From contig JACQPN010000021.1 in assembly GCA_016207515.1 (NCBI GenBank), positions 124,001 through 188,000 on the forward strand: a stretch of DNA of 64,000 nucleotides, written 5' to 3'. Below the pieces are notes generated by a model. The model saw nothing but the letters and a program-made list of their open reading frames with translations, had not been told where the DNA came from and did not search any database. This DNA is from Euryarchaeota archaeon. GTDB lineage: Archaea; Thermoplasmatota; SW-10-69-26; JACQPN01. Positions 1 to 64,000 of this stretch are shown here, piece after piece (position 1 is the stretch's first letter; every line of letters begins with the position of its first letter). A program made the position numbers and the translations under genes.

Positions 1-1066
1 TGATGCGCAGTCCCACGGTAAGATTGGCCGGTGTGAGGAGCCACCCTTTCCTCTTCAGCGCGTCCCGTACGACGCTCGGCCGCTTCACGCGAAACGTGAC
101 GATGTTGAGGACCGGCGGTGTCGCGAGTCCGACGCCCATCGCCTGGAGTTCGCTTGCGAGGAAGCGGGAATCGGCGATGCACGTCTTCACCACTTTCCGG
201 TAGCCTTCGACGCCCAGGTGCTCCATGACGGCGTATGTCGCCGCGGAGGCGGCGCCCGGTCTCGTCCCGCGGATGGTGGGTTGCCTTTTGGTCGAGACGT
301 ACGGCGTCTCGGTCCCGATGAGGTCGATGTCCGCGCCGTCGCGCGCCGCGAGAAATCCGGACGGGATGGGCGCCATCCCCATCTTGTGGCCGTCGACGGC
401 GATGGTCGAGACGCCGCCGTTCTTGAAATCGAAGGCCGGGCAGGCAACGTCGCGCGGCAGGAACGGGATCACGAAGCCGCCGAAGGAGGCGTCGACGTGA
501 AGGTGGACGCCGGCCGCGGATGAGATCCTCGCGAGTTCCGGGATGTCGTCGACTGTGCCGAGTTCCGTCGTCCCCGCGATGCCGACGATCGCCGCGGTCT
601 CTCTACTCACCAGTTTCCGGACCGCTGTCGTGTCCACGGTGAAATCGGTCCCTACGGGTGCCGTCACGAGCGTGAGGCCGAGGTAATCGGCGACCTTGTT
701 GAAGCTGAAGTGCGCGGTCTCCGGGACGATGACCTCCCGTTTTCCGCTGCGTTTCGTGGCGATGCGCAGCCCCGTGAGGTTCGCATCGCTTCCCCCCGAG
801 GTCGGCGCGGCCCACCCGGCCGCGGGGGCGTTGAGCATCCGAAGCACTCCCCGCAAGGCCTTCACCTCGATCTCGGTGGTCCCCGGATGCAAGTGCGGGT
901 CGCCCATGTTGGTCTCAAGGAAGGCCCCGTACGCGGCGACGGCGATGGGGTGGGGAGCGGTGCACATCGAGCCGAGGATGCGGCCCGACCGGAAGGTGTG
1001 GTCTTTCTTTCGGGCCCGAGCGAGTTCGGCGACGACCGATGAACGCGAGCGTCCCCTAGGTTTCAT
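1..1066 (-). CDS. mfnA: L-tyrosine/L-aspartate decarboxylase MfnA, 3'-truncated by the window edge
   Basis: PLP-dependent group II decarboxylase. In archaea MfnA makes tyramine (methanofuran) or beta-alanine (coenzyme A); which applies here cannot be told. About 355 residues are visible, reading MKPRGRSRSSVVAELARARK from an ATG at 1064-1066, and the last 25-40 residues of the family length lie outside the window. The PLP-binding lysine is Lys228 in VDGHKMGMAPIP. Other family segments seen are PTSGGSDANL near the N-terminal third, HVDASFGGF just before the lysine, and TIRGTRPGAA after it. The gene is divergent from proS. A TATA-like box about 37 nt upstream predicts a short leader. Confident at family level. 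Confidence 0.9.
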   Translation of the reverse strand, partial: MKPRGRSRSSVVAELARARKKDHTFRSGRILGSMCTAPHPIAVAAYGAFLETNMGDPHLHPGTTEIEVKALRGVLRMLNAPAAGWAAPTSGGSDANLTGLRIATKRSGKREVIVPETAHFSFNKVADYLGLTLVTAPVGTDFTVDTTAVRKLVSRETAAIVGIAGTTELGTVDDIPELARISSAAGVHLHVDASFGGFVIPFLPRDVACPAFDFKNGGVSTIAVDGHKMGMAPIPSGFLAARDGADIDLIGTETPYVSTKRQPTIRGTRPGAASAATYAVMEHLGVEGYRKVVKTCIADSRFLASELQAMGVGLATPPVLNIVTFRVKRPSVVRDALKRKGWLLTPANLTVGLRI

Positions 1067-1097
1067 TTTGTTATCAAGGGGCGCGTAAGGGCTTCCC

Positions 1098-1107
1098 GTT
1101 GATAAGC
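1098..1107 (-). promoter_or_regulatory. TATA-like box for mfnA
   Basis: The minus strand reads GCTTATCAAC, centred about 37 nt before the mfnA ATG. Archaeal spacing would place transcription start near 1077, giving a leader of roughly 11 nt. Confidence 0.45.
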
Positions 1108-1258
1108 GTATCCGGGTCCCATGTGGAGGACGGCGCTACGGGCCCGCGCCGTTATCCACGCCGGTCGGATAGTTCTGGCTTTCAAAAAGGCACGAAACAA
1201 CGCCTCTTGAGCTTTTACCCGCCGGTCTACGTCAAGAGCCGTTTTCATTCAGACAAGG

Positions 1259-1266
1259 TTATAAAT
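1259..1266 (+). promoter_or_regulatory. Strong TATA box upstream of proS leader
   Basis: TTATAAAT is one of the best TATA matches in the window. Its centre is 26 nt before an ATG at 1288, so transcription probably starts there. It may drive a short leaderless ORF, a long proS leader, or both. Confidence 0.6.
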
Positions 1267-1287
1267 CCCTTGGAGTGTGGAAACAGT

Positions 1288-1452
1288 ATGTTCCGCAAGG
1301 ATGGGAAGCGGGAAGCGGCGCCGTCACGCCCGCACGCGTTCGGCCACGGCGGCGTCGGGGCGCTCGCCCCGTTGTCGCGTTGGGTGGCCGAGACGCTTTC
1401 CTACAACGACGCCGACGACGAGGCACGACGGTCGGCCGCGCGAAAGCACTGA
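1288..1452 (+). CDS. Possible leaderless small protein (54 aa)
   Basis: The reading frame starts MFRKDGKREAAPSRPHAFGH and ends EARRSAARKH, 54 residues, basic, with no recognisable domain. The reason to list it is position: its ATG lies exactly where transcription from the TTATAAAT box at 1259 should begin, the arrangement seen for other leaderless genes in this window. It lies upstream of proS in a region otherwise without a gene. It could equally be a non-coding leader, since random frames are long in DNA this GC-rich. Confidence 0.25.
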   Translation: MFRKDGKREAAPSRPHAFGHGGVGALAPLSRWVAETLSYNDADDEARRSAARKH

Positions 1453-1538
1453 ACGCGCGCCGGTCCCAAGCCGATCTGGACGGCCTCTTCTTCCGCCCGT
1501 TTCTCGCCCCGGCACCCTTTAAGGGACGATTCGCCATT

Positions 1539-3011
1539 GTGAACCCGATCCACGTGGGCAAGGCCGACAACTTTTCCGATTGGTACAACGACATCGTCGA
1601 GAAAGCCGGGCTCATTGACAAGCGTTACCCGATAAAGGGCATGGACGTGTGGATGCCGTACGGGTGGGAGATCATGCGCGCAATGGACGGGCGCATCCGC
1701 GCGGAGATGGCGGCGACCGGTCACAAGGAGGTCCTTTTCCCGCTCCTCATCCCACAGACGGAGTTCAACAAGGAGAAAGACCACATCAAGGGCTTCGACG
1801 CCCAGGTCTATTGGGTGACCAAGGGCGGCAAGAACGACCTCGACGTCCCGCTCGTCGTCCGGCCGACCTCCGAGACGGCGATGTACCCGATGTTCGCCCT
1901 TTGGGTGCGTAGTCATGCCGACCTCCCATTGAAGATCTTCCAAATAGTCAACGTCTTTCGCTACGAGACGAAGCAGACGCGCTCGTTCATGCGTGTGCGG
2001 GAGATCCACTTCTTCGAAGCGCACACGGCGCACGACACGTTCGAGGACGCCGAACGCCAGATCGTGGAGGACCTCGAGATCGCCACAAGGTTCGCCCGCG
2101 GCCTCGGCCTCCCGTACGTCCTCTCCAAACGCCCCGATTGGGACAAGTTCGCGGGCGCCGACTACACCGTCGGCGTGGACGTCTTCATGCACGACGAGGC
2201 GAAGACCCTTCAGATCGCGAGCGTCCACCAGTACAGGCAGAACTTCGCAAAGCCGTACGGGATAAGCTACGAGAAGCCGGACGGCTCCCGCGAGCACTGC
2301 CACCAGACGACCTACGGGATGAGCGAGCGGCTCATGGGAGCGGTGATCGGCGTCCATGGGGACGACCGCGGGATAATAGTCCCCCCCGGGATCGCGCCCA
2401 TCCAGGCCGTGATCGTTCCGATCATCTTCAAGGGCAAGGAGGCGGGAGTCCTCGAATCATGCCGCGCTGCCCTCGCGGAACTCAAGTCGGCGGGCCTACG
2501 CGTGCACCTCGACGACCGCGACATCACCGCCGGGTCGAAGTACTTCGATTGGGAGATGAAAGGCGTGCCGCTACGGATCGAGATAGGCCCGCGCGACATC
2601 GAGAAGGGCGAGGCGGTCCTCGTGCGCCGGCACGTCTCCGATTTCAAGGCGGCGAAGGTGACGGCGAAACGGGCCCAGCTTGCCGCGGACGTGGCAAAGG
2701 CGCTCGAGTCCATAACCGACGACCTGCGGGAAACGGCCGTCCAAAGGATGCACCAGAACGTCCGCACCGTCTCGACCCCGGAGGAGGCGAAGGCGCGCGA
2801 GGGGATCTCGGCTTTGAGCTGGTGCGGTGTCGAGAAGTGCGGCCTCGACATCGAGGCGCGAACGGAGAAGACCGTGCTCGGCATCCCGAAAACGCTCGAG
2901 GCGCACGATTCGACGCACGTGGTCGTCGATCTCGAAAAGGGCCACCAAGGCAAGTGCGTGATCTGCGGCTGCGAGACGAAGACGCTCGTCTACGTCTGCA
3001 AGACCTACTGA
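1539..3011 (+). CDS. proS: Prolyl-tRNA synthetase, archaeal/eukaryotic type
   Basis: Charges tRNA-Pro in the cytoplasm. 490 aa from GTG 1539, matching the usual ~480 aa of the archaeal type. The N-terminus (FSDWYNDIVEKA, RYPIKGMDVWMPYG) is the class II catalytic core; motif 2 covers FRYETKQTRSFMRVREIHFFEAH, and the anticodon-binding domain begins around GIAPIQAVIVP. The C-terminal domain has the Cys-rich cluster CGVEKCG and CVICGC and ends in the typical CKTY. The frame stays open upstream to 1275 but that part is Arg/Pro-rich and unlike the family. A CCCTTTAAGGG palindrome at 1515 is TATA-like; its spacing would also allow GTG 1554 as the start. Confidence 0.95.
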   Translation: MNPIHVGKADNFSDWYNDIVEKAGLIDKRYPIKGMDVWMPYGWEIMRAMDGRIRAEMAATGHKEVLFPLLIPQTEFNKEKDHIKGFDAQVYWVTKGGKNDLDVPLVVRPTSETAMYPMFALWVRSHADLPLKIFQIVNVFRYETKQTRSFMRVREIHFFEAHTAHDTFEDAERQIVEDLEIATRFARGLGLPYVLSKRPDWDKFAGADYTVGVDVFMHDEAKTLQIASVHQYRQNFAKPYGISYEKPDGSREHCHQTTYGMSERLMGAVIGVHGDDRGIIVPPGIAPIQAVIVPIIFKGKEAGVLESCRAALAELKSAGLRVHLDDRDITAGSKYFDWEMKGVPLRIEIGPRDIEKGEAVLVRRHVSDFKAAKVTAKRAQLAADVAKALESITDDLRETAVQRMHQNVRTVSTPEEAKAREGISALSWCGVEKCGLDIEARTEKTVLGIPKTLEAHDSTHVVVDLEKGHQGKCVICGCETKTLVYVCKTY

Positions 3012-3139
3012 TCGCGCCGCGCGCGGGGCGGTGAACGCGCGACGCGGGATGCGCAATCGACGGGGCAACCGGTCCCGCAGCAAGGCCTCGGGAAGACGCG
3101 CGGCCCCTCGTCTTTCGGCCTCCCTCGGAGCGGGATCGG

Positions 3140-3931
3140 ATGAGGAAGAAATCAACGTACATCCACGGGACATCGGAGGGAGAGCAAGAGCGTCTACGCC
3201 GTCTCAACGCGCTCACGAACCTGCCCTTCGTCGATTTTCTATCGCTCTCGCCCGGGGAGAAGGTGCTCGACGTCGGGTGCGGACTTGGCACTCTCGCCCG
3301 TGATGTGGCGACGAAACTCGCACCTGGCTCCGTCACCGGTGTCGAGTTCTCGCTCGACCAGCTGCGGGCGCGCCCGGCCCTGCCGGGAAACGTGCGTCTC
3401 GTGCGCGGCGACGCCCACGCGCTCCCCTTTGGCGACGACGGGTTCGACGTCGCGTATTGCCGGTACCTCCTAGAACACGTCCCGGGGCCCGTCGAAGTGC
3501 TTCGTGAGATGAGGCGTGTTCTCAAGGTGGGAGGCCGTGCGATGGTGCAGGAGAACAACATCCTAGCGACCGCCTTCGATCCAGATTGCGAGGCATTCGA
3601 CCGCGTGTGGGCGCGGTTCGCGACTCTGCAAGAGCGCCTCGGTGGCGACGCACTCATCGGCAAGAGGCTCTATGGATTGTTTCGCAAGGCCGGTTTCAAG
3701 GACGTCTCCCTCAGCGTGCAACCGGAACTCCACCACGTCGGGATGCAAAGCTTCGCCCCGTGGGTCGAGAACCTCATCGACAATCTCAAGCCCGCAGCCC
3801 CGGCCCTTGAAGAGCACGGCCTCGCAAGTCGGGAAGAGGTGGAGACAGCGTGCGAGGAGTTATCTTCGCTCCTGCGTATGGAGCACGCCAGCGCCCTGTT
3901 CTACTGGAATCGCGCATCGGCCGTGAAGTGA
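3140..3931 (+). CDS. SAM-dependent class I methyltransferase (UbiE/Methyltransf_11-like)
   Basis: 263 aa, soluble. Motif I VLDVGCGLG at about residues 42-50 binds S-adenosylmethionine. VTGVEFS is the acidic post-I strand and FDVAYCRYLLEHV is motif II, followed by the VLREMRRVLKVGG segment typical of Methyltransf_11. The substrate cannot be inferred from sequence or neighbours. It stands between proS and a lipoprotein gene, same strand, with 128 nt before it. ATG start chosen because it places motif I at the normal distance. Confidence 0.82.
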   Translation: MRKKSTYIHGTSEGEQERLRRLNALTNLPFVDFLSLSPGEKVLDVGCGLGTLARDVATKLAPGSVTGVEFSLDQLRARPALPGNVRLVRGDAHALPFGDDGFDVAYCRYLLEHVPGPVEVLREMRRVLKVGGRAMVQENNILATAFDPDCEAFDRVWARFATLQERLGGDALIGKRLYGLFRKAGFKDVSLSVQPELHHVGMQSFAPWVENLIDNLKPAAPALEEHGLASREEVETACEELSSLLRMEHASALFYWNRASAVK

Positions 3932-3996
3932 CCCACGGCCATGGGACGCGACAAACCGATGATCCGTGGCGATTCCAGGAACCTTTGTGCAATAAA

Positions 3997-4005
3997 GCTT
4001 AAAGA
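3997..4005 (+). promoter_or_regulatory. TATA-like box for the lipoprotein at 4034
   Basis: GCTTAAAGA, centred near 4001, about 33 nt before the ATG. A second AT-rich string (CTATTTAAG at 4022) is too close to the start to act for this gene. Confidence 0.4.
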
Positions 4006-4033
4006 CCACGCAAGGCACTGGCTATTTAAGCCC

Positions 4034-4930
4034 ATGAGAGCCACCCCCGTTTTCGGCGCGTTGATCATGGTCGCGGCAAGCCTAGCAGGTTGCGTCGACC
4101 CTGGTGCTGCGCCCGTTTCCCCTGCGTCCACCGACGACCAGTCGAAGGTGACCTTGGATTTCGATGCTCGGCTCGACGAGTCGCGCCCGGGAGCGATACT
4201 CGGCGTCGTCGGCGACCTCACGTTCGCGCCCCTCAAAGGCGCCAAGGTGTCGATCGACACGATGAACGTCTCGAGGGTTACGGACGAGTCCGGGCGGTAC
4301 GAGTTCATCGATCTTGAGAACGGCCGCTACCTCGTGAGCGCTTCGCTCGAAGGCTACTTCACGAAGACCGCTAGCGCCGTGGTGAAGAACGGCACCATAT
4401 ACGAGCTCAACTTCAAGCTCGAGCAGATACCTACGAAGAACCCGTACTCGGTGCCTGCCGAGGCGAAGGGCCAGATATCCTGCCACGCGATCGCAAGCCA
4501 CCCGTTCACGGGGGACGGGACGGAGTACAGTTGCGGCCAACTCGACCCGAACAACAAGGACCGGTTCCGGTGGGACTTGAACGAGGACGCCGCCGGCATC
4601 GTCATCGAGATGCGCTACACTCCGCAGACGTCGGCGAGTTCCCGCCTCTCCCTCACGGCGAGCACCGAAGGCTTCGGCGACCTCGACACGGACCTTGGAC
4701 GCACGATCGGGGAGAACGGTTACGCTCGAATCGACGTAGGCCCGAGCGTCTTGAAGCGGTATTACGCGCGCGGCGGCACGTTCACGTCGTTCACGAAGCT
4801 CGCCCCGTCGCTCGGCGACGACGAGCAGGACACGAGCGGCGGCCTCGCCGTGAACCAGCAGTTCGAGATCGTGGTGACGGTCTTCTACGTCTTGCCAGGG
4901 CCGGCCAACTATTCCGTCTACCAAAAATAA
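4034..4930 (+). CDS. Lipoprotein with carboxypeptidase-regulatory-like domain
   Basis: 298 aa. The start at 4034 gives a clean lipoprotein signal, MRATPVFGALIMVAASLAGC, with lipobox LAGC; an upstream in-frame ATG at 3941 would bury this signal. After a Ser/Thr/Pro-rich spacer there is one transthyretin/CarboxypepD_reg-like beta-sandwich (residues about 50-125: GVVGDLTFAPLKGAKVSIDT, GRYEFIDLENGRYLVSASLEGY). The C-terminal ~170 residues form a second, unrecognised domain with two Cys (SCHAIAS, YSCGQ). Probably exported and membrane-anchored, possibly binding a surface ligand; actual role unknown. Confidence 0.7.
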   Translation: MRATPVFGALIMVAASLAGCVDPGAAPVSPASTDDQSKVTLDFDARLDESRPGAILGVVGDLTFAPLKGAKVSIDTMNVSRVTDESGRYEFIDLENGRYLVSASLEGYFTKTASAVVKNGTIYELNFKLEQIPTKNPYSVPAEAKGQISCHAIASHPFTGDGTEYSCGQLDPNNKDRFRWDLNEDAAGIVIEMRYTPQTSASSRLSLTASTEGFGDLDTDLGRTIGENGYARIDVGPSVLKRYYARGGTFTSFTKLAPSLGDDEQDTSGGLAVNQQFEIVVTVFYVLPGPANYSVYQK

Positions 4931-5056
4931 GGCCTGGCAGCGCGGTCCGGCCTCACGCGCACGGATCACCCCGTTTTGATGCCCGCCGTGGATTCTGCCG
5001 GTGCCGAAGGATTAAGGTTAAGTCGGGGTGCCGTATTCCTCGAACCCCGGTGCGCC

Positions 5057-5911
5057 ATGGGAATCTTTGACAGCATCAACCGCGGTTGGAACCTCACGAA
5101 GGCGAGCTACGAGGTCTTGAAGCTCGACAAGGAGCTCCTCCTCTTCCCCATCATCTCCACGATCGTCATGGTCATCCTTGCGGGCGGCGTCTTCCTCGGC
5201 ATCGCGATCCCCGCGGCATCGTCTGGCAGCGAGATGTTGTTCTACCTTGCTCTTCTCGCAGCATACATCATGGGGACCTTCGTCGTCATCTTCTTCAATG
5301 CGGCCATCATCGCGTGCGCGAAGATCCGCTTCAGCGGCGGGAACCCGACGCTTGCCGACGGGATCAACGCCTCGATGCGCCACATAGGAGCGATCTTCCT
5401 GTGGGCCATCATCGCCGGCACGGTCGGTCTTGTCATCCGGATGCTCGAACGCGACAGCAGGTCGTGGATCACCCGCATAGTCATCGGCTTCGTCGGCGCC
5501 GCCTGGGCGGTGGCCACGTTCTTCGTCATCCCTGCCATCGTCCTCGAAGGCAAGGGGCCTGTGGAGGCGATGAAGTCGAGCATAGAGGTCGTGAGACGCA
5601 CGTGGGGCGAGATGGCCGTGAGCCGCTTCGGGACGTGGGTCATATTCTCGATCCTCGGTCTCATAGGCGTCATCATGCTATTCGCCGTGATCCTCCCGGC
5701 GAGCGCGGCACTCGGGCCTTCCGGCTTCATCATCGGTGCCAGCCTCTTTGTGCCCTACGGTTTCATCATCGGTGTCGGCATCTTCGTGTTCTACATGGTG
5801 CTCGTGTCCGCAAGCTATGCGGCGATAAACGGCATCCTCACGGCCGCTCTGTACGAGTACGCGAAATCAGGCCGCGCCCCCACAGGGTTCGACGCCAACA
5901 TGCTCTCCTGA
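5057..5911 (+). CDS. Polytopic membrane protein, DUF6159-like
   Basis: 284 aa from ATG 5057. The N-terminus MGIFDSINRGWNLTKASYEV followed by LKLDKELLLFP matches what I recall of DUF6159-type proteins. About six hydrophobic segments follow, in pairs (residues ~30-55, 65-95, 115-135, 150-170, 200-230, 235-270). Between them is EGKGPVEAMKSSIEVVRRTWGE, a cytoplasmic amphipathic stretch common in such permease-like proteins. TATA-like GGTTAAGTC at 5016 is about 37 nt upstream. Function unknown; no partner gene is evident. Confidence 0.7.
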   Translation: MGIFDSINRGWNLTKASYEVLKLDKELLLFPIISTIVMVILAGGVFLGIAIPAASSGSEMLFYLALLAAYIMGTFVVIFFNAAIIACAKIRFSGGNPTLADGINASMRHIGAIFLWAIIAGTVGLVIRMLERDSRSWITRIVIGFVGAAWAVATFFVIPAIVLEGKGPVEAMKSSIEVVRRTWGEMAVSRFGTWVIFSILGLIGVIMLFAVILPASAALGPSGFIIGASLFVPYGFIIGVGIFVFYMVLVSASYAAINGILTAALYEYAKSGRAPTGFDANMLS

Positions 5912-6075
5912 AGGGCAGTGGCGGTCGATCGACGCCGAAGAGAAAGCCAGGACCCCGGGGAATCCCGCGGACAGATATCCACGACGGACCCGTGGGCGGC
6001 CGCGTAGGCCCCACCTTAACTGGCAAAACGCCTCTCCTTGAATCTCCCCCTTTGGGCCATATCCCGTAACCTAGG

Positions 6076-6084
6076 CCTTAAAAG
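6076..6084 (+). promoter_or_regulatory. TATA box for the gene at 6109
   Basis: CCTTAAAAG, centred 27-29 nt before ATG 6109, predicting a leaderless transcript. Confidence 0.55.
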
Positions 6085-6108
6085 CCGCCTTCCATAGAAG
6101 CAATTCCG

Positions 6109-6630
6109 ATGGACGCGTGGATCGAGTTCCTCCTCAATGAGGTGGAAAGCGTCAAGAATCGCGGTTGGGCGCAAGAGAAGGATGCGCAGCGTGCGGGCCT
6201 CATCGACGCTTTCATGACGAATTTCAAGTTCCCCGTGGAATCGCGGATCAAGGGTTACGTCGTGGGGACGAGCAGCGTGCGCATCCCGCGCCTGAAAGTG
6301 AACGTCCGTGCGACGACCCGCAGCTCGCGTGGGAATCCTGGCTCCTCCGCTTCGGGTTCCAGCACGTCCCCGCGAAGCGTCGAAGCGAATGAGACGCGAC
6401 GCCCGCACGGCGTGATGCTCGATTGTATCGAGGTGGTCCCCGAAGGGTGGACCGACGCCGCGTACGATCTCCTCGGTGGCCTATTCGTGCCCTGCGAACG
6501 GAAGCTCGAAGCCGGCTCCGTGATAAGCGCCGACATCGCGATACTGGACCCTAAGAGCTACATCTACAGGAAACCGGGTTTCGCGTGCGAGCCAAGGCGG
6601 CTCGACGTCCTCGTGGCGGTAGAAGCATAG
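6109..6630 (+). CDS. Conserved-looking hypothetical protein
   Basis: 173 aa, soluble, no recognised domain. It begins MDAWIEFLLNEVESVKNRGW, an acidic amphipathic helix. A polar Ser/Thr/Arg-rich stretch (residues ~66-95, TTRSSRGNPGSSASGSSTSP) divides it into two folded-looking parts. The second half (HGVMLDCIEVVPEGWTDAAY, then AYDLLGGLFVPCERKLEAG) looks globular with beta strands. The leaderless start is supported by the TATA box at 6076. No function can be proposed. Confidence 0.6.
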   Translation: MDAWIEFLLNEVESVKNRGWAQEKDAQRAGLIDAFMTNFKFPVESRIKGYVVGTSSVRIPRLKVNVRATTRSSRGNPGSSASGSSTSPRSVEANETRRPHGVMLDCIEVVPEGWTDAAYDLLGGLFVPCERKLEAGSVISADIAILDPKSYIYRKPGFACEPRRLDVLVAVEA

Positions 6631-6689
6631 ACGGGGCCGCGAAGGAGCCCCATGCCACGATACATGTAGGCCGTGGGGCCCGACGCTCG

Positions 6690-8228
6690 TCAATTTTTCT
6701 TTGGAACTTCAAGTCCTAGGCCGCGGGCCACCTTTTCCATGGCTTCGACGTAGGAGTCCGGGCCGCACTCAAGAAGTTCCTTCACCAACGCGGTCGCGTA
6801 CTCGGCGAGTTCCGCCTCCTCTTTCGAAAGCAGCCATGCGTCGTCGCGCGTCCCGCCCAACACGCGTCGCACCGCCGCGGACAGCGGCCTCAACGTCGGC
6901 ATCTTCTTCTCCTCGGCGATGAGGATGCGCAGCGCTTCGGAACGGCCGTGGGCACGGTATTCCTTCGCCACGGCATCGAGGACCGCCAACTCCGGTGCGA
7001 TGCTCTTGAAAGACGGGAGCTTGCCGACGATCGAAGTGCGCTTCGAAGCCTTCTCGGCCGAGCGCAGTTTGTCCATGGGGCTTCCGCCGCCCGCGAGGAT
7101 GCGTTTCGCTGCCGCTTCGTCGCCCGCGACGGCCGTCAACGCCGCTTCGCCGCGGGTCGGGAAGAAGCGTTCGATGACCTTTGCGGCCGTGTCGTCCTCG
7201 ACCACCACGACGCCGTCGTGACCGTCGAGCATGGCCTTCAATGCCGTCCTTTCGAGCGCGTCGGGGTCGAGCGCCTCGATGAACGCCCTCGCGTCGCTTG
7301 CGAAGAATGAATCGCCACGGACGTAAAGCGGCCCCGGAAGGGCTTGGAGCGCCTGTTTCCTTTGGGCGCGGGTCTTGCGCAAAAGGTCGCCGTCGCCGAT
7401 CTTGCCCTTCCAATAGTCGTCGAGGATCGAAGCACTTGCCTCACTTGGGACGTTAGGCTCGTCTCCCGCATAGAGGTCGAGGCGATGGAGCTTCGCCTCC
7501 ACTTTGAAATGCTCCCGTGGGGACGCCGTGCCGATGTGCCCGAAGAGCCGCGACAGCGAATTGGCGTTGCCGTCGCATCTTGCGCATTTGAGGAAACGGG
7601 CGTTGGCGCCTCGCCACGTGATCATGAGGTGGTCGGACTCCGGGACGACCGTGATGTGCGGGCATGCGTGGAAACCCGGGGCCTTCTCGATGAGACCCAG
7701 GAGCTTCGCTTTCTCCGCGATGAACCCGTCAGGCGGCTGCGGCGTCGTCCCGGAGCACAGCATTTCGTCCTCCATCGCATAGAAGTTGAGGCCCTTCTTC
7801 ACGACGAGGTTGTGCATTGAAAGAAGCCTCAGCATCCGGTCGTCGTGGTGCTGGAACCCGACCAATTCTTCCTTCAGGGCGCCTCCGCGCACCGCATACG
7901 GGACGACGTTCGTCCCGATCCGCATGTTGGCGACGTAAGGGACGGAGCCCGTGAGGGCAAGAAGGAGCGTTGCCGCATACGCCCTGACGACGCGATGCGT
8001 GAAGAATCCCTTCGTGTGCCGGATCAAGCGTTTCTCGTCGCCGCGGTCGCGACTCACACGTTCGAGCTCTCTTGCAATCCTGCGGGAAGGGCACTTGTCG
8101 TTTCCACAGATGCAACGCGGGGCCGCGGTCTCGGGGTTTTCCGCGAGGTGCCTGGCGTTTCGGATGAGGTCGGCCTCCTCGACGCGGCCGGTGCTTCGAA
8201 CGAGCGACCTACGCTGTTTCTTGGCCAA
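6690..8228 (-). CDS. Large hypothetical protein with N-terminal Cys cluster
   Basis: 512 aa, soluble. I do not recognise the family. Cys39, Cys41 and Cys46 (CICGNDKC) and a later CARCDGN suggest a bound metal, perhaps zinc. The N-terminal third has HTKGFFTHRVVRAYAATLLL and CPHITVVPESDHLMITWRG; the C-terminal half is helical and charged, with DGHDGVVVVEDDTAAKVIERF resembling a small nucleotide-binding strand-helix. It is transcribed away from the lsm/rpl37e genes, from which it is separated by 95 nt. Its length and even codon use suggest a genuine conserved gene of this lineage; nucleic-acid binding is only a guess. Confidence 0.65.
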   Translation of the reverse strand: MAKKQRRSLVRSTGRVEEADLIRNARHLAENPETAAPRCICGNDKCPSRRIARELERVSRDRGDEKRLIRHTKGFFTHRVVRAYAATLLLALTGSVPYVANMRIGTNVVPYAVRGGALKEELVGFQHHDDRMLRLLSMHNLVVKKGLNFYAMEDEMLCSGTTPQPPDGFIAEKAKLLGLIEKAPGFHACPHITVVPESDHLMITWRGANARFLKCARCDGNANSLSRLFGHIGTASPREHFKVEAKLHRLDLYAGDEPNVPSEASASILDDYWKGKIGDGDLLRKTRAQRKQALQALPGPLYVRGDSFFASDARAFIEALDPDALERTALKAMLDGHDGVVVVEDDTAAKVIERFFPTRGEAALTAVAGDEAAAKRILAGGGSPMDKLRSAEKASKRTSIVGKLPSFKSIAPELAVLDAVAKEYRAHGRSEALRILIAEEKKMPTLRPLSAAVRRVLGGTRDDAWLLSKEEAELAEYATALVKELLECGPDSYVEAMEKVARGLGLEVPKKN

Positions 8229-8323
8229 TGCGCTTCACCACGTTAGGCGCGAAGCGTGGAATAAGGATTCTGTCCGAAGGATGCATGTGGGAGGGTCGTC
8301 TCCACCTCGAAAAGGGGTCGCGG

Positions 8324-8488
8324 TCACTTGGCCTTGACCCAGGAGAAGTTCCGCAAATACGCGGTCTTCCCGAAGCCGCAGGACGCGCACACGCGATGTC
8401 CCGCATGGAAGGAGTGCTTCCCGCAGCGGCGGCACCGGACGTGGGTCTTGGAGTTACGCTTGCCCTTGGACGCGGTTCCCTTGGACAT
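8324..8488 (-). CDS. rpl37e: 50S ribosomal protein L37e
   Basis: 54 aa, easily missed because of its size. It reads [20 protein letters not shown] and continues with [20 protein letters not shown], the zinc-binding four-Cys ribbon of L37e (Cys19, Cys22, Cys34, Cys37), ending SWVKAK. L37e binds 23S rRNA near the exit tunnel. It lies downstream of the Sm-like gene on the same strand, a pairing conserved across archaea. It also has its own TATA-like box at 8521. High confidence from motif and context. Confidence 0.95.
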
Positions 8489-8520
8489 CGGCTAGACCGT
8501 GGAAGCGAGGAATGGAGCAC

Positions 8521-8530
8521 CCATATAAAA
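8521..8530 (-). promoter_or_regulatory. TATA-like box for rpl37e
   Basis: The minus strand reads TTTTATATGG, centred about 37 nt before the rpl37e ATG, placing initiation near 8498. It allows L37e to be made independently of the upstream Sm-like gene. Confidence 0.5.
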
Positions 8531-8539
8531 ACGTTCCCA

Positions 8540-8560
8540 GCACCTTTTGCGAAAAGGTGC
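8540..8560. terminator. Perfect palindrome between lsm and rpl37e, terminator-like
   Basis: GCACCTTTT-GCG-AAAAGGTGC is a perfect 9-bp inverted repeat with a T4 run on each strand. It lies just after the lsm gene and before the rpl37e TATA box, so partial termination or attenuation between the two genes is likely. No experimental support. Confidence 0.45.
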
Positions 8561-8570
8561 GTCAAAAGCC

Positions 8571-8606
8571 GGCCATCTTCGCGACGCTTCGCGTCGCTCG
8601 ATGACC
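8571..8606. repeat. Nested hairpin related to the 15-18 kb hairpin family
   Basis: An inner perfect stem GCGACGC-TTC-GCGTCGC sits inside an outer CATC/GATG pair, with the segment TTCGC...CGCTC between them. This is the same stem plus TCGC...GCTC loop design seen at the tRNA loci. It lies between the lsm stop codon and the rpl37e promoter. Confidence 0.45.
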
Positions 8607-8607
8607 G

Positions 8608-8841
8608 TTAGGGACTGATATAGATGATATTGTCGCCTCTGATTATGACCGTCTCCCGCTTCGTCGTCTTTTCCTCCGGGGTCCCCGTCTTCTCGACCTC
8701 TTCCACGTTCTTCAGGACGAGATTCATGTGCGGGTGGTCGTAGCCGTCGAGTGTGCCTCGGTACTCCCGGTTGCCACGTAGATGCACGATGACGCGGCCG
8801 TTGAGGCTTCCGTGGAGGACATCGAGCGGCTTCTTCGACAT
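8608..8841 (-). CDS. Sm-like (LSm) RNA-binding protein
   Basis: 77 aa from ATG 8839-8841; an upstream in-frame ATG at 8862 would overlap the promoter. Sm1 motif: VLHGSLNGRVIVHLRGNREYRGTL with the conserved Gly and the GTLDGYDHPHMNLVL loop, where Asp and Asn contact uridines. Sm2: IIRGDNIIYI. Archaeal Sm proteins form hexa- or heptameric rings that bind U-rich RNA. The gene precedes rpl37e as in many archaea. TATA sequence GTATAAG lies about 30 nt upstream, so the mRNA is close to leaderless. Confidence 0.93.
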   Translation of the reverse strand: MSKKPLDVLHGSLNGRVIVHLRGNREYRGTLDGYDHPHMNLVLKNVEEVEKTGTPEEKTTKRETVIIRGDNIIYISP

Positions 8842-8864
8842 GGACACTCCGCGATGATTCAAGA

Positions 8865-8877
8865 GTTACTTATACGC
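8865..8877 (-). promoter_or_regulatory. TATA box for the Sm-like gene
   Basis: The minus strand reads GCGTATAAGTAAC, centred about 30 nt before the ATG at 8841. Confidence 0.6.
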
Positions 8878-8890
8878 TCGTATCTCAGGG

Positions 8891-9586
8891 TCAGCGGCGG
8901 CGCGACGCGATGGCAAGAAGTAGCGCTCCGGTGGCTGTCGCCATCAATACGGCGCCCATCTCGAAGCCGGGCGTCCGCGTGGTGTTCCCGCCTGCCGTCG
9001 CGTCTTGTTGTGTGGGGTTCCCGCCCGTCTCGCTGGCGGGTGTTGCCGGGGCGGCGCCAGTCGTCTCTTTGATCGTGAGCGTGCGCATGTTCCAGAGATC
9101 GCCAGGATCCGGCACGCCGTCGCCGTTCACCGCGTTCACCGAAAGTCTGAAGGTAACGTCGCCTGTCCCTCGCGCGGGCGCCGTCCAATGGACCATCCAT
9201 TCGCGCTGGTCGTTTCCTGCGGCCGTATGCGTGGCGGCACCGGATTGGATGCGATAGCTCGTCTCGCCGCTTGGGGCGTGGAAGCTTCCGGCCGAGCTTG
9301 CGAGAGCGAAGCCGCCTTGGTTCTGCTGCACGGGGAGTGTGGGAAGCCCTCCGCCGATGACGACTTTCAGGGAGTACGACTGCATGGCCACGTATTCGCC
9401 GGGCGCTTCGAGTGTCGCTACGATGGTCGTCGAAGGTTGGAGGCCGTGGCAGCCTTGTCCGCCGCAGCCAAGGGCGGCCCGGTCGCCGAACCCGTCGGCA
9501 TGCGCCGCGACGTCGCTTGCGATGGAAAAGAACGACAATGACATCGCGACGAGGAATACGCCGACCTTGAGGGCCCTGGCCTTCAT
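8891..9586 (-). CDS. Exported Reeler/choice-of-anchor-type protein with C-terminal PGF-like anchor
   Basis: 231 aa. ATG 9586 gives a signal peptide (residues 1-29, ending DVAAHA). Directly after it comes GCGGQGCHG, a CxxxxCH motif resembling the heme-like N-terminus of archaeal and bacterial Reeler/choice-of-anchor proteins, though it is not a canonical CxxCH. A single beta-sandwich of ~120 residues follows, then a Thr/Gly/Asn-rich linker and the tail TPGFEMGAVLMATATG-hydrophobic-RRR, which looks like a PGF-CTERM archaeosortase substrate. No archaeosortase is visible here. The TATA box at 9608 supports the start. Confidence 0.7.
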   Translation of the reverse strand: MKARALKVGVFLVAMSLSFFSIASDVAAHADGFGDRAALGCGGQGCHGLQPSTTIVATLEAPGEYVAMQSYSLKVVIGGGLPTLPVQQNQGGFALASSAGSFHAPSGETSYRIQSGAATHTAAGNDQREWMVHWTAPARGTGDVTFRLSVNAVNGDGVPDPGDLWNMRTLTIKETTGAAPATPASETGGNPTQQDATAGGNTTRTPGFEMGAVLMATATGALLLAIASRRR

Positions 9587-9607
9587 GCGCTCTAACCATG
9601 GGGCGCG

Positions 9608-9617
9608 CTGATAAGCC
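9608..9617 (-). promoter_or_regulatory. TATA box for the exported protein at 9586
   Basis: The minus strand reads GGCTTATCAG, centred 26-27 nt before the ATG, predicting a leaderless mRNA. Confidence 0.5.
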
Positions 9618-9645
9618 TTGTTGGGCGGCAGTCGGCCTTCCAACC

Positions 9646-10863
9646 TCACCGGCCCGCGATCATCTCGAGGAGCTTGTACCGCCGCACGCGCCCCACGCCG
9701 GAGCGTTCCTCCTCGGGGACAAGCCTCACCTCGTCGTAGATGTGGAGGAGTCTGTCCGTCGTGCCTTCTATCGCGTAGCTTTTCGCCGTCTCGATGGCGG
9801 CCGAGCTGACGCGCTCGCCGTGCCGGTACGCCTCGACCGCGTGGCGCGCGAGGCCACGCGAGTCGCCGGGGTCGAACATGTACCCGTTCTCGCCATGCCT
9901 CATGTAGTCGACGAGCCCGCCGGCCGATGCGCAGACCACCGGTGTGCCCTTGTGCATCGCTTCGAGTGCCACCATACCTTGTGTCTCGAACTGGCTTGGC
10001 ATCACGAAGACGTCGGCGCGCTCGTACAAGGCGCCGAGTTGGGCGTCGGGGATGTATCCTGTGAAAGTGAAACGATCGGAGAGCCCTGCGTTTCTCACTT
10101 GGTCTTCGTAGTGTGCTTTGGCCGGTCCTCTACCGGCGACGATGAACTTCGCGTCCGGGAGGGCGTCGATGATCTCCGGCGCCGCACCGATGAGGGTCTC
10201 CAGCCGCTTCTCCAAGGCGATGCGTCCGGCGGAAAGCACCACGGGTGTGTCTTGCGCGAGGCGTAACCCATCGAGGATCGAAGCGTCGGTGGCCGCGAAG
10301 CGCGAGTAATCTACTCCGTTCGGGACGACGTAGAGCTTGGCGATGTCGGTCGGGCGTTCGGCAAGGATCGCGTCCTTCGTCGCTTGCGTGGGCGCTATCA
10401 CTGCGTCGCACCGGCGGAAGTACCATCCGAGATGCGTCCAGATGAAACGCGCGAGCGTCCGCTCGCCGAGTTCCGATTTCGCGATGTAGTTCGTGGCGAG
10501 GTCGACGCGCGTGTGGTACGTCATGACGAGCGGCAGGTGCAGCCAGCGCGCGACCCACACCGCCCGTAGCCCCATGAACGCCATCCCGTGGCTGTGGACG
10601 AGGTCTATGCCGAGCCTTTTCACGTGCGAACGGACGGGGTACGGAAGGACCGGCAACCTGTAGTCGGGGTATGAGCGAAGGGGACGTCCGGGGAAGAAGA
10701 TCACGTTCGGGTCTACGTTGGTCTCGCGGCTCGTGGCATCGCCCGGGGCGAAGATGAAGACCTCGTGGCCCTGTTTTTCGAGAAGCCGTCGAGTCGAGAC
10801 GAGCGATGTGACCACCCCGTCGATGGTGGGTAGGTACGTGTCGGTGAACATCGCGATGCGCAA
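9646..10863 (-). CDS. GT4-family glycosyltransferase
   Basis: 405 aa. Two Rossmann halves of the GT-B fold: N-terminal MRIAMFTDTYLPTIDGVVTS (acceptor side) and C-terminal donor side with PVVLSAGRIALEKRLETLIG. The retaining GT4 EX7E motif is ETQGMVALE, followed by AMHKGTPVV and GGLVDYMRHGENGYMFDPGD. The start is TTG 10861-10863, five residues before the first ATG, because the family begins with MRIA and a GAGGA sequence precedes it. Such enzymes use NDP-sugars to glycosylate lipids such as phosphoinositides or diacylglycerol; the acceptor is not determined. It is adjacent to a PAP2-type phosphatase on the same strand. Confidence 0.87.
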   Translation of the reverse strand: MRIAMFTDTYLPTIDGVVTSLVSTRRLLEKQGHEVFIFAPGDATSRETNVDPNVIFFPGRPLRSYPDYRLPVLPYPVRSHVKRLGIDLVHSHGMAFMGLRAVWVARWLHLPLVMTYHTRVDLATNYIAKSELGERTLARFIWTHLGWYFRRCDAVIAPTQATKDAILAERPTDIAKLYVVPNGVDYSRFAATDASILDGLRLAQDTPVVLSAGRIALEKRLETLIGAAPEIIDALPDAKFIVAGRGPAKAHYEDQVRNAGLSDRFTFTGYIPDAQLGALYERADVFVMPSQFETQGMVALEAMHKGTPVVCASAGGLVDYMRHGENGYMFDPGDSRGLARHAVEAYRHGERVSSAAIETAKSYAIEGTTDRLLHIYDEVRLVPEEERSGVGRVRRYKLLEMIAGR

Positions 10864-10974
10864 TTCGTCCTCACGGCTCCTTGGCCGGGTGAATGCCGGC
10901 GTCGGTCACGACGCCGAAAGCGGCGAAGGGGCCTATTAGGTGCCGTGTCCCGCGCAGCCAAACAGCCGTATTTT

Positions 10975-11865
10975 TCATGGTCGAAGTTCGGCTTTTGCCG
11001 AACCTCCATCTTTTGATATTCTGAAAAGCCTCAGCCGCTCCAGGTTGACGCTGTCCCGGACGCGCCAGGCGACCGTGAACGCGATCCCCGCAAAAAGCCA
11101 ACCAGCGAGGATGTCGACGAGCCAATGGACGCCGATATAGAGGGACGCTATCGGGATGCCGACCGCAAACAGCGTCGCTACAGCGGCATAACGCCTGTGG
11201 CCGCTCGCCCACGCGACCGCCGCAAGGCCCGCGGAGAGGCCGCTATGAAGACTCGGGATCTCGTTGTTCGTCGTCGTGAACTTCCAATAGGATTCGGCGA
11301 CCCCGGGCCAGATCTCCGGCATCCGGAAGTCGATCACGGGCCCCGCGTACCACGCGTTCGCCGGGTCCTGCGAGACCACCCAAGGGTCGTAGACCGGGAA
11401 GAAAAGGTAGAGCGGGATCGCGAAGACGTACGTGATCGCGACGGTGAGGACACAAAGCCGCAACGCCTTCGCGTCCTTGACCAGGATGTAGAAGACCGGG
11501 CTGAAATAGATGAGGAACGGATAACCGAAGAGATAGATCGCGAGCAGTGGGTAATCAATGGAAGGATGGCTCACGGTCTGGAAGACCGCGACCGCGTGCC
11601 CCTCGAACGAGTAGACGAGTCCGGTGAAGTCCCAACCAAGTGCGTCCGTCACGGCTTGATCGACGTTTATCTCGACGAAATGCACAACCATCACGAAAAG
11701 GAAGAGGACCACGAACGGGACGCTCTCGTCGACGGAGTACGCAGTGGGCCAATCAAAGCGCCCCCGTGAATACACGGGCGGTTCGGCGAGGACGAAGAGC
11801 GCCAACGCGATGAGCAGGAAGTTTCCGCCGAGGATGATCCCCCATGTCGTGATCGCATCGGTCAT
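10975..11865 (-). CDS. PAP2-superfamily membrane phosphatase (inositolphosphotransferase-like)
   Basis: 296 aa with about six transmembrane segments. The catalytic motifs are PSLHSG (C2) and SLYIGVHWLVDILAGW (C3: His and Asp of the triad). The long loop with FPVYDPWVVSQDPANAWY before C2 resembles the PAP2_3/Aur1-like subgroup, which transfers or removes lipid phosphate head groups. Being downstream-facing with a GT4 glycosyltransferase suggests polar-lipid or glycolipid metabolism, but this is contextual only. ATG 11865 start, 57 nt from the purC stop. Confidence 0.8.
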   Translation of the reverse strand: MTDAITTWGIILGGNFLLIALALFVLAEPPVYSRGRFDWPTAYSVDESVPFVVLFLFVMVVHFVEINVDQAVTDALGWDFTGLVYSFEGHAVAVFQTVSHPSIDYPLLAIYLFGYPFLIYFSPVFYILVKDAKALRLCVLTVAITYVFAIPLYLFFPVYDPWVVSQDPANAWYAGPVIDFRMPEIWPGVAESYWKFTTTNNEIPSLHSGLSAGLAAVAWASGHRRYAAVATLFAVGIPIASLYIGVHWLVDILAGWLFAGIAFTVAWRVRDSVNLERLRLFRISKDGGSAKAELRP

Positions 11866-11922
11866 CTAGGCGTCCCACCCCCTCGCGTTCCGTCCACCTC
11901 CAGCAACGCCGTCTCCCGTCGC

Positions 11923-12831
11923 CTAGAACTTCTCGCCCGTGATGCGCTCGTAGAGGTTCATGTAAAGAGCGCTGACCTCGGCCGTGACCGCCCCCGGAAG
12001 GGCCGGGATGTCCGGCTCGGGTGTACGCGCCTCCCGCGCTTCCTGGAGCTTCTCGTAATAGCCGACTTTCCTGTAATACTGCCTCACGTGCTCTTTGGAA
12101 AGCTCCACCGTCTCGCCGGCCTCGAACCTCTTCTTGTCCCACCACCGGTCCTCGTCGGCGGTGCCGAACGTGTCGATGAGCATGAGTTCACGGTCTTGGT
12201 CGAACGCGAACTCCTTCTTGCCATCGACGTGGACAAGCCCGCGCTCCGAGGCACCCCTCGCTATCTCCTCGTCGATTCGAAGCACGGTGCGCTTCACGTT
12301 CTCGAGCTCCGTCTCGTTGAGCCCGGAGATCCGTTTCGCCTCGTCCTCCGACAAAAGGCGATCCACTTTCTCGAGTTTCGTCGTGAATTCGAGCATGGGC
12401 CTTGGAAGCTTCTCCGCATACTTCGGTGCGTGTGCCTTGGAAAAGCCGAGCGTCTCGGGCTTTACCTCACCGGCCTTCAATCGATCATGGAGCGAGCCTG
12501 CGACGTAGTGGCGGCAGATGACCTCGAGCGGGATCAAGTAATTGGTCGTCTTGTGGTCCAGCTTCGCGTAGTCCGCGATCACCTGGACACGGCGCACCCG
12601 CATCTTGTCAGGCGCGTTCTGGGAGAGGAAATGCGTCTTGATCCCGATGCGTTCGACGCGCTTGAACCAGAATGCGCTGGTCCGGGCGAGGGTCTCGCCC
12701 TTTCTTGGGATGAGCGTCGGGATGACCTTGTCGAAGACGCTTATCTGGTCTGTGAAGTGGAACTCAAGTTCCGTCTGCGAGACACCGTAGACCTCCTTCA
12801 CCTTGCCCTTCCTGAGAAGCTCCATGCTCAT
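11923..12831 (-). CDS. purC: SAICAR synthetase
   Basis: Phosphoribosylaminoimidazole-succinocarboxamide synthase of purine biosynthesis, 302 aa. Family blocks: MELLRKGKVKEVYG (N-terminal ATP-binding strand), FSKAHAPKYAEKLPRPMLEF, and the signature LIDTFGTADEDRWWDK with KEFAFD just before it. The start is ATG 12829-12831 (or 12823-12825), because a TATA-like GTAAAAAC sits 27 nt upstream; the longer open frame to 13161 runs across the divergent tmk gene and is not coding. Shares a short divergent promoter region with tmk. Confidence 0.93.
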   Translation of the reverse strand: MSMELLRKGKVKEVYGVSQTELEFHFTDQISVFDKVIPTLIPRKGETLARTSAFWFKRVERIGIKTHFLSQNAPDKMRVRRVQVIADYAKLDHKTTNYLIPLEVICRHYVAGSLHDRLKAGEVKPETLGFSKAHAPKYAEKLPRPMLEFTTKLEKVDRLLSEDEAKRISGLNETELENVKRTVLRIDEEIARGASERGLVHVDGKKEFAFDQDRELMLIDTFGTADEDRWWDKKRFEAGETVELSKEHVRQYYRKVGYYEKLQEAREARTPEPDIPALPGAVTAEVSALYMNLYERITGEKF

Positions 12832-12851
12832 CGAAGGGAAGAAAGGATACA

Positions 12852-12863
12852 CCGTTTTTACGC
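12852..12863 (-). promoter_or_regulatory. TATA-like box for purC
   Basis: The minus strand reads GCGTAAAAACGG, centred 27 nt before purC ATG 12831. Back-to-back with the tmk promoter, the two boxes being about 23 nt apart. Confidence 0.5.
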
Positions 12864-12876
12864 TTTCTATGCTTGG

Positions 12877-12884
12877 ATTTTTAT
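12877..12884 (+). promoter_or_regulatory. TATA-like box for tmk
   Basis: TTTTTATG, centred 27 nt before GTG 12908, supporting a leaderless tmk mRNA. Confidence 0.5.
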
Positions 12885-12907
12885 GCGGTACGCACATACG
12901 CGTGGGC

Positions 12908-13555
12908 GTGGCTCGGACAAGAGGGCGGTTGGTCACCTTCGAAGGTATCGACGGTTCTGGAAAGACCACGATCGCGAGATCAGTAGCCAAGGAGCTCCGG
13001 CTAAGGGGGCGGGAAGTGCTCGTGACGCGCGAACCCACGGGGTCCTGGCTCGGGGACGTCGTGAAGTCGAGCCTACGGAACAAGCCGGGTCGCCTGGCGG
13101 TCGATCCGTTGGCGCAGGCGCACTTGTTCATGGCGGACCACGCCGGGCACTTGTCGGGCATCGAGAAGGTCCTCGACTCGCCGAAGACCTCGGCGATAGT
13201 ACTTTCCGATCGCTTCAGTGATTCAATGATCGCCTACCAGGGGGCGACCCTCGCCTCGCGCCTCGGCGGCACGGGGAAGGCTATGCGCTGGCTGGAAAAC
13301 GTGCAGGCCGCGTACGACCGCGCCCCCGACGTCACGTTCCTCATCGACGTGCCGGTACCGGTGGCCATGGCGCGCCTCGAAAGCCGTCGCACGCTAACGG
13401 ATTTCGAGCGTCCGGCGTTCCTTGCCAAAGTGCGGGCCAACTATCTCCGCCTCGCGAAGCGCGAATCACGCTACGTCACCATAAACGGTAATAAGCCCGC
13501 AGGCGAGGTGGCTGCCGATTGCATGGCGGCGCTTCGACGCCGCCGCATCGTCTGA
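12908..13555 (+). CDS. tmk: Thymidylate kinase
   Basis: Phosphorylates dTMP to dTDP, 215 aa. P-loop FEGIDGSGKTT at residues ~11-21; LVTREPTGS is the dTMP-binding DR(E)-type segment; SDRFSDSMIAYQG is the conserved DR(Y/F) block; YDRAPDVTFLIDVP and RLESRRTLTDFE belong to the core and LID. Start GTG 12908 fits the TATA box and gives the normal distance to the P-loop; the frame is open upstream but overlaps the purC promoter. A membrane zinc-ribbon gene follows after 17 nt. Confidence 0.93.
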   Translation: MARTRGRLVTFEGIDGSGKTTIARSVAKELRLRGREVLVTREPTGSWLGDVVKSSLRNKPGRLAVDPLAQAHLFMADHAGHLSGIEKVLDSPKTSAIVLSDRFSDSMIAYQGATLASRLGGTGKAMRWLENVQAAYDRAPDVTFLIDVPVPVAMARLESRRTLTDFERPAFLAKVRANYLRLAKRESRYVTINGNKPAGEVAADCMAALRRRRIV

Positions 13556-13572
13556 CGCAATCGAGGATATAA

Positions 13573-14148
13573 ATGGCCGCAGTCGATATCCGCTCCGCCG
13601 TGGCGACGAGGCGTCCTGCCGTGGACTTCAGGGGCAGATCCTACGCCCCGGGAACCGTGTTCAGGAGCGGCCTCGCGGTCGCCGTCTTGTCCCTCTTCGT
13701 ACTCATCTACTCGTACAGCGGCGAACGAATCTACTTCGTCCAGTACTTCATCCTCGCCATCATCTCGGCGATCGTCCTTTCCGTCTCGACGGTCGTCGCT
13801 TGTTGGGGCCGCGTCAACATGCCCCGTTCACAACAGGCAAGGCGCGCCCCTTCGAACCCGGGCAAGGCCCGCGGCACGCCGATCATTCTGACGACGGCGC
13901 CTTCCGCGCCGCCCGCGGCCCCGGCCGAGGAGGGTGGCGTGGAGGTGGTCGCCCGCCCACGTGCCGTATTGGAAGAAGGCGCGCCGGAATCGCGGGCGGG
14001 GCCGTCCACAGCCCAGGGTGAGGCATCCGTTCCTCTCACGACCGTCCATATCGCCTGCCCGAGATGCAAGACGCGGTTCAAGGCGGAAGGGCTGAGGCCG
14101 TTCGTCGCGAAGTGCCCGACCTGCGGCGCCAAGGGCAGGATCAAATGA
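13573..14148 (+). CDS. Two-TM membrane protein with C-terminal zinc ribbon
   Basis: 191 aa from ATG 13573. Two hydrophobic segments (residues ~33-50 and 57-78) form a hairpin in the membrane. Then comes a ~70-residue Pro/Ala/Arg-rich disordered linker and a C-terminal zinc ribbon, ACPRCKTRF...KCPTCGAKG. GATATAAAT overlaps the ATG: if this is a TATA box, transcription starts near 13596 and the real start is GTG 13600 (182 aa), leaderless. If co-transcribed with tmk, GAGG six bases before ATG 13573 could serve as ribosome site. Function unknown. Confidence 0.7.
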   Translation: MAAVDIRSAVATRRPAVDFRGRSYAPGTVFRSGLAVAVLSLFVLIYSYSGERIYFVQYFILAIISAIVLSVSTVVACWGRVNMPRSQQARRAPSNPGKARGTPIILTTAPSAPPAAPAEEGGVEVVARPRAVLEEGAPESRAGPSTAQGEASVPLTTVHIACPRCKTRFKAEGLRPFVAKCPTCGAKGRIK

Positions 14149-14157
14149 AGGCCTGAA

Positions 14158-14190
14158 GCAAAAACGGAGAGAGAAAAAAAAGAAAAAGAG
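14158..14190 (-). terminator. U-rich terminator of the coiled-coil gene
   Basis: Downstream of the minus-strand gene ending at 14197, the transcript would contain runs of five and eight uridines separated by one C, typical of archaeal intrinsic termination. Confidence 0.5.
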
Positions 14191-14196
14191 CCAGCC

Positions 14197-14577
14197 TTAT
14201 CTCTTGCGGCTCTTCTTCTTTGCCTTTGCTTTTGTTTTCTTCTTTTTCGCTGCCAAAGTCTTCACCACGTTTTTTCTGCGTAGTCTGCTGATCTTGACCC
14301 GACGCGGCGGCCGCGCGGGAACCTGGCGTGAACGCAAACTCAGAAGCGTCGACTCGAGTCTTCCTATCTCGGCCCGAAGCATCTCGTTCTCGGCTTCAAG
14401 CGTCGACAATTCCTGCCGGGCAGAGTGCAACTCGTGCTCCAGCATCCTCACTTGCTCGGGGTCGGCGCCGGTCTCGACCGGCGCAAGCGAAGCATCAGAC
14501 GACGTTGGATCGGAACCGGCGACCGTTTCCTTCTTCAATTCCTCGAAGACAGCGCCGTTCCCATCGTCAAACGCCAT
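14197..14577 (-). CDS. Small coiled-coil protein with Lys-rich tail
   Basis: 126 aa. An acidic N-terminus (residues 1-40) leads into a predicted coiled coil (residues ~42-82: EQVRMLEHELHSARQELSTL, then EAENEMLRAEIGRLES). The tail is strongly basic (KKKKTKAKAKKKSRKR at the C-terminus). This design, a dimerising helix plus a nucleic-acid-binding tail, suggests a DNA- or RNA-associated protein, but no family is recognised. ACTTATC about 35 nt upstream is TATA-like. Confidence 0.65.
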   Translation of the reverse strand: MAFDDGNGAVFEELKKETVAGSDPTSSDASLAPVETGADPEQVRMLEHELHSARQELSTLEAENEMLRAEIGRLESTLLSLRSRQVPARPPRRVKISRLRRKNVVKTLAAKKKKTKAKAKKKSRKR

Positions 14578-14692
14578 GGTCTTCTGGAACGAAATTGAGT
14601 AAGTCGATAGATAAGTGTTGTGAATTGGTTCGATGAAAAGCGCGCAACGTCGCGTTCCGTGCGCGTTTCTCCTATGATTCTTCGCGGATCGA

Positions 14693-14905
14693 TCAGCGAT
14701 TCGATGGCGTGTGACGCTTGCGGATCATGACCTCGCCCGTCGCGGCATTGCGGATGCGCGTGCGCAACACACCACATTTCTTGCAACGGTAGCCCGCAGT
14801 ATCTCCGAACGGGACGGTGCCTCCCGGCGTGCCGGAATCCTCGAAGAACGCTTGTTCGGTGTTGCACGTTTCGCAAAGGCCACGGATGTCGGGCGGGCGG
14901 GGCAT
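14693..14905 (-). CDS. Small zinc-ribbon protein
   Basis: 70 aa from ATG 14903-14905 (a TTG at 14917 would add four residues). Two Cys pairs, LCETCN (residues ~10-13) and YRCKKCG (~40-43), spaced 27 residues apart, form a probable zinc ribbon; the C-terminus is basic (IRKRHTPSNR). The size and pattern are typical of archaeal ribbon proteins that bind RNA or basal transcription factors. Reasonable confidence that it is real, none on function. Confidence 0.6.
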   Translation of the reverse strand: MPRPPDIRGLCETCNTEQAFFEDSGTPGGTVPFGDTAGYRCKKCGVLRTRIRNAATGEVMIRKRHTPSNR

Positions 14906-14983
14906 CGCCAACGCCAACGAAGTGGGCGCGAAAAGACTTTTCGAACGCCACGACCACGTTGTGTGACCCGTGCACGGCGCTCC

Positions 14984-15242
14984 GCGGACTTCGGCTTCGC
15001 CTTCGTCCGCTTACTCCGATGTTCTCGCTGACGCTCGAAGATCGTCACTTCGATGACTAGCTTCGCTCGTCATCTTGTCCTCGCGTTCTCGCTCACGCTC
15101 GAACGCTCGGATTTCGATGACTAGCTAGCACTCGTCATCTCGCTTCCGAACAACTCGCTGACCCTCGTTGTTCGTCAGCGTCGCCGACTCCGGCTTTGCC
15201 GTCGTCCGCTTGCGCCGATGTTCTCGCTGACGCTCGAACATC
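14984..15242. repeat. Array of small hairpins with variable stems and a conserved loop
   Basis: Seven imperfect or perfect palindromes of 23-27 nt lie head to tail next to tRNA-Asn: 14984-15010, 15018-15043, 15052-15074, 15083-15106, 15116-15139, 15148-15173 and 15217-15242. Stems differ but remain self-complementary (GATGTTC/GAACATC, GCGTTC/GAACGC, GAACAAC/GTTGTTC, GATGAC/GTCATC), while the asymmetric loop stays close to TCGCTGACGCTC (variants TCGCTCACGCTC, TCGCTGACCCTC, TAGCTTCGCTC). No convincing ORF overlaps. The region 14906-15247 holds nothing else. Confidence 0.75.
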
Positions 15243-15247
15243 GTCAC

Positions 15248-15320
15248 GCCGCGGAACGGATTTGAACCGTTGACCGTCCGGTTAACAGCCGGACGCTCCA
15301 CCAGACTGAGCTACCGCGGC
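15248..15320 (-). tRNA. tRNA-Asn (GTT)
   Basis: 73 nt, no intron, no encoded CCA. Acceptor GCCGCGG pairs with CCGCGGC, D-arm GCTC...GAGC with GG in the loop, anticodon stem CCGG/CCGG around loop CTGTTAA giving anticodon GTT, and T-arm with TTCAAAT loop. It is flanked on its 3' side by the hairpin array and on its 5' side by an inverted repeat containing a TATA-like AAAAAG. Confidence 0.95.
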
Positions 15321-15326
15321 ACGACC

Positions 15327-15347
15327 CTTTTTGGCCAAGCCAAAAAG
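15327..15347. terminator. Inverted repeat between the winged-helix gene and tRNA-Asn
   Basis: CTTTTTGGC-CAA-GCCAAAAAG, a perfect 9-bp stem with T5/A5 runs. It may terminate the upstream winged-helix transcript, and its A-rich arm may double as the tRNA-Asn promoter element (CCAAAAAGGG). The region 15321-15504 holds no gene. Confidence 0.4.
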
Positions 15348-15504
15348 CGGCGTACGTAACCCCATATCGCCTAGCCCGCGCGGAACCGACGGTTCCGCCA
15401 GGGTCGACAGAAAAACTCCGACGGACCGTTCGGCACGGGCCGGTCGTTTTTCCCTCGGCTCTGCCGACAAAGAAGCGCCCGATAATATACTTGCGGTGGC
15501 ACCG

Positions 15505-15858
15505 TCACTGTTGACCGAGGGTCTTTCTCAGGTCCGCGACCGTGTTCGCCATCGAGTTCAGCAGGTCTTTCAGGTTGGCGAGGAAATCGTAGACCTTGGC
15601 CGTCGTCACCGCGCCTTGAGGCGACGGCTCGATTAGACCCTCCGATTCGAGGATACGCAGCGAATACCTGACCTTGTGCTGGGGGAAGCCCGTGATCTCG
15701 GCGAGTTTGATGATGCCCACGGGTTGGTTGTCCATCACGGCCTTGAGCATCATCACGTGCCGCTGCAAGAGCTCTATCTCCTGCTCGATCTTGCCCGTTA
15801 TGGTGCTGGCCTGGTCTGGGCGGGTTGCCTCAAACTCGCTACCCTCGTCAAGACTCAT
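15505..15858 (-). CDS. Winged-helix DNA-binding protein (probable transcription regulator)
   Basis: 117 aa. The winged helix spans residues ~40-90: VGIIKLAEITGFPQHKVRYS is helix-turn-helix, LRILESEGLIEPSPQGAVTT is recognition helix end plus wing. Helices before (GKIEQEIELLQRHVMMLKAV) and after (VYDFLANLKDLLNSMANTVA) probably make a dimer coiled coil. This layout is common in small euryarchaeal regulators. Target genes unknown; nearest are tRNA-Asn and the CPBP protease. Confidence 0.75.
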   Translation of the reverse strand: MSLDEGSEFEATRPDQASTITGKIEQEIELLQRHVMMLKAVMDNQPVGIIKLAEITGFPQHKVRYSLRILESEGLIEPSPQGAVTTAKVYDFLANLKDLLNSMANTVADLRKTLGQQ

Positions 15859-16023
15859 TCAGGCTCAGCCGACCCCGTTTCCTGGCGAATAGACGAGCCG
15901 GACCTTCGACCCCGTTTCCCGCCTGCGCCTTCTTCGCGTCGCGGCCGCGATTCCACTCTTCGCCCTTAAATGTCGCGGTATCTCGCAATCACTCCCATCT
16001 TAGGAAAACAGCGCCGGGAACGG

Positions 16024-17007
16024 CTAAGGCCAGGCAAGTTGCGGTGGAGGTGGACTCGGTTGGCCGGCGTAGATGACGAGGACGATCATCAGGAAGTCGA
16101 AGAGGAAATGAGAGACGATGGGCGCGATGACGTCCCCGGTCCGCCTCCGGATCAAGCCGTAGACGACGGCTAGGGCGAATGTCACTAGCACTTGGAGGAC
16201 GTTGAGGTAGCTTGCGTGCGCCAGGCCGAAAAGCACGGCTTGGCCCCAAAGGCCGATCCGGGGTTGGAGGAACCCCCGAAAGAAGAGTTCCTCGCCTACA
16301 CTTGCGAAGGCCGCGACGAGAAACGCCGTGCGAAGGTCCAACGCGGAGGCGATCTGGAGGGCTCGCGGGTTCGTGGGCGCTTCGATGCCGTAGCCGAACA
16401 AGAAGAGCCCGATGACGCCCAACGCGCCGAAGATGAGGAGGGTCGTCGCGACGCCGAGGAACACGCGGTTCGGGAGGCGGTCTGTGGCAAGGCCTAGTGC
16501 CCCGACCGTACCGAGCCCCGGTTTTCCGTCCACGAGTCCGACCCACACGACGACCGGGACCATGTACAGGATGAAGTTGAACATGAGCGCGACGACGATG
16601 CCGGTCGCGGACGGTAGCGTAAGGTCGTCGAAGGTCTTTCCGAGCCGGTCGATCGACTCGTAGTTGTACAACGTCTCCCCGACGATGCCGATCCCAATGA
16701 TGACGAAGAACAGGAGCGCCATGACGCTGCCGGCGAAGACGTGGTCCCATCGGCGCACTTCAAGGCCGGCCCGTCGACATAGGGGTTCGAGCAGGCGCGG
16801 CGAGATCGCGTAAAGGCCGAAGGCCGCAGCGAGAAGCGAGCCGACCACACCCACCGCCCATGGCGTGTATGTGTAACCCTCTGCGACGAGCTCGGCGGCC
16901 CGGGCGAACACGTACCAGATCACCGCGGCGCCAAGGAGTGCCGTGGTTAGTCGAAGGCCCACGAGACGCTTGGCATCCGGGGGGCCATTCTCTTCGTTCG
17001 GCTGCAA
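16024..17007 (-). CDS. CPBP-family intramembrane metalloprotease (CAAX/Abi type)
   Basis: 327 aa, about eight transmembrane segments. Catalytic motifs: GEELFFRGFLQPRIG (EExxxR), FGLAHASYLN (HxxxN-like) and IAPIVSHFLFDFLM (third His). In prokaryotes this family processes prenylated or secreted peptides, or acts in bacteriocin immunity. The start chosen is TTG 17005-17007, since a TATA box at 17031-17038 is centred 27 nt upstream; the frame remains open to 17118 but would have to be transcribed from elsewhere. Context (hairpins, Fic, HicB nearby) does not settle the substrate. Confidence 0.8.
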   Translation of the reverse strand: MQPNEENGPPDAKRLVGLRLTTALLGAAVIWYVFARAAELVAEGYTYTPWAVGVVGSLLAAAFGLYAISPRLLEPLCRRAGLEVRRWDHVFAGSVMALLFFVIIGIGIVGETLYNYESIDRLGKTFDDLTLPSATGIVVALMFNFILYMVPVVVWVGLVDGKPGLGTVGALGLATDRLPNRVFLGVATTLLIFGALGVIGLFLFGYGIEAPTNPRALQIASALDLRTAFLVAAFASVGEELFFRGFLQPRIGLWGQAVLFGLAHASYLNVLQVLVTFALAVVYGLIRRRTGDVIAPIVSHFLFDFLMIVLVIYAGQPSPPPPQLAWP

Positions 17008-17030
17008 CGGCGCCCCATCGGATGGGGCGA

Positions 17031-17038
17031 TATAGTAT
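17031..17038 (-). promoter_or_regulatory. TATA box for the CPBP protease
   Basis: The minus strand reads ATACTATA, centred 27 nt before TTG 17007; this is what decides the start of that gene. Confidence 0.5.
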
Positions 17039-17177
17039 CTTCTAGGCGGGCCGGGCCACCCCTGCCTCTGGCGCGCAAGACAGGCGAGACGTCCCGCCGA
17101 AACTACTGAGATCGGCATGCCCGCCGTTCGACGGTTCCCGGCATTTGTTGAAATCTACATTAGGGGGTTGAACCCAT

Positions 17178-17408
17178 ATGGATTCGGTCATGAAATTCAC
17201 GGTGGTCCTCGAAGAAGCAGCCGAAGGGGGTTACATAGTCCAATGCGTGGAAATCCCCGGCGCAATATCCCAAGGCGAAACCGTCGACGAGGCGCTCGCC
17301 AACGCGGCAGACGCGATCAAGGAGATCCTTTCCGTCCGTCGTGCCGACGCCAAGCGTGTGGCAGAGATCCAGCACGGCACCTTGGCGACGGTCGAAGTGG
17401 ATGCATAG
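17178..17408 (+). CDS. HicB-like antitoxin domain protein, orphan
   Basis: 76 aa. Partial RNase-H-like HicB fold: FTVVLEEAAEGGYIVQCVEI, then PGAISQGETVDEALANAADA with IKEILSV. HicB antitoxins neutralise HicA mRNA interferases, but no HicA-like gene lies on either side, so it may be an orphan regulator; many archaea carry such lone HicB-like proteins. TTAGGGGG about 10 nt before ATG can act as ribosome-binding site. It sits at the edge of the hairpin/tRNA-Val zone, as does fic. Confidence 0.8.
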   Translation: MDSVMKFTVVLEEAAEGGYIVQCVEIPGAISQGETVDEALANAADAIKEILSVRRADAKRVAEIQHGTLATVEVDA

Positions 17409-17456
17409 ATTACCGCCCGTTGTCCCGCATGGCCGATGGGTCCTTTTGGCCGGTCC

Positions 17457-17682
17457 CGGATGATTCGATTCGCTCATCATCCGCGCCACGATTCTGCTCT
17501 CTGATACAGGTCGAACCGCGGGCGCGCTAGACTCTTATACTCGGATTCGCTTGGCGATTCCTCGGCCCAGAATGAAACGCAAGTTTCATTCGGGCCAGGT
17601 GAAGTGAGGCTTCACCCCGGCCCTCGTGGACTCGCCATGGCTCGTCCACCGGGCCTCGCCGAGCTCGCTTCGCTCGCTCGGC
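17457..17682. repeat. Hairpin array immediately upstream of tRNA-Val
   Basis: Intergenic region 17409-17685 is mostly palindromes: 17457-17483 (CGGATGAT/ATCATCCG around TCGATTCGCTC), 17564-17596 (GGCCC plus GAATGAAAC-GCAA-GTTTCATTC plus GGGCC), 17598-17616 (GGTGAAG/CTTCACC), 17619-17655 (GGCCC and GTGGAC stems around TCGCCATGGCTC) and 17658-17682 (GCCGAG/CTCGGC around CTCGCTTCGCTCG). Loops again follow TCGC..CGCTC while stems differ. The same family as the array beside tRNA-Asn. Confidence 0.75.
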
Positions 17683-17685
17683 TTC

Positions 17686-17759
17686 GGGCTCATGGTCTAG
17701 TTGGTTATGACGGCGCTCTCACACAGCGCAGATCTCCGGTTCGAATCCGGATGAGCCCA
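17686..17759 (+). tRNA. tRNA-Val (CAC)
   Basis: 74 nt, no intron, no encoded CCA. Acceptor GGGCTCA/TGAGCCC, discriminator A, D-arm GTC...GAC with TTGG, anticodon stem GCGCT/AGCGC around CTCACAC (anticodon CAC), T-arm TCCGG-TTCGAAT-CCGGA. Its 3' two-thirds is the start of a long direct repeat and its 3' end is copied several times downstream in both orientations. Confidence 0.95.
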
Positions 17760-17855
17760 TGAAAGGCCGAGCGAAGGCGAGGCCGCTTCATGGGTCATCC
17801 GGAGTCAAGATGACGAGCGTTTGCGAGTCATCGAAGAATCCGGATGAGCCCATCG
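17707..17855 (+). repeat. Direct repeat copy 1 (tRNA-Val 3' part plus ~95 bp)
   Basis: 149 bp, matched by 19302-19449 with one visible difference: the loop GAGCGTTTGCGA here against GAGCGAAGCGA there. It starts inside the tRNA D-arm and ends after a second copy of the tRNA tail. Such tRNA-anchored direct repeats normally mark the ends of integrated elements; the interval to copy 2 is about 1.45 kb and holds fic. Confidence 0.8.
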
Positions 17856-18049
17856 ACGAGCGTCGCGAGGACATGGGCGAGGCCGGATTCAAGGTGGCGA
17901 AGCAATGCGGAGTCATTGCAGAATCCGGTTGAGCCCATCGCGTAGCGAAGCGAGGAGGTGCACGAGCGCGGATTCCAAGTGGAAGACGGACCGGAGTCCA
18001 CGGAGCCGCGGTGAAGCAAGGGTTCACCGGGGAATCCGGATGAGCGCAA
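17746..18049. repeat. Alternating direct and inverted copies of the tRNA-Val 3' end
   Basis: The 18-nt tail GAATCCGGATGAGCCCAT recurs in direct orientation at 17743 (the tRNA), 17836, 17921 and 18032, and in inverted, more diverged form around 17787-17803, 17873-17890 and 17969-17975. Neighbouring opposite copies form nested hairpins: 17746-17803 has about 21 base pairs around GAGCGAAGGCGA, 17836-17890 pairs GAATCCGG/CCGGATTC and GCCCAT/ATGGGC around a GAGCGTCGCGA core, and 17885-17926 pairs GGATTC/GAATCC and GCAATG/CATTGC. The gap 17760-18077 contains no gene. Confidence 0.75.
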
Positions 18050-18077
18050 CTTGACTCACGTGATTCGGTTCCACAGC

Positions 18078-19133
18078 CTAGTCGCTGGTCGGCCGACGGA
18101 CCTCGTGAAGGGACGCGACAGCATATCTGGTAGCTTCCCCTCGCCCCGATCTCTTGACCAGGCCCAGCCCTTCGAGATCCCTCAGGCGGCGTTGGACGGT
18201 CTTGTCGCTCGCTCCTGGAAAGAAGACACGTGCCTCTCGGAATCGGAAGGATGCCGCCTTGTGGATGTAGACCCATTCCAGAAGTTCTTGTCCCCCAGCC
18301 TCGAGATTCGGAGGGATCCGTTGGAGGCGGTCGCCAAGCAAATGGATCCTTACGTATCCGTCGACCACTGTACTGGCGAAGTAGTTGGCCCAGCGTTCTG
18401 GTCTGCCAACGTCGGCCTCCTCGAGCCCAGCGTAATACTCCCCTCGGTCCTCGTTGATGGTGTCGTCGATCGGGCAGTACCTGATGTTCGGGAGGCCACC
18501 GATCGCGAGCACCGTAAGGGTCGCAAGCCGGCCGAGACGCCCGTTTCCATCGCCGAAAGGATGTATCCGTTGGAATTCGTGGAAGAAGTAGGCAGAGCGC
18601 GCGAGTACGGGTAGATTTTGGGACGGGCCGTTGAGCCATGTGAGGAGTTCGTCCAGGTCTTTTTGGACGCGTTCCTTTGGCGTGGTCTCGAGGACGCCGT
18701 GGGGTCCGACGACCACATTGTCCTGCGTTTTCCATTGGCCGGGTTTCGCGTCGTTTTGGAGGGGGACGCCCGCGAAATATTCTCGATGTAATTGGCGCAG
18801 GTCATCCTTGCTCAAGGGAAACGACGCGCGTGGAAGGTCTTCGACGAGACGGAAGTAGTTCAGGACTTCGACCTCCGTTGGGAGAACGCGGCCGGGTCTC
18901 ACCGCTCCGGCTTTGTAGGTTCGGTAAAGTTCCTCGACGCGGGCAAGCTCGATCGGTCCGGCGTCGATGTTGGTCGTTCCCCACCCATTGCGGATGAGTG
19001 CGTATTGGTAGAGGGTTTGGCGGACGCGAAGACTGAGGCGATCGCTGGGGACCCCCGCGTCCAACCGGCGGGCTTTTTCGCTTTTCTCGAGAAGGAATAG
19101 GCTGGATTCCAATGTCCGCATTAATACGGTCAT
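18078..19133 (-). CDS. Fic-domain protein with C-terminal winged helix
   Basis: 351 aa. Catalytic motif HPFGDGNGRLGR at residues 191-202 is complete, so AMP transfer to Ser/Thr/Tyr of a target protein is expected. TTNIDA at residues 53-58 resembles the (S/T)xxxE(G/N) autoinhibitory helix of class II Fic proteins, with Asp instead of Glu. The C-terminal ~75 residues (ARVFFPGASDKTVQRRLRDL, then EGLGLVKRSGRGEATRYAVA) are a winged helix. It sits between two copies of a tRNA-anchored direct repeat and has a markedly AT-rich promoter, both signs of acquisition. Host target unknown. Confidence 0.9.
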   Translation of the reverse strand: MTVLMRTLESSLFLLEKSEKARRLDAGVPSDRLSLRVRQTLYQYALIRNGWGTTNIDAGPIELARVEELYRTYKAGAVRPGRVLPTEVEVLNYFRLVEDLPRASFPLSKDDLRQLHREYFAGVPLQNDAKPGQWKTQDNVVVGPHGVLETTPKERVQKDLDELLTWLNGPSQNLPVLARSAYFFHEFQRIHPFGDGNGRLGRLATLTVLAIGGLPNIRYCPIDDTINEDRGEYYAGLEEADVGRPERWANYFASTVVDGYVRIHLLGDRLQRIPPNLEAGGQELLEWVYIHKAASFRFREARVFFPGASDKTVQRRLRDLEGLGLVKRSGRGEATRYAVASLHEVRRPTSD

Positions 19134-19154
19134 ATATCTGATATAATATTTATA

Positions 19155-19164
19155 ATTTATTAAA
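19155..19164 (-). promoter_or_regulatory. AT-rich promoter of fic
   Basis: About 40 nt (19130-19170) is almost entirely A+T, unlike the surrounding DNA. TTTAATAAAT on the minus strand is centred 27 nt before the fic ATG. Confidence 0.5.
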
Positions 19165-19280
19165 GAATGACTGTGTTAATCAGGTCGCCAATCCTGTCAT
19201 CACGCTCTTCGATCGGGTAATCGGTTGTCGGTCTTGTTCGCCAATGGTCGCCTCCAACTGCTTCCCCAAAATGAAGGTCT

Positions 19281-19354
19281 CGGCTCATCCTCCAGCTGGC
19301 CATGACGGCGCTCTCACACAGCGCAGATCTCCGGTTCGAATCCGGATGAGCCCA
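19281..19354 (+). pseudogene. Decayed second tRNA-Val copy
   Basis: Same length as tRNA-Val (74 nt), with an identical sequence from the D-arm to the discriminator base including anticodon CAC. The 5' 20 or so bases are diverged: CGGCTCA replaces GGGCTCA so the first acceptor pair is lost, and CTC replaces GTC so the D-stem no longer pairs with GAC. Probably non-functional. It is the outer end of direct repeat copy 2. Confidence 0.65.
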
Positions 19355-19449
19355 TGAAAGGCCGAGCGAAGGCGAGGCCGCTTCATGGGTCATCCGGAGT
19401 CAAGATGACGAGCGAAGCGAGTCATCGAAGAATCCGGATGAGCCCATCG
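19302..19449 (+). repeat. Direct repeat copy 2
   Basis: 148 bp matching 17707-17855. Contains the tRNA-Val 3' part, the inverted tail, the GATGAC-GAGCGAAGCGA-GTCATC hairpin (19404-19426) and another tRNA tail ending at 19449. Confidence 0.8.
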
Positions 19450-19807
19450 TCGGCGCGTTGCCGGTCTTTCGTGCCCGGGCCGTTCACGAAAAAGACGGCG
19501 CGCGGCGTCGCAGCCTCCAACTAGGTCGGAACGGCAGTTTTGAAGAAGGGAACGCCCTGGAGCCGTCTTTTACGATAGCACCATAAACATTAAGAACAAA
19601 CCCCCTCTTGACCTCAAACAGCATATCCAATATGCTTAATTAGGCTCCTCGCGAGTCTAAGAGTGGTAGCGGCCCAGACCCAAGAGCAGAAAAGGCCTGT
19701 TTTTCGGGGCGGGGAAGCTATCTCGTGAATAAAATAGAAATGGGTAAATACTTCGCGTCCGTAGGACGGAATCGAAGGAAAATACACTAAAAAGGAGACA
19801 AGGGAAG
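19450..19807. other. Intergenic region upstream of the secreted-protein operon
   Basis: No gene seen. Relatively AT-rich from 19560 on. Contains a small palindrome GCATAT-CCA-ATATGC (19621-19635), TATA-like strings (CTTAATTAGG, GTAAATAC), and ends with AAAAAGGAGACAAGGGAAG, a clear Shine-Dalgarno for the gene at 19808. The mRNA therefore has a long leader. Confidence 0.5.
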
Positions 19808-20764
19808 ATGACGAGCAAGAAAGTCTTGGGCTTGGCGTTCGTGGCGGTTGCAGCATTGGCGTTCATAGTGCTTGCGCCGGCTGCGGAAGCACAAGCTACA
19901 CAGACGAACACCAATGTCATCATCACGCCAATAAACGAGAAAGTGAAACCCCTCGCCGGATCTGTAAGCATGCCGATCAAAGTATGCTACACATACACGC
20001 CATCCTCGACTGCCAGTTTACTTCCCACGAAGGTAACGATTACGGCCGCTTCTGAACAATCATACTTCATTGTGACGCCCGTCCCATCCACCAGATTCTT
20101 CGCCATCAAGACGGCCAATCCGACCCAGCAAGGATCCGGAGCACAAGTCCAGGATTGTAGCTTGGATGGCGAGATTGTGGTCCAGGTCAGCGCGACCGCG
20201 GAGGCACCGGCGTTCACGCCTACAGGCATCACCGTCGATGCAGCGGCCGCCGCCAACGGCGCCAATCTCGAACCGAGCAACAGCAACACGAAGGTGACCG
20301 TCGAGGCCGACTTCTTCTCGATACTGGATGCATCCACCCCAATCAGCATCATTAAGGCAACGCCGCAACAGGAAGTCCCCTATCCGATAACAGTCACGAA
20401 CCTCGGTAACGCACAGACGAAGGTGTTCTTCGACGTGGATTCGAAGCCCCCTGAATGGCAGGTGACGGTTCCCCCGCCGATCACGCTTGAGGCAAAGAGT
20501 GCGGGCGGAACGAGAAACCAGAAGGTCGCGACCGTCGTGGTGCTCACGCCCTACAAGAACGGGTACATGAATATCGCCGGCGCGATTACGATCAAGATCA
20601 CGTCGAATTATGCATTCGATCCCCAGAAGATCGGAGATAGGACGCTGGTGTCAACGCTGACCATCGACAAAGGTTTCTATGTGCCCGGGTTCGAGCCCCT
20701 CGCGCTCCTTGGCGGCGCATTGGGTGTTGCAGCCGCGACTGGAAGGTTCCGACGGCCTGGTTAG
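19808..20764 (+). CDS. Secreted surface protein with C-terminal PGF-like anchor
   Basis: 318 aa. Signal peptide MTSKKVLGLAFVAVAALAFI to about residue 28 (AAEAQA). Two Ig-like beta domains: residues ~35-165 with two Cys, and ~170-290 with VPYPITVTNLGNAQTKVFFD, the NEW/NPCBM-associated-like strand pattern. It ends VPGFEPLALLGGALGVAAAT then RFRRPG, a PGF-type hydrophobic basic tail that would hold it on the membrane or be cut by an archaeosortase. A strong ribosome site precedes the ATG. Probably co-transcribed with the next gene (21 nt gap) and likely its extracellular partner. Confidence 0.7.
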   Translation: MTSKKVLGLAFVAVAALAFIVLAPAAEAQATQTNTNVIITPINEKVKPLAGSVSMPIKVCYTYTPSSTASLLPTKVTITAASEQSYFIVTPVPSTRFFAIKTANPTQQGSGAQVQDCSLDGEIVVQVSATAEAPAFTPTGITVDAAAAANGANLEPSNSNTKVTVEADFFSILDASTPISIIKATPQQEVPYPITVTNLGNAQTKVFFDVDSKPPEWQVTVPPPITLEAKSAGGTRNQKVATVVVLTPYKNGYMNIAGAITIKITSNYAFDPQKIGDRTLVSTLTIDKGFYVPGFEPLALLGGALGVAAATGRFRRPG

Positions 20765-20785
20765 CGCAAGGGACGGACCGCCGAT

Positions 20786-22261
20786 ATGAAGGCCGAACGG
20801 CTTGCAGCGCTAATCGTGTTGCTGACGTTATCCGTCTCGGTTCCCACGGCTCGCGCCCAGAGCGACGTATACGGATTCTCCGTGGATGTGGAAAAAGGGT
20901 CAATCGATGTTGGCCGGTTGAAAACCGCGCTATTGCCGTTCACCGTCAACGACTTTTCTCGTGATCAGAACCAGCAGGCGATGTCTCATTCGTTCAATGT
21001 CCGAGTACAACCCTTGACTAACGACACTAAGGGTTGGGGGGCCGTACCGACAAGATCGTTTTTCAGCACCGTGCCTGGACAGCTTGTGACGTCCGAGATA
21101 TTGATCTCCACGACCGGGAATCCGCGGCCATACTTCACGAAGTGGAGCGTACTTGTCCGGATGTCCGTCTTCAACGGCTCGTATTACGACGACTCGTTTG
21201 AGTTCGAGGCGCGGCTTATCCCATTCTATGAACCGCATCTCCTTATCGCGGACGCCCCCGTGAGCATCGGGCCGTCCGGCGAGGTCCATTACAATGTCCA
21301 AGTGACGAATGCTGGCGCATACCCAGACAGTTTCGATCTCAGCGTGGTCCCCACGCTCGGCTGGTTCGCCGGAATACAGCCCAATATCGCCCTGGAGCCT
21401 GGCGAGACCGAGATTGTGAAACTCACCTTGGTGGCCCCGTCGGCAAAGGCGTTTTATCAGGGGGAGACGGCGACATTCACGCTCGTCGCGGTCTCAAACA
21501 CCGACCCTGACTTCGCCTACACGACAATTGCCGTGGCGTCAGTCGCCGGCTTCTACGTCCCGCCGTTCTGGTGGCCGCAGATCGGTCTTGGCGCGGTTCT
21601 CCTGTCGATCGTGGTTTCTGGGACTCGCATGAGGGCGCGGCAACGTCGCCTCGAAGACGGGCCTCCGCGTCCGGTGCGGCTCACGCCCGCCCAGGAGGAA
21701 GCGATGTTCCGGCTCAGATCCACGGATCCGGAGGCTTACAGGGTGCGTTCGGCGGAACTGCGTCGCATCTACGAGGCGCGGCGCGCCGATTACAAGGCGC
21801 ACATCAAGGAGCGCCATCAACATTTCCTCGTCGAGAAGCGCCATCAGCGCGCCGAGGCCGCGCGGATCCGCAGGGAACGGAAGGCGAAGGCGAGAGCCAC
21901 GTCAACGCAGCGTCAGACGGCGGCGCGCGAAAAGGCCCGGATACGCAAGGAAGCCGCCCGCGCCGCGCAAGATAAGAGAAAGCAGATCCAGGGGATCGCG
22001 AAGCTCCAAAGGAAAGCGCAGGTGGAAAAGCAACGGGTCGAAAAGAAGGCTTGGAAGGCAGACCGGGGGAAGCGCAAGGCCGAGGCGCGCGCCGCGAAGA
22101 TCGCCAAGAAGGAAGAGGCGAAGCGGCGTAAACAGCTCGCAAAGCTGGAGAAGGTCAAGCGGAAACTGGTCGCCAAGAAGACGAAGGAGCTCCAGCGCCA
22201 GAAGAAGGCCCAACTCAAGGCGTTGAAACAGCAGGCCAAGATGGCAAGAAAACAGAAGTGA
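20786..22261 (+). CDS. Single-pass membrane protein with secreted Ig-like domain and long Lys/Arg/Ala-rich cytoplasmic tail
   Basis: 491 aa. Signal peptide to about residue 24 (TARA). Extracytoplasmic part ~25-255 includes an Ig-like domain (GEVHYNVQVTNAGAYPDSFD, LEPGETEIVKLTLVAPSAKA). One transmembrane helix at ~262-278 (FWWPQIGLGAVLLSIVVSG). The remaining ~210 residues are cytoplasmic, almost entirely helical and packed with Lys, Arg, Ala and Gln (e.g. RKAQVEKQRVEKKAWKADRG), with a strongly positive net charge. Such a tail could bind nucleic acid, ribosomes or anionic lipid. No known family recognised. The gene follows 19808 in an apparent operon. Confidence 0.7.
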   Translation: MKAERLAALIVLLTLSVSVPTARAQSDVYGFSVDVEKGSIDVGRLKTALLPFTVNDFSRDQNQQAMSHSFNVRVQPLTNDTKGWGAVPTRSFFSTVPGQLVTSEILISTTGNPRPYFTKWSVLVRMSVFNGSYYDDSFEFEARLIPFYEPHLLIADAPVSIGPSGEVHYNVQVTNAGAYPDSFDLSVVPTLGWFAGIQPNIALEPGETEIVKLTLVAPSAKAFYQGETATFTLVAVSNTDPDFAYTTIAVASVAGFYVPPFWWPQIGLGAVLLSIVVSGTRMRARQRRLEDGPPRPVRLTPAQEEAMFRLRSTDPEAYRVRSAELRRIYEARRADYKAHIKERHQHFLVEKRHQRAEAARIRRERKAKARATSTQRQTAAREKARIRKEAARAAQDKRKQIQGIAKLQRKAQVEKQRVEKKAWKADRGKRKAEARAAKIAKKEEAKRRKQLAKLEKVKRKLVAKKTKELQRQKKAQLKALKQQAKMARKQK

Positions 22262-22421
22262 ACCCCGGTTTCTTCCAAGGCAATCTCGTGGGTGACGGTC
22301 GTAGAGGAGACCCAGCCCGAAGCGGCGACGCCCATGGCGGCATCGGCGGGCGGTGGACGCCAACCTGGACCGGCAGTTTTCCGGCTGCATGGCCATGTTC
22401 GTCCATTGAAGCCGCAGAAAA

Positions 22422-22430
22422 CGTTAATAG
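22422..22430 (+). promoter_or_regulatory. TATA-like box for lipoprotein at 22454
   Basis: CGTTAATAG, centred 27-28 nt before ATG 22454. Confidence 0.5.
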
Positions 22431-22453
22431 GCCAAAAGCCGAGAGGCGTCAAG

Positions 22454-23230
22454 ATGCGAAAGAGTGGCGGACACCGGGGGCGACCGGCCCTCCTTCTCAT
22501 GCTCGTCCTTCTCGCACCCACCCTTTCAGGCTGCGTCTCGTTCCAGAAGGACGTCCGTTTGATCGTCGTCGGTTCAGCGCCAAAACAGACGAACGGCCTC
22601 ACGATCAGCGCGTTCTCCCAGGTCCCTATAATCGGCGGGATCGCCAACGGCCTCGCGACCTACTCGGTATCGAAGGACGGTCACTCGGTCTATCCTCCCG
22701 CGGGGGGAAGCGCCATCCTCAACATCGAGGCCGGTCGCGGCACCGTCTTCATCCCCTACAGCAGCTTCGTCGTGGATAACGGGCCCTACGACATCGTCGT
22801 GGAGTTCAACGGGGACCGCGGTGTGGCAAAAGTCGACGTGGAAAAATGGGTGAACCACGTCTTCGTGAAGCCCTACGTGGTAAAGGATTCCCTCATGGTG
22901 GACGCTGTCTTGGAGAAGAACCGGGGCGACCCGAACTCCAGGATACTCGCGGAGGGCACCTTGCTCCTCGACATCAACTACCACCGCACCGGTTGCAAGG
23001 ACTCGGCCGAGCGCGTCTTCTCGCTCTCCGTGACGACGCCTAGCGGCGGCCGGGACCCGACCTTCACGCGGGTCTCCGTGCCGTTCTCGGCCTTAAAGGC
23101 GACGAGCGGGTACTACACCGCGGAGTCGACCTTCCACAATCTGGAAGCGTATGGGAACAACAACGTCAAGAACGACCCGACCGTGTACGAGGGAAGCTAT
23201 CCGGCGAATTGTGTCTTCGTCCAACGATGA
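22454..23230 (+). CDS. Predicted lipoprotein, unknown function
   Basis: 258 aa from ATG 22454, which is 27 nt from a TATA-like box and gives a clean lipoprotein signal (ALLLMLVLLAPTLSGC). The open frame extends to 22292 but that part is not signal-like. The mature protein is a beta-rich domain with two Cys (TGCKDSAE, ANCVFVQR, likely a disulfide). VVDNGPYDIVVEFNGDRGVA resembles Ig-like strands. No known family. Followed after 69 nt by another lipoprotein. Confidence 0.65.
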   Translation: MRKSGGHRGRPALLLMLVLLAPTLSGCVSFQKDVRLIVVGSAPKQTNGLTISAFSQVPIIGGIANGLATYSVSKDGHSVYPPAGGSAILNIEAGRGTVFIPYSSFVVDNGPYDIVVEFNGDRGVAKVDVEKWVNHVFVKPYVVKDSLMVDAVLEKNRGDPNSRILAEGTLLLDINYHRTGCKDSAERVFSLSVTTPSGGRDPTFTRVSVPFSALKATSGYYTAESTFHNLEAYGNNNVKNDPTVYEGSYPANCVFVQR

Positions 23231-23299
23231 CGGGACTGCCTGGAGCTGCGCGTTTACGAAATCTGGAAAAAGCCCTGCGGCGTTCGGAGGATCGTTGAC

Positions 23300-24289
23300 A
23301 TGATGGCGGATACCGGGTCTCGTGGCGCCGCATTGGCGAGGGTGGTGGCCTTGGGGCTCCTCCTTCCCATGGTCTCGGGTTGTGTGGGCTCTTCCCCCGA
23401 CGCTGATTCCGACCGCGACGGCCTCACCGACGCCTTCGAGGCGGCGGAACGCGGGGTCGCGATCAACGGGATCCTCGGGATCGTCATCCACAAGGTCACG
23501 TCGGACCCGTTTGACGCGGATACCGACGGTGATGGCCTCGACGATTTTTACGAGGCCCAAGCCGGGACCGACCCGAGCCTCATGGACTCGGATGAGGACG
23601 GCCTCTCCGACAAGGACGAGGTTCATCTCTGCACCGAATCAAACGCCGCCACGCATTTCGATAGCGACCGGCCGCTTCCCGATGGGCTTCCGGACGGGGA
23701 GGAACTCACGGGGTGGAAGATCGTCGTACGCGGCGTCGCGAAGCAAGTGACATCCGATCCCTGCGACCCGGACTTGGACGACGACGCCGTGAGCGACCTT
23801 GACGAGAAACGTCGTGGGACGGACCCGAACTCCAGAGACACCGATTCCGACAAGGCGGTCGATTCGGCCGATGTCGATCCCACGTGGGACCTAGGCGTCG
23901 CCTTCACTCTTCGTATCGCGCGAGTGGAGAACAGCAGCGTCCAAATCGACAGCCCCGTCCGCGTCGAAGTGCGTAGCGACGAAGGGGCGAAAGTCGACAA
24001 CATGAGCCTCAAAGACGCGCCGGGACTCGCCTATTCAGGTGTGGTGGACGCGGGCGACGCGGGGCTTCCCGGAGGCCTTGCGCCGCGCTCCCTTTTCATA
24101 TTCGTCATCGATTCGGCCGGCCGTGTCCTGAACATCTCGAGCGGCGCGGACCCCCGCGTCTTCCAATTCACTTTCGACCTCACCACGGGAAAGGCGAAAT
24201 GGGCGTCGGGCGAATCGACGACAGGCACGGGTTTCACATCGGGAACGGAAGCGCGCATTGATTTCATCCTGAAGACGGCGCGCAGTTAG
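23300..24289 (+). CDS. Lipoprotein with thrombospondin type 3-like calcium-binding repeats
   Basis: 329 aa. Signal and lipobox: ARVVALGLLLPMVSGC, Cys at about residue 28. Residues ~35-195 contain acidic repeats of the TSP3 DxDxDGxxD kind: DSDRDGLTDAFE, DADTDGDGLDDFYE, DSDEDGLSDKDE, DPDLDDDAVSDLDE and a degenerate DTDSDKAVDSADVD. They should bind calcium and hold the C-terminal beta domain (200-329) away from the membrane. Ligand unknown. ATG 23300 or 23303 are both possible. Confidence 0.75.
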   Translation: MMADTGSRGAALARVVALGLLLPMVSGCVGSSPDADSDRDGLTDAFEAAERGVAINGILGIVIHKVTSDPFDADTDGDGLDDFYEAQAGTDPSLMDSDEDGLSDKDEVHLCTESNAATHFDSDRPLPDGLPDGEELTGWKIVVRGVAKQVTSDPCDPDLDDDAVSDLDEKRRGTDPNSRDTDSDKAVDSADVDPTWDLGVAFTLRIARVENSSVQIDSPVRVEVRSDEGAKVDNMSLKDAPGLAYSGVVDAGDAGLPGGLAPRSLFIFVIDSAGRVLNISSGADPRVFQFTFDLTTGKAKWASGESTTGTGFTSGTEARIDFILKTARS

Positions 24290-24448
24290 GCGACCGGCGA
24301 GAGCGAGGCGATTCGGGTCAGAGCGCGGAGTGTGTCTTCATGGCTTCGAGCAGGGGCGGACAGAATGGCTTCCTGGGCATGGCGCCGGATAGGCGGCTTT
24401 TAGCATGGCCAACCGACCCTTACTACGTCCTCTCGAACTTCTTAAGTA

Positions 24449-25642
24449 TTGCCAGCGTGTAGTCCGCGCGGTGCAATAGGGATAATCGTCAAGCACGACA
24501 ACATCACGCTCATCGGGACGGCGCACGTCTCCCAGAAATCGGTCGACGAGGTGAACGCGACCATCGAGGCGGAGGCGCCCGACATAGTCGCCGTCGAACT
24601 TGATGAATTGAGGCACAAGGCCCTTACCGACAAGCAGCGCTGGCAGGAGACGCCGCTCATGGAGATGATGAAGGGCGGGCGCTCCTACTACCTCCTCGCA
24701 TCCGCCTTCTTGGCAAGCTACCAGCGCAGGATCGCGCGTGAGGCCGGCGTCGAACCAGGCGCGGAGATGCTTGCAGCGGTGAACAAGGCGCAGGAGAAGG
24801 GGATGCGCGTGGAACTTGCGGATCGCGACATCTCGATAACGTTGAAGCGCGCCTGGGGCAGGATGGGTTTCATCGAGAAACTCAAGATCGGTTGGGAGTT
24901 CATGAAGGCCGCCACCGGCGCCGGGGATGAAGCCGTGGACGTGGAGGGCCTCATGGAAGAGGACGCACTCACTTTGATGATGGATGAACTCTCCCACCAC
25001 GCGCCGTCCGTGACCGAGGTCTTGGTGAAGGAGCGGGACGCCTACCTGGCAGGAAAGATCCTTGCCGCGGCCAAGGGCGGAAAAGTCGTTGCAGTCTTGG
25101 GCGCCGGCCACTTGAAGGGCGTCAAGGCCCATCTTGAGAACCCGGCCGGGATACCGCGGCCAGAAGACCTCACAAGCATCCCAAAGCCGAAGTTCGCGTG
25201 GGGAAAGTTCATCGGATCGGCGCTTGTCCTCCTTATCGTGGGACTCATCGTCTACGCCGGTTACCAGGGGGTCCAAAGCGGGAACTTCGACAAGCTCCAG
25301 GAAGCGCTCATACAATACGTCCTTATCACGGGCCTCCTCGCCGCCCTCGGCGCGGCTCTCGCTCTTGCCCACCCGTATTCCATCGTTGCAGCCTTCGTCG
25401 GCGCCCCCTTCGCCGTCATCCATCCTCTCATCGCGTCGGGCTGGATCTCGGGTTACGTGGAGGCGATGGTCCGAAAACCCACCATGAAGGACTACGAGGG
25501 GCTCGCCGAGATGGAAAGTCTCCGCGACTTCTACAAGAACCGCGTGACGCGAGTCCTGCTCGTGGCCGCCTTCACCAACATCGGCGCAATGGTCGCAAGC
25601 GTGATAGTCGTGCCGGCGCTTCTCAAGGTCGTGGTCGGATGA
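24449..25642 (+). CDS. TraB/PrgY-family membrane protein
   Basis: 397 aa if started at TTG 24449. TraB-domain motifs: LIGTAHVSQKSVDEV, VAVELDELRHKAL, and VVAVLGAGHLKGVKAHL; C-terminal half has several transmembrane segments (~245-265, 275-310, 365-390). The TraB/GumN family has a protease-like fold; PrgY degrades or sequesters peptide pheromone. The start is uncertain: a TATA-like TTCTTAAGTA (24439-24448) abuts the TTG, and no canonical start lies at the expected initiation site ~24470. The stop codon overlaps the ATG of the M50 protease gene, so translation is probably coupled. Confidence 0.82.
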   Translation: MPACSPRGAIGIIVKHDNITLIGTAHVSQKSVDEVNATIEAEAPDIVAVELDELRHKALTDKQRWQETPLMEMMKGGRSYYLLASAFLASYQRRIAREAGVEPGAEMLAAVNKAQEKGMRVELADRDISITLKRAWGRMGFIEKLKIGWEFMKAATGAGDEAVDVEGLMEEDALTLMMDELSHHAPSVTEVLVKERDAYLAGKILAAAKGGKVVAVLGAGHLKGVKAHLENPAGIPRPEDLTSIPKPKFAWGKFIGSALVLLIVGLIVYAGYQGVQSGNFDKLQEALIQYVLITGLLAALGAALALAHPYSIVAAFVGAPFAVIHPLIASGWISGYVEAMVRKPTMKDYEGLAEMESLRDFYKNRVTRVLLVAAFTNIGAMVASVIVVPALLKVVVG

Positions 25643-26424
25643 ACTCGAGCCCGTTCAAGCGAAGCGGTGGCGACGGCGGGGTGAACGACGTGGGTGCGCC
25701 GGAGGATGCAGGGGACTACAACGATTATCCCGACCCAGGGGCATTCACGCTTTCCGGAACGGAAATCCTCCACCTGGTCCTTTCCATAATCGTCCTCACG
25801 ATCGCGTTTGCATTCGCGTTCACCGATTCACGGCTCGTCCAGTTGCCGGGATTCGGAGGCCAGCAGGGGTTCGCGCGAGCCATAGAAATCATGCCCTATT
25901 CGGCCCTCATCGTGGTCCTGGGCTTTGCGCTGCACGAACTCTCCCACAAAGTGGTGGCACAGGGTTACGCGATGTGGGCGGAGTTCAGGGCGAGCGCGGG
26001 CGGCCTCCTCATAGGCCTGGGGTTTGGCGTCCTCACGGGGTTCGTGTTCGCAGCCCCAGGCGCCGTCCACATCTACGGGAGCAGGGACGACTTCGACGAC
26101 GAGCGCGATTTCCTCGAGGCGACGGGGAAGATTAGCGTCGTGGGCCCCCTCATGAACATCGTCATCGCCATCGGCGCAGTCGCGGCCTGGATCTACGTGT
26201 TCGGCGGCCGGGGCCCGCAGGCCGGCGGTGTCTTCGTGATGCAGCTCATGGCCTTCGTCAATGCGTTCCTCGCCGTATTCAACATGCTCCCGGTGATGCC
26301 GCTTGACGGTGCGAAGGTCCTTGCCTGGAACAAACTCATCTACCTGGTCGTCGCCGGGTTCGCGGTCTTCCTCCTCTGGTTCACGGCGTTCGGCGGGTAC
26401 GCCGCCTTCGTGCCTGGGCGATAG
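25639..26424 (+). CDS. M50-family intramembrane zinc metalloprotease (site-2 protease-like)
   Basis: 261 aa; ATG overlaps the TraB stop (ATGA). Active site HELSH at residues 99-103 in a membrane helix, and the third zinc ligand in MLPVMPLDGAKVLAW (NPxDG variant, near 225). Five or six transmembrane segments. Such enzymes cleave transmembrane regulators within the bilayer. The cytoplasmic N-terminus (~35 residues) is acidic and disordered. Tight coupling to a TraB gene suggests a joint role in membrane-protein or peptide turnover; no substrate gene is evident. Confidence 0.87.
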   Translation: MNSSPFKRSGGDGGVNDVGAPEDAGDYNDYPDPGAFTLSGTEILHLVLSIIVLTIAFAFAFTDSRLVQLPGFGGQQGFARAIEIMPYSALIVVLGFALHELSHKVVAQGYAMWAEFRASAGGLLIGLGFGVLTGFVFAAPGAVHIYGSRDDFDDERDFLEATGKISVVGPLMNIVIAIGAVAAWIYVFGGRGPQAGGVFVMQLMAFVNAFLAVFNMLPVMPLDGAKVLAWNKLIYLVVAGFAVFLLWFTAFGGYAAFVPGR

Positions 26425-26599
26425 GCGGGCGCAAGGGCAATCGTCGGACGCCTTCCCCGATCGTCGAACCAACGCAAAAGACGGCTCGAACAGGCCACCA
26501 AAAAGGTTTCCTCCATACTCTTGTGCCGGCGACCATGCCCCGAGACGCGTCTTGCAGTAGGGTTATCTACCAGCCTCCGGCTTCAAAGGCGGTGGCACG

Positions 26600-28036
26600 A
26601 TGAAGGAGAACGTGACGGGGAAGGGCGTAGTCCGCAAGGAAAAGGATTCCCTCGGCGAGGTGTCGGTGCCGGCCGACGCGTATTGGGGCGCGCAGACGCA
26701 GCGCGCCGTCGAGAACTTCCCGGTGAGCGGCACGACGATGCCATCGTCCTTCATCCACGCGCTTGGACTCGTGAAGTTGGCGTGTGCCCGCGTGAACCGG
26801 AAGCGCGGTCGCCTTGACGGCAAACTCGCGGACGGGATCGAGAAGGCGGCGAGGGAGGTCTGGGAAGGCAAACTCGATGCCCAGTTCCCGATCGACGTGT
26901 TCCAGACCGGAAGCGGCACCTCGTCGAACATGAACGCGAACGAGGTGATCGCTTCGAGGGCGAACGAGATCCTCGGCGGGAAGCGCGGTGACAAGTCGCC
27001 GGTCCACCCGAACGACCACGTGAACATGGGCCAATCCTCGAACGACATCATACCGACGACCCTCCACGTCGCGGGCGCAATCATGGTGGAGAAGGACCTC
27101 CTCCCGTCACTGCGGCACCTCCACTCGGCCCTGGCCAAGAAGTCCCGTGACTTCGACGATGTGATCAAGATCGGTCGCACGCACCTGATGGATGCGGTGC
27201 CGATCCGGCTCGGCCAGGAGGTGTCTGGCTGGGCAAGCCAGGTCGAGCACTCGATCGAACGCGTCGAGGCGACGCTTCCACACCTACGCGAACTCGCGGT
27301 CGGTGGCACGGCCGTGGGAACGGGACTCAACACGGCGCCAGATTTCGGCTCCGACGTCGCAAAGGAGATCTCCGACCTTTGCGGGCTCAAGTTCGTCGAG
27401 GCGAGAAACCACTTCGAAGCGCAGGGAGCACAAGATGGCGTCCTCTGGAGTTCCGCCGCGCTGAACAGCACTGCGGCGAGCCTCATGAAGGTCGCAAACG
27501 ACATCCGGCTCCTTGCCTCGGGCACCCAGGCGGGGCTTGGTGAGATAATGCTTCCAGCCCTTCAGCCTGGCTCCTCCATCATGCCCGGCAAAGTCAATCC
27601 TGTGATTCCGGAAGCGGTCATCCAGGTGTGCGCGCAGGTCCACGGCTGCCACGTCGTCGTGACGCAGGGCGCCCAATGGGGGCAACTCGACCTCAACACG
27701 ATGCTTCCCGTCATCTCCTCCAATTACCTCTTCAGCATCGGGATCCTCTCGAACGCGTCCCGTGTCCTTGCGGACAAGTGCGTCTCAGGTATGGAGGCGA
27801 ACCGCGAACGCTGCGCCAGTTACATCGAGTTCAGCGTCTCGATGGCCACGGCACTAGCCCCGAGGATCGGGTACGACAAGGCAGCGGAGATAGCGAAGGC
27901 ATCCGTCAAGGAAAAGAAGACCGTGCGCGAGATGGCCTACAAGATGAGCGGACTCACAAAGACCGAGGTCGACACGTTGCTCGACCCCAAGGCCCAGACG
28001 GAGGCCAAGTGGACGGGCGCGGGAAGCGGCGGATAG
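26600..28036 (+). CDS. fumC: Fumarate hydratase class II
   Basis: 478 aa, TCA cycle: reversible hydration of fumarate to malate. Family blocks: SLGEVSVPADAYWGAQTQRA (N-terminus), GSGTSSNMNANEVIASRANE, HPNDHVNMGQSSNDIIPT (active-site His and Asn) and the SS loop GSSIMPGKVNPVIPEAV holding the catalytic serine. The PGKVNP form favours fumarase, although aspartate ammonia-lyase is close and cannot be excluded fully. TATA-like GGTTATCTA about 35 nt upstream. Converges with the MMPL gene, only 1 nt between stops. Confidence 0.88.
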   Translation: MKENVTGKGVVRKEKDSLGEVSVPADAYWGAQTQRAVENFPVSGTTMPSSFIHALGLVKLACARVNRKRGRLDGKLADGIEKAAREVWEGKLDAQFPIDVFQTGSGTSSNMNANEVIASRANEILGGKRGDKSPVHPNDHVNMGQSSNDIIPTTLHVAGAIMVEKDLLPSLRHLHSALAKKSRDFDDVIKIGRTHLMDAVPIRLGQEVSGWASQVEHSIERVEATLPHLRELAVGGTAVGTGLNTAPDFGSDVAKEISDLCGLKFVEARNHFEAQGAQDGVLWSSAALNSTAASLMKVANDIRLLASGTQAGLGEIMLPALQPGSSIMPGKVNPVIPEAVIQVCAQVHGCHVVVTQGAQWGQLDLNTMLPVISSNYLFSIGILSNASRVLADKCVSGMEANRERCASYIEFSVSMATALAPRIGYDKAAEIAKASVKEKKTVREMAYKMSGLTKTEVDTLLDPKAQTEAKWTGAGSGG

Positions 28037-28037
28037 C

Positions 28038-30422
28038 TCAGGCTTTCCGTCGCCCGATGATGAAGAATTTCCCGGGCGCCCTCGGCCCCGGCATGATTGA
28101 GCCCTTGGCAGCCTCGCTTCCCGTTGGCCCGCCAGTTCCGTCGCCGTGAAACGCGGTTTCATCCGTTTTCCTCAGACCGGGCGCAGATTTTACGTCGACG
28201 CTTTTTTCGCCCCTGGGCGAAAAAAGGGTCGGGGACCACCAGTTCCAATCCCCCATGAGCCGCATCGTCGCCGGCACGATGAGGGCTCTCACGATCGTCG
28301 CGTCGATCGCGATTGCGATCGCAAGCCCTATGCCGATGGCTTTGATGAGGACGACGTCGGCAAGGCCGAAGGCGGAGAAGACGATCACCATGATGGCCGC
28401 GGCGCCAGTGATGAGCCGGGCACTTCGCTCCAACCCCTCCGCCACGGCGTGCGTGTTGTCCCCGGTGCGCACGTACTCCTCGTGCATGCGAGACAACATC
28501 AGGACCTCGTAGTCCATCGAGAGACCGAAGACGGCGCAAAAGAGGATGACCGGTAGCGACGGTTCGATGGAAGAGGGGCTGAAACCGAGAAGGCCCGAGA
28601 GGTTTCCCTCCTGGAATATCCAGACCAACGCCCCGAAGGACGCGCTGATGGAGAGGACGTTCATGACGAGTGCTTTGAGCGGGAGTATCACGGAGCCGGT
28701 CTGGACGAGGAGGAGGAAATAGGTCACGACCACGATGAACGCGACGGCCGTGGGCGTGTGTCGAGCGATGAGTCCGAGCGTGTCGATGTCCACTGCGGGA
28801 AAACCGGTGACGACTATTTCACCGTCGGCGCCCAACGCGGCACTTCGCGCCGCGTCGACGATGGAGCGGGCGCCGTCGCTCGTCGCGTCGACGTCGGCGA
28901 CGACGTTAACGAGCACGACATGCGCGCCGACACTCTGGTGCAGCGCCGCGGCGACTTCGCTCGGGAGCGTCTCGCGGGGGGCGGAGTACATCGCCTGGTA
29001 ATCGGAGCGAGCGAGCGTCGGGTCGAGGTCCACGATGGATTCCACCCGGATCACGTGGGGGATCATCGAGAGATTGCGGGACAGGTCGTAGAGCGCGCCT
29101 ACCCGGGCGGCGGAGAGCGGGTCGCCGGAGCCGTACTCCACGATGACCTGGACGCTCGAGCGGCCCCGATCCGGAAAATCGGCGGCGAGGATCTCGTCGC
29201 CGCGGTGGGACTCAGCGTAAGCCGGCAGTTGCGCGACCCCCCCGCTTGCAAGATGCATGTTCAACGCGGGCGCTCCTGCGATGAGGAGGATGGCGACGGC
29301 CGGCACGAGGACCGCCAGCGGGCGTTCCATGACGGTCTTCGCAAAGTTTCGCCAGAACCCGTGTGCGCCGCGGCGCGCGGGCAAGGGCAACCTCCAACGA
29401 TTCACCCCATGGCCGATGATCGAAAGGACCGCGGGAAGGAAGGTGAGAGCGTAGAAGACCGCCAACGCGACGACGAGGGCGCCGGCAAGCCCCATGCTGG
29501 CGAAGAAAAGCCCTTGGTAGAACATGAGGGCGGAAAGCCCGATGACCACCGTGAGCCCCGAGAAGGTTATGGCCCGGCCGGCCGTCTTCATCGTGACGGC
29601 CAGTGCCTCCTCCACCGTCCTCCCGCTCGCAAGCTCTTCGCGGAAGCGTGCGACTATGAAGAGCGAATAATCGATCGCGACCCCTATGCCGATGAGCGTG
29701 ACGACGTTGAGCGCGTAGATGCTCACGTCGGTCGTTTGAGAGAGAAGGAACACGGCGGCCACCGCCCCGGACACGGCGAGGAGGCCGACACCGAGCGGCA
29801 GGACCGCGGCGACGACGGTGCCGAAGACGACCAGGAGAAGAAGGAGGACGAGGGGGAAGGTCACCATCTCGGCGCGTTGCAGGTCCCGTTCGAGTATCGC
29901 GTCGAAGTCGTGGTATATCGCAAGGCCCTCTGCCGCGGTCACCTCGAGGCTTGTCGATGTCACCTTCGAGCGCAGTTCGAGGTATTCGGTGCGCGCCTCG
30001 TTCAACGACTCGTTGACCGAGACGAGGGCCAAGGCGCGCCTTCCGTCGCGAGAGACTAGGATCGCCGCCTGGGCCGCTGGGAGGTCGTAGGGGGTCACCA
30101 CCTTCGAGACCCGTGTGTCGTTTGCCAGCGGGGCTAGCGCTTCGAGCATCGCTTGCCTGAACACCGACGAGTTCACGTCCTCGGTACTGCTTTCGAAGAT
30201 GAGGGCGAAGTACGAATCAGAGAAGGCGGGAAGCTCGTCCGCAAGAAGGGCTATCCCGCGGCCGGATTCCGTGTCCTTGGCGGGCGTGTAGGCGAGGAGT
30301 TTTCCGCCCTGTGCGGCGATCGCGGCCGAGAGCACGAGGACCACGGCGGAGAGCACCAGCATCCCGCGCCGACGACGATACACAAAACGTCCCCATCTAT
30401 CGAACAAACCGGAACCATCCAC
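28038..30422 (-). CDS. MMPL/RND-superfamily exporter
   Basis: 794 aa, two repeats each with one N-terminal TM, a large extracytoplasmic loop and five TM helices. MMPL signatures: GVAIDYSLFIVARFREELAS in the first half and FGLSMDYEVLMLSRMHEEYV in the second. Proton-driven export of lipids or hydrophobic compounds is typical; in archaea such proteins may move isoprenoid lipids, which fits the neighbouring prenyl synthase only loosely. The last ~65 residues are a polar Gly/Lys-rich tail beyond the family's usual end, and a 26-bp inverted repeat lies inside that coding stretch. Confidence 0.87.
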   Translation of the reverse strand: MDGSGLFDRWGRFVYRRRRGMLVLSAVVLVLSAAIAAQGGKLLAYTPAKDTESGRGIALLADELPAFSDSYFALIFESSTEDVNSSVFRQAMLEALAPLANDTRVSKVVTPYDLPAAQAAILVSRDGRRALALVSVNESLNEARTEYLELRSKVTSTSLEVTAAEGLAIYHDFDAILERDLQRAEMVTFPLVLLLLLVVFGTVVAAVLPLGVGLLAVSGAVAAVFLLSQTTDVSIYALNVVTLIGIGVAIDYSLFIVARFREELASGRTVEEALAVTMKTAGRAITFSGLTVVIGLSALMFYQGLFFASMGLAGALVVALAVFYALTFLPAVLSIIGHGVNRWRLPLPARRGAHGFWRNFAKTVMERPLAVLVPAVAILLIAGAPALNMHLASGGVAQLPAYAESHRGDEILAADFPDRGRSSVQVIVEYGSGDPLSAARVGALYDLSRNLSMIPHVIRVESIVDLDPTLARSDYQAMYSAPRETLPSEVAAALHQSVGAHVVLVNVVADVDATSDGARSIVDAARSAALGADGEIVVTGFPAVDIDTLGLIARHTPTAVAFIVVVTYFLLLVQTGSVILPLKALVMNVLSISASFGALVWIFQEGNLSGLLGFSPSSIEPSLPVILFCAVFGLSMDYEVLMLSRMHEEYVRTGDNTHAVAEGLERSARLITGAAAIMVIVFSAFGLADVVLIKAIGIGLAIAIAIDATIVRALIVPATMRLMGDWNWWSPTLFSPRGEKSVDVKSAPGLRKTDETAFHGDGTGGPTGSEAAKGSIMPGPRAPGKFFIIGRRKA
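28201..28226. repeat. Inverted repeat within the 3' end of the MMPL gene
   Basis: CTTTTTTCGCCC and GGGCGAAAAAAG form a 12-bp perfect stem with a two-base loop. In the reading frame it encodes LFSPRGEKS at the start of the extra C-terminal tail. Terminator-like and possibly inserted; similar T-run/A-run palindromes occur at 8540 and 15327. Confidence 0.6.
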
Positions 30423-30618
30423 GCTCGCGTTTTCGCCCTAGGACTTCGCCATGTATAGCCCATATTTCTCCCTTCGTAAAACGTGCCAACGAGTGTGGTT
30501 TGGTGCGGTAAACCACTGCCTCATCGGGTCGGGTCACGAGGCCTGTAGGGAAAACGTCGCACGCTTGGGCCCACAAACGCCCCCGCCCGGTCACCAATAC
30601 GGGCGCGCGATGCGGCGA

Positions 30619-31590
30619 TCAACGGTCGCGGTTTGCAAGGACCTTGGCGAAGCGGGCCAACTCGTCCCTGTAGGGCGATTGTTGGAGGGCGTTCAGGGAG
30701 AGGAGCGCCTCTTCGCTGTACGCTTTCGACATGCGCCTCGCGTCCTCGATCGCCCCTGATGCCCGTATCTCGGCGATCGCCTCAAGGACCTCGGTCTCGG
30801 TCTTCACGCTCTTCGCAAGGACCGCCCGCAGTTTGCGGCCGTGCCCGTTCTTGAGTGACAGGAGGCTCGGCATGGAAAGGACGCCGCTACGTAGGTCGAC
30901 GCCGAGTGGTTTCCCGGTCGCCCCGTCGTCCGAATAGACGTCGAGGAGGTCATCGTTGATCTGGAAGGCGATCCCCAAGCGGCCGCCGTAGGTCGTGAGG
31001 GCGTCGATCTCCGCTTGGTTTCCGCCGCCAAGGTACGCTCCGATGCCGGCCGCGGCGGCTATCGGGGCCGCGGTCTTCCTGTCCGCGATCTCGATGTATT
31101 TCTCCACCGTGAGGTCGAGGTCGCGTAGGCATTGCAGTTCCAGCACTTCGCCCTCGGCGAGTTTCGTGCAGGCCTTGGCCGTCATCGACACCACGTGCTC
31201 GTCGAGGTTGCCGGCGAGCTCGAATCCCCGGATGAAAAGGAAATCGCCGGCGATTATGGCCCTCTCGAGGCCGTACTCGCGGTACGTCGCGGCGACACCA
31301 CGCCGCTGGTAACCTCCGTCGATGATGTCGTCGTGGATGAGTGTCGCTGTGTGGATGAGCTCGATCCCCGCGGCCGCATCGACCGCTTCGGAAAGGCGCC
31401 TTGCGCCGCACGCGGCGAACGCGAGGAGCGTGATCCGGGGGCGGATGCGTTTGCCGCCGGCGTAGACCATCTTCGAGGCCATCTCGAGTAGTTGCGGGTC
31501 GTCGCATCGGAGGACTTCTCGCATCCTCTCCTCGACGCGTTGGAGTGTCGCTTCGAGGTCGAATCGGTCGAGGCGTGGGATCGCTTCCAT
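30619..31590 (-). CDS. Geranylgeranyl/polyprenyl diphosphate synthase
   Basis: 323 aa trans-isoprenyl diphosphate synthase supplying C20 or longer chains for archaeal ether lipids. First Asp-rich motif in IHTATLIHDDIIDGGYQRRG, second in FQINDDLLDVYSDDG; GGKRIRPRITLL is the conserved KxxRP region. Alanine and hydrophobic residues upstream of the first motif determine chain length, which I cannot call. ATG 31590 chosen: the TATA box at 31622-31630 predicts a ~9-nt leader, and the longer frame to 31713 crosses it. Confidence 0.92.
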   Translation of the reverse strand: MEAIPRLDRFDLEATLQRVEERMREVLRCDDPQLLEMASKMVYAGGKRIRPRITLLAFAACGARRLSEAVDAAAGIELIHTATLIHDDIIDGGYQRRGVAATYREYGLERAIIAGDFLFIRGFELAGNLDEHVVSMTAKACTKLAEGEVLELQCLRDLDLTVEKYIEIADRKTAAPIAAAAGIGAYLGGGNQAEIDALTTYGGRLGIAFQINDDLLDVYSDDGATGKPLGVDLRSGVLSMPSLLSLKNGHGRKLRAVLAKSVKTETEVLEAIAEIRASGAIEDARRMSKAYSEEALLSLNALQQSPYRDELARFAKVLANRDR

Positions 31591-31621
31591 GGCTACCAGG
31601 GCAATGCCATATGCGGAATGC

Positions 31622-31630
31622 GGTTTATAT
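31622..31630 (-). promoter_or_regulatory. TATA box for the prenyl synthase
   Basis: The minus strand reads ATATAAACC, centred about 36 nt before ATG 31590. Confidence 0.55.
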
Positions 31631-31777
31631 GGTGATTGTCGGGCCGTTATCGCGTGAGGCCTGCCGTCTCCAAGGGTAAGGGCAAAGGGTCTAAACGGTG
31701 CGAATGCGGGCACGGGGGCCCACGGGGAATCGGCACGCTAAGGCAGGAGGCCCCGACCCGCTTCATTCCACCGTCTT

Positions 31778-32053
31778 TCAGGCGCCTCGTTGCACCTCAA
31801 AGCCTCGTATCCCCTGTTCGGGCTCTTCGGCGACGTCCATGCCGTCCACGCGGGAAAGCGCGGGACCACGTCTCAACCAATCGAGGAAACGCTTGACCTT
31901 GCCAGCATCGCGCTCGACGACGATCTCCACGCGGCCGTCCGCGAGGTTGCGGGCCCAGCCTGCGACGCCAAGGAGGTCGGCTTCCGTCTTGGCGCTTTGC
32001 CTGAAGAACACGCCTTGCACCCGACCGGACATGAATGCGTGGAAGCGCACCAC
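31778..32053 (-). CDS. acyP: Acylphosphatase
   Basis: 91 aa, normal family length. MVRFHAFMSGRVQGVFFRQS contains the GRVQGVxFR phosphate-binding loop with the catalytic Arg, and GWARNLADGRVEIVVERDA holds the catalytic Asn. Hydrolyses acyl phosphates such as carbamoyl or acetyl phosphate. It stands alone between the prenyl synthase and ftsZ, both transcribed separately. Confidence 0.93.
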   Translation of the reverse strand: MVRFHAFMSGRVQGVFFRQSAKTEADLLGVAGWARNLADGRVEIVVERDAGKVKRFLDWLRRGPALSRVDGMDVAEEPEQGIRGFEVQRGA

Positions 32054-32197
32054 GTCCTAAGCAAGGCGTCACGTCGGAAACGTCTTCCGCCCTCCTCCGG
32101 GGGCGCGGGCCCGACCAACGCCCGCGGGTAGGATCGGGCCGGTTCCATCGAGGCTCATCACGCGGCGATCCAGGCCCGTTGGAATAAATAAGAAACG

Positions 32198-32207
32198 CTT
32201 TATAAAT
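32198..32207 (+). promoter_or_regulatory. TATA box for ftsZ
   Basis: CTTTATAAAT. Transcription would start near 32230, leaving a leader of ~34 nt that contains the GGAGGA ribosome site, so ftsZ is not leaderless. Confidence 0.6.
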
Positions 32208-32264
32208 GGAGGTTCTGGAATACAGCGGGATGCATCGCCGCACGCCCTCACGTGGAGGAATACT

Positions 32265-33410
32265 GTGAAGACTCTCATCAAGGAGATCCTGGAGGAAGGC
32301 GTCAAGAAGAGCCAGGACCAAGCGCCTCGCAAGAGCACCGGCCCGTCGCCGATCGACCAAGAGGCGGAGGATAAGAGGCTCGAAGAGCTCGTCGGCGAGA
32401 TCCGGGCGCGGATAAAGGTCGTCGGTTGCGGGGGCGCCGGCTCCAACACGATAGGTCGACTCGCGGCCGAGAACCTCGACGGGATAGAGGTCTACGCCCT
32501 CAACACGGACGCGCAGCACCTTCTCGCCTGCAGGGCCCCGAATCGCATGCTCATCGGCAGGAACCTCACTCGCGGCCTCGGCGCCGGCTCGCTTCCCCAG
32601 GTGGGCGAAGACGCGGCCTCCGAGAACGAGCAACAGATCAAGAGCATCGTGGAGGGCGCCGACTTGGTCTTCGTCACTTGTGGCCTTGGCGGCGGGACGG
32701 GGACCGGTTCAGCCCCAGTGGTCGCCAAGGTGGCACGTGACGCGGGAGCGCTTGTCATCGGCATCACGACGATGCCGTTTCGCTGCGAAGGCGGCGTGCG
32801 CCGGTCGAACGCGGAAGCGGGCCTTTCGCGGCTACGCGAGACGGCGGATGCGACGATAGTCATCCCGAACGACAAGCTCCTCGAGATCGCGCCACGCCTC
32901 CCGTTGAACCAGGCCTTCAAAGTCGCCGACGAGGTCCTCATCAGGTCGATTCTGGGACTCACCGAGATGATCACGAAGCCTGGTCTTGTGAACCTCGACT
33001 TCGCGGACCTTCGCACCATCATGAGGCACAGTGGCGTTGCGATGATCGGCCTCGGCGAAGGCGAAGGCGAGCATCGGGCCCGCGACGCCGTGGAGGAGGC
33101 CCTCCATTCGCCTCTCCTTGACGTCGACGTTTCCGGCGCAAAGGGTGCCCTGGTCGACGTGATGGGCGGACCCGACATGACGCTTTCAGAGGCCGAGGAG
33201 ATCGTGGAGACGGTCCACGAAAGGCTTGATCCCGACGCCCGCCTCATCTGGGGCGCCTCGGTGCATCCGGAGCTCGAACACAACATCCGTTGCATGGTGG
33301 TCGTGACGGGGGTCAAAAGCCGCACCGAGACGGTCACCCCGGCGCAAGCACGGCCGGGTAGGCAAGCGGGGACCGTCCGCAGGCGCGGCGAATTCGATCT
33401 CGTCCTTTGA
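32265..33410 (+). CDS. ftsZ: Cell division GTPase FtsZ
   Basis: 381 aa from GTG 32265, preceded by GTGGAGGAAT. Tubulin-like GTPase forming the division ring. Motifs: IKVVGCGGAGSNTIGRL (G-box 1), the tubulin signature GLGGGTGTGSAP, TTMPFRCEGG and the T7 catalytic loop LVNLDFADLRTIM. The N-terminal ~40 residues are a charged linker; the C-terminus after VVTGV is short and basic (KSRTETV...RRRGEFDLVL). Euryarchaeal FtsZ genes are often followed by secE and spt5; here secE lies 11.5 kb further on. Confidence 0.96.
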   Translation: MKTLIKEILEEGVKKSQDQAPRKSTGPSPIDQEAEDKRLEELVGEIRARIKVVGCGGAGSNTIGRLAAENLDGIEVYALNTDAQHLLACRAPNRMLIGRNLTRGLGAGSLPQVGEDAASENEQQIKSIVEGADLVFVTCGLGGGTGTGSAPVVAKVARDAGALVIGITTMPFRCEGGVRRSNAEAGLSRLRETADATIVIPNDKLLEIAPRLPLNQAFKVADEVLIRSILGLTEMITKPGLVNLDFADLRTIMRHSGVAMIGLGEGEGEHRARDAVEEALHSPLLDVDVSGAKGALVDVMGGPDMTLSEAEEIVETVHERLDPDARLIWGASVHPELEHNIRCMVVVTGVKSRTETVTPAQARPGRQAGTVRRRGEFDLVL

Positions 33411-33528
33411 TCTCGGCTCGTCCGCTCCGCTGAGCACGCCTTCATCACTTGCGCTTTCGTCGCGCCCATGATTGAAGCTCCGTGAGAGCGCCTCATCGTT
33501 TCTAGCCCCTCTTCAATCCGGACGCCCA

Positions 33529-33538
33529 AAGATATTAC
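33529..33538 (+). promoter_or_regulatory. TATA-like box for the aldo/keto reductase
   Basis: AAGATATTAC, centred 28-29 nt before GTG 33563. Confidence 0.45.
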
Positions 33539-33562
33539 GTCCCGGATGCCTTTTTCGCGACC

Positions 33563-34684
33563 GTGCCCGAAGACGCTGGCGCGGCCGCATCCGATTCCGC
33601 TTCTTCCGAAGGTACCGCGGCTTACGCCTCATCGATCAGGGCGGTCCCCGGGCATTTTCGCGCCTGGCGCACGTTGATCCTTTCGTCTCTTGGCCTCGGG
33701 ACCTACCTGGGCGAAGTCGGCGAAGCGTGGAACCGAGCGTATGAGGACGCTATCGTGGCCGCCCTTGAAGGCGGTGTCAACGTGCTCGACACGGCGATAA
33801 ACTACCGCGACCAACAGAGCGAGCGCGACGTGGGCCGGGCGCTCCGGCGCTTCGGCCGTCGCCGAGGCGTCGTGGTCGCCACCAAGGGCGGTTTCCTCCA
33901 TGGCGACGCCCGAGAAAGTGACGGCAGGGCCTGGTTCCAGAAGACCTACGTGGAGACCGGACTTCTTCGCCCCCTAGACATCGCGGGAGGTGCGCACGCG
34001 ATGACGCCCACGTACTTGCGCCACGAGCTCGAGCGTAGCCTCGAAAACCTGCAACTTCGCTCGGTGGACGTCTATTTCGTCCACAATCCCGAGAGCCAGC
34101 TCCAGGCCGGGGTCCCGCGTGCGGCTTTCGAGGAACGTCTTCGAGAGTCGTTCGTGGAGCTTGAACTCCAATGCGACGCCGGCCGCATCGCCTATTACGG
34201 TACGGCGACGTGGAACGGTCTACGTTCGCCGGTCGGGACGCAGTCGCACTTAGGGCTCGAGAGGCTTCTCGGGATCGCCCACGAGGCGCGTTACGAGGTC
34301 GGCGGCAAGGGGGAGGCGCACCACTTCGCCGCCGTTGAGCTTCCAGTGAACCTCGCGATGCCCGAGGCCGGCACACAGAGGAACCAGCCTTGGATGGGCC
34401 GTGTCACGACGCTTCTTGACGCGGCGCGCGAGGCCGACCTCGCCGTCTTCGCAAGCGCCTCCTTGATGCAGGGCAAACTCCTCGGTCGCGTGGATCAAAA
34501 GATCCGCGAGGCGCTCGCCGCCAAGACGGATCTTGAGGCCGCGATTGATTTTGCGAGGGCGCTTCCGGGCGTCACGACCGCGCTCGTCGGGATGGGAAGT
34601 CCCGAGCACGCCCGCGAGAACGTCGCCCTTGCCACTTCGAGGCCGCCAGACCCCGAGGCCGCCGCGGCTCTTCTTGCCTCTTGA
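33563..34684 (+). CDS. Aldo/keto reductase
   Basis: 373 aa NAD(P)H-dependent oxidoreductase with TIM-barrel fold. Catalytic tetrad is recognisable: Asp and Tyr in NVLDTAINYRDQQSERDVG, Lys in VVVATKGGF, His in VDVYFVHNPES. NADP-contact region near the end: ALPGVTTALVGMGSPEHARE. The first ~40 residues are a variable extension. GTG start selected from TATA spacing. Substrate unknown; the gene sits between ftsZ and the FHA regulator. Confidence 0.87.
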   Translation: MPEDAGAAASDSASSEGTAAYASSIRAVPGHFRAWRTLILSSLGLGTYLGEVGEAWNRAYEDAIVAALEGGVNVLDTAINYRDQQSERDVGRALRRFGRRRGVVVATKGGFLHGDARESDGRAWFQKTYVETGLLRPLDIAGGAHAMTPTYLRHELERSLENLQLRSVDVYFVHNPESQLQAGVPRAAFEERLRESFVELELQCDAGRIAYYGTATWNGLRSPVGTQSHLGLERLLGIAHEARYEVGGKGEAHHFAAVELPVNLAMPEAGTQRNQPWMGRVTTLLDAAREADLAVFASASLMQGKLLGRVDQKIREALAAKTDLEAAIDFARALPGVTTALVGMGSPEHARENVALATSRPPDPEAAAALLAS

Positions 34685-34725
34685 GCCCCGCGCCTCCACC
34701 GGGCGAGCGCGTGAACGCGTCAAAC

Positions 34726-34734
34726 ACTTTAAGC
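34726..34734 (+). promoter_or_regulatory. TATA-like box for the winged-helix/FHA gene
   Basis: ACTTTAAGC, centred 27 nt before GTG 34757, favouring that start over TTG 34748. Confidence 0.5.
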
Positions 34735-34756
34735 CAAGAGTCGCCGGTTGTCCGTT

Positions 34757-35428
34757 GTGACGCGGGAGGAGGTCGACTACGACGGGCTCGCCAAGAGCAT
34801 GCAGCTTCTCTCGGACCCGCAGCGCCTGCGGGTCGTCCGCGGCCTCATCGAAGGCAAGTCCGCCGAGGAGACCCTCGCGGCGGATCCGAAGTCGCAATTC
34901 GCCGGGACGACCGAACGGTTGAGGAAGGCCCGTGAAGAGCTAGCGACTTTGAAGCAGGGGAATTTCATCTCCACGAAGCAAGGCGACCGCGTCGAGGCGA
35001 ATCCGCAGGCGCTTTACCAGTTGGCGCAGGAGATAAAGCGCCTCGCAACGAAGGGAAGCTCCGAAGTGCAGGACCTCGGACAGACCGTGATGGCGCCGCG
35101 TGAGTTCACGCCGATGGGGGCCCGGGGCCCCCGTTTCATCCTGGTCTCGGGCCTTGGAGAGGGGAAGACCTTTCCGCTCGCGGTCGGAAAGAAACTCGTG
35201 TTGGGAAGGGCGACCACCGCCGACGTATCGCTCGATTACGACCCGTTCGTCTCAAGCCTCAATTCCATCATCGAGGAGGAGGGTGGGCGGTTCAGGATAA
35301 TCGACGTTCCGGAGGCAAGGAACGGCACTAGCATCAACTTCAGGCGAATCCCCCGCGGTTCGTCGGCCGTCCTTGAGAACGGGGACATAATAGGGGTGGG
35401 GCGGAGCCTGCTCGTTTTCCGCGCGTGA
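34757..35428 (+). CDS. Winged-helix protein with C-terminal FHA domain
   Basis: 223 aa. N-terminal ArsR-like winged helix (residues ~5-85: LAKSMQLLSDPQRLRVVRGL, EELATLKQGNFISTKQGDRV), short linker, then an FHA domain (~125-223: GKKLVLGRATTADVSLDYDP, GRFRIIDVPEARNGTSINFR, LENGDIIGVGRSLLVF). The phospho-contacting Gly-Arg, the following Ser and the Asn-Gly-Thr loop are kept; the usual His of the SxxH motif is Asn. FHA domains bind phosphothreonine, so this looks like a DNA-binding reader of Ser/Thr kinase signals. The adjacent receptor kinase gene converges on it. Confidence 0.85.
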   Translation: MTREEVDYDGLAKSMQLLSDPQRLRVVRGLIEGKSAEETLAADPKSQFAGTTERLRKAREELATLKQGNFISTKQGDRVEANPQALYQLAQEIKRLATKGSSEVQDLGQTVMAPREFTPMGARGPRFILVSGLGEGKTFPLAVGKKLVLGRATTADVSLDYDPFVSSLNSIIEEEGGRFRIIDVPEARNGTSINFRRIPRGSSAVLENGDIIGVGRSLLVFRA

Positions 35429-35469
35429 AAAAGGCAACGGTGCGCGGGTACGTACTTGTATGTATCCTC

Positions 35470-38298
35470 TTAGCCGGCCGTCGTTGCGCCCGGTCTCCAG
35501 TCGCCCAACCCTTCGATCCCAGCCCGCAGTTCATCGGCGGTCTGGTAGCGCGCCGCAGGATCCTTGCCTAGTCCCCGCGCGAGTACATCGTTGAGACCAG
35601 CGGGGATTTCCGGCGCGGGCAAAGCCGGTGCGCGTTCGACGATCGCCTTCCTCATCGCGTAATCCGTCTTCTCCTGCTCGCCCAGGTAGTACCGGCCCGT
35701 GAGCATCTCGTAGACGACGGCGGCCGCGCTGTAGAGGTCGGACCTCGCGTCCACCTCGTCGCCTCGCACCTGTTCGGGGCTCATGTAGAGAAGCGTCCCC
35801 GGTTGTACACCCGGCATCGAGAGGTGCGCTTCCCCCGGAGTGCGGGCGATGCCGAGGTCGGAGATCTTCGGCAAGAGTTCGCTGGTGAGGAGGATGTTCG
35901 CGGGCTTGATGTCCCGGTGGACGATCCCCGCCCGGTGAAGAGCCGCAAGCCCGCGAAGGATCCGCGCCGCCATGAGGAGCGCGACGCTTTCTTGCATCGC
36001 TCCACGCTTCAACGCGTCTTCGAGGCTTCCGCCCGTGACGTGCTCCATCACCAACACGTCCTCACCGTCGAGCTGTGTGACATCGTGGATGGTCACGAGG
36101 TTCTGGTGCGTGACCATGCTCGCACTTCTCGCTTCGCGTAGAAGCATCTCGCGGGTCTCCGCGGCAAGCCCCTTCGAATGGATCTTCTTGATGACGACGC
36201 GCCGCCCGAGAAGCTCGTCGCGTGCAAGGTAAGCCGCCCCGGCGCCACCTTGCCCGAGTTGTTTCTCTATCACGTAACGCGTCGGGCCTCCGGGCCGCGC
36301 GGCCAGTTTCTCTCGAGGAGCGAAGATTCGGGTCGTGAGCCGGGAAAGGCCGGAGCGCATCTTGGGGTTGGTGACGGCGAGCGCGATTCCCGCGGCCGAG
36401 ACGAGGGCGACACCGGGGAGAACGAATTGGCCGAGGTCCAGCCCCGCCGCGCCTTCCCCGCCGACGATCGCTGGGGGAAGGTTCCCGGTGGAGGCCGTCG
36501 CAAGCGACGGCTCGAATTCGACGATCGAACGCAGCCGCTCCTGGGTCGAGCTCAAGCCGCCGAGGATGTACGCCTTGCTTCTCGACGCGTCCCAGACGGG
36601 CGCGGAATCAGTCGCGGGCTCCGAAAGCCGGGCGGTCAATCCCTCCACCGTGGATGACGCCGGGTCGAACCTGTAGACGACTTTGCCTGAGTCGGCGCCC
36701 GTTCCGAGCCCGAGGAGGTAAGCGTGTCGCCCATCGTAAAAGGACGTCATGCGGAGCGGGCCACCGGCGATCCTGGCATCCGCTTCGGGCTCCTCGGTGG
36801 CCGCACCGCTCCGAAGCTCCCCACTGGGGATGACGGCATCCACAACTTCGATTTCGTCGCTCACGGGGTCGTAGCGAAGGATATCGGTCCGCGCCGCGCC
36901 CGTGGCGCCGTCCGTTCCCCCGAAGATATACACGTGGCGTCCGTCCCAGATCGCCGTCGCGTTGTAGAGCGGGTGCGGCAGGCGCGCACTCATCTTCTCG
37001 ACTTCGTCCGTGGCAGCGTCGAAGCGCAGCACCTCGTCGGTCGCGGTCACGCCATCCGTCCCACCGAAGAGGTAGGCATCTCGACGGAGGTCGTCGAAGG
37101 CCGCGGCCATCGCGTAGCGGCCGGAAGGAAGAGAGGCCACTTGGTAGTACGTCTCATCGCCTGCGTTGTACGGGAGGGTCAGGCCGCGAGACGACGCTTC
37201 GTACGTAAGGACCACGTCCGTCGCGCCGGAGACGTTTCTCCCGCCGAAGACGTACGCCCTCTCGGAGAGCGCGTCCCACACCGCAGACTGGTAGGCGACC
37301 CCGGGGTAATCGTCGAGATCGTCGCCTACCGAGGCCCCATACTCCGGCATGTACCTCACGATCCTGTCGCGGAACGGTTCAGAGAGGCCGCCGAAGAGGA
37401 TCGCCTCGGTCCCGGTCCAAACGGCCGCGGCCCCGGCAATACGCGCGGGGAGGACGCTCGTGGACTTGCGCACCGCCTCCGTGGGCGAGACCACGGCCGG
37501 GCCGCCGTTGATCGTGACGTTGACGCGCACGGAGGCCGTAGGCCCGATCTCCCCGCTGATAAGCACGGGGTAGACGCCGGACGGAGCGTCTCTCGCGGCC
37601 GCGTACTCGACCGTCACGAAGTTCACGTCGCCCTCCTTCACGTCGAATTGATCGGGACTCAGCACGACGGCAAGCCAAGGGCTGTTGAGCGTCGCGAGTT
37701 GCAGGTAACCGGCCGCGACGTCGCTTGTCACCGTGAGCGGCATCGAGACGCGGCCCCCGGCCGGGACCACGACATCCGTCACGGTCTCCATCCGCCATGA
37801 CCCGGGCGGCGCCTCGACGAAGACCTCGAACGAGGCGTTCACCTCCACTCCGGAGGAAGCGGCGATCGCCTTCATCGGGAACGTTCCGGGGATGAGGACC
37901 TGCCCGGGCGTCACGTCGATGTTGGCCGAGACGCGGCTTCCCCGGGAAACGGTCAAAGTCGGGGGCTCGATCCTCATGGTGAAGCCTGAAGCCCCCTCGG
38001 CCCGAAGGCTCACGTCTCCAGCGAAGTCCGCCGAGATCACCGTGGCCTCGATCCTAACGGTCTCGCCACCGGGCTCGAGCGAGATCCAGTTGGTGCTGAG
38101 TTCGAGCGCGAACCCGGGGGCGCTTTGAGTCTCAGGTTGGGCGGCCGCGATGGAAAACGACGCCGACGCGACGACAAAGATGGACAAGAACGTCGCCGTG
38201 ATCCACGTTCCTGGCGCCTCGTCGGACTCGTTATAGACGTATCGGCGGTGCAGGATCTCCCCGACCCGGCCTATCGGGATTTCATCTAATAAACTCAT
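35470..38298 (-). CDS. Kelch-repeat receptor Ser/Thr protein kinase (smaller paralogue)
   Basis: 942 aa. N-terminal hydrophobic segment (~31-53) exports the protein; then two beta-sandwich domains (~60-260), a Kelch propeller (~275-590; repeats like AYVFGGRNVSGATDVVLTYE and VYIFGGTDGATGAARTDILR), a transmembrane helix (~610-635), the juxtamembrane NPKMRSGLSRLTTRIFAPRE and a PknB-like kinase (~665-930). Kinase motifs: LGQGGAGAAYLA, VVIKK (ATP lysine), HRDIKPANILL, DLGIA in place of DFG, and LLYMSPEQ. It looks catalytically intact. Likely senses an extracellular carbohydrate or protein and phosphorylates cytosolic targets such as the FHA protein. Confidence 0.88.
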   Translation of the reverse strand: MSLLDEIPIGRVGEILHRRYVYNESDEAPGTWITATFLSIFVVASASFSIAAAQPETQSAPGFALELSTNWISLEPGGETVRIEATVISADFAGDVSLRAEGASGFTMRIEPPTLTVSRGSRVSANIDVTPGQVLIPGTFPMKAIAASSGVEVNASFEVFVEAPPGSWRMETVTDVVVPAGGRVSMPLTVTSDVAAGYLQLATLNSPWLAVVLSPDQFDVKEGDVNFVTVEYAAARDAPSGVYPVLISGEIGPTASVRVNVTINGGPAVVSPTEAVRKSTSVLPARIAGAAAVWTGTEAILFGGLSEPFRDRIVRYMPEYGASVGDDLDDYPGVAYQSAVWDALSERAYVFGGRNVSGATDVVLTYEASSRGLTLPYNAGDETYYQVASLPSGRYAMAAAFDDLRRDAYLFGGTDGVTATDEVLRFDAATDEVEKMSARLPHPLYNATAIWDGRHVYIFGGTDGATGAARTDILRYDPVSDEIEVVDAVIPSGELRSGAATEEPEADARIAGGPLRMTSFYDGRHAYLLGLGTGADSGKVVYRFDPASSTVEGLTARLSEPATDSAPVWDASRSKAYILGGLSSTQERLRSIVEFEPSLATASTGNLPPAIVGGEGAAGLDLGQFVLPGVALVSAAGIALAVTNPKMRSGLSRLTTRIFAPREKLAARPGGPTRYVIEKQLGQGGAGAAYLARDELLGRRVVIKKIHSKGLAAETREMLLREARSASMVTHQNLVTIHDVTQLDGEDVLVMEHVTGGSLEDALKRGAMQESVALLMAARILRGLAALHRAGIVHRDIKPANILLTSELLPKISDLGIARTPGEAHLSMPGVQPGTLLYMSPEQVRGDEVDARSDLYSAAAVVYEMLTGRYYLGEQEKTDYAMRKAIVERAPALPAPEIPAGLNDVLARGLGKDPAARYQTADELRAGIEGLGDWRPGATTAG

Positions 38299-38374
38299 CT
38301 GGATGGCGGTTCCGGAAAGACGTGCAGGCCGCGACCGGTCGTCGGGGCCAGCGCCGCCCGGGACCGCGCGACCA

Positions 38375-38971
38375 TCAGGAGACGCCAGGTTCCCCGCTTG
38401 CGCCGGCGCGCCCCCGCGCCGCCACGCGTCCGACGTTCCAGGCCCATATCGGGTAGGTGAGCAACATGAGCACGAATCCGAGCGGGGTGGGCATAGTGTC
38501 TGCGGCCTCGGACGTCATGTAGTAGGTAATGATCCCGGTGGTTCCCGCGATCACGAGACCGATTCCAGCAAGGGTCCCGGCGATGCCCGCCTTCGTCCCG
38601 AGGCCATCCGGCGACCGCGCTTGAAGGACCAGCCACAGACCGACGAGACCGAAGCCGGACGCGGCAAGGTACAATGGCAAGGTGCTGGAGCGGACCATGA
38701 TGATGGAGGCGAGCCCGATGGTCCCGATGAATGCCCCCAAGACTGCTACGGTCACGAGGATGCTCCCATGTATGGACCGAGTGGGGCTCTCGGCGTGCAC
38801 ACCCCACACTGTGGCGCCGATGGAGAGGCCGAAGAAGACGAGGATCGTGCCGATTACTTCGAGGACGGGAGGCTGGCCGCTGGCCGCCGTCGCGATCAAT
38901 GCGATTATGCCTGCAAGCTCCAGGAAAACGCTCCACTTAGCGGCCGTCGCCAGGGGTACGGGGGCCTCCAT
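38375..38971 (-). CDS. Polytopic membrane protein, unknown
   Basis: 198 aa with about six transmembrane helices (roughly 12-31, 36-58, 70-92, 98-116, 128-150, 158-178) and a short basic/Gly C-terminus. No known motif. It lies between the two Kelch kinases on the same strand; with a TATA-like GGATTTTTAGGG about 32 nt upstream it is probably transcribed separately. Whether it takes part in the kinase system is unknown. Confidence 0.65.
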   Translation of the reverse strand: MEAPVPLATAAKWSVFLELAGIIALIATAASGQPPVLEVIGTILVFFGLSIGATVWGVHAESPTRSIHGSILVTVAVLGAFIGTIGLASIIMVRSSTLPLYLAASGFGLVGLWLVLQARSPDGLGTKAGIAGTLAGIGLVIAGTTGIITYYMTSEAADTMPTPLGFVLMLLTYPIWAWNVGRVAARGRAGASGEPGVS

Positions 38972-39072
38972 CGTCGTCGATAGCCTAGATGCGGGACCCC
39001 TAAAAATCCTATGGCCCGCGCCCCCGTTTTCGATGATGCGGGGGGCCGGGAAGGACGCTCGTCAGGACGAGG

Positions 39073-42000
39073 TCAGTTGGTCGCCGTCTTTCCCGGGTCC
39101 CAATCGGCAAGGGATTCAAGCGCCGAACGTAATTCGTCGGCCGACTGGAAGCGATCCGGCGGGCGCTTCGCGAGCGCCTTCTCCAATATCGCGTTGAGGC
39201 CGGCTCGCACATTCTCTAAAGGCAAGACCGGGGGACTTTCCACAATGGCCTTCCTCACTGAGTACTCGTTCTGCTCGACCTGGCCCAGGTAGAACTTTCC
39301 GGTCAGCAGTTCATAGATCACGGCCGCGATGGAGTAAAGATCAGAACGCTGATCGATCTCTTCGCCGCGCGCCTGCTCGGGGCTCATGTATAGGAGCGTG
39401 CCCGGCTGCACCCCGGGCATCGAGAGGTGGGCCTCGCCCGGGGCACGGGCTATCCCCATGTCCGAGATCTTCGGCATCAATTCCGCCGTAAGAAGGATGT
39501 TTCCGGGCTTCATGTCCCGGTGCACGATTCCGGCCCGGTGAAGCGCCGCGAGGCCGCGTAGCACCCGTGTCGCCATGAGTATCGCGACACTCTCCTCCAT
39601 CCGACCGCGCTTCAACGCGTCCTCGAGACTGCCGCCTGGGACGTACTCCATCACCAGGACGTCCTGTCCCTCAAGCTGTGTGACGTCGTAGATCGTGACG
39701 AGGTTCGCATGCGTCACCATGCTCGCGCTACGCGCCTCCCGAAGCAGCATGTCCCGCGCCTCCGCTCCAAGCCCTTTGGAGAATATCTTCTTGATGACGA
39801 CCTTTCGACCAAGGAGTTCGTCGCGCGCCAAGTACGCCGTACCAGCGCCGCCTTTTCCGAGTTCGCGCTCGATCACGTATCGCACAGGCCCCCCGGTGCT
39901 CGAAGGGAAGCCCTCGCGGGGCCTGAAGACGCGCGTCGTCAGGGCCCCGATGCGCGCTCTCATCTTCGGGTTCGTGGCGACGTAGCCGACCCCGCCCGCA
40001 AGCGTCACGGCGGCCACTGGAGCGAGGAGTTGTCCCAATAGATCGTCTTGGGGGGCCCTCGCGTCGGTAAGGGTCGCGACGTCCACACTCAGGATGGTCG
40101 CCGTCGCTCCACTCCCCGCGATTTCGCCTCCCGCGAGGTAGATCCTGTTCGCCCCGGGATCGTAGGCCATCGCGGCGCCGCTGAGTTGCGTGGGGAGGTT
40201 GACGTTCAACGTGGTCGCCACATCCCCCACCGGGTCGTAGCGTGTTATCGAGGAGCCGGTGCCCGTAGCTGCGCCGCCGAGGATGTAGGCCTTCCCGTCC
40301 GCGACGAACGCGGCCGAACCCCAAGTGGCCGCCGGCAAACGGGCTGATTTCAGGGACACGGCGTCAGTCCGGATATCATATGCCATGATCTCGTCGCGTG
40401 CCTCGCTGTCGCGGCCGCCGAACACAAGTATCTGGTCCTCGAGAAGGACCGCACTCGATTCGTAGACGGGGAACGGGAGTCGGGCTCCCTCGGTAATCGT
40501 CTCCCTGGCCGGGTCGTAGATCAAGACAGTGTTCGTGCTTGCGCCGCCGGCGAGTCCGCCAAGCAGGTACGCTCGGCCGCTTGCCTCGTGGTACACCGCC
40601 GCGAAGTGCGACCGACCCTGGGGGAGTGCGGCGCCTCGCTCGACGACGTTAGCATCCCCTGGTACCCAGCTGTAGATGTCGGCGCTTGGGCTGCCGTCGC
40701 TCATGCCACCGATGATGAGGATCGTGCATTCCGCCTGCGCCGCGCACGTGCCATCTTGTTGGGGCGGCTTGTAGACCACGACACCAGGTGCCACGAGCGG
40801 CACCGAGAGCCTGCCCGTCATCGTAGCCTCGCTTGGACCGTTGTCGAGGAGCAGGATCTCGTTTTCCGAGGAACTTCCACCGATGACATAGATGGAGCCG
40901 TCTCGCCAGCGCACGGCGGCCGCGTTCTTGCGCGGCGAGGGAAGCGCGCCCAATTCGGAGAACGCGTTTCCGGGATCCGCGGGGCGCTCCGTCGCGGTTC
41001 CTTCATTGCGCTTCAGGCCTCCGCCCGCGTCACCTCCCTGGAGAGTGACGAGCAGTTGTCGCCTTTGTTCCTCGCCCCGATCCGCCTGTGCGATGAAGGT
41101 GATCCCGAACTCTCCGTTCTCCTTGCCGAAATGTTCGACGTTGAAGAAGAACTCCTCGATCTTGCCGGGCGCGAGAACGAGGTCGAGGGAGCCGGGTCTC
41201 ACATCGATGCCTTGGGGCCACTCTATGTTGATTTTCACGACGCCGCTGTAGTTGTTGGCGATGACGAGACCCTTGACAGCCTTCAGGTCGCCCTGCCCGG
41301 CGAGCGTGGTTCTCGTTTCCTCGATCTGGAAGAGCCAATCGGCCTTGCCGATCGGTGAAGCGCCGCCACCCAGTAGTCGTTCTCGGTCGAACTTCATGAT
41401 GCCGTTGGTCGCCGAGCCGTCCACCTTGCGACCGCCGAAGATCAACGCGGTTCCATCGCGGGGGTCGGTCGCGCCACTCGCCCAACCCACGGCCACCGGG
41501 AGAGACAGGTCGAGCGATTCCAGGGCGTCGGTCTTGGGGTCGTATCTCAAGATGCCGGAAGATATTGATCCGCTGGCCCCGCCAAACAGGAGGATCCGGT
41601 CCTCGACCAGGACGCCCGTCATCGCCGACGTCGGCGCCGGGAGCGTCGAGCCTTTCGTGATAATGGTGTCGGTGTGCGGGTCGTACTCAAGGATCTCCGC
41701 GCGAAGGTTGTCGGAGGTGTCCTCTCCACCGAATATGAGCACCTTTCCGTCATGCGCGACGGCTGTCGCTTGGAAGAGTGCGCGCGGAAGCTTTGCGCCC
41801 ATGGTCCGCACCTCATCTTTGACCGGGTCGTAGCGCACTATCTGGTCGTGGCGCGTGCCTCCCTCGCGGTCGGCGCCACCGAAGATAAAAGCAGCGCCGA
41901 CCTCGGGGACCCATGCGACGGCGGCCTCGGACGTCTGTTTTGGGAGCGCCACGCGTTTGAGCGCAACCGTGTTCGTCGCCGGGTCGAAGCCCAAGATGTA

Positions 42001-43599
42001 GTTCTTCGCGTTGTGGTCGTTGCTCCAGCCGCCGAAGAGATAGAGGGGGCATCCGGCCGCGTCGCACGTCCTGTTTCCGTCGACCAACTGCTCGGCTGCG
42101 ACCGCCGAGAGTCCGGCCAGCGCGACAGGCAGGCGAGCCACCACGCGCGATTCGTCGGTCGCAGCGTCGTACTCTACCACTTCGTCGAGCATGTTTTCAC
42201 GCCCCCCGAACACGAAGAATCTTCCTCCGCCGCCGTAGGCAGCGGCCGTCCCTTCACGCGGGCTCGGCAGGACAGCTGAAAAGCCCTCGTCCCCCGGCAC
42301 CACCACTTCCAGGATCGTCTCCAGTGATGTGCCGCGGTTGTCGTTGGCGTGGATCACGATCTTGTAGGTGCCCCCGGCGAATCCCCCGCCCACGCCTACG
42401 TCCACGAAGAACCGAACCGATTGGCCCGGACCGACGTTCAAGTTCTGCGCGTTGATCGCGAACGGGGTCTGTCCCCAGTTGAAGTTGATATTCCCCGAGT
42501 AGGAAGCGGACGTGACTGTCCCCGAGACCAGTTTCGATTCGCCCGATTTTATCTCGACGCGCGGCTCATCGAAACGGAAGTTCCAATCGAACCCGGCGAT
42601 CCTGAATATCTCTTTGGAAGGCCCGTTCGCGTCGGCGCCGCCGAGAAGATAGAGGACGCTGCCGTACCACGTCGCGTACATGCCGGCGCGGGGCGAAGGG
42701 AGTTTCACAGGGAGCGTTTCAAGCCTGTCGGTGCTCGGGTCGTAGGAGAAGACGTCGTCGTAGAAGGTGGTGACGCCGTTGGCGGTCGCCGAGCCGCCGG
42801 CGAGGATGATCCGGTTCCCGTTCCACGCGGCCGCCATGTGGGCGCGCGGTGTGGGAAGTGTTGCGCCCATCGTGAGGATGGCGTTGCTGTTCGCGTCGTA
42901 CCTAAGGATGCCTTTGGTCGGGACCGTCCCACCGCTTCCCGCGTAGCCGCCGAAGAGGTAGAGTTCCTGGGATCCCGCTTGGCTGGCGGCGGCCCCGGCC
43001 AATGGCGTGGGCAACAGGGCCGGTTGCGACGTGACCTCGCCGGTCATGTGCCTATAGAACACGATCTCGCTAAGCATCCCCGCAGGGCTGTCGCCGCCGA
43101 GGATGAGCATCCCGTCGGCCCAACCGGTGCTCGCAGCGAACGCTCGAGGGCTTGGAAGGCGACCTTGGGCGACGCTTACTTTTTCCGTTGCGAACTCGAA
43201 GCGAAGGATCTCGGCCGTGTACTGGCCTTCACCGACTCCACCGGCGATGTAGCCCGCCACCGGCCCCTGGTTACCCCATTCGAGGATGGTGGCCGTCGCG
43301 CCGGCGCGTTGGGCGGGAAGGACCTGCGCCGAGTTGGTGGCCCTCTTGCTGTTCCCTTCGAAACGCAGGATCGAGGAGAGCGGCGAGGTCGGCGAAGACT
43401 CCCCGCCGAACAAGTACGTGCGACCGCCGCCGTCAAGGCCCGCCGCGAAAGCTCGTACCTCGGGTAGGCCCAAGCTGTAGGCCTCAGAGAAGATCGTCGT
43501 GCCTGTGGTCGCCTGGGCCGGAACGGTCGGCAGGTTCGCGATGAGGAGCACGAAGACTAGGGTAATCCCTGCCTGGATACGATGACCGCTTGACCTCAC
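39073..43599 (-). CDS. Giant Kelch-repeat receptor Ser/Thr protein kinase
   Basis: 1508 aa from GTG 43597-43599, preceded by CAGGAGGG, which gives the signal peptide VRSSGHRIQAGITLVFVLLI ending VPAQA; the frame stays open to 44055 but that overlaps a divergent gene. The ectodomain has three Kelch propellers (~40-290, 400-720, 830-1180) separated by two beta-sandwiches (GESKLVSGTVTSASYSGNIN; GDLKAVKGLVIANNYSGVVK). A TM helix at ~1195-1215 precedes NPKMRARIGALTTRVFRPRE and a PknB-like kinase (~1238-1495): LGKGGAGTAYLA, VVIKK, HRDMKPGNILL, DMGIA, LLYMSPEQ. Paralogue of the 942-aa kinase; an unusually large receptor for an archaeon. Confidence 0.88.
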   Translation of the reverse strand: MRSSGHRIQAGITLVFVLLIANLPTVPAQATTGTTIFSEAYSLGLPEVRAFAAGLDGGGRTYLFGGESSPTSPLSSILRFEGNSKRATNSAQVLPAQRAGATATILEWGNQGPVAGYIAGGVGEGQYTAEILRFEFATEKVSVAQGRLPSPRAFAASTGWADGMLILGGDSPAGMLSEIVFYRHMTGEVTSQPALLPTPLAGAAASQAGSQELYLFGGYAGSGGTVPTKGILRYDANSNAILTMGATLPTPRAHMAAAWNGNRIILAGGSATANGVTTFYDDVFSYDPSTDRLETLPVKLPSPRAGMYATWYGSVLYLLGGADANGPSKEIFRIAGFDWNFRFDEPRVEIKSGESKLVSGTVTSASYSGNINFNWGQTPFAINAQNLNVGPGQSVRFFVDVGVGGGFAGGTYKIVIHANDNRGTSLETILEVVVPGDEGFSAVLPSPREGTAAAYGGGGRFFVFGGRENMLDEVVEYDAATDESRVVARLPVALAGLSAVAAEQLVDGNRTCDAAGCPLYLFGGWSNDHNAKNYILGFDPATNTVALKRVALPKQTSEAAVAWVPEVGAAFIFGGADREGGTRHDQIVRYDPVKDEVRTMGAKLPRALFQATAVAHDGKVLIFGGEDTSDNLRAEILEYDPHTDTIITKGSTLPAPTSAMTGVLVEDRILLFGGASGSISSGILRYDPKTDALESLDLSLPVAVGWASGATDPRDGTALIFGGRKVDGSATNGIMKFDRERLLGGGASPIGKADWLFQIEETRTTLAGQGDLKAVKGLVIANNYSGVVKINIEWPQGIDVRPGSLDLVLAPGKIEEFFFNVEHFGKENGEFGITFIAQADRGEEQRRQLLVTLQGGDAGGGLKRNEGTATERPADPGNAFSELGALPSPRKNAAAVRWRDGSIYVIGGSSSENEILLLDNGPSEATMTGRLSVPLVAPGVVVYKPPQQDGTCAAQAECTILIIGGMSDGSPSADIYSWVPGDANVVERGAALPQGRSHFAAVYHEASGRAYLLGGLAGGASTNTVLIYDPARETITEGARLPFPVYESSAVLLEDQILVFGGRDSEARDEIMAYDIRTDAVSLKSARLPAATWGSAAFVADGKAYILGGAATGTGSSITRYDPVGDVATTLNVNLPTQLSGAAMAYDPGANRIYLAGGEIAGSGATATILSVDVATLTDARAPQDDLLGQLLAPVAAVTLAGGVGYVATNPKMRARIGALTTRVFRPREGFPSSTGGPVRYVIERELGKGGAGTAYLARDELLGRKVVIKKIFSKGLGAEARDMLLREARSASMVTHANLVTIYDVTQLEGQDVLVMEYVPGGSLEDALKRGRMEESVAILMATRVLRGLAALHRAGIVHRDMKPGNILLTAELMPKISDMGIARAPGEAHLSMPGVQPGTLLYMSPEQARGEEIDQRSDLYSIAAVIYELLTGKFYLGQVEQNEYSVRKAIVESPPVLPLENVRAGLNAILEKALAKRPPDRFQSADELRSALESLADWDPGKTATN

Positions 43600-43768
43600 C
43601 GAGCCCTCCTGGGGAAAGGAAGCACGCGGGCTAATGAAGGTATTGCCCGCGACGCGCCGTATTGGCCGCGGCGAGGTGGGCGGTAAGCCTAATGCACCCG
43701 TCGACCATTGAAGGGGCGATCGGGGGAAGAGTCGTTCGAGCGAAGCAAGAAGGCCCGCGTTTCCGTCC

Positions 43769-44782
43769 GTGCTGATAGTCTCCACGCTCGTCATTGTCGC
43801 CGGGTGCCTGGATTCCGGGCAGAACCCAGGTGGAGATGCCGAAACATCGGGAAAGGGCTCTGGAAACGGGACGGATACCGACGGCGACGGTGTCACGGAT
43901 TCGCAAGACGCGTTCCCCGGCGACCGGCGTGAATCGTCCGATCGCGACGGGGACGGCGTCGGCGACAACGCGGACGCCTGCCCCGATAATCGTGACTGTT
44001 CGTCGCGGCCGGACCTCATCGTCACCGACATCGCGTGGACGCCGGCAAACCCCATCGCAGGTGACGAAGTCTATTTCACCATCACTATCAAGAACCAAGG
44101 CGACGTTGCTGCGGCGGCATCGACGCGCCGCATGAACCGCACCGACGGGGGACAGGACGTCGCTACCGTCCCGGTACTCCTTCCAGGCGAATCGTCGGAA
44201 ACGGGCACGTCAGGCATGCGCGTGAACACGGGCGAGAATTGCGTCGATGTGGTGGCGGATGTCCTCAATGTCGTAGTCGAAGCCGACGAGAGCAACAACG
44301 GCCGATCGGAGTGCTTCAACGCCGGCGCGAATCAAGGCGGATCATCGCAGGGCACTGGACCGTCGGGCGAGACCGAAAGTAACGCGACGGAGATCGACGA
44401 TGAGGCGCAGCCCACGGGTAACCGCGCGCCGACGTTTCCGTCCCCGATGCGCGTCAAGACCACGACGGACTACTCCTACGACAACCAGTACGGCCTTCTC
44501 AACGACACGACGACGCACATAACGATCGAGACGCGGCCGACGGATCCTGACGGCGACGCGCTCACCTACACTTGGAGCGTCGCGCAGAACCGTTACAGCG
44601 TCCCAAGGAGTGCCTGTGGGACCCACAACCCGGGGGCTGTCTCCGGAAACGGGCTTCAAGCCACCTGGGATCGGGGAGTCTATTGCGGGAAGGCTTCGGC
44701 AGGCACGGTGACTGTCGTGGCGAGCGACGGCAAAGGCGGTTCGGCCAAATACGACGTGGAATTCGAGTGGGGCGCCGGCTGA
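43769..44782 (+). CDS. Lipoprotein with calcium-repeat and CARDB domains
   Basis: 337 aa; GTG 43769 is the first start after an upstream stop and gives a short signal, VLIVSTLVIVAGC. Residues ~35-75 are TSP3-like (DTDGDGVTDSQDAFPGD, DRDGDGVGDNADACPDN). Residues ~80-185 form a CARDB-type cell-adhesion domain: DLIVTDIAWTPANPIAGDEV, FTITIKNQGDVAAA and VEADESNNGR. The C-terminal ~110 residues are a cadherin- or PKD-like domain (DPDGDALTYTWSVAQN, TVVASDGKGGSAKYDVEF). Divergent from the giant kinase, 169 nt apart; it might be a ligand or co-receptor, but this is speculation. Confidence 0.75.
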   Translation: MLIVSTLVIVAGCLDSGQNPGGDAETSGKGSGNGTDTDGDGVTDSQDAFPGDRRESSDRDGDGVGDNADACPDNRDCSSRPDLIVTDIAWTPANPIAGDEVYFTITIKNQGDVAAAASTRRMNRTDGGQDVATVPVLLPGESSETGTSGMRVNTGENCVDVVADVLNVVVEADESNNGRSECFNAGANQGGSSQGTGPSGETESNATEIDDEAQPTGNRAPTFPSPMRVKTTTDYSYDNQYGLLNDTTTHITIETRPTDPDGDALTYTWSVAQNRYSVPRSACGTHNPGAVSGNGLQATWDRGVYCGKASAGTVTVVASDGKGGSAKYDVEFEWGAG

Positions 44783-44918
44783 GGCCCGGACGAGGCTTGG
44801 GAAGAGGATTGAAACGGCGTCACGCGGATCGTGGCTGGACGACGGTCGAACATCGACGCAGCGCGCGTTGAATCTGCGTTCCCGTCCCTCGTGATTTGCG
44901 CCGTGGCAACCAAGTCAA

Positions 44919-44927
44919 ACTTAAATA
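44919..44927 (+). promoter_or_regulatory. TATA box for secE
   Basis: ACTTAAATA, placing initiation near 44950, 16 nt before ATG 44966. Confidence 0.55.
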
Positions 44928-44965
44928 CGGGTTGTTCCCTCGCTACTCTCGCAAGGTCCATCTCG

Positions 44966-45241
44966 ATGATGCAGGAACGCGAACTCAAGACCCCGGAAAC
45001 CAGGTCCATCGTCGACAAGGCGTGGGACGTCCAGTACCGGATCGAGAACCGCGCAAAGCAGGTCGGGAAGGGCCGCTACGGGCGCGTCATCAAGATGGCC
45101 CGGAAACCCGACTCCGACGAGTTCCGCCAGGTCGCGAAAGTGACGGGCATCGGCATCGTGGTAGTCGGTTTCATCGGTTTCCTCATCTTTTTCCTCATGG
45201 GTTTCACGCTTCCGTGGTTGGGGAAGGTCCTCGGGTTCTGA
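44966..45241 (+). CDS. secE: Protein translocase subunit SecE/Sec61-gamma
   Basis: 91 aa (ATG 44966 or 44969). Cytosolic amphipathic helix with VIKMARKPDSDEFRQVAKVT, the conserved KP-D-EF segment, followed by one transmembrane helix GIGIVVVGFIGFLIFFLMGF. Essential clamp of the SecY channel. In many euryarchaea secE is followed by spt5/nusG and preceded by ftsZ; here the next gene is a subtilisin-like protease, and ftsZ lies 11.5 kb upstream. The 45-residue in-frame extension upstream crosses the promoter and is rejected. Confidence 0.93.
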   Translation: MMQERELKTPETRSIVDKAWDVQYRIENRAKQVGKGRYGRVIKMARKPDSDEFRQVAKVTGIGIVVVGFIGFLIFFLMGFTLPWLGKVLGF

Positions 45242-45445
45242 GTCCGGCCCCACGGCCGAGGCGTAGGTTTCGTCGAATGTCCCGCTGTTCCACACTTTCC
45301 ACGCTTGCCGGTAGGCCGGATTCTGGCATAGCCCTCTAGGGCGCGCCCGGAAAACGTTCCGATTTGTGCAATCGATTGCCGATTGCCATAGAAGCTCGCG
45401 AGAAAGCTTATCGTTGGTTTTTCGCTCTGTCTTTCGGGCTAGGCT

Positions 45446-47467
45446 ATGACGGGAAGGAAGATGTTTGCTCTATTGCTTGCCATCGCGATCGCCGCACCGC
45501 TCCTGCCGATTCCATCGGCGACCGCGGACCACGCGGACGTGGGAACAGGACACGACCCCATAGTCGTGATAGCGCACATCGACGGCGGGATCAACCCATA
45601 CAACCCGGTCTTTCGCGACGACGGGCCGCTCGCCTACGTCCATCCGTGCAATTACATCGCCGGATACCCGTGTTCGGTGCCCGAGCTCAAGCTGTCGCTG
45701 AACGAGAGCTCGTTTTCGGCCGCGTTCGCCCTCGACAAGCCCATCTGGGACAACCTCCTTGCGCGCTGGAACAACGCGTCGGACAGGGCGAACATCAGCG
45801 GTAAGCCGTTCTGGATCTCCGGAACGAAGATCGTCGCCGCGGTACGCATGGGCGCGGGAGGCACGGGCGGGCCCGACTGCCAACTCACCCAGATGCCCAC
45901 GGCGATCGCGATCCAGAAAGACCCCACGGGCTTCAACAACACGTCCCAGCCCCTGATCATCAACCCGGGCGGCAACCCGACATCGGTGGGGCCGAACGGC
46001 GTGGTCTGGAGTTCCATCTTCCCGATAACCGTGGGCGGCAAGTCCTCGTGCCCGGACTACCCGATCCTTGATGAGCACGGGCACGCGACCATGACCGCCA
46101 CCAGGATGGGCGGCAACGACGGCTCGCTCTGCCCGGAGTGCAGGATCGTCTCGATCGAAGGCCTCGGCGGCGCGTCGACGAAGTGGGCCGCGGACCAAGG
46201 ATGGATCGATGTCCAGACGAACTCCTGGCTCGGGCTCATCCCTCCGCCCCTTGACCAACAGACCGGCGGCACGACCACGAGCGCGTTCATACACGCACAG
46301 GACAAAATGCTGGTCTTTGCCGCATCCGGAAACGGCGCGGCATACTTGAGCGGGTTCGCTCCCACGCCTACCGAGGTCCTTTCGACGGCGGCTCCGGGCG
46401 TCATCCTTGTCGGAGCCCACGACAATGGATACGTGACGCAATGGTCGGGCGCACCGGCCCACGTCGTCGCCGACGGGTACGGAGGCAACCGCGGCGAGAA
46501 CCAAGGCTTCGGGTTCGGGCCCCACCCGGTCTCATGTTGCACAAGTGCAGCAAGCCCGTACGCGGCTGGAGGCGGCGCGGCGATCGTCCTTGAGGCGCGC
46601 CAGCTTCTTGGAGACAAGGGCACGGGGCTTCGCGTGGTCGGCGCTGAAAAGGCCCTCGCGGTGAACCTGTCAAAGGCGAACGTCTATGCCGGACCCCTTT
46701 CGGACGGCATTCTCACCCTCGACGAGGCGAAGAGCCTCATCGAGCACACGGCGGAGGCACGGCCTCTCGAAGGCGCAAACGACGGGCTACTCCACTGGGT
46801 CGCCACCGGCGACCTTTCGTCCGAGAGCGCATCGTACATCCCGACTTTCGGGCCGGGCGCGAATCCCTTCTGTAACGGTTGCTGGACGTCGCCCGTAAAG
46901 TGGGCGGACGTTCCCGCGGACGTACCGGCGTACGTCTCCATCGGGTACGGCGCGATCAATGAGAGGAGCGTCGCGCTTGCCGCCGACGTGCTTGCCGGGA
47001 CCGAGACGGAGCCGACGCGTGCGGATGTTGACGACTTCTTCGCCGCGGAGGCGATCGTACGGGCGCCGTTCTTTGGGCCGGTGTCGGTCCCTGGCGTGAT
47101 TCCATCGGGGCCAGTTCTCGGGTCAGGAACCATCCATTTGCCTGCGCCGCAGTCCCGCTCAGGGCCGGGCATGACTGAGGGGTCGTGGACGACCACCGGA
47201 TCATTCGCGGCCCAGGGCGTCGACGGACTGGTCGTGGCGCTTCCTGCCGACGCGCCTGGCAAGACGATTACCGCGGCGGGGGTCTCGCCTTTCGACGAGA
47301 CGTTGGGCCATGATCTGGACATCTATTTCTACGACGCACAGCGTGGCTTCGTTGGCGGCGCAAGCGAAACGCCCGACGAGTCGACTGTGGTTCCTGCCGG
47401 GGCTGCGTTCGCCGTGGTTGATTTGTTCCTAGGGGCTGAGGTGGATGTTGTGACTTACATCTCGTAG
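45446..47467 (+). CDS. Secreted subtilisin-like (S8) serine protease
   Basis: 673 aa. Signal peptide MTGRKMFALLLAIAIAAPLL ending near residue 27. Catalytic Asp in VVIAHIDGGINPYN, His in DEHGHATMTATR, oxyanion Asn in QTNSWLGL and nucleophile Ser in CCTSAASPYAAGGGA; the usual GTSxAxP has Cys for Gly. The protease domain is long (~45-400) with a ~110-residue insertion between Asp and His rich in Cys and Asn-Thr. The C-terminal ~130 residues (TTTGSFAAQGVDGLVVALPA...LDIYFYDAQRGFVGG) look like a pre-peptidase C-terminal beta domain. Extracellular protein degradation is expected. Confidence 0.88.
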   Translation: MTGRKMFALLLAIAIAAPLLPIPSATADHADVGTGHDPIVVIAHIDGGINPYNPVFRDDGPLAYVHPCNYIAGYPCSVPELKLSLNESSFSAAFALDKPIWDNLLARWNNASDRANISGKPFWISGTKIVAAVRMGAGGTGGPDCQLTQMPTAIAIQKDPTGFNNTSQPLIINPGGNPTSVGPNGVVWSSIFPITVGGKSSCPDYPILDEHGHATMTATRMGGNDGSLCPECRIVSIEGLGGASTKWAADQGWIDVQTNSWLGLIPPPLDQQTGGTTTSAFIHAQDKMLVFAASGNGAAYLSGFAPTPTEVLSTAAPGVILVGAHDNGYVTQWSGAPAHVVADGYGGNRGENQGFGFGPHPVSCCTSAASPYAAGGGAAIVLEARQLLGDKGTGLRVVGAEKALAVNLSKANVYAGPLSDGILTLDEAKSLIEHTAEARPLEGANDGLLHWVATGDLSSESASYIPTFGPGANPFCNGCWTSPVKWADVPADVPAYVSIGYGAINERSVALAADVLAGTETEPTRADVDDFFAAEAIVRAPFFGPVSVPGVIPSGPVLGSGTIHLPAPQSRSGPGMTEGSWTTTGSFAAQGVDGLVVALPADAPGKTITAAGVSPFDETLGHDLDIYFYDAQRGFVGGASETPDESTVVPAGAAFAVVDLFLGAEVDVVTYIS

Positions 47468-47867
47468 GGTGTCGGTTGCCGATCTGCCTGGCCTCTTACG
47501 CACCCTTTCGACAACGAAGGCGTTCCGGCATGGATGTCATCTTGGGAGGGCATCCGCGACGAGGATGATATGCGATTCGTCGCCTACATTCGCGATGTCG
47601 CGAACTCGGTGGTCGCCGTCACCACTAAACCACGTACGGACGGGACACCGCCGCGGGGCCCGCTGCGGAGAGGCGCTGAGACTCGCGCCCACTCAAATCC
47701 TCCCCGGTTCTCTCCCCGTTGTTGGGTCTTTTCCCGGTGCCACGCGATGGGCACTCAATCAGAAATCAGAAGGCCGCTTTTCCCAGTTGCGCTAAAAATC
47801 CTCCATGGCTCGCGCCAGGCAACACTTGTTTGCGTCGTCGGACTTCGGGGTCATGGGGTACTAGATT
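47468..47867. other. Intergenic region, no confident gene
   Basis: 400 nt. A frame at 47534-47884 (MSSWEGIRDEDDMRFVAYIR...) starts plausibly but turns into Arg/Pro-rich sequence and overlaps the next gene, so it is not called. A TATA-like GCTAAAAATCC occurs near 47790. Confidence 0.4.
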
Positions 47868-49223
47868 ATGCGGCAACGAATTAGTCCAACACTTTTGGCT
47901 TCCATGGTTGCGATGATTATGTTTTCGAGCTCGGCGTCGGCCGTCCCGGATTGGTGGCATCCGACTGATTGTGTTGAGTATTCTCTGAACTATCCCAACG
48001 TGTATGTCGATCCAAACGAGAACTGTTATTTCCTAACCCACTGGCAGACGACGGCGTATGAGGTCGGAACCCACGATGTGATTGAACCGATCGTTGCAAA
48101 TACGGTCGTAATTCGGGGTACCGTTTTCCGTTCGCTTCCTGGCCCAATTGAAATCGTGGCCAATGAGTTGGTCATGGAGGGGGCGGGAGAAATCCTCGGT
48201 TACAATGGCGCCCGGGGTTTGAACTCGGGCCCCATCGGGTTGGACGGCGAGCCGGGCGGTCCCGTTTGGATTTCGGCGACGTTGTTGACAATTTCGTCTG
48301 GTGCCCAGATTAGAGGCGGGTCGGGCGGTGCCGGCGGTAATGGCGTGGGCACCCTTGTGGCCGCTCATGGTGGAAGCGGCGGACAAGGTGGCAGCGTGAG
48401 GGTGATCGCGGCCCAAAGCACAATCTCCGGCACGGTGTTACCTGGCGCGGGCGGTGATGGGGGAAACTCCATAATAATTTCAGAAAGCTCTACAGCGAAC
48501 GTTGGATTTGCCGTGGTTGGAGGTGCCGGCGGGGATGGCGGAGGCGTTTTCTTGAACGGCGTTCTGCAACCAAACGCAGTAGAGGTCGTGGGTCCTGCGA
48601 GCGCGACGAACTCGGGCGTCAGCAGCCCCGCCTCCGTCGCTGATTGTTACCAAGTTACCGGTAACCCGGGACAAAACGTGCTCCTAGGCAATGGTGGAAA
48701 AGGTGGCTCGGCATGCATCATCCTGCGAGGCGCGACAGGTCGCCAGGGGGATGACCAAGGGGCGGGATGTTCAACTCCTCCGCCGAGGGACGGTTTTACC
48801 GGAGAATCGCTTTTCCCACCCCCGGCCACAGGGGGCCGTGGCGGTCACAGCCTCGGGGGTCGCGGGGGCGATGGTGGAACGGCGACCGAGAACATCTACG
48901 GCGGTCAAGGAGGGCGCGGGGGGAACTCACACTTCGCGTTTCTTCTGGGGTATTGCACTCGAGGTGGCAATGGCGGCCAAGGAGGCGACGCCTTTTCGGG
49001 GAAGGCTACCGGCGGACGCGGCGGCGATTCATGCTTGGGAACATCAGGTGGGAACGGCGGAAGCGCGATGAACTTGGCGCAACAGGGTGCGGGAGGCGCC
49101 GGCGGGGCCGGGAATCCATACGGGAGCAGCGGGGCGAGCGGCCAAGCGAACAACGGAGGAGTAGCGGCAGGCGCGCCGGGGCTCCTACTGGTGGGATGTC
49201 TCTGGCTAGTAACAGGAGGCTGA
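47868..49223 (+). CDS. Secreted glycine-rich (PGRS-like) surface protein
   Basis: 451 aa. Signal peptide MRQRISPTLLASMVAMIMFS ending ASA at ~25; ATG 47904 inside it is an alternative start. Residues ~30-120 form a beta domain with Cys (PTDCVEYSLNYPNVYVDPNE, VVIRGTVFRSLPGPIEIVAN). From ~120 on the protein is dominated by GGxGG repeats (GGSGGAGGNG, GGAGGDGGG, GGRGGDGG, GGQGGRGGNS), like mycobacterial PE-PGRS tracts, which fold as glycine-rich helices or beta-helices. It ends in a weakly hydrophobic tail (GVAAGAPGLLLVGCLWLV), a possible anchor. Function unknown; surface exposure is likely. Confidence 0.72.
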   Translation: MRQRISPTLLASMVAMIMFSSSASAVPDWWHPTDCVEYSLNYPNVYVDPNENCYFLTHWQTTAYEVGTHDVIEPIVANTVVIRGTVFRSLPGPIEIVANELVMEGAGEILGYNGARGLNSGPIGLDGEPGGPVWISATLLTISSGAQIRGGSGGAGGNGVGTLVAAHGGSGGQGGSVRVIAAQSTISGTVLPGAGGDGGNSIIISESSTANVGFAVVGGAGGDGGGVFLNGVLQPNAVEVVGPASATNSGVSSPASVADCYQVTGNPGQNVLLGNGGKGGSACIILRGATGRQGDDQGAGCSTPPPRDGFTGESLFPPPATGGRGGHSLGGRGGDGGTATENIYGGQGGRGGNSHFAFLLGYCTRGGNGGQGGDAFSGKATGGRGGDSCLGTSGGNGGSAMNLAQQGAGGAGGAGNPYGSSGASGQANNGGVAAGAPGLLLVGCLWLVTGG

Positions 49224-49288
49224 CCCAGATTGCTTCCGGACGAGGGTGGTTTCGGTCGCGCCCTTTGACGTCAATCCGCTGAGCGCGG

Positions 49289-49573
49289 CTAAGGCCATGG
49301 CGTTGGCGGAATCTCCGATTTACATAGCCGGTGTGCCCTCATGATGACCTCGGTCATCTTTTCCTCATGGAATCCAATGGCGTGTAAAGAAGGGCAAACA
49401 ACGCAGCAAGGAACATCATAGCTCATAAAGCGAGGGACGTTGCGCTTCCATACTCTGTGGCCGCAATCTGCAGGATTACACCGAGGCCCGCCGTGCCGCT
49501 TATTATTGACATAGCCTGGAGCCGATTCACGGCTCGTATTGCAAATGCGACCGTATGAAACTTTCCGTGCCAT
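49289..49573 (-). CDS. Possible Cys-rich small protein
   Basis: 94 aa. It contains CNPADCGHRVWKRN, then YDVPCCVVCPSLHAIGFHEE and KMTEVIMRAHRLCKSE: several Cys/His pairs spaced as in zinc-binding proteins plus a plausible amphipathic helix. The rest is featureless and no promoter is evident, so it may be chance. It is the only candidate in the 49224-49600 gap. Confidence 0.35.
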   Translation of the reverse strand: MARKVSYGRICNTSRESAPGYVNNKRHGGPRCNPADCGHRVWKRNVPRFMSYDVPCCVVCPSLHAIGFHEEKMTEVIMRAHRLCKSEIPPTPWP

Positions 49574-49600
49574 TTCTAGACCACTTGCCATCTGGTCAAA

Positions 49601-50638
49601 CTAGGCGGATGGATCGCTTTGACTTTCCTTGAGCAAAATGAGCACGCCGTTTATCGCTCCCCCGCGCGGCAATCGGACCCGACGCGTCTTCACGAATCCG
49701 GCTCGGCGCGCCCACTCCTCGTACTCGCTCCACGCGTAGTTGGCGCCCTCCGCCTCCGCTAGCATGTTGAGGCTTCCAAGCGCTGCGTCTTTCGGCCCCC
49801 GGCGGTCGTCGTCGAGAAACCACTCCGCGATGATGAGGATCCCTCCCGCGGATAGCGCTTCAAAGCAGTTCCTCAAGATGATCGCGTCCTTCCCCGGCGA
49901 CCAATCGTGGAGGATCTTTGAGAGCACCATGGCGTCACCCGCGGCATACGGGCCGTCGAACAAGTCGCCTTCCGCGAAGGCCATGCGCGCTTCGAGGTCG
50001 GTCCCCCGGGCGATCGAGCGCGCGACCTCGAGGACAGTTTTTCGGTCGAAGACGGTCCCCGAGAGTCCCTTCCATTTCCGGAGTGCCGCGTGTATGAAGG
50101 CGCCCGAGCCGCCGCCGACATCGATGAGGCGCACCCTTCCTGCGAGGCTGACCTTCGAGAAGACGTGCCTGGCGCTGTCTTGGGACATGCCATGCATCCC
50201 CAGCGTGAACCGGCGCACCCCGTCCGTGTCCATCGATCGAAAGACGTCAGCGCCGGCCTCGACGCCCGCCGGCCGGCCCTCGCGGATCCGTCTAGTGAGG
50301 TCGCTCCAACTCGAATACATGCGGTTGCCGCAGAGGAGCACGTAATCGCCGACGTAGCCGGGTTTTCCTTCGACGAGAAAGCGCGATGTGTCCGGTGCGA
50401 GCCTGAACGAACGCCGGCCTGACGCCCTAAGGAGGCCAAGAGCAGTGAGAGATGCGAGGAGCGCATCCATGCCGCGAGACGAACAGGCAAGGGCCTGTGC
50501 CGCCTCGCGGGATGTGAACGACCGCCCGTCGAAGCGGGAGAAAAGCCCGAGTTCTACGGCGGAGGCGAGCGCCTTGGTCTCCCAGAACCCCCTCGCCATC
50601 TGCATGATGCGGGCAGGGGAACCGGCGCTCCTTGGCAT
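49601..50638 (-). CDS. SAM-dependent O-methyltransferase-like protein
   Basis: 345 aa; ATG 50638. Plant/actinobacterial O-methyltransferase layout: N-terminal winged-helix dimerisation domain (~10-90, ALASAVELGLFSRFDGRSFT, SREAAQALACSSRGMDALLA), then the SAM domain with VRLIDVGGGSGAFIHAALR (motif I, ~163-181), AEGDLFDGPYAAGDAMVLSK and the catalytic-site-like LHDWSPGKDAIILRNC. Relatives methylate small aromatic or polyketide hydroxyls; the substrate here is unknown. The gene is isolated, and its His-Asp (LHDW) pair suggests activity. Confidence 0.85.
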   Translation of the reverse strand: MPRSAGSPARIMQMARGFWETKALASAVELGLFSRFDGRSFTSREAAQALACSSRGMDALLASLTALGLLRASGRRSFRLAPDTSRFLVEGKPGYVGDYVLLCGNRMYSSWSDLTRRIREGRPAGVEAGADVFRSMDTDGVRRFTLGMHGMSQDSARHVFSKVSLAGRVRLIDVGGGSGAFIHAALRKWKGLSGTVFDRKTVLEVARSIARGTDLEARMAFAEGDLFDGPYAAGDAMVLSKILHDWSPGKDAIILRNCFEALSAGGILIIAEWFLDDDRRGPKDAALGSLNMLAEAEGANYAWSEYEEWARRAGFVKTRRVRLPRGGAINGVLILLKESQSDPSA

Positions 50639-50769
50639 GTGATTCGAGAGGCAGCCCTTGGCAAAAAGGATATCCCGTCGCCGTCGCCCGGGGCGAGGAC
50701 TACCGACCCGCGTCAACGATCCGACCAAAACGTTGAAGCTTGCCCGCGGGAGAACCGGGGCCGAACACT

Positions 50770-50985
50770 ATGAAATCACGAATCCTGTGGGTGGCCGTCG
50801 TCGTGGCCGCGTCCGTCGTCGTTCTCGCGCCCGTAGGCTCCGCGCATCTGGTGCACACGGGCTGTGATTTCCAGGGGAAGCAGGAATTCGCAGTTTGGTA
50901 TCGCGAGTATTTGGACCAATTCGACCAGAACGATCCCGACACGTGGACGAGCGGCATAGTCTGGATCAGCACTTGCCACTATTGA
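50770..50985 (+). CDS. Small secreted protein
   Basis: 71 aa. MKSRILWVAVVVAASVVVLA is a signal peptide ending GSA at ~25. The mature ~46 residues contain two Cys (TGCDFQGK, STCHY), probably one disulfide, and the acidic/aromatic stretch EFAVWYREYLDQFDQNDPDT. No family recognised. Good signal peptide and compact size make it plausible; it precedes the sulfur operon by 72 nt. Confidence 0.6.
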   Translation: MKSRILWVAVVVAASVVVLAPVGSAHLVHTGCDFQGKQEFAVWYREYLDQFDQNDPDTWTSGIVWISTCHY

Positions 50986-51057
50986 GCCCCAGAAAGCCGC
51001 CGATCACGCCATCCGTCTTCCACGACCATAATGTAGGTCCCTCGACTCTCATCCCCG

Positions 51058-52017
51058 GTGCTAGACGCACGAGGACCCGTGGAGGACGTCGACAAGGGCC
51101 TACTCGCCAGGACCCACGGGTCGAACCTCTTGAGGTTGGTCGGCAACACCCCATTGATCCGCCTGGCGCCAGCTAGCATCCCCGCCGGCGTAGACTTGTT
51201 CGCTAAGGCGGAGTGGTGCAACCCCACCGGTTCCGTCAAGGACCGCGCCGCCGCCGCGATGGTAGTGGACGGCATCCGGCGCGGCCTCCTCACCAGGCAA
51301 AGGACGTTGATCGACGCGACGTCCGGAAACACGGGCATCTCGTACGCCGCCCTTGGCGCCGAGCTCGGTTTCAAGGTCATGCTTTGCATCCCCTCGAACG
51401 CGGGCGAGGAACGCAAAAGGTTGCTTCGCGCCTACGGGGCGGAACTCGTGCTCACCGACCCGATGTCGGGCACCGATGGGGCCCAGGAGGAGGCCAGGGG
51501 CCTCGTGTCGGACGGCGCGGGGCGGTACTTCTATCCGGACCAGTACTCGAACGATGCGAATTGGAGGGCGCATTACGATACCACCGCGCCGGAGATCTGG
51601 GCCCAGACGAACGGGCGAATCACGCATTTTGTCGCGGGACTCGGGACCACCGGCACGTTTGTGGGAACGACGCGGCGACTCCGCGAACTTCGGGGCGACG
51701 TTCGTGCGTCCTCGGTGGAACCCGATTCGCCCTTGCACGGACTCGAAGGGCTGAAACACATGGAGACCGCGTCGGTCCCAAAGATCTACGATGCGAAGCT
51801 GGCCGACGAACGGCTCGCTGTCTCGACCGACGACGCGCAGCTGGCCGTCAAAGAACTTGCGAAAAAACACGGCCTCCTCGTCGGCACGTCAAGCGGCGCC
51901 GCCTACGTCGCGAGCCTCCGGCTGGCTCACCGGCTTACGGAGGGCGTCGTCGTCACGATCTTCCCCGACAGCGCGACGAAGTACATGCGGGACGCATATT
52001 GGGAGGACACGGATTGA
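51058..52017 (+). CDS. cysM: Cysteine synthase, CysM-like
   Basis: 319 aa fold-type II PLP enzyme. PLP lysine Lys61 in NPTGSVKDRAA; TSGNTGISYAALGAELGFKV binds the substrate carboxylate; GLGTTGTF holds the PLP phosphate; VGTSSGAAY near the C-terminus. In the CysM/CysO route the sulfur comes from a protein thiocarboxylate rather than free sulfide. The next two genes encode a JAMM protease and a CysO-like/E1/rhodanese fusion, so this route is strongly suggested. GTG 51058 lies 27 nt after a TATA-like CCATAATGTAG. Confidence 0.88.
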   Translation: MLDARGPVEDVDKGLLARTHGSNLLRLVGNTPLIRLAPASIPAGVDLFAKAEWCNPTGSVKDRAAAAMVVDGIRRGLLTRQRTLIDATSGNTGISYAALGAELGFKVMLCIPSNAGEERKRLLRAYGAELVLTDPMSGTDGAQEEARGLVSDGAGRYFYPDQYSNDANWRAHYDTTAPEIWAQTNGRITHFVAGLGTTGTFVGTTRRLRELRGDVRASSVEPDSPLHGLEGLKHMETASVPKIYDAKLADERLAVSTDDAQLAVKELAKKHGLLVGTSSGAAYVASLRLAHRLTEGVVVTIFPDSATKYMRDAYWEDTD

Positions 52018-52048
52018 GCGGCGGGCGAAAGGGCCGGAGGCAAGACAA

Positions 52049-52468
52049 TTGACGATCGTCATCCCGGCGACGCTTGCCGCGGCCATCCGGCACGCGGGCG
52101 AAGACGCGTTCCCGGAAGAGTGCTGCGGCCTGCTCGTAGGCGTCGACGGCGAACCGCGCATGGTGAAGGAGACGCTCGCGATGGATAACGTCTTCCCGGG
52201 CCCTCGCAACAACCGGTACACGATCGATCCGTTGAAACTCGCCAAGGCCGACAAGGACGCGGAGGCGAGAGGTCTCCAATTGATCGGCTTCTACCACAGC
52301 CATCCAGATCATCCCGCCAGGCCCAGCAGTTACGATCGGGACCACGCGTGGCCATGGTACACCTTCATGATCACGCGAGTCGCCGGCGGCGTGGGATCGG
52401 AGACGACTGCGTGGCGGCTTTCGAGCGACAGAAAAGTATTCAATGAAGAGCCCATCAAGGTTGAATAG
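52049..52468 (+). CDS. JAMM/MPN+ metalloprotease (Mec-like)
   Basis: 139 aa from TTG 52049, preceded by CCGGAGGCAAG. Zinc and catalytic residues: Glu23/24 in FPEECCGLLVG, His83 and His85 in GFYHSHPDHPARPSSYD with Ser93 and Asp96, the full E...HxHx7SxxD JAMM pattern. Mycobacterial Mec releases cysteine from the C-terminal glycine of CysO; other JAMM proteins cut ubiquitin-like tails. It lies between cysM and the fusion gene, whose ATG follows its stop codon directly, so the three are co-translated. Here it may also cut the fusion after its Gly-Gly. Confidence 0.9.
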   Translation: MTIVIPATLAAAIRHAGEDAFPEECCGLLVGVDGEPRMVKETLAMDNVFPGPRNNRYTIDPLKLAKADKDAEARGLQLIGFYHSHPDHPARPSSYDRDHAWPWYTFMITRVAGGVGSETTAWRLSSDRKVFNEEPIKVE

Positions 52469-53950
52469 ATGGCAGTGACGATAGTCATCCCGACGCCGCT
52501 TCGACAGTACGCCGATAAGCAGGCGCAGGTCGTCATCGAAGCGAAGACCGTCGGGGAAGCGCTTGACGCGCTCACGACCAAGTACCGGGAATTGAGACGT
52601 CACCTGTACGCGGAAGACGGAACCCTGCGAAATTTCGTGAACGTCTACCTGAACGACGAGGACGTTCGACACATCGCGAAGGACGAGACACTCGTGAAGG
52701 AGGGCGATACGATAATGATCGTCCCATCTGTGGCGGGAGGAAATGGTGCCGGGGCCGACCGGGCCCAACGGAGTCCCGTGGATGGCGACAAGGTCGAAAC
52801 GACGCGTCTTTCGAACGACGAGATCCGTCGTTACAGCCGTCATCTAATCATGCCGGAGGTCGGTCTCGAGGGACAGCGACGGTTGAAGGCCGCGTCGGTG
52901 CTGATCGTGGGAGCCGGTGGGCTCGGCTCGCCTGCGGCCCTATACCTTGCCGCGGCGGGTGTCGGGCGCATCGGCATCGTTGACTTCGACGTCGTCGACG
53001 AAAGCAACCTCCAACGGCAGGTGCTTTTCACTACCGCAGATGTCGGGAAATCCAAGGCGGAAACCGCAAAGGCGCGCCTGCTGGTGTTGAATCCCAATAT
53101 CGAGGTGGACGTCCACAGAGAGCGCTTGACGTCGGAGAACGCATTATCGATCCTGCGCGACTACGACGTCATCGCGGACGGCACCGACAATTTCCCGACA
53201 CGCTACCTCGTGAACGATGCGTGCGTGCTCCTCGGGAAACCGAACGCGTATGCGAGCATCTTCCGCTTCGAAGGGCAAGCCTCCGTGTTCTGGGCAGAGA
53301 AGGGACCCTGTTACCGCTGCCTCTACCCGGAGCCTCCGCCGCCGGGCCTCGTCCCGTCCTGTGCCGAGGGGGGTGTCCTTGGCGTCCTTCCGGGAGTCGT
53401 CGGAGTCATACAGGCGATCGAGGTCATCAAACTCATCCTCGGTTCAGGCGAACCCCTAATCGGCCGGCTGCTCTTGTTCGACGCGTTGGACATGCGTTTT
53501 CGGGAACTGAAACTTCGAAAGAACCCCGAGTGCAAGGTCTGCGGGCCGCGCTCGACCGTGAAAAACCTCATCGACTACGACGAGTTCTGTGGTGTGCGGG
53601 GCGAAGAAACGGGAGGCGAAGCGGTGGATGCGGGCAACATGATTACCGTCGGCGAACTGAAGTCGATGCTCGACGCGAAGAAAGCGGTCTTCATCTTGGA
53701 TGTGAGGAATCCCGAGGAATTCGAGATCTGCCGACTCTCCGGCTCGAAGCTCATCCCGCTTCCAGAACTCCCGCGACGGGCAAACGAGCTTTCGACCGCG
53801 GACGAGATCGTCGTCCACTGCCATCACGGGATACGTAGCGCGCAGGCGGTGAATTTCCTGAAGACACTCGGGTTCAAGAAGATCAAGAACCTTGCCGGCG
53901 GCATCGACGCGTGGTCGAAACAGGTGGATCCGACGGTGCCGAGGTATTGA
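52469..53950 (+). CDS. Ubiquitin-like (CysO/MoaD) - E1 (MoeB) - rhodanese triple fusion
   Basis: 493 aa. Residues 1-91: beta-grasp sulfur carrier ending IMIVPSVAGG, with Gly90-Gly91, as in CysO/ThiS/MoaD. Linker 92-112 is polar. Residues ~113-370: MoeB/ThiF E1, with GAGGLGSP (148-155) for ATP, DFDVVDESNLQRQ, active Cys298 in PSCAEGGVLG, and zinc Cys281/284 and Cys355/358. Residues ~391-490: rhodanese with active Cys451 in VHCHHGIRSA. E1 adenylates the Gly-Gly tail; the rhodanese would deliver persulfide to form a thiocarboxylate used by CysM. Because Gly-Gly is internal, the carrier must be freed or act in another way. Confidence 0.92.
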   Translation: MAVTIVIPTPLRQYADKQAQVVIEAKTVGEALDALTTKYRELRRHLYAEDGTLRNFVNVYLNDEDVRHIAKDETLVKEGDTIMIVPSVAGGNGAGADRAQRSPVDGDKVETTRLSNDEIRRYSRHLIMPEVGLEGQRRLKAASVLIVGAGGLGSPAALYLAAAGVGRIGIVDFDVVDESNLQRQVLFTTADVGKSKAETAKARLLVLNPNIEVDVHRERLTSENALSILRDYDVIADGTDNFPTRYLVNDACVLLGKPNAYASIFRFEGQASVFWAEKGPCYRCLYPEPPPPGLVPSCAEGGVLGVLPGVVGVIQAIEVIKLILGSGEPLIGRLLLFDALDMRFRELKLRKNPECKVCGPRSTVKNLIDYDEFCGVRGEETGGEAVDAGNMITVGELKSMLDAKKAVFILDVRNPEEFEICRLSGSKLIPLPELPRRANELSTADEIVVHCHHGIRSAQAVNFLKTLGFKKIKNLAGGIDAWSKQVDPTVPRY

Positions 53951-54054
53951 GGCCGGCGTGCGACTTCGAAAGCCGGAGATGAAAAGCGGCATCTCCCTCC
54001 CACGTCACTGGAAAAACCCTTATGGCGCTCCCGCCTTCGGGTCTCGGCGATACA

Positions 54055-55521
54055 GTGGCCGAATCATACAAGATGTACCTCGGGGGAAAATGGGTTGAAG
54101 CGGAATCCGGCAAGAGAACGGATGTGCTGAACCCCGCGACGAACACGACCATCGCGAGCGTCCCCGAGGCCGGCCCCGTGGAGGCGAAGAACGCCATCGC
54201 CGTCGCCGCTGCCGCTGTCGATACGCCTGAATGGCGGGACATGGACCCGTCGCGCCGCGGCTCGATCCTCTCCAAGATCGCCTCGATCATCCGAGAACAA
54301 CGGGACGCCCTTGCCCTTCTTGAGACGCAGAACAACGGGAAGACCATCAAGGAGGCGAAGGGGGACATGAACTACGTCGCCCGCACTTTCGACTACTATG
54401 CGGGTCTTGCCGACAAGATCGAAGGGACCACGATCCCCGTGCCCGGCGCCCGCCTCAATTATACGCTACGCGAGCCCCTCGGCGTGACGGTCCACATCGC
54501 CCCCTGGAACTACCCGTTGCTTCTTGCTTGCAGGAGTGTCGCTCCCGCGCTCGCCGCCGGGAATACGGTCATCCTGAAACCCGCGTCCATAACGCCGGTA
54601 ACGGCCCTCAAACTCGGCGAGGTCGCCGAGAAGGCGGGGCTTCCGGCCGGCGTCCTGCAAGTGGTCACTGGAAGCGGTTCGGTACTTGGCAAGGCGCTCG
54701 CGTCGGACCCGCGCGTCGATGCGGTAGCCTTCACCGGATCGGCCGACACGGGCCGCGAGATCATGAAATACGCTGCGCCGAACGTGACACCGGTGACCCT
54801 CGAACTCGGAGGGAAAAGCCCGAACATCGTCTTCGCCGACGCGGACGTCAAGGCCGCCTCGCGAGGTGTCGTCACAGGCATATTCAGCAACGCCGGCCAG
54901 ATGTGCTGGGCGGGATCGAGGCTATTGGTCCACGGATCAATCCACGAGACCCTGCTCTCAGAGGTCTCGAGGATGGCGAGCGCCCTCAAGGTGGGAAATG
55001 GCAGCGACGACAAGACGGAGATGGGGCCCGTCGCATCGCGCTCCCAGATGGAGCGCGTCATGAAGTACGTCGAGACGGGCAAGAAGGAGGGGGCTACGCT
55101 CGTCACGGGCGGGGAGCGCGCGGCAGAGGGCGAGCTCGCGAAAGGCAATTTCGTGAAGCCGACGATCTTCGACGGCGTCGCCCTCGACGCGACGATCGCG
55201 CGCGAGGAGATCTTCGGCCCCGTTCTCACGGTGTTCAAGTTCAAGGACTTCGACGATGCGATGAGGATCGCCAACCATACCGACTTCGGGCTCTTCTCGG
55301 GTGTTTGGACGAATTCCCTAGTGACGGCGCATACGGCGGCGGCGCGCATCAAGGCCGGCATGGTGAGCATAAACGAGTACCCGATAACGTTCCCGCAGAC
55401 GCCCTTCGGCGGCTACAAGGACAGCGGCATAGGCTACGAACAGGGCCTCGCCGCCGTGGCCTCCTACACGCGGGTGAAGAACGTGAGCGTCAACATCGCC
55501 CCGCCCAAGAAGGCGAAGTAG
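54055..55521 (+). CDS. NAD(P)-dependent aldehyde dehydrogenase
   Basis: 488 aa from GTG 54055, chosen because a TATA-like CCTTATGG lies ~33 nt upstream. ALDH motifs: PWNYPLLLACRSVAPALAAG, NTVILKPASITPVTALKLGE, cofactor loop FTGSADTGREIM, general base Glu in LELGGKSPN, nucleophile Cys in NAGQMCWAGSR, and IAREEIFGPVLTVFKF. Closest in pattern to betaine- or gamma-aminobutyraldehyde dehydrogenases, but substrate cannot be fixed. Operon with the enoyl-CoA hydratase 6 nt downstream. Confidence 0.92.
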   Translation: MAESYKMYLGGKWVEAESGKRTDVLNPATNTTIASVPEAGPVEAKNAIAVAAAAVDTPEWRDMDPSRRGSILSKIASIIREQRDALALLETQNNGKTIKEAKGDMNYVARTFDYYAGLADKIEGTTIPVPGARLNYTLREPLGVTVHIAPWNYPLLLACRSVAPALAAGNTVILKPASITPVTALKLGEVAEKAGLPAGVLQVVTGSGSVLGKALASDPRVDAVAFTGSADTGREIMKYAAPNVTPVTLELGGKSPNIVFADADVKAASRGVVTGIFSNAGQMCWAGSRLLVHGSIHETLLSEVSRMASALKVGNGSDDKTEMGPVASRSQMERVMKYVETGKKEGATLVTGGERAAEGELAKGNFVKPTIFDGVALDATIAREEIFGPVLTVFKFKDFDDAMRIANHTDFGLFSGVWTNSLVTAHTAAARIKAGMVSINEYPITFPQTPFGGYKDSGIGYEQGLAAVASYTRVKNVSVNIAPPKKAK

Positions 55522-55527
55522 GGGACA

Positions 55528-56313
55528 ATGGTCGCGCTGCGCTTCGAACTGCAAGACGGCATCGGTGAACTCACGTTCACGCGGCCCGATAGGTTCAACG
55601 CACTCAACGAGAACGGCGCCAGGCAGTTCCGAAGGGAGATTGAGCGCGTCGCGGCCGATGCGGCGGTGCGCGCATTGATCATCACCGGAGAAGGGAAAGC
55701 ATTCTGTGCCGGAGCGGACGTTTCCGAATTCGCCGAAAAGATGGACAAGGATCCGGTGGCCGCTGTCAAGGCGCTCACGGGGGAACTCCATCCGGCGATA
55801 TTGGCCATGAGAGGCATGGAGAAGCCGACGGTATGCGCGTTGAACGGGGTCGCTGCGGGAGGAGGTGTGGGGATCGCGCTCGCGTGCGACGTGATCGTCG
55901 CGTCAGAGAACGCGAAGGTGACGCCGGCGTTTCTCAACGTGGGCCTTGCGCCTGATTCCGGCACCACGTGGTTTCTTCCACGCATCGTCGGTCTCAAGCG
56001 TGCTGAGGCGATGTTCCTCCTGAACGAGCCCGTCGACGCGGAGGAAGGGCACCGCATCGGGCTCTTCGCCAAGGTCGTGAACCACACTGCGCTCATGTCG
56101 ACCGCGCGCGACACTGCGGCGGCACTGGCCCGCCTTTCGCCCCTCACCCTTCTACGGGCGCGCCAACTCCTCGACATGAGTCTCGAGAACACGCTTGAGG
56201 CACAACTAAAGGCCGAGCGGGGATTCAACGCCGAGAGCGCGGGGAGGAAGGACTTCGTGGACGGAGTCCGAGCCTTCGTCGAAAAGAGGCCGCCGAAGTT
56301 TTCAGGCGCCTAA
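55528..56313 (+). CDS. Enoyl-CoA hydratase/isomerase family protein
   Basis: 261 aa crotonase fold. The oxyanion-hole strands are AFCAGADVSEFAEK and ALNGVAAGGGVGIALACDVI. Of the two usual catalytic Glu residues, the position after GVGLA-type helix is not clearly Glu (PAFLNVGLAPDSGTTWFLPR carries Asp), which suggests an isomerase, hydrolase or variant hydratase. Together with the ALDH it may convert an aldehyde via its CoA ester, but no CoA ligase is present in the operon. Confidence 0.88.
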   Translation: MVALRFELQDGIGELTFTRPDRFNALNENGARQFRREIERVAADAAVRALIITGEGKAFCAGADVSEFAEKMDKDPVAAVKALTGELHPAILAMRGMEKPTVCALNGVAAGGGVGIALACDVIVASENAKVTPAFLNVGLAPDSGTTWFLPRIVGLKRAEAMFLLNEPVDAEEGHRIGLFAKVVNHTALMSTARDTAAALARLSPLTLLRARQLLDMSLENTLEAQLKAERGFNAESAGRKDFVDGVRAFVEKRPPKFSGA

Positions 56314-56370
56314 CACTTCGTGGACCCGTGCCTCATATAGCGTAAGGGGGGAGAGGCGCGAAAAGTCTAA

Positions 56371-57384
56371 GTGATTGTAGACCCCTGGGATGGAGCGGGA
56401 GCAGGATTGTTCGCGATCCCCAGATCTTCGTGGAACGTCGCAACCGGATTGGCTGTTACGCTCATCGTCACCCAAGGCTTTGCGATTTCGCCAAGCTTCG
56501 CGACCAGCGGCGACGATGATCCACACGTAGCGATACCCACCAGCGGCGCCTTCAACTTGACGCATCTCCCGTATGAGGGCGGAACGGCCAAGGTCGCATT
56601 GGTGGCACAGGAGCACGTTCTCCTGACCATGGAGGTTCAATGGCACGGTGGGCGCGTCGGCGGGAATTACATGACCGACCGCTTGGATATCATCGGCCCG
56701 TATGTGCGGTACTCCACGGGGGTGGTAGACTACGTACCTTGGGAAGCCGAAGCCCATGCAGCCGACTATGACATCCACGTTGAGCCCGATTTGAGGGCCG
56801 TGGCGTTCGACTGCGGCTTCTGTGGCGGTTCGGCGTCCGGCGAGACGACACAAAAATCTTTCATCTTGGCACCCGGCCAAGAAGTGATGGTGATTTTCTC
56901 TTCGACGGCTTTTGGGACCGGCTCGTACTTTGCCGTCGACTGGCAGGCCAATGACACGGCTTCCATGGAAGGGCCTGTGGTGCGCACGGGCGGCGTAGTG
57001 GTCATGGATATGGTCCAGGAGGCGCGACGTAGGGGCACAAACGTTGCAGTCTTGGGCTGGAACGCGGTCGGCGAGTATGGCGAACCTGTCGCGACGGTGG
57101 ACGTGACGGATGGCGCTTTTGCCTCCATCAACGTCGTCAACCGACAAGCCGACCCCATAACCGTCCGGGTTAGCGGTGCGACCTCATTGGGCGAAGGGGT
57201 CGCGTCCGGTGGCTTTGGATTCTTCTTTGCCGACTTTGGCAGGAATGGACCGTTGACGCTGACGGTGACGATTGAAGGGTGGAATCCGGGCAACGAACCG
57301 TTTGAGGGTGAACCCCTGGAGGCATACGTTGTCGTTGCAGACATACTGGATCCCCCTGAATTCTACTGGCAATGGACGTATTGA
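56371..57384 (+). CDS. Secreted beta-rich protein, tandem paralogue 1
   Basis: 337 aa from GTG 56371. Hydrophobic segment ~22-42 (VATGLAVTLIVTQGFAISPS) is the likely signal. The mature protein is beta-rich with CGFCGG near its centre and the pattern VVVMDMVQEARRRGTNVAVL, WNAVGEYGEPVATVDVTDGA. It shares this order and its C-terminal YxxW-type end with the next gene, so the two arose by duplication. CATATAGCG about 33 nt upstream is TATA-like. Family unknown; probably exported. Confidence 0.6.
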   Translation: MIVDPWDGAGAGLFAIPRSSWNVATGLAVTLIVTQGFAISPSFATSGDDDPHVAIPTSGAFNLTHLPYEGGTAKVALVAQEHVLLTMEVQWHGGRVGGNYMTDRLDIIGPYVRYSTGVVDYVPWEAEAHAADYDIHVEPDLRAVAFDCGFCGGSASGETTQKSFILAPGQEVMVIFSSTAFGTGSYFAVDWQANDTASMEGPVVRTGGVVVMDMVQEARRRGTNVAVLGWNAVGEYGEPVATVDVTDGAFASINVVNRQADPITVRVSGATSLGEGVASGGFGFFFADFGRNGPLTLTVTIEGWNPGNEPFEGEPLEAYVVVADILDPPEFYWQWTY

Positions 57385-57490
57385 GGACCGTCCGCTCAAG
57401 TGCATTGTTCGGGTCAGCTTCGCAATCGTGTGGCCGGTACCACAACACCACGGTGGCCCTAGACTCTACACCAATGTTTCGTGGCCAATA

Positions 57491-57500
57491 GTCTTAAGTA
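57491..57500 (+). promoter_or_regulatory. TATA box for paralogue 2
   Basis: GTCTTAAGTA, centred 27-28 nt before ATG 57524. Confidence 0.55.
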
Positions 57501-57523
57501 TCGCGCCGGCCCGTCCAGTTTGC

Positions 57524-58504
57524 ATGAGGGCGCGGACAACGGTCGGGGCCTTGGCTATCTCGCTCGTCCTGCCCATGGTGGCCGCCGGCCTCGCGTCGCT
57601 TGTCGCTGGCGCGGCGCCGATGGCGCCTTCCGCGATGCCCGCGGGCACCGGTCCGTCCTCTTCAGGCGGACTTGCGTTCACGGATTTCCCCGATGGACCG
57701 GGCTGGGTGAAGATTCAACTGATCCCGGATGGCCCGACCTCTATCACATACAAGGGGACATGGCAAGTCGGCGGCGGTACTGAACTTCGCGAGACGGAGC
57801 GTTTGTTGATCGGCCGCGGGACCCGCGATGGCCTTCTTGAATCCCATGGTGGAAGCAGTTCCGGGTTCTCCCTGTTCGGCGCACACCACAGTCGCCTAGG
57901 GGTTCACGCAGAACTCTGCGCATGTCCGTACTCTCGCGGGCCTGCCACGAACACCTTTGGTGGATCCCCGTACCCAATCGAATTGGACACGAACGTGCCC
58001 CTGTCCGTGATCATCGCCTCCACCGATTTTCAGCCTGGCAACTTGTTGACCTTGGAATGGGAAGCGAGAGGTTCGCCGATCAGGGTTGAGACTACGACGG
58101 GTGCCGGGGGCGTCTACGATATGGACTTGGTCGAGGAGGCGCGGCGGAACGGCCGCGGGGCATGGCTAGACCAGTCCCCGATCATTGGACGCGCGGGCGA
58201 GGCGGTGGCGCGGATTGGCGCTCGCAATGGTGCTATTGTGAGCTTCGCGGCGTGGGAATGGTCGGACGACGATCCCGCGTACGTGGTGAGGTACAATCTT
58301 AACGGTGACATCGTCCGCGCCACGGTCGACAGTGGGGCAGCCTTCTTCGCGCAAGCCGCCGTGCGGGGGGCCACAACAGTGGAAGTCGCGTTGGAACGGT
58401 GGGCGGAAGGTCGCGCGATCCAGGATGATCCGAATGCGCAAACGCGTCTCTTCGTGATTGATGTGGACCCGGTGTTCGAGTTTTCGCACACCTATTCTGG
58501 ATAG
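57524..58504 (+). CDS. Secreted beta-rich protein, tandem paralogue 2
   Basis: 326 aa from ATG 57524 (27 nt from a TATA box); the longer frame to 57272 overlaps the previous gene. Signal peptide MRARTTVGALAISLVLPMVA to ~30. Contains a C-x-C (ELCACPYS) where paralogue 1 has CGFCGG, then VYDMDLVEEARRNGRGAWLD, GRAGEAVARIGARNGAIVSF, matching VMDMVQEARR...GEPVATVDVTDGAFASI of paralogue 1. Ends FEFSHTYSG. Likely surface or secreted; function unknown. Confidence 0.62.
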   Translation: MRARTTVGALAISLVLPMVAAGLASLVAGAAPMAPSAMPAGTGPSSSGGLAFTDFPDGPGWVKIQLIPDGPTSITYKGTWQVGGGTELRETERLLIGRGTRDGLLESHGGSSSGFSLFGAHHSRLGVHAELCACPYSRGPATNTFGGSPYPIELDTNVPLSVIIASTDFQPGNLLTLEWEARGSPIRVETTTGAGGVYDMDLVEEARRNGRGAWLDQSPIIGRAGEAVARIGARNGAIVSFAAWEWSDDDPAYVVRYNLNGDIVRATVDSGAAFFAQAAVRGATTVEVALERWAEGRAIQDDPNAQTRLFVIDVDPVFEFSHTYSG

Positions 58505-58600
58505 GGGTCCCCGCAAAGGCAGTTCTGGGTCCTCCTCGGCTTCGCATTCAGGTTATCGCCTACCACAAAGCATTAGTACTGTCCGGATAACTGACGACCG

Positions 58601-60109
58601 ATGCGGATTGGGGCGACCCTCGTAGTGTTCATTCTTCTGGCCGGTTGCGTCACGCCCGCCCCGCGTAGCCCCGGTGATGCCGGGATAGGCGGTGACAACA
58701 CGCAAGCCGGCGCGGACGAGGCATCCGGGCAATCGCCTTCGAACCAACAGCAGTCGCAGAACACGCAAGTCCCGCCGAAGGCGGTGACCCTTTCGCAGCC
58801 GCCTGTGGCTTCCAACACGACCTCGGACCTCGTTTTCTCCGCGCCTATCCTCATCGACGACCTACGCGCCGGAGGCGAACCAGTCATCGCCCAAGCGCAC
58901 GACGGCTCCTTCGTGATCAGTTCGCACCCCGGTTGGACGCATTATCATCCATCCTCGGACCAAACGCATGCCGGCACCGAACTCGTTGAGCCGGCAAGCG
59001 CGCAGTCATACCTTTGGCGGTCGACCGATGGGGGAAGGAGCTGGACGCACATCGGCCTTCCCGGCACCGACGGGATGGGGCCGCGCGGTACTGCGCCCGG
59101 TGTCTCGGACCCGGAGTTCACGGTCCGCGCTGACGGCGTCATCTTCCACACGGACCTCGAAGGACTCGCGATGTCGTCGGTGTCCTGGAGCAAGGACAAC
59201 GGGGCGACGTGGACGGAAGGGAACCCGATAGCCGCCGGCGGCCCGAACGACCGTCAATGGCTTGCGAGCTTCGGCCCGTACGTCTACTTCACCGCGAATT
59301 ACTTCGTGGACCACCATATCCAACGTTCGACCGATGGGCTCATGTGGGAGCGGCTCGGGAACATCCCGCCATCCTGCTCGGACCTGATTTCCGCGTCCGA
59401 TGGCACGCTCATCGCCGCCTGCGGCTCCGGGATAGCCGTGAGCGAGGACGGTGGCTTCTCGTGGCAGCGGCGCCTCGTCCCGGAGGATGAATCCACGGGG
59501 GTCCTACGAGGTGGCGGCATCGCGGAACCGGGTCTTGACTCGTCCGGGAACGTTTGGGTCGCCTGGGAAGTAAACGAGACGTCGCTCTTCATCGCCGGGA
59601 CCCCCGACAAGGGCCTGAGCTGGCCCTGGATCCGCAACATCACGGGCTCCGTGAAGGCAGCGCTCGGCTCCGAAACTGTCAGAATGGTCTGGCCATGGAT
59701 CAGCGCGGGTTCCACCGGCCGAGTGGCCGTCACACTTTACGCAACACCCACCGCCGACCCGAGTGCAAGCGGCAGCATCGACCGGGAGTGGAGCGTCGTC
59801 ACAGTCGCCGCGTTGAGCGCGACGAGTCCTGCGATCCCGACGGCTTATGTGGTCAAGAAGGGCCACCACGTGGGGCCCATCTGCCAAAGCGGCACCGCGT
59901 GCCAAGTGTCAAGCGTCCAAGGCGACCCGAACAGCGACCGGCGTCTCGGCGACTTCTTCGAAACGACCATCGACCGGGAAGGCTTCCTCCACGTCGCGTA
60001 CGCCGACACGCACACGAAGGCGACGGACGTGATCAGCCACGTGGGGTACGTGAGGCAGACCGGTGGCCCCAGGTTCGTCGTGGACGGGTACGTTCCGACG
60101 CAAGGGTGA
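58601..60109 (+). CDS. Lipoprotein with BNR/Asp-box (sialidase-like) propeller
   Basis: 502 aa. Lipoprotein signal MRIGATLVVFILLAGC, then a Gln/Ser/Pro-rich linker to ~75. Four Asp-box repeats (SxDxGxxW) are clear: RSTDGGRSWTH, SKDNGATWTEG, RSTDGLMWERL and SEDGGFSWQRR, at about 145, 200, 245 and 290. Asp boxes mark a six-bladed propeller in sialidases, other glycosidases and binding proteins; I cannot find the sialidase Arg triad with confidence, so enzyme activity is not claimed. GCATTAGTAC centred 27 nt upstream gives a leaderless start. Confidence 0.75.
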   Translation: MRIGATLVVFILLAGCVTPAPRSPGDAGIGGDNTQAGADEASGQSPSNQQQSQNTQVPPKAVTLSQPPVASNTTSDLVFSAPILIDDLRAGGEPVIAQAHDGSFVISSHPGWTHYHPSSDQTHAGTELVEPASAQSYLWRSTDGGRSWTHIGLPGTDGMGPRGTAPGVSDPEFTVRADGVIFHTDLEGLAMSSVSWSKDNGATWTEGNPIAAGGPNDRQWLASFGPYVYFTANYFVDHHIQRSTDGLMWERLGNIPPSCSDLISASDGTLIAACGSGIAVSEDGGFSWQRRLVPEDESTGVLRGGGIAEPGLDSSGNVWVAWEVNETSLFIAGTPDKGLSWPWIRNITGSVKAALGSETVRMVWPWISAGSTGRVAVTLYATPTADPSASGSIDREWSVVTVAALSATSPAIPTAYVVKKGHHVGPICQSGTACQVSSVQGDPNSDRRLGDFFETTIDREGFLHVAYADTHTKATDVISHVGYVRQTGGPRFVVDGYVPTQG

Positions 60110-60132
60110 GGCCGCGGGCGATCCCCGTGGGA

Positions 60133-60549
60133 TCATCGCTTTTGGTCGAGCTTGAAGTGTTTTTCAAGTAGGTGTTCGGTCAAGAACGGCAACCTCCTCT
60201 CGCTCGCCCTCGACGGCTTCACCACTCTGACGCCGCCTTCCATGTCGACGCCCAACAGGCCGACTCCTGCCCGCTCCCACTTTCCCCTCTGCCTCATCGG
60301 TGCGAACGTGTTCTCAAGCGGCATCGCGACATAGGATTCGTGCGCCGCCGTCTGGTAGTGGGATGCTTGTGCGAGCGCTTCGCGCCAATCCGTGAGTTTG
60401 AGTTCGACCGCGAGAATGGTCGCGGCGCGCCCAAAGACGAGGTCGGCGTAGCGCCCGTTGATCTCCACCTCGTGGGCGACTTTCCAGCCGAGTCGCGCGT
60501 AGTGGGCGGCGACGGGGATCCGGAGGTTCTCCTCGAGTTCGTTGAACAC
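60133..60549 (-). CDS. Predicted PD-(D/E)XK nuclease-fold protein
   Basis: 138 aa. GRYADLVFGRAATILAVELK contains an Asp, then E-x-K after a hydrophobic strand, and TDWREALAQASHYQTAAHES follows: the core of the PD-(D/E)XK fold as seen in small restriction-like proteins. The C-terminal third is basic. It may cut or simply bind DNA. TATA-like GAAATTAACC is 26 nt upstream. Stands alone, without a methylase or helicase partner. Confidence 0.65.
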   Translation of the reverse strand: MFNELEENLRIPVAAHYARLGWKVAHEVEINGRYADLVFGRAATILAVELKLTDWREALAQASHYQTAAHESYVAMPLENTFAPMRQRGKWERAGVGLLGVDMEGGVRVVKPSRASERRLPFLTEHLLEKHFKLDQKR

Positions 60550-60732
60550 GGGGAAGCATCGTCCTTCTTCGGTTAATTTCGTTGCCTCGGGTGGCCAATA
60601 CTTTCGGGTGCGGCCCGCGTTGCGGGTCTGAGGGCCTATTCCGAGCCTCGTCTCGCGACGCCCAAAACCCTCGTTTGCCGCCGCGGGCCGGGAAAAGCGT
60701 TTTCATCGTGAAGCGACCATAACCCCTTCTGA

Positions 60733-61572
60733 ATGGCGCCCCCACAGCGACTCGTCTCGTTGACGCCGAGCAACACGGAGATACTGTGGGCCCTGGGGCT
60801 TCTCCCAAGAGTCGTAGGCGTCGACGACGATTCCGATTTCCCTCCCGAAGTCCGTAACATAGCGAAAGTGGGCCGCGACCTCCAGGTGGATATTGAACGC
60901 GTGAAGGCGCTCAAACCCGACCTTGTTGTGGCCTCGCTTTCCGTCCCCGGGATGGAAAAAGTCGTTGACAACGTGAAGGCAACGGGGCTCCCGCACATCA
61001 CCCTCGCTCCCACGAGCGTCGATGGCGTCTACCGAGACGTCTTGGAAGTGGGGCGCGCGACGGGAGTCGAGGAGCGCGCCGTAGCCCTCGTCGCCGACAT
61101 GAGATCCCGATTCGCTCGAGTCGAGGCCGCCAATGCGAGACTGGGCGCGAGGCCGAACGTCTACTGGGAGTGGTGGCCGCGCCCCCTGATCGTCCCCGGC
61201 GCCAAGAGCTGGATGACCGGGATGCTCGAAAGCGCCGGCGCCGTCAACATGTTCAAGGACATCGACCACGAGAGCCGTCCGGTCGAGGAAAAGCGTGTGC
61301 TCGAACGCGACCCGGATTACATAATGCTCTGCTGGTGCGGCGCGCTCCAAAGCCAGATGGCGATAGACAAGGTCAAGAACCGGCCAGGCTGGCAAGACCT
61401 CAAGGCAGTGCGCGAGGGACGCATCTACCTCATGGACGAGGGACTCTACGGGCGACCAGGACCCCGCATCGTCCAAGGACTGGAGCTCTTACAATCCATC
61501 TTGGCCGGCAAGACGCCGCCAGGCGACACGCAGAAGACCCCACTGGAACCGATCGGTATCGGGGGAAACTGA
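60733..61572 (+). CDS. Cobalamin-binding BtuF-like protein without signal peptide
   Basis: 279 aa with the helical-backbone metal-receptor fold of BtuF: RLVSLTPSNTEILWALGLLP, VGRDLQVDIERVKALKPDLV and NRPGWQDLKAVREGRIYLMD. No signal peptide or lipobox is present, and a TATA-like CGTTTTCATC centred near 60704 supports ATG 60733 as the true leaderless start. It may therefore bind cobamide inside the cell and hand it to the adenosyltransferase encoded immediately downstream. No BtuCD genes are in the window. An export signal lost by misassembly seems unlikely but is possible. Confidence 0.82.
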   Translation: MAPPQRLVSLTPSNTEILWALGLLPRVVGVDDDSDFPPEVRNIAKVGRDLQVDIERVKALKPDLVVASLSVPGMEKVVDNVKATGLPHITLAPTSVDGVYRDVLEVGRATGVEERAVALVADMRSRFARVEAANARLGARPNVYWEWWPRPLIVPGAKSWMTGMLESAGAVNMFKDIDHESRPVEEKRVLERDPDYIMLCWCGALQSQMAIDKVKNRPGWQDLKAVREGRIYLMDEGLYGRPGPRIVQGLELLQSILAGKTPPGDTQKTPLEPIGIGGN

Positions 61573-62115
61573 CTGTCGAAGATATCCACCGGGAGCGGCG
61601 ACAAGGGCGAGACAGGGCTTGCCACCGGCGCACGCGTGAGAAAGACCGACCTACGGATCGAGACCTACGGCACTGTCGATGAACTGAACGCCGCGATCGG
61701 GGTGGCCGCCTGCGAGGCGGAGGGACGCCTTCTCGTTGAATTGCGGCAATTACAAAGGGAACTCTTCATCCTAGGCGCAGACCTATCGACGCCGCAAGAT
61801 CACAAGATGATCCGCATCGAGGAGCGCCACGTCCTTCGCCTCGACTCGGAAAACGACCGCATCGAGGCAGCGCTCCCGCAGTTGAAGAGGTTCATCCTGC
61901 CCGGTGGGACGCGCATCGCCGCAGCGCTACACCACGCGAGGACCGTGTCGAGACGCGCGGAAAGGCTCGCGTGGGCACTTTTCGAACGCGAACCAGTGAA
62001 CGAGCACGCGTTGGTCTATTTGAACCGACTGTCGGACTACCTCTTCCTGCTCGCCAGGCGCGCGAACCTGGACGCGAAGGTCGCCGATGTGGAGATGGAG
62101 CACGAGAAACCCTGA
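61573..62115 (+). CDS. PduO-type cob(I)alamin adenosyltransferase
   Basis: 180 aa if started at CTG 61573, directly after the previous stop codon and 8 nt after a GGGGGA ribosome site. The conserved ATP-binding N-terminus KISTGSGDKGETGLATGARV (family T(K)TGDKGxTxL) requires this upstream region; the first standard start, GTG 61636, would remove it. Other blocks: RIETYGTVDELNAAIGVA, LPGGTRIAAALHHARTVSRR and AERLAWALFE, and LNRLSDYLFLLARR. Makes adenosylcobalamin from reduced cobalamin. Translationally coupled to the BtuF-like gene. Confidence 0.88.
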   Translation: MSKISTGSGDKGETGLATGARVRKTDLRIETYGTVDELNAAIGVAACEAEGRLLVELRQLQRELFILGADLSTPQDHKMIRIEERHVLRLDSENDRIEAALPQLKRFILPGGTRIAAALHHARTVSRRAERLAWALFEREPVNEHALVYLNRLSDYLFLLARRANLDAKVADVEMEHEKP

Positions 62116-62210
62116 GATTCTCCAGATGAAACGTTTCCTCTTGATTACTCTCGGCATAGCCAATTCTTAATAGGTATTGCCCTCAATCAGGAGTCCACCG
62201 AGGTAAGCAG

Positions 62211-63140
62211 TTGACCACACGCAATCTCGTCATCATCGGCTCCGGCCCCGCCGGCCTCACGGCGGCCATATACGCAGGCAGAGCAAACCTTGAACCACTT
62301 GTCGCCTGCGGCTCGACCGCCGGTGGCCAGCTCATGCTCACTACCGACGTGGAGAACTATCCGGGTTTTCCTGAAGGGATACTCGGGCCTGAGATGATGG
62401 ACAAGTTCCGAAAGCAGGCGGCGCGGTTCGGAGCCGAGTTCGTCGACGAAGACATCACAAAAGTCGACTTCTCGAAGAGGCCTTTCAAGTTGTGGCTCGG
62501 TGACAAGGAGATCCAATCCAAGTCGGTGATCATAGCGACTGGTGCATCTGCGATATGGCTTGGCATCGAGAGCGAGACGAAGCTCCGCGGTCACGGCGTC
62601 TCCTCGTGCGCTACGTGCGATGGTTTCTTCTTCAAGAACAAGGAGGTCGTCGTCGTCGGGGGCGGCGACACTGCGATGGAGGAGGCGAACTTCCTTTCAA
62701 GGATCTGCAGCAAGGTCACGGTCGTCCACCGGCGCCAGGAGTTCCGGGCGTCGAAGATCATGCTCGAACGGGCGCAGGCGAACAAGAAGATCGCGTGGGT
62801 GCTCGACTCCGTCGTCGAGGAGGTCGTGGGGAAGGACAAGGTGGAGGCGGTCCGCGTGAAGAACGTGAAGACCGGCAAGAAGACCGACGTCCCAAGCTCG
62901 GCCCTGTTCGTCGCCATCGGGCACACGCCGAACACGGACGTGTTCAAGGGCCAGATCGAGATGGACGACAAGGGTTACATCGTCGTGAAGAAGCACACCC
63001 TGACGAACGTCGACGGCGTCTTCTCCGCCGGGGACGTCGATGACCATCGTTACCGGCAAGCGGTCACGGCGGCCGGCGAGGGCTGTAAAGCGGCGATTGA
63101 TGCGGAAAGGTGGCTTGAGGCAAACGGTCACCACGGCTGA
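62211..63140 (+). CDS. trxB: Thioredoxin reductase
   Basis: 309 aa FAD/NAD(P)-linked disulfide reductase. FAD site VIIGSGPAGLTAAIYAGRAN, redox pair Cys-Ala-Thr-Cys in GVSSCATCDGFFF, NAD(P) site VVVVGGGDTAMEEANFL, and FSAGDVDDHRYRQAVTAAGE. The cofactor-specificity loop HRRQEFRAS has basic residues as in NADPH enzymes. TTG 62211 start, with GAGGT seven bases before it; TATA-like TTCTTAATAG at 62165. No thioredoxin gene in the window. Confidence 0.94.
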   Translation: MTTRNLVIIGSGPAGLTAAIYAGRANLEPLVACGSTAGGQLMLTTDVENYPGFPEGILGPEMMDKFRKQAARFGAEFVDEDITKVDFSKRPFKLWLGDKEIQSKSVIIATGASAIWLGIESETKLRGHGVSSCATCDGFFFKNKEVVVVGGGDTAMEEANFLSRICSKVTVVHRRQEFRASKIMLERAQANKKIAWVLDSVVEEVVGKDKVEAVRVKNVKTGKKTDVPSSALFVAIGHTPNTDVFKGQIEMDDKGYIVVKKHTLTNVDGVFSAGDVDDHRYRQAVTAAGEGCKAAIDAERWLEANGHHG

Positions 63141-63169
63141 AGCGTCAAGCGGCCTTTGCTGGACCTGCT

Positions 63170-63202
63170 CGAACCGCCGTTCGATCGAGACTCCACGGAG
63201 TC
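63170..63202. repeat. Two small palindromes downstream of trxB
   Basis: CGAAC-CGCC-GTTCG at 63170-63183 and GACTCC-AC-GGAGTC at 63189-63202, in the 141-nt gap between convergent genes. May end transcription; no T-run follows. Nothing else is seen in this gap. Confidence 0.4.
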
Positions 63203-63281
63203 GCTTCGTCTTCTGCCGCCTTTCGAAGGTCGATTCCCGGTATCCGCGGTTCCCAAGACTTCCGGTGACGGCATGCGGGGG

Positions 63282-64000
63282 CTACGAGGACGCCGCCCCG
63301 GGCGCGAACCGGTAGATGGCTCCGCCGTGGTCGACGACGTAGACCTCGCCCGCCTCGTCCTCGCCGAACGACGAGATGTTGTGGTCGGTGTCCATGAGCT
63401 CGGCTTGCTCCCAGACGGTGGCGTTTCGCTTCAACGTCCAGATCGTCCCCGAGCAGTAATCGGCGAAAAGGAAGACGCCGACGAGCGGTGTCGCCGTCTT
63501 TCCCCGGTAGACGTGGCCCGCCGTCACGGAGCACTCGGAGCCGCCATGCGCGTACTCCGCTACAGGAAAGACCGTTGCCGTCGGGAGGCCGATCTTGTAT
63601 TGGTGGTTTCCCTCGTACTGGTTCCAGCCGTAGTTCTCGCCGCCCTTGCTCGACGCGGGTTGGAAATCGATCTCCTCCCACGCGTTCTGCCCGACGTCGC
63701 CGATATAGAGGTCGCCATTTGCACGGTCGAACGTGAAACGCCATGGGTTTCGCAGGCCGTACGACCAGATCTCGTGCTTTGCCGCAAGGTCCGAGACGAA
63801 GGGGTTCGCGGGAGGGATCTTGTAACCGCCATCGCCCGAGACGTCGATGCGCAGCAGTTTACCAAGGAGTGTCCCGAGGCTTTGGCCGTTCCCGTGCGGG
63901 TCGCCCCCGGAGCCGCCGTCGCCGAGCCCGAAGTACAAGTACCCGTCGGGACCGAAGACGATGTTTCCCCCATTGTGGTTCGCGTAGGGCTGATCCACGG
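63282..64000 (-). CDS. PQQ-type sugar dehydrogenase (glucose/sorbosone dehydrogenase family), 5'-truncated
   Basis: The C-terminal ~239 residues are in the window; the start lies beyond 64000. Family motifs: PYANHNGGNIVFGPDGYLYF, GLGDGGSGGDP with calcium ligands, GKLLRIDV, WSYGLRNPWRFTFDRANGDL, IGDVGQNAWEEIDF and FADYCSGTIWTL. Six-bladed propeller, PQQ-dependent, usually exported, oxidising aldoses. Two Cys (SECSVTAG and ADYCSG) are typical of the family. Extends past the window edge, so signal peptide and full length cannot be judged. Confidence 0.88.
   Translation of the reverse strand, partial: VDQPYANHNGGNIVFGPDGYLYFGLGDGGSGGDPHGNGQSLGTLLGKLLRIDVSGDGGYKIPPANPFVSDLAAKHEIWSYGLRNPWRFTFDRANGDLYIGDVGQNAWEEIDFQPASSKGGENYGWNQYEGNHQYKIGLPTATVFPVAEYAHGGSECSVTAGHVYRGKTATPLVGVFLFADYCSGTIWTLKRNATVWEQAELMDTDHNISSFGEDEAGEVYVVDHGGAIYRFAPGAASS

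Follow-up and report, generated by a model that had tools for sequence, protein, structure and literature searches.

The tRNA-Val locus and its array

The window, by which we mean the whole 64-kb stretch of DNA analysed here, comes from a MAG of a Thermoplasmatota archaeon and contains a tRNA-Asn gene, a tRNA-Val gene followed by an array of copies of its own tail, and a second, degraded copy of this tRNA-Val, with a Fic-domain gene between both tRNA-Val copies (Table 1). Further direct copies of the tail of the anchor tRNA-Val (GAATCCGGATGAGCCCA) lie at 17836, 17921 and 18032, and the four positions that an earlier, sequence-only reading of this DNA had assigned to the direct copies (17743 and these three) were recovered exactly. 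The same reading had placed about three inverted copies between them; I1 and, imperfectly, I2 are indeed found, and the third, I3, is weak. The core loops that it had described as GAGCG..GCGA are present as hairpins of the form stem-GA-GC-GNA/GNNA-GC-GA-stem (GA hairpins), as in GATGACGAGCGTTTGCGAGTCATC, which combines a tandem GA/GA internal loop with a small terminal loop. The array is real and chance is ruled out as its source; an Rfam scan returned no family that fits it at the gathering cut-off.

Table 1. Features of the two tRNA loci and of the second tRNA-Val copy, in window coordinates.
Feature	Position	Strand	Basis
tRNA-Asn, other tRNA of the window	15246..15321	-	ARAGORN
GA hairpin GTGGACGAGCCATGGCGAGTCCAC, upstream of tRNA-Val and directed away from it	17626..17649	-	hairpin pattern scan
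GA hairpin GCCGAGCGAGCGAAGCGAGCTCGGC, upstream, adjoining tRNA-Val 5' end	17658..17682	-	pattern scan, fold
tRNA-Val (CAC), anchor of the array	17686..17759	+	ARAGORN; Rfam tRNA 65.1 bits
D1, tRNA-Val tail from T loop onward	17743-17759	+	inside anchor tRNA
Tip hairpin a (TGAAAGGCCGAGCGAAGGCGAGGCCGCTTCA), between D1 and I1	17760..17790	+	fold
I1, inverted tail copy, 15 nt, 87% complementary	17790..17806	+	sequence comparison, fold
GA hairpin GATGACGAGCGTTTGCGAGTCATC, between I1 and D2	17809..17832	+	pattern scan, fold
D2, direct tail copy GAATCCGGATGAGCCCAT, identical to D1	17836..17853	+	sequence comparison
I2, inverted tail copy, imperfect	17872..17890	+	sequence, fold
D3, direct tail copy GAATCCGGTTGAGCCCAT	17921..17938	+	sequence comparison
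I3, weak inverted copy, only GCGCGGATTC	17966..17975	+	sequence, fold
D4, final tail copy GAATCCGGATGAGCGCAA	18032..18049	+	sequence comparison
Fic-domain gene, between both tRNA-Val copies	18078..19133	-	PF02661, E 1.2e-16
Degraded tRNA-Val and one full unit D1-a-I1-GA hairpin-D2	19280..19447	+	95% identical over 133 nt to 17687-17819

The expectation that neighbouring copies of opposite orientation pair into hairpins is borne out by folding. Folded alone, D1:I1 reaches -24.0 kcal/mol (-9.2 in shuffles, z -7.0), I1:D2 -20.9 kcal/mol (z -6.8) and D2:I2 -16.7 kcal/mol (z -3.8), and the complete array has a z of -6.9 when folded as DNA and of -8.3 when folded as RNA. I1 can pair with D1 or with D2, two mutually exclusive arrangements that both lie far under their shuffles, and the matches among copies are far above those in shuffled or control sequence, so that this test, which the sequence-only reading had named as one that could overturn it, leaves it standing.

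The second tRNA-Val copy scores only 37.2 bits as an Rfam tRNA and is followed by one unit, as compared with three at the first. The stretch 18078-19447 holds the Fic gene between two 95% identical tRNA-Val tail segments with a spacing of 1,595 bp, and the damage to the distal copy is located in its first 21 nt. The region looks like a mini-island, and the Fic gene is a passenger outside the unit. Downstream of tRNA-Asn, beside which no clear tail copies were found, GA hairpins occur on the minus strand at 15216-15243 and 15083-15106.

Own-tail copies across the genome

The last 20 nt of 49 tRNA genes were scored against the 300 nt downstream of each gene, with the tails of the other tRNAs as comparison. 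Own direct tails score 11.4 on average and those of other tRNAs 7.4; the own tail reaches at least 11 downstream of 22 of the 49 tRNAs and ranks first in 22, and the own inverted tail reaches 11 in nine. In the controls, for which the tail was sought upstream or at a distance of 400-700 nt, or the head downstream, 0-1 direct copies were seen, and the own 5' head is copied upstream in ten tRNAs (0 in the control). Of 77 direct copies, 53 end at the discriminator base and 46 begin within the T loop or beside it (54-61). A large number of copies are partial tRNAs, split by a hairpin placed at a tRNA loop, and tRNA introns were considered as a reading because these copies break at positions 22/23, 45/46 and 56/57. 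A chance origin of the tail copies is ruled out by the comparison of own and other tails, by shuffles and by the distance controls, and a cDNA of mature tRNA is ruled out by the genomic trailer and missing CCA of the archaeal copies. The sequence-only reading had thought of a single odd site; what emerges instead is a phylum-wide pattern with a counterpart in E. coli.

GA hairpins and their orientation

The window contains six GA hairpins and shuffled windows 0-2; every one of the six flanks one of the two tRNA loci or the second copy of tRNA-Val. Since the GA/GA step is part of the search pattern, its presence in the hits proves nothing. Across the genome, GA hairpins located at most 300 nt downstream of tRNAs are predominantly in sense (22 versus 2 antisense) and those at most 300 nt upstream predominantly antisense (14 versus 2 sense), and the hairpins therefore face outward on either side. 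The motif GACGAN{7,11}GAGTC is counted 123 times in the genome and its reversed control seven times. When 43 GA hairpins are compared, nearly all outer stem positions show each of the four Watson-Crick pairs, and the innermost pair three of the four. Kink-turns were ruled out by inspection, the GA/GA loops missing the three-base bulge.

Hairpins that face outward on either side of a tRNA would also follow from template switching during replication or repair, by which the tail would be copied repeatedly back (as I) and forth (as D) in a functionless mutational by-product whose hairpins are kept perfect by quasi-palindrome correction. The order D1-trailer-I-hairpin-D2-trailer is the one expected from two successive switches, and the arms, direct as well as inverted, agree with the gene beside them, some protein gene ends included. 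We nevertheless consider this origin improbable: the homologous cores at different tRNAs described below require transfer of the core, and the tandem GA mismatches and GNA/GNNA loops persist though correction should remove mismatches.

GA-hairpin arrays are also seen behind protein genes (L109, L110, L111, L113 and L120), where they echo the final bases of the coding sequence, stop codon included. The echoes at L109, L111 and L120 keep the order of parts seen at tRNAs, and at L109 the loop TTCTGGAATTGAA is constant with both stem arms co-varying.

Relatives and the g48 element

A lack of inverted copies in related genomes would have told against the sequence-only reading, but own tails in both direct and inverted orientation are present there: in two genomes of the window's order (G001 and G002), in one of another family (G010), in G079, which is AT-rich, and, weakly, in G097. 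Direct own-tail copies number 5 among 30 tRNAs in G001, 7 among 30 in G002 and 5 among 30 in G010; the figures for G079 and G097 are 7 of 20 and 2 of 23. GA hairpins are scarcer or missing in relatives, and hence the layout of tails is the more widespread trait.

In an AT-rich relative genus (g48), two species have a unit that can be recognised as an element about 140 nt long, with the tail copy ending about 168 nt past the tRNA. It forms a three-way junction in which P1 is made of the inverted arm and the tail copy, and P2 and P3 are hairpins. A covariance model of this unit has matches in 14 of 36 genomes; an annotated tRNA lies near 17 of the 24 loci checked, and four further loci have a tRNA tail immediately upstream as read by eye. 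In an alignment of 40 matches, which was fitted to the structure and so favours it, 93.7% of cells are paired and 28 of 34 pairs have both-sided changes, with 291 double-change cells as compared with 79 when shuffled and 32-59 in slid controls, which agree with the structure; none of 500 shuffles is equally good. An independent MAFFT alignment (13 of 34 pairs) agrees as well. These compensatory changes support one structure, be it RNA or DNA, between which they cannot separate.

The strong covariation of g48 is in keeping with a structured RNA co-transcribed with the tRNA, the I:D stem of which would mimic an acceptor/T-stem minihelix for processing enzymes or protect the trailer, and which would have spread from one tRNA locus to another by ordinary tandem duplication and by gene conversion. 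In the structure-fitted alignment G-U exceeds A-C (18:0 in P1 and 19:5 in the P2 core and P3, 37 versus 5 in total), as expected of an RNA under selection, and the trailer often recurs past the direct copy. An unbiased hairpin scan, however, reveals no G-U preference (26 G-U versus 22 A-C, the downstream and upstream sets being summed and including much background), and several relatives have a T-rich, terminator-like trailer between tRNA and unit. The upstream arrays in the window's genome, moreover, are an antisense mirror image that a sense RNA does not explain, and the outward mirror orientation of the GA hairpins speaks for a process at the DNA level.

When 21 g48 copies were compared, the best core match was usually found at a different tRNA. 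The Ala core of G054 matches G083 Ser at 0.87 and G083 Ala at 0.62, its Val-CAC core matches G083 Pro at 0.84 and the orthologous G083 Val-CAC at 0.51, and its Glu copy 2 matches G083 Pro copy 2 at 0.83; Arg is the only vertical core pair (0.99). The arms, on the other hand, always match the local tRNA, and comparison of two ortholog pairs (Ala and Val-CAC) by eye shows similar trailers ahead of the inverted arm but different cores. Judged by these matches, the cores would have been either inserted or converted between arrays, simple vertical descent being excluded.

A second, unrelated unit type in G054 and G083 (L266, L275 and L290) starts with CCAAATTACTTGCGTC, has its own hairpins, ends in the local tRNA tail and sometimes stands in tandem after the first type. 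In G002, an intact tRNA-Phe (L170) lies between pseudo-tRNAs, each with a 50-nt hairpin insert at the variable loop.

The E. coli counterpart

The 178-bp repeats of E. coli tyrT/tyrV have the order tail, spacer, inverted tail (GGGGAAGGATGAGAAGCTTCGA), GA hairpin (CTCGAGCGCCAGCGAGAG) and tail, repeated. Similar units lie behind lysT, lysW, lysY, lysZ, lysQ, lysV, argQ, argZ and argV, and units were found at 11 of the 52 tRNAs examined, a count in which the argY match is assigned to the neighbouring argZ. At lysQ and lysV a terminator is followed by an inverted T arm (GATTCGAACCTGC), core, tail and terminator, in the same order as in archaea. A core probe matched 5,338 of 5,426 E. coli genomes, at 1-20 places each.

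Among E. coli strains, single tRNA-Lys genes differ in having or lacking a unit. In five strains, the lysT-valT spacer measures 135 or 35 nt, lysW-valZ 149 or 51, lysY-lysZ 146 or 48 and lysZ-lysQ 132 or 33; the difference is one unit of 98-100 bp ending in ATCCTGCACGACCCACCA, and the lys spacer sites vary independently of each other. The tyrT array holds 0-4 RtT annotations, depending on the strain. Mobility or turnover of units is observed in E. coli and in the archaeal relatives. Taken alone, the filled and empty sites of E. coli fit insertion and could equally be explained by deletion between the repeated 18-bp tails, which is a point against cassette mobility.

RtT (Rfam RF00391; rttR, tpr) and the archaeal arrays share the same part order: both are tandem repeats of a unit that ends in the tRNA tail and contains an inverted tail. 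Their cores differ; the RtT model (gathering cut-off 45 bits) matches only E. coli loci, with no match at E<=1 in nine archaeal loci (L001, L046, L043, L028, L025, L103, L105, L283 and L279). In the literature searched, RtT is classed as an RNA family and not as a tRNA-tail cassette. That classification, together with the location of the E. coli units inside tRNA operons, again points to a structured RNA, but presence and absence among strains argues against an essential one, and we regard the RNA explanation as rather unlikely.

Comparison with known systems

The arrays resemble integron cassettes and their attC sites in having a series of short units at one anchor, each of them delimited by a foldable site that is partly inverted. 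They differ in that the units have no ORF, no integron integrase was found in the arrays, the anchor is a tRNA tail and each array has its own tail sequence. A kinship with attC, which the sequence-only reading had mentioned as a known foldback structure, finds no support, since no integrase family tracks the arrays; what they have in common is an overall foldback shape.

With REP/REPIN, BIME, BoxC and other intergenic palindromes the units share being short, non-coding, hairpin-forming and present in many copies per genome. Unlike these, they are fixed at gene ends, mostly of tRNAs, with arms that copy the neighbouring gene and stems that vary between copies around constant GA/GA steps and loops. 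A palindrome conserved regardless of gene end, as in REP/REPIN, was not what we observed: the stems vary fully.

Integrative elements offer a third comparison. Sublocations of their tRNA attachment sites were described by Williams (2002), as cited in PMC9897764, and the direct tail copies bounded in the T loop resemble such sites. The arrays could accordingly be relics of ordinary elements that used the tRNA 3' end for attachment and left attL/attR tails behind, direct copies that start in the T loop being the trace left by tyrosine integrases and the second tRNA-Val with the Fic gene resembling a small island. We deem this very improbable. The tandem units measure 75-190 bp, are gene-less, include hairpins and an inverted arm, have no element or integrase between the tails, and are thereby unlike remnants of this kind. 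No dedicated tyrosine integrase tracks the arrays, the array-rich G010, G054 and G083 having a single PF00589 match each, and of the five integrases in the window's genome, four are located behind tRNAs that lack a downstream tail array (Leu, Asn, Gln and Glu). We found no description of such tail arrays in the open-access literature searched.

A foldback-cassette interpretation

As the best explanation we propose that the arrays are foldback cassettes without genes that come and go at the 3' end of the tRNA, probably via a folded DNA strand, and to this we give about an even chance. The tRNA-Val array would then be a run of three small cassettes behind the tRNA. Each unit consists of a trailer or tip hairpin, an inverted tail copy (I), a hairpin core and a direct tail copy (D); the core would be the mobile part, and both arms would belong to the resident tRNA. 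Gain and loss would take place precisely where the tRNA ends, and therefore the tail would be duplicated and the tRNA left intact. The unit may act as a folded DNA strand, with a terminal I:D stem that imitates the T-stem/acceptor tail, and it may enter, or be copied, at the boundary between T loop and tail. Copying of one arm from the other would keep the arms complementary, and loss could proceed by simple recombination between direct tails.

Repeated insertion at the tRNA 3' end, as envisaged in the sequence-only reading, draws support from outside the window, namely from the filled and empty sites of E. coli and from the non-orthologous g48 cores with local arms, although the core swapping in g48 can be explained by gene conversion between arrays, a point against insertion. 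At the window locus itself no filled/empty pair was found, the three and one units at the two tRNA-Val copies being the sole contrast within the genome, and it is by analogy that the window units are presumed to behave like those in relatives. The vertical Arg core pair also speaks against the proposal, as does the fact that no recombinase was found. Foldback copying, the other process suggested in that reading, accounts well for an inverted arm that matches its own tRNA, but it is unproven. We infer an enzyme, a DNA rather than RNA route and foldback templating; towards DNA we lean with low certainty.

The coming and going of units between strains suggests that they are tiny mobile DNAs of a poorly understood kind, with tRNA genes as their anchors. 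It is possible, though we put it forward only tentatively, that gene-less mobile hairpin cassettes span both domains, with tRNA tails as universal landing sites, movement as folded single-stranded DNA and the host tail written into both arms. The old oddity of the E. coli tyrT operon becomes one case of a widespread archaeal and bacterial pattern, and gain, loss and mechanism are directly testable, since units are present or absent at single E. coli tRNA genes. If the folded-strand route is true, this would be a recombination system without genes of its own that acts at the most conserved genes of the cell.

Further hairpins and tRNA-like genes

In the window's genome, a second hairpin type, with loop TCCCCAACAGTCCCAA and variable stems, is found behind tRNA-Ser genes and one protein gene end (L043, L046, L055 and L111). 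Finally, contig C12 carries at 158-169 kb a cluster of tRNA-like genes (GGCGGGGTCGCCTAGC...; L056 and L112), each with similar upstream (GAAAACAAAAAGGGACTA) and downstream sequence, which may represent either an unusual family of tRNAs or an element.
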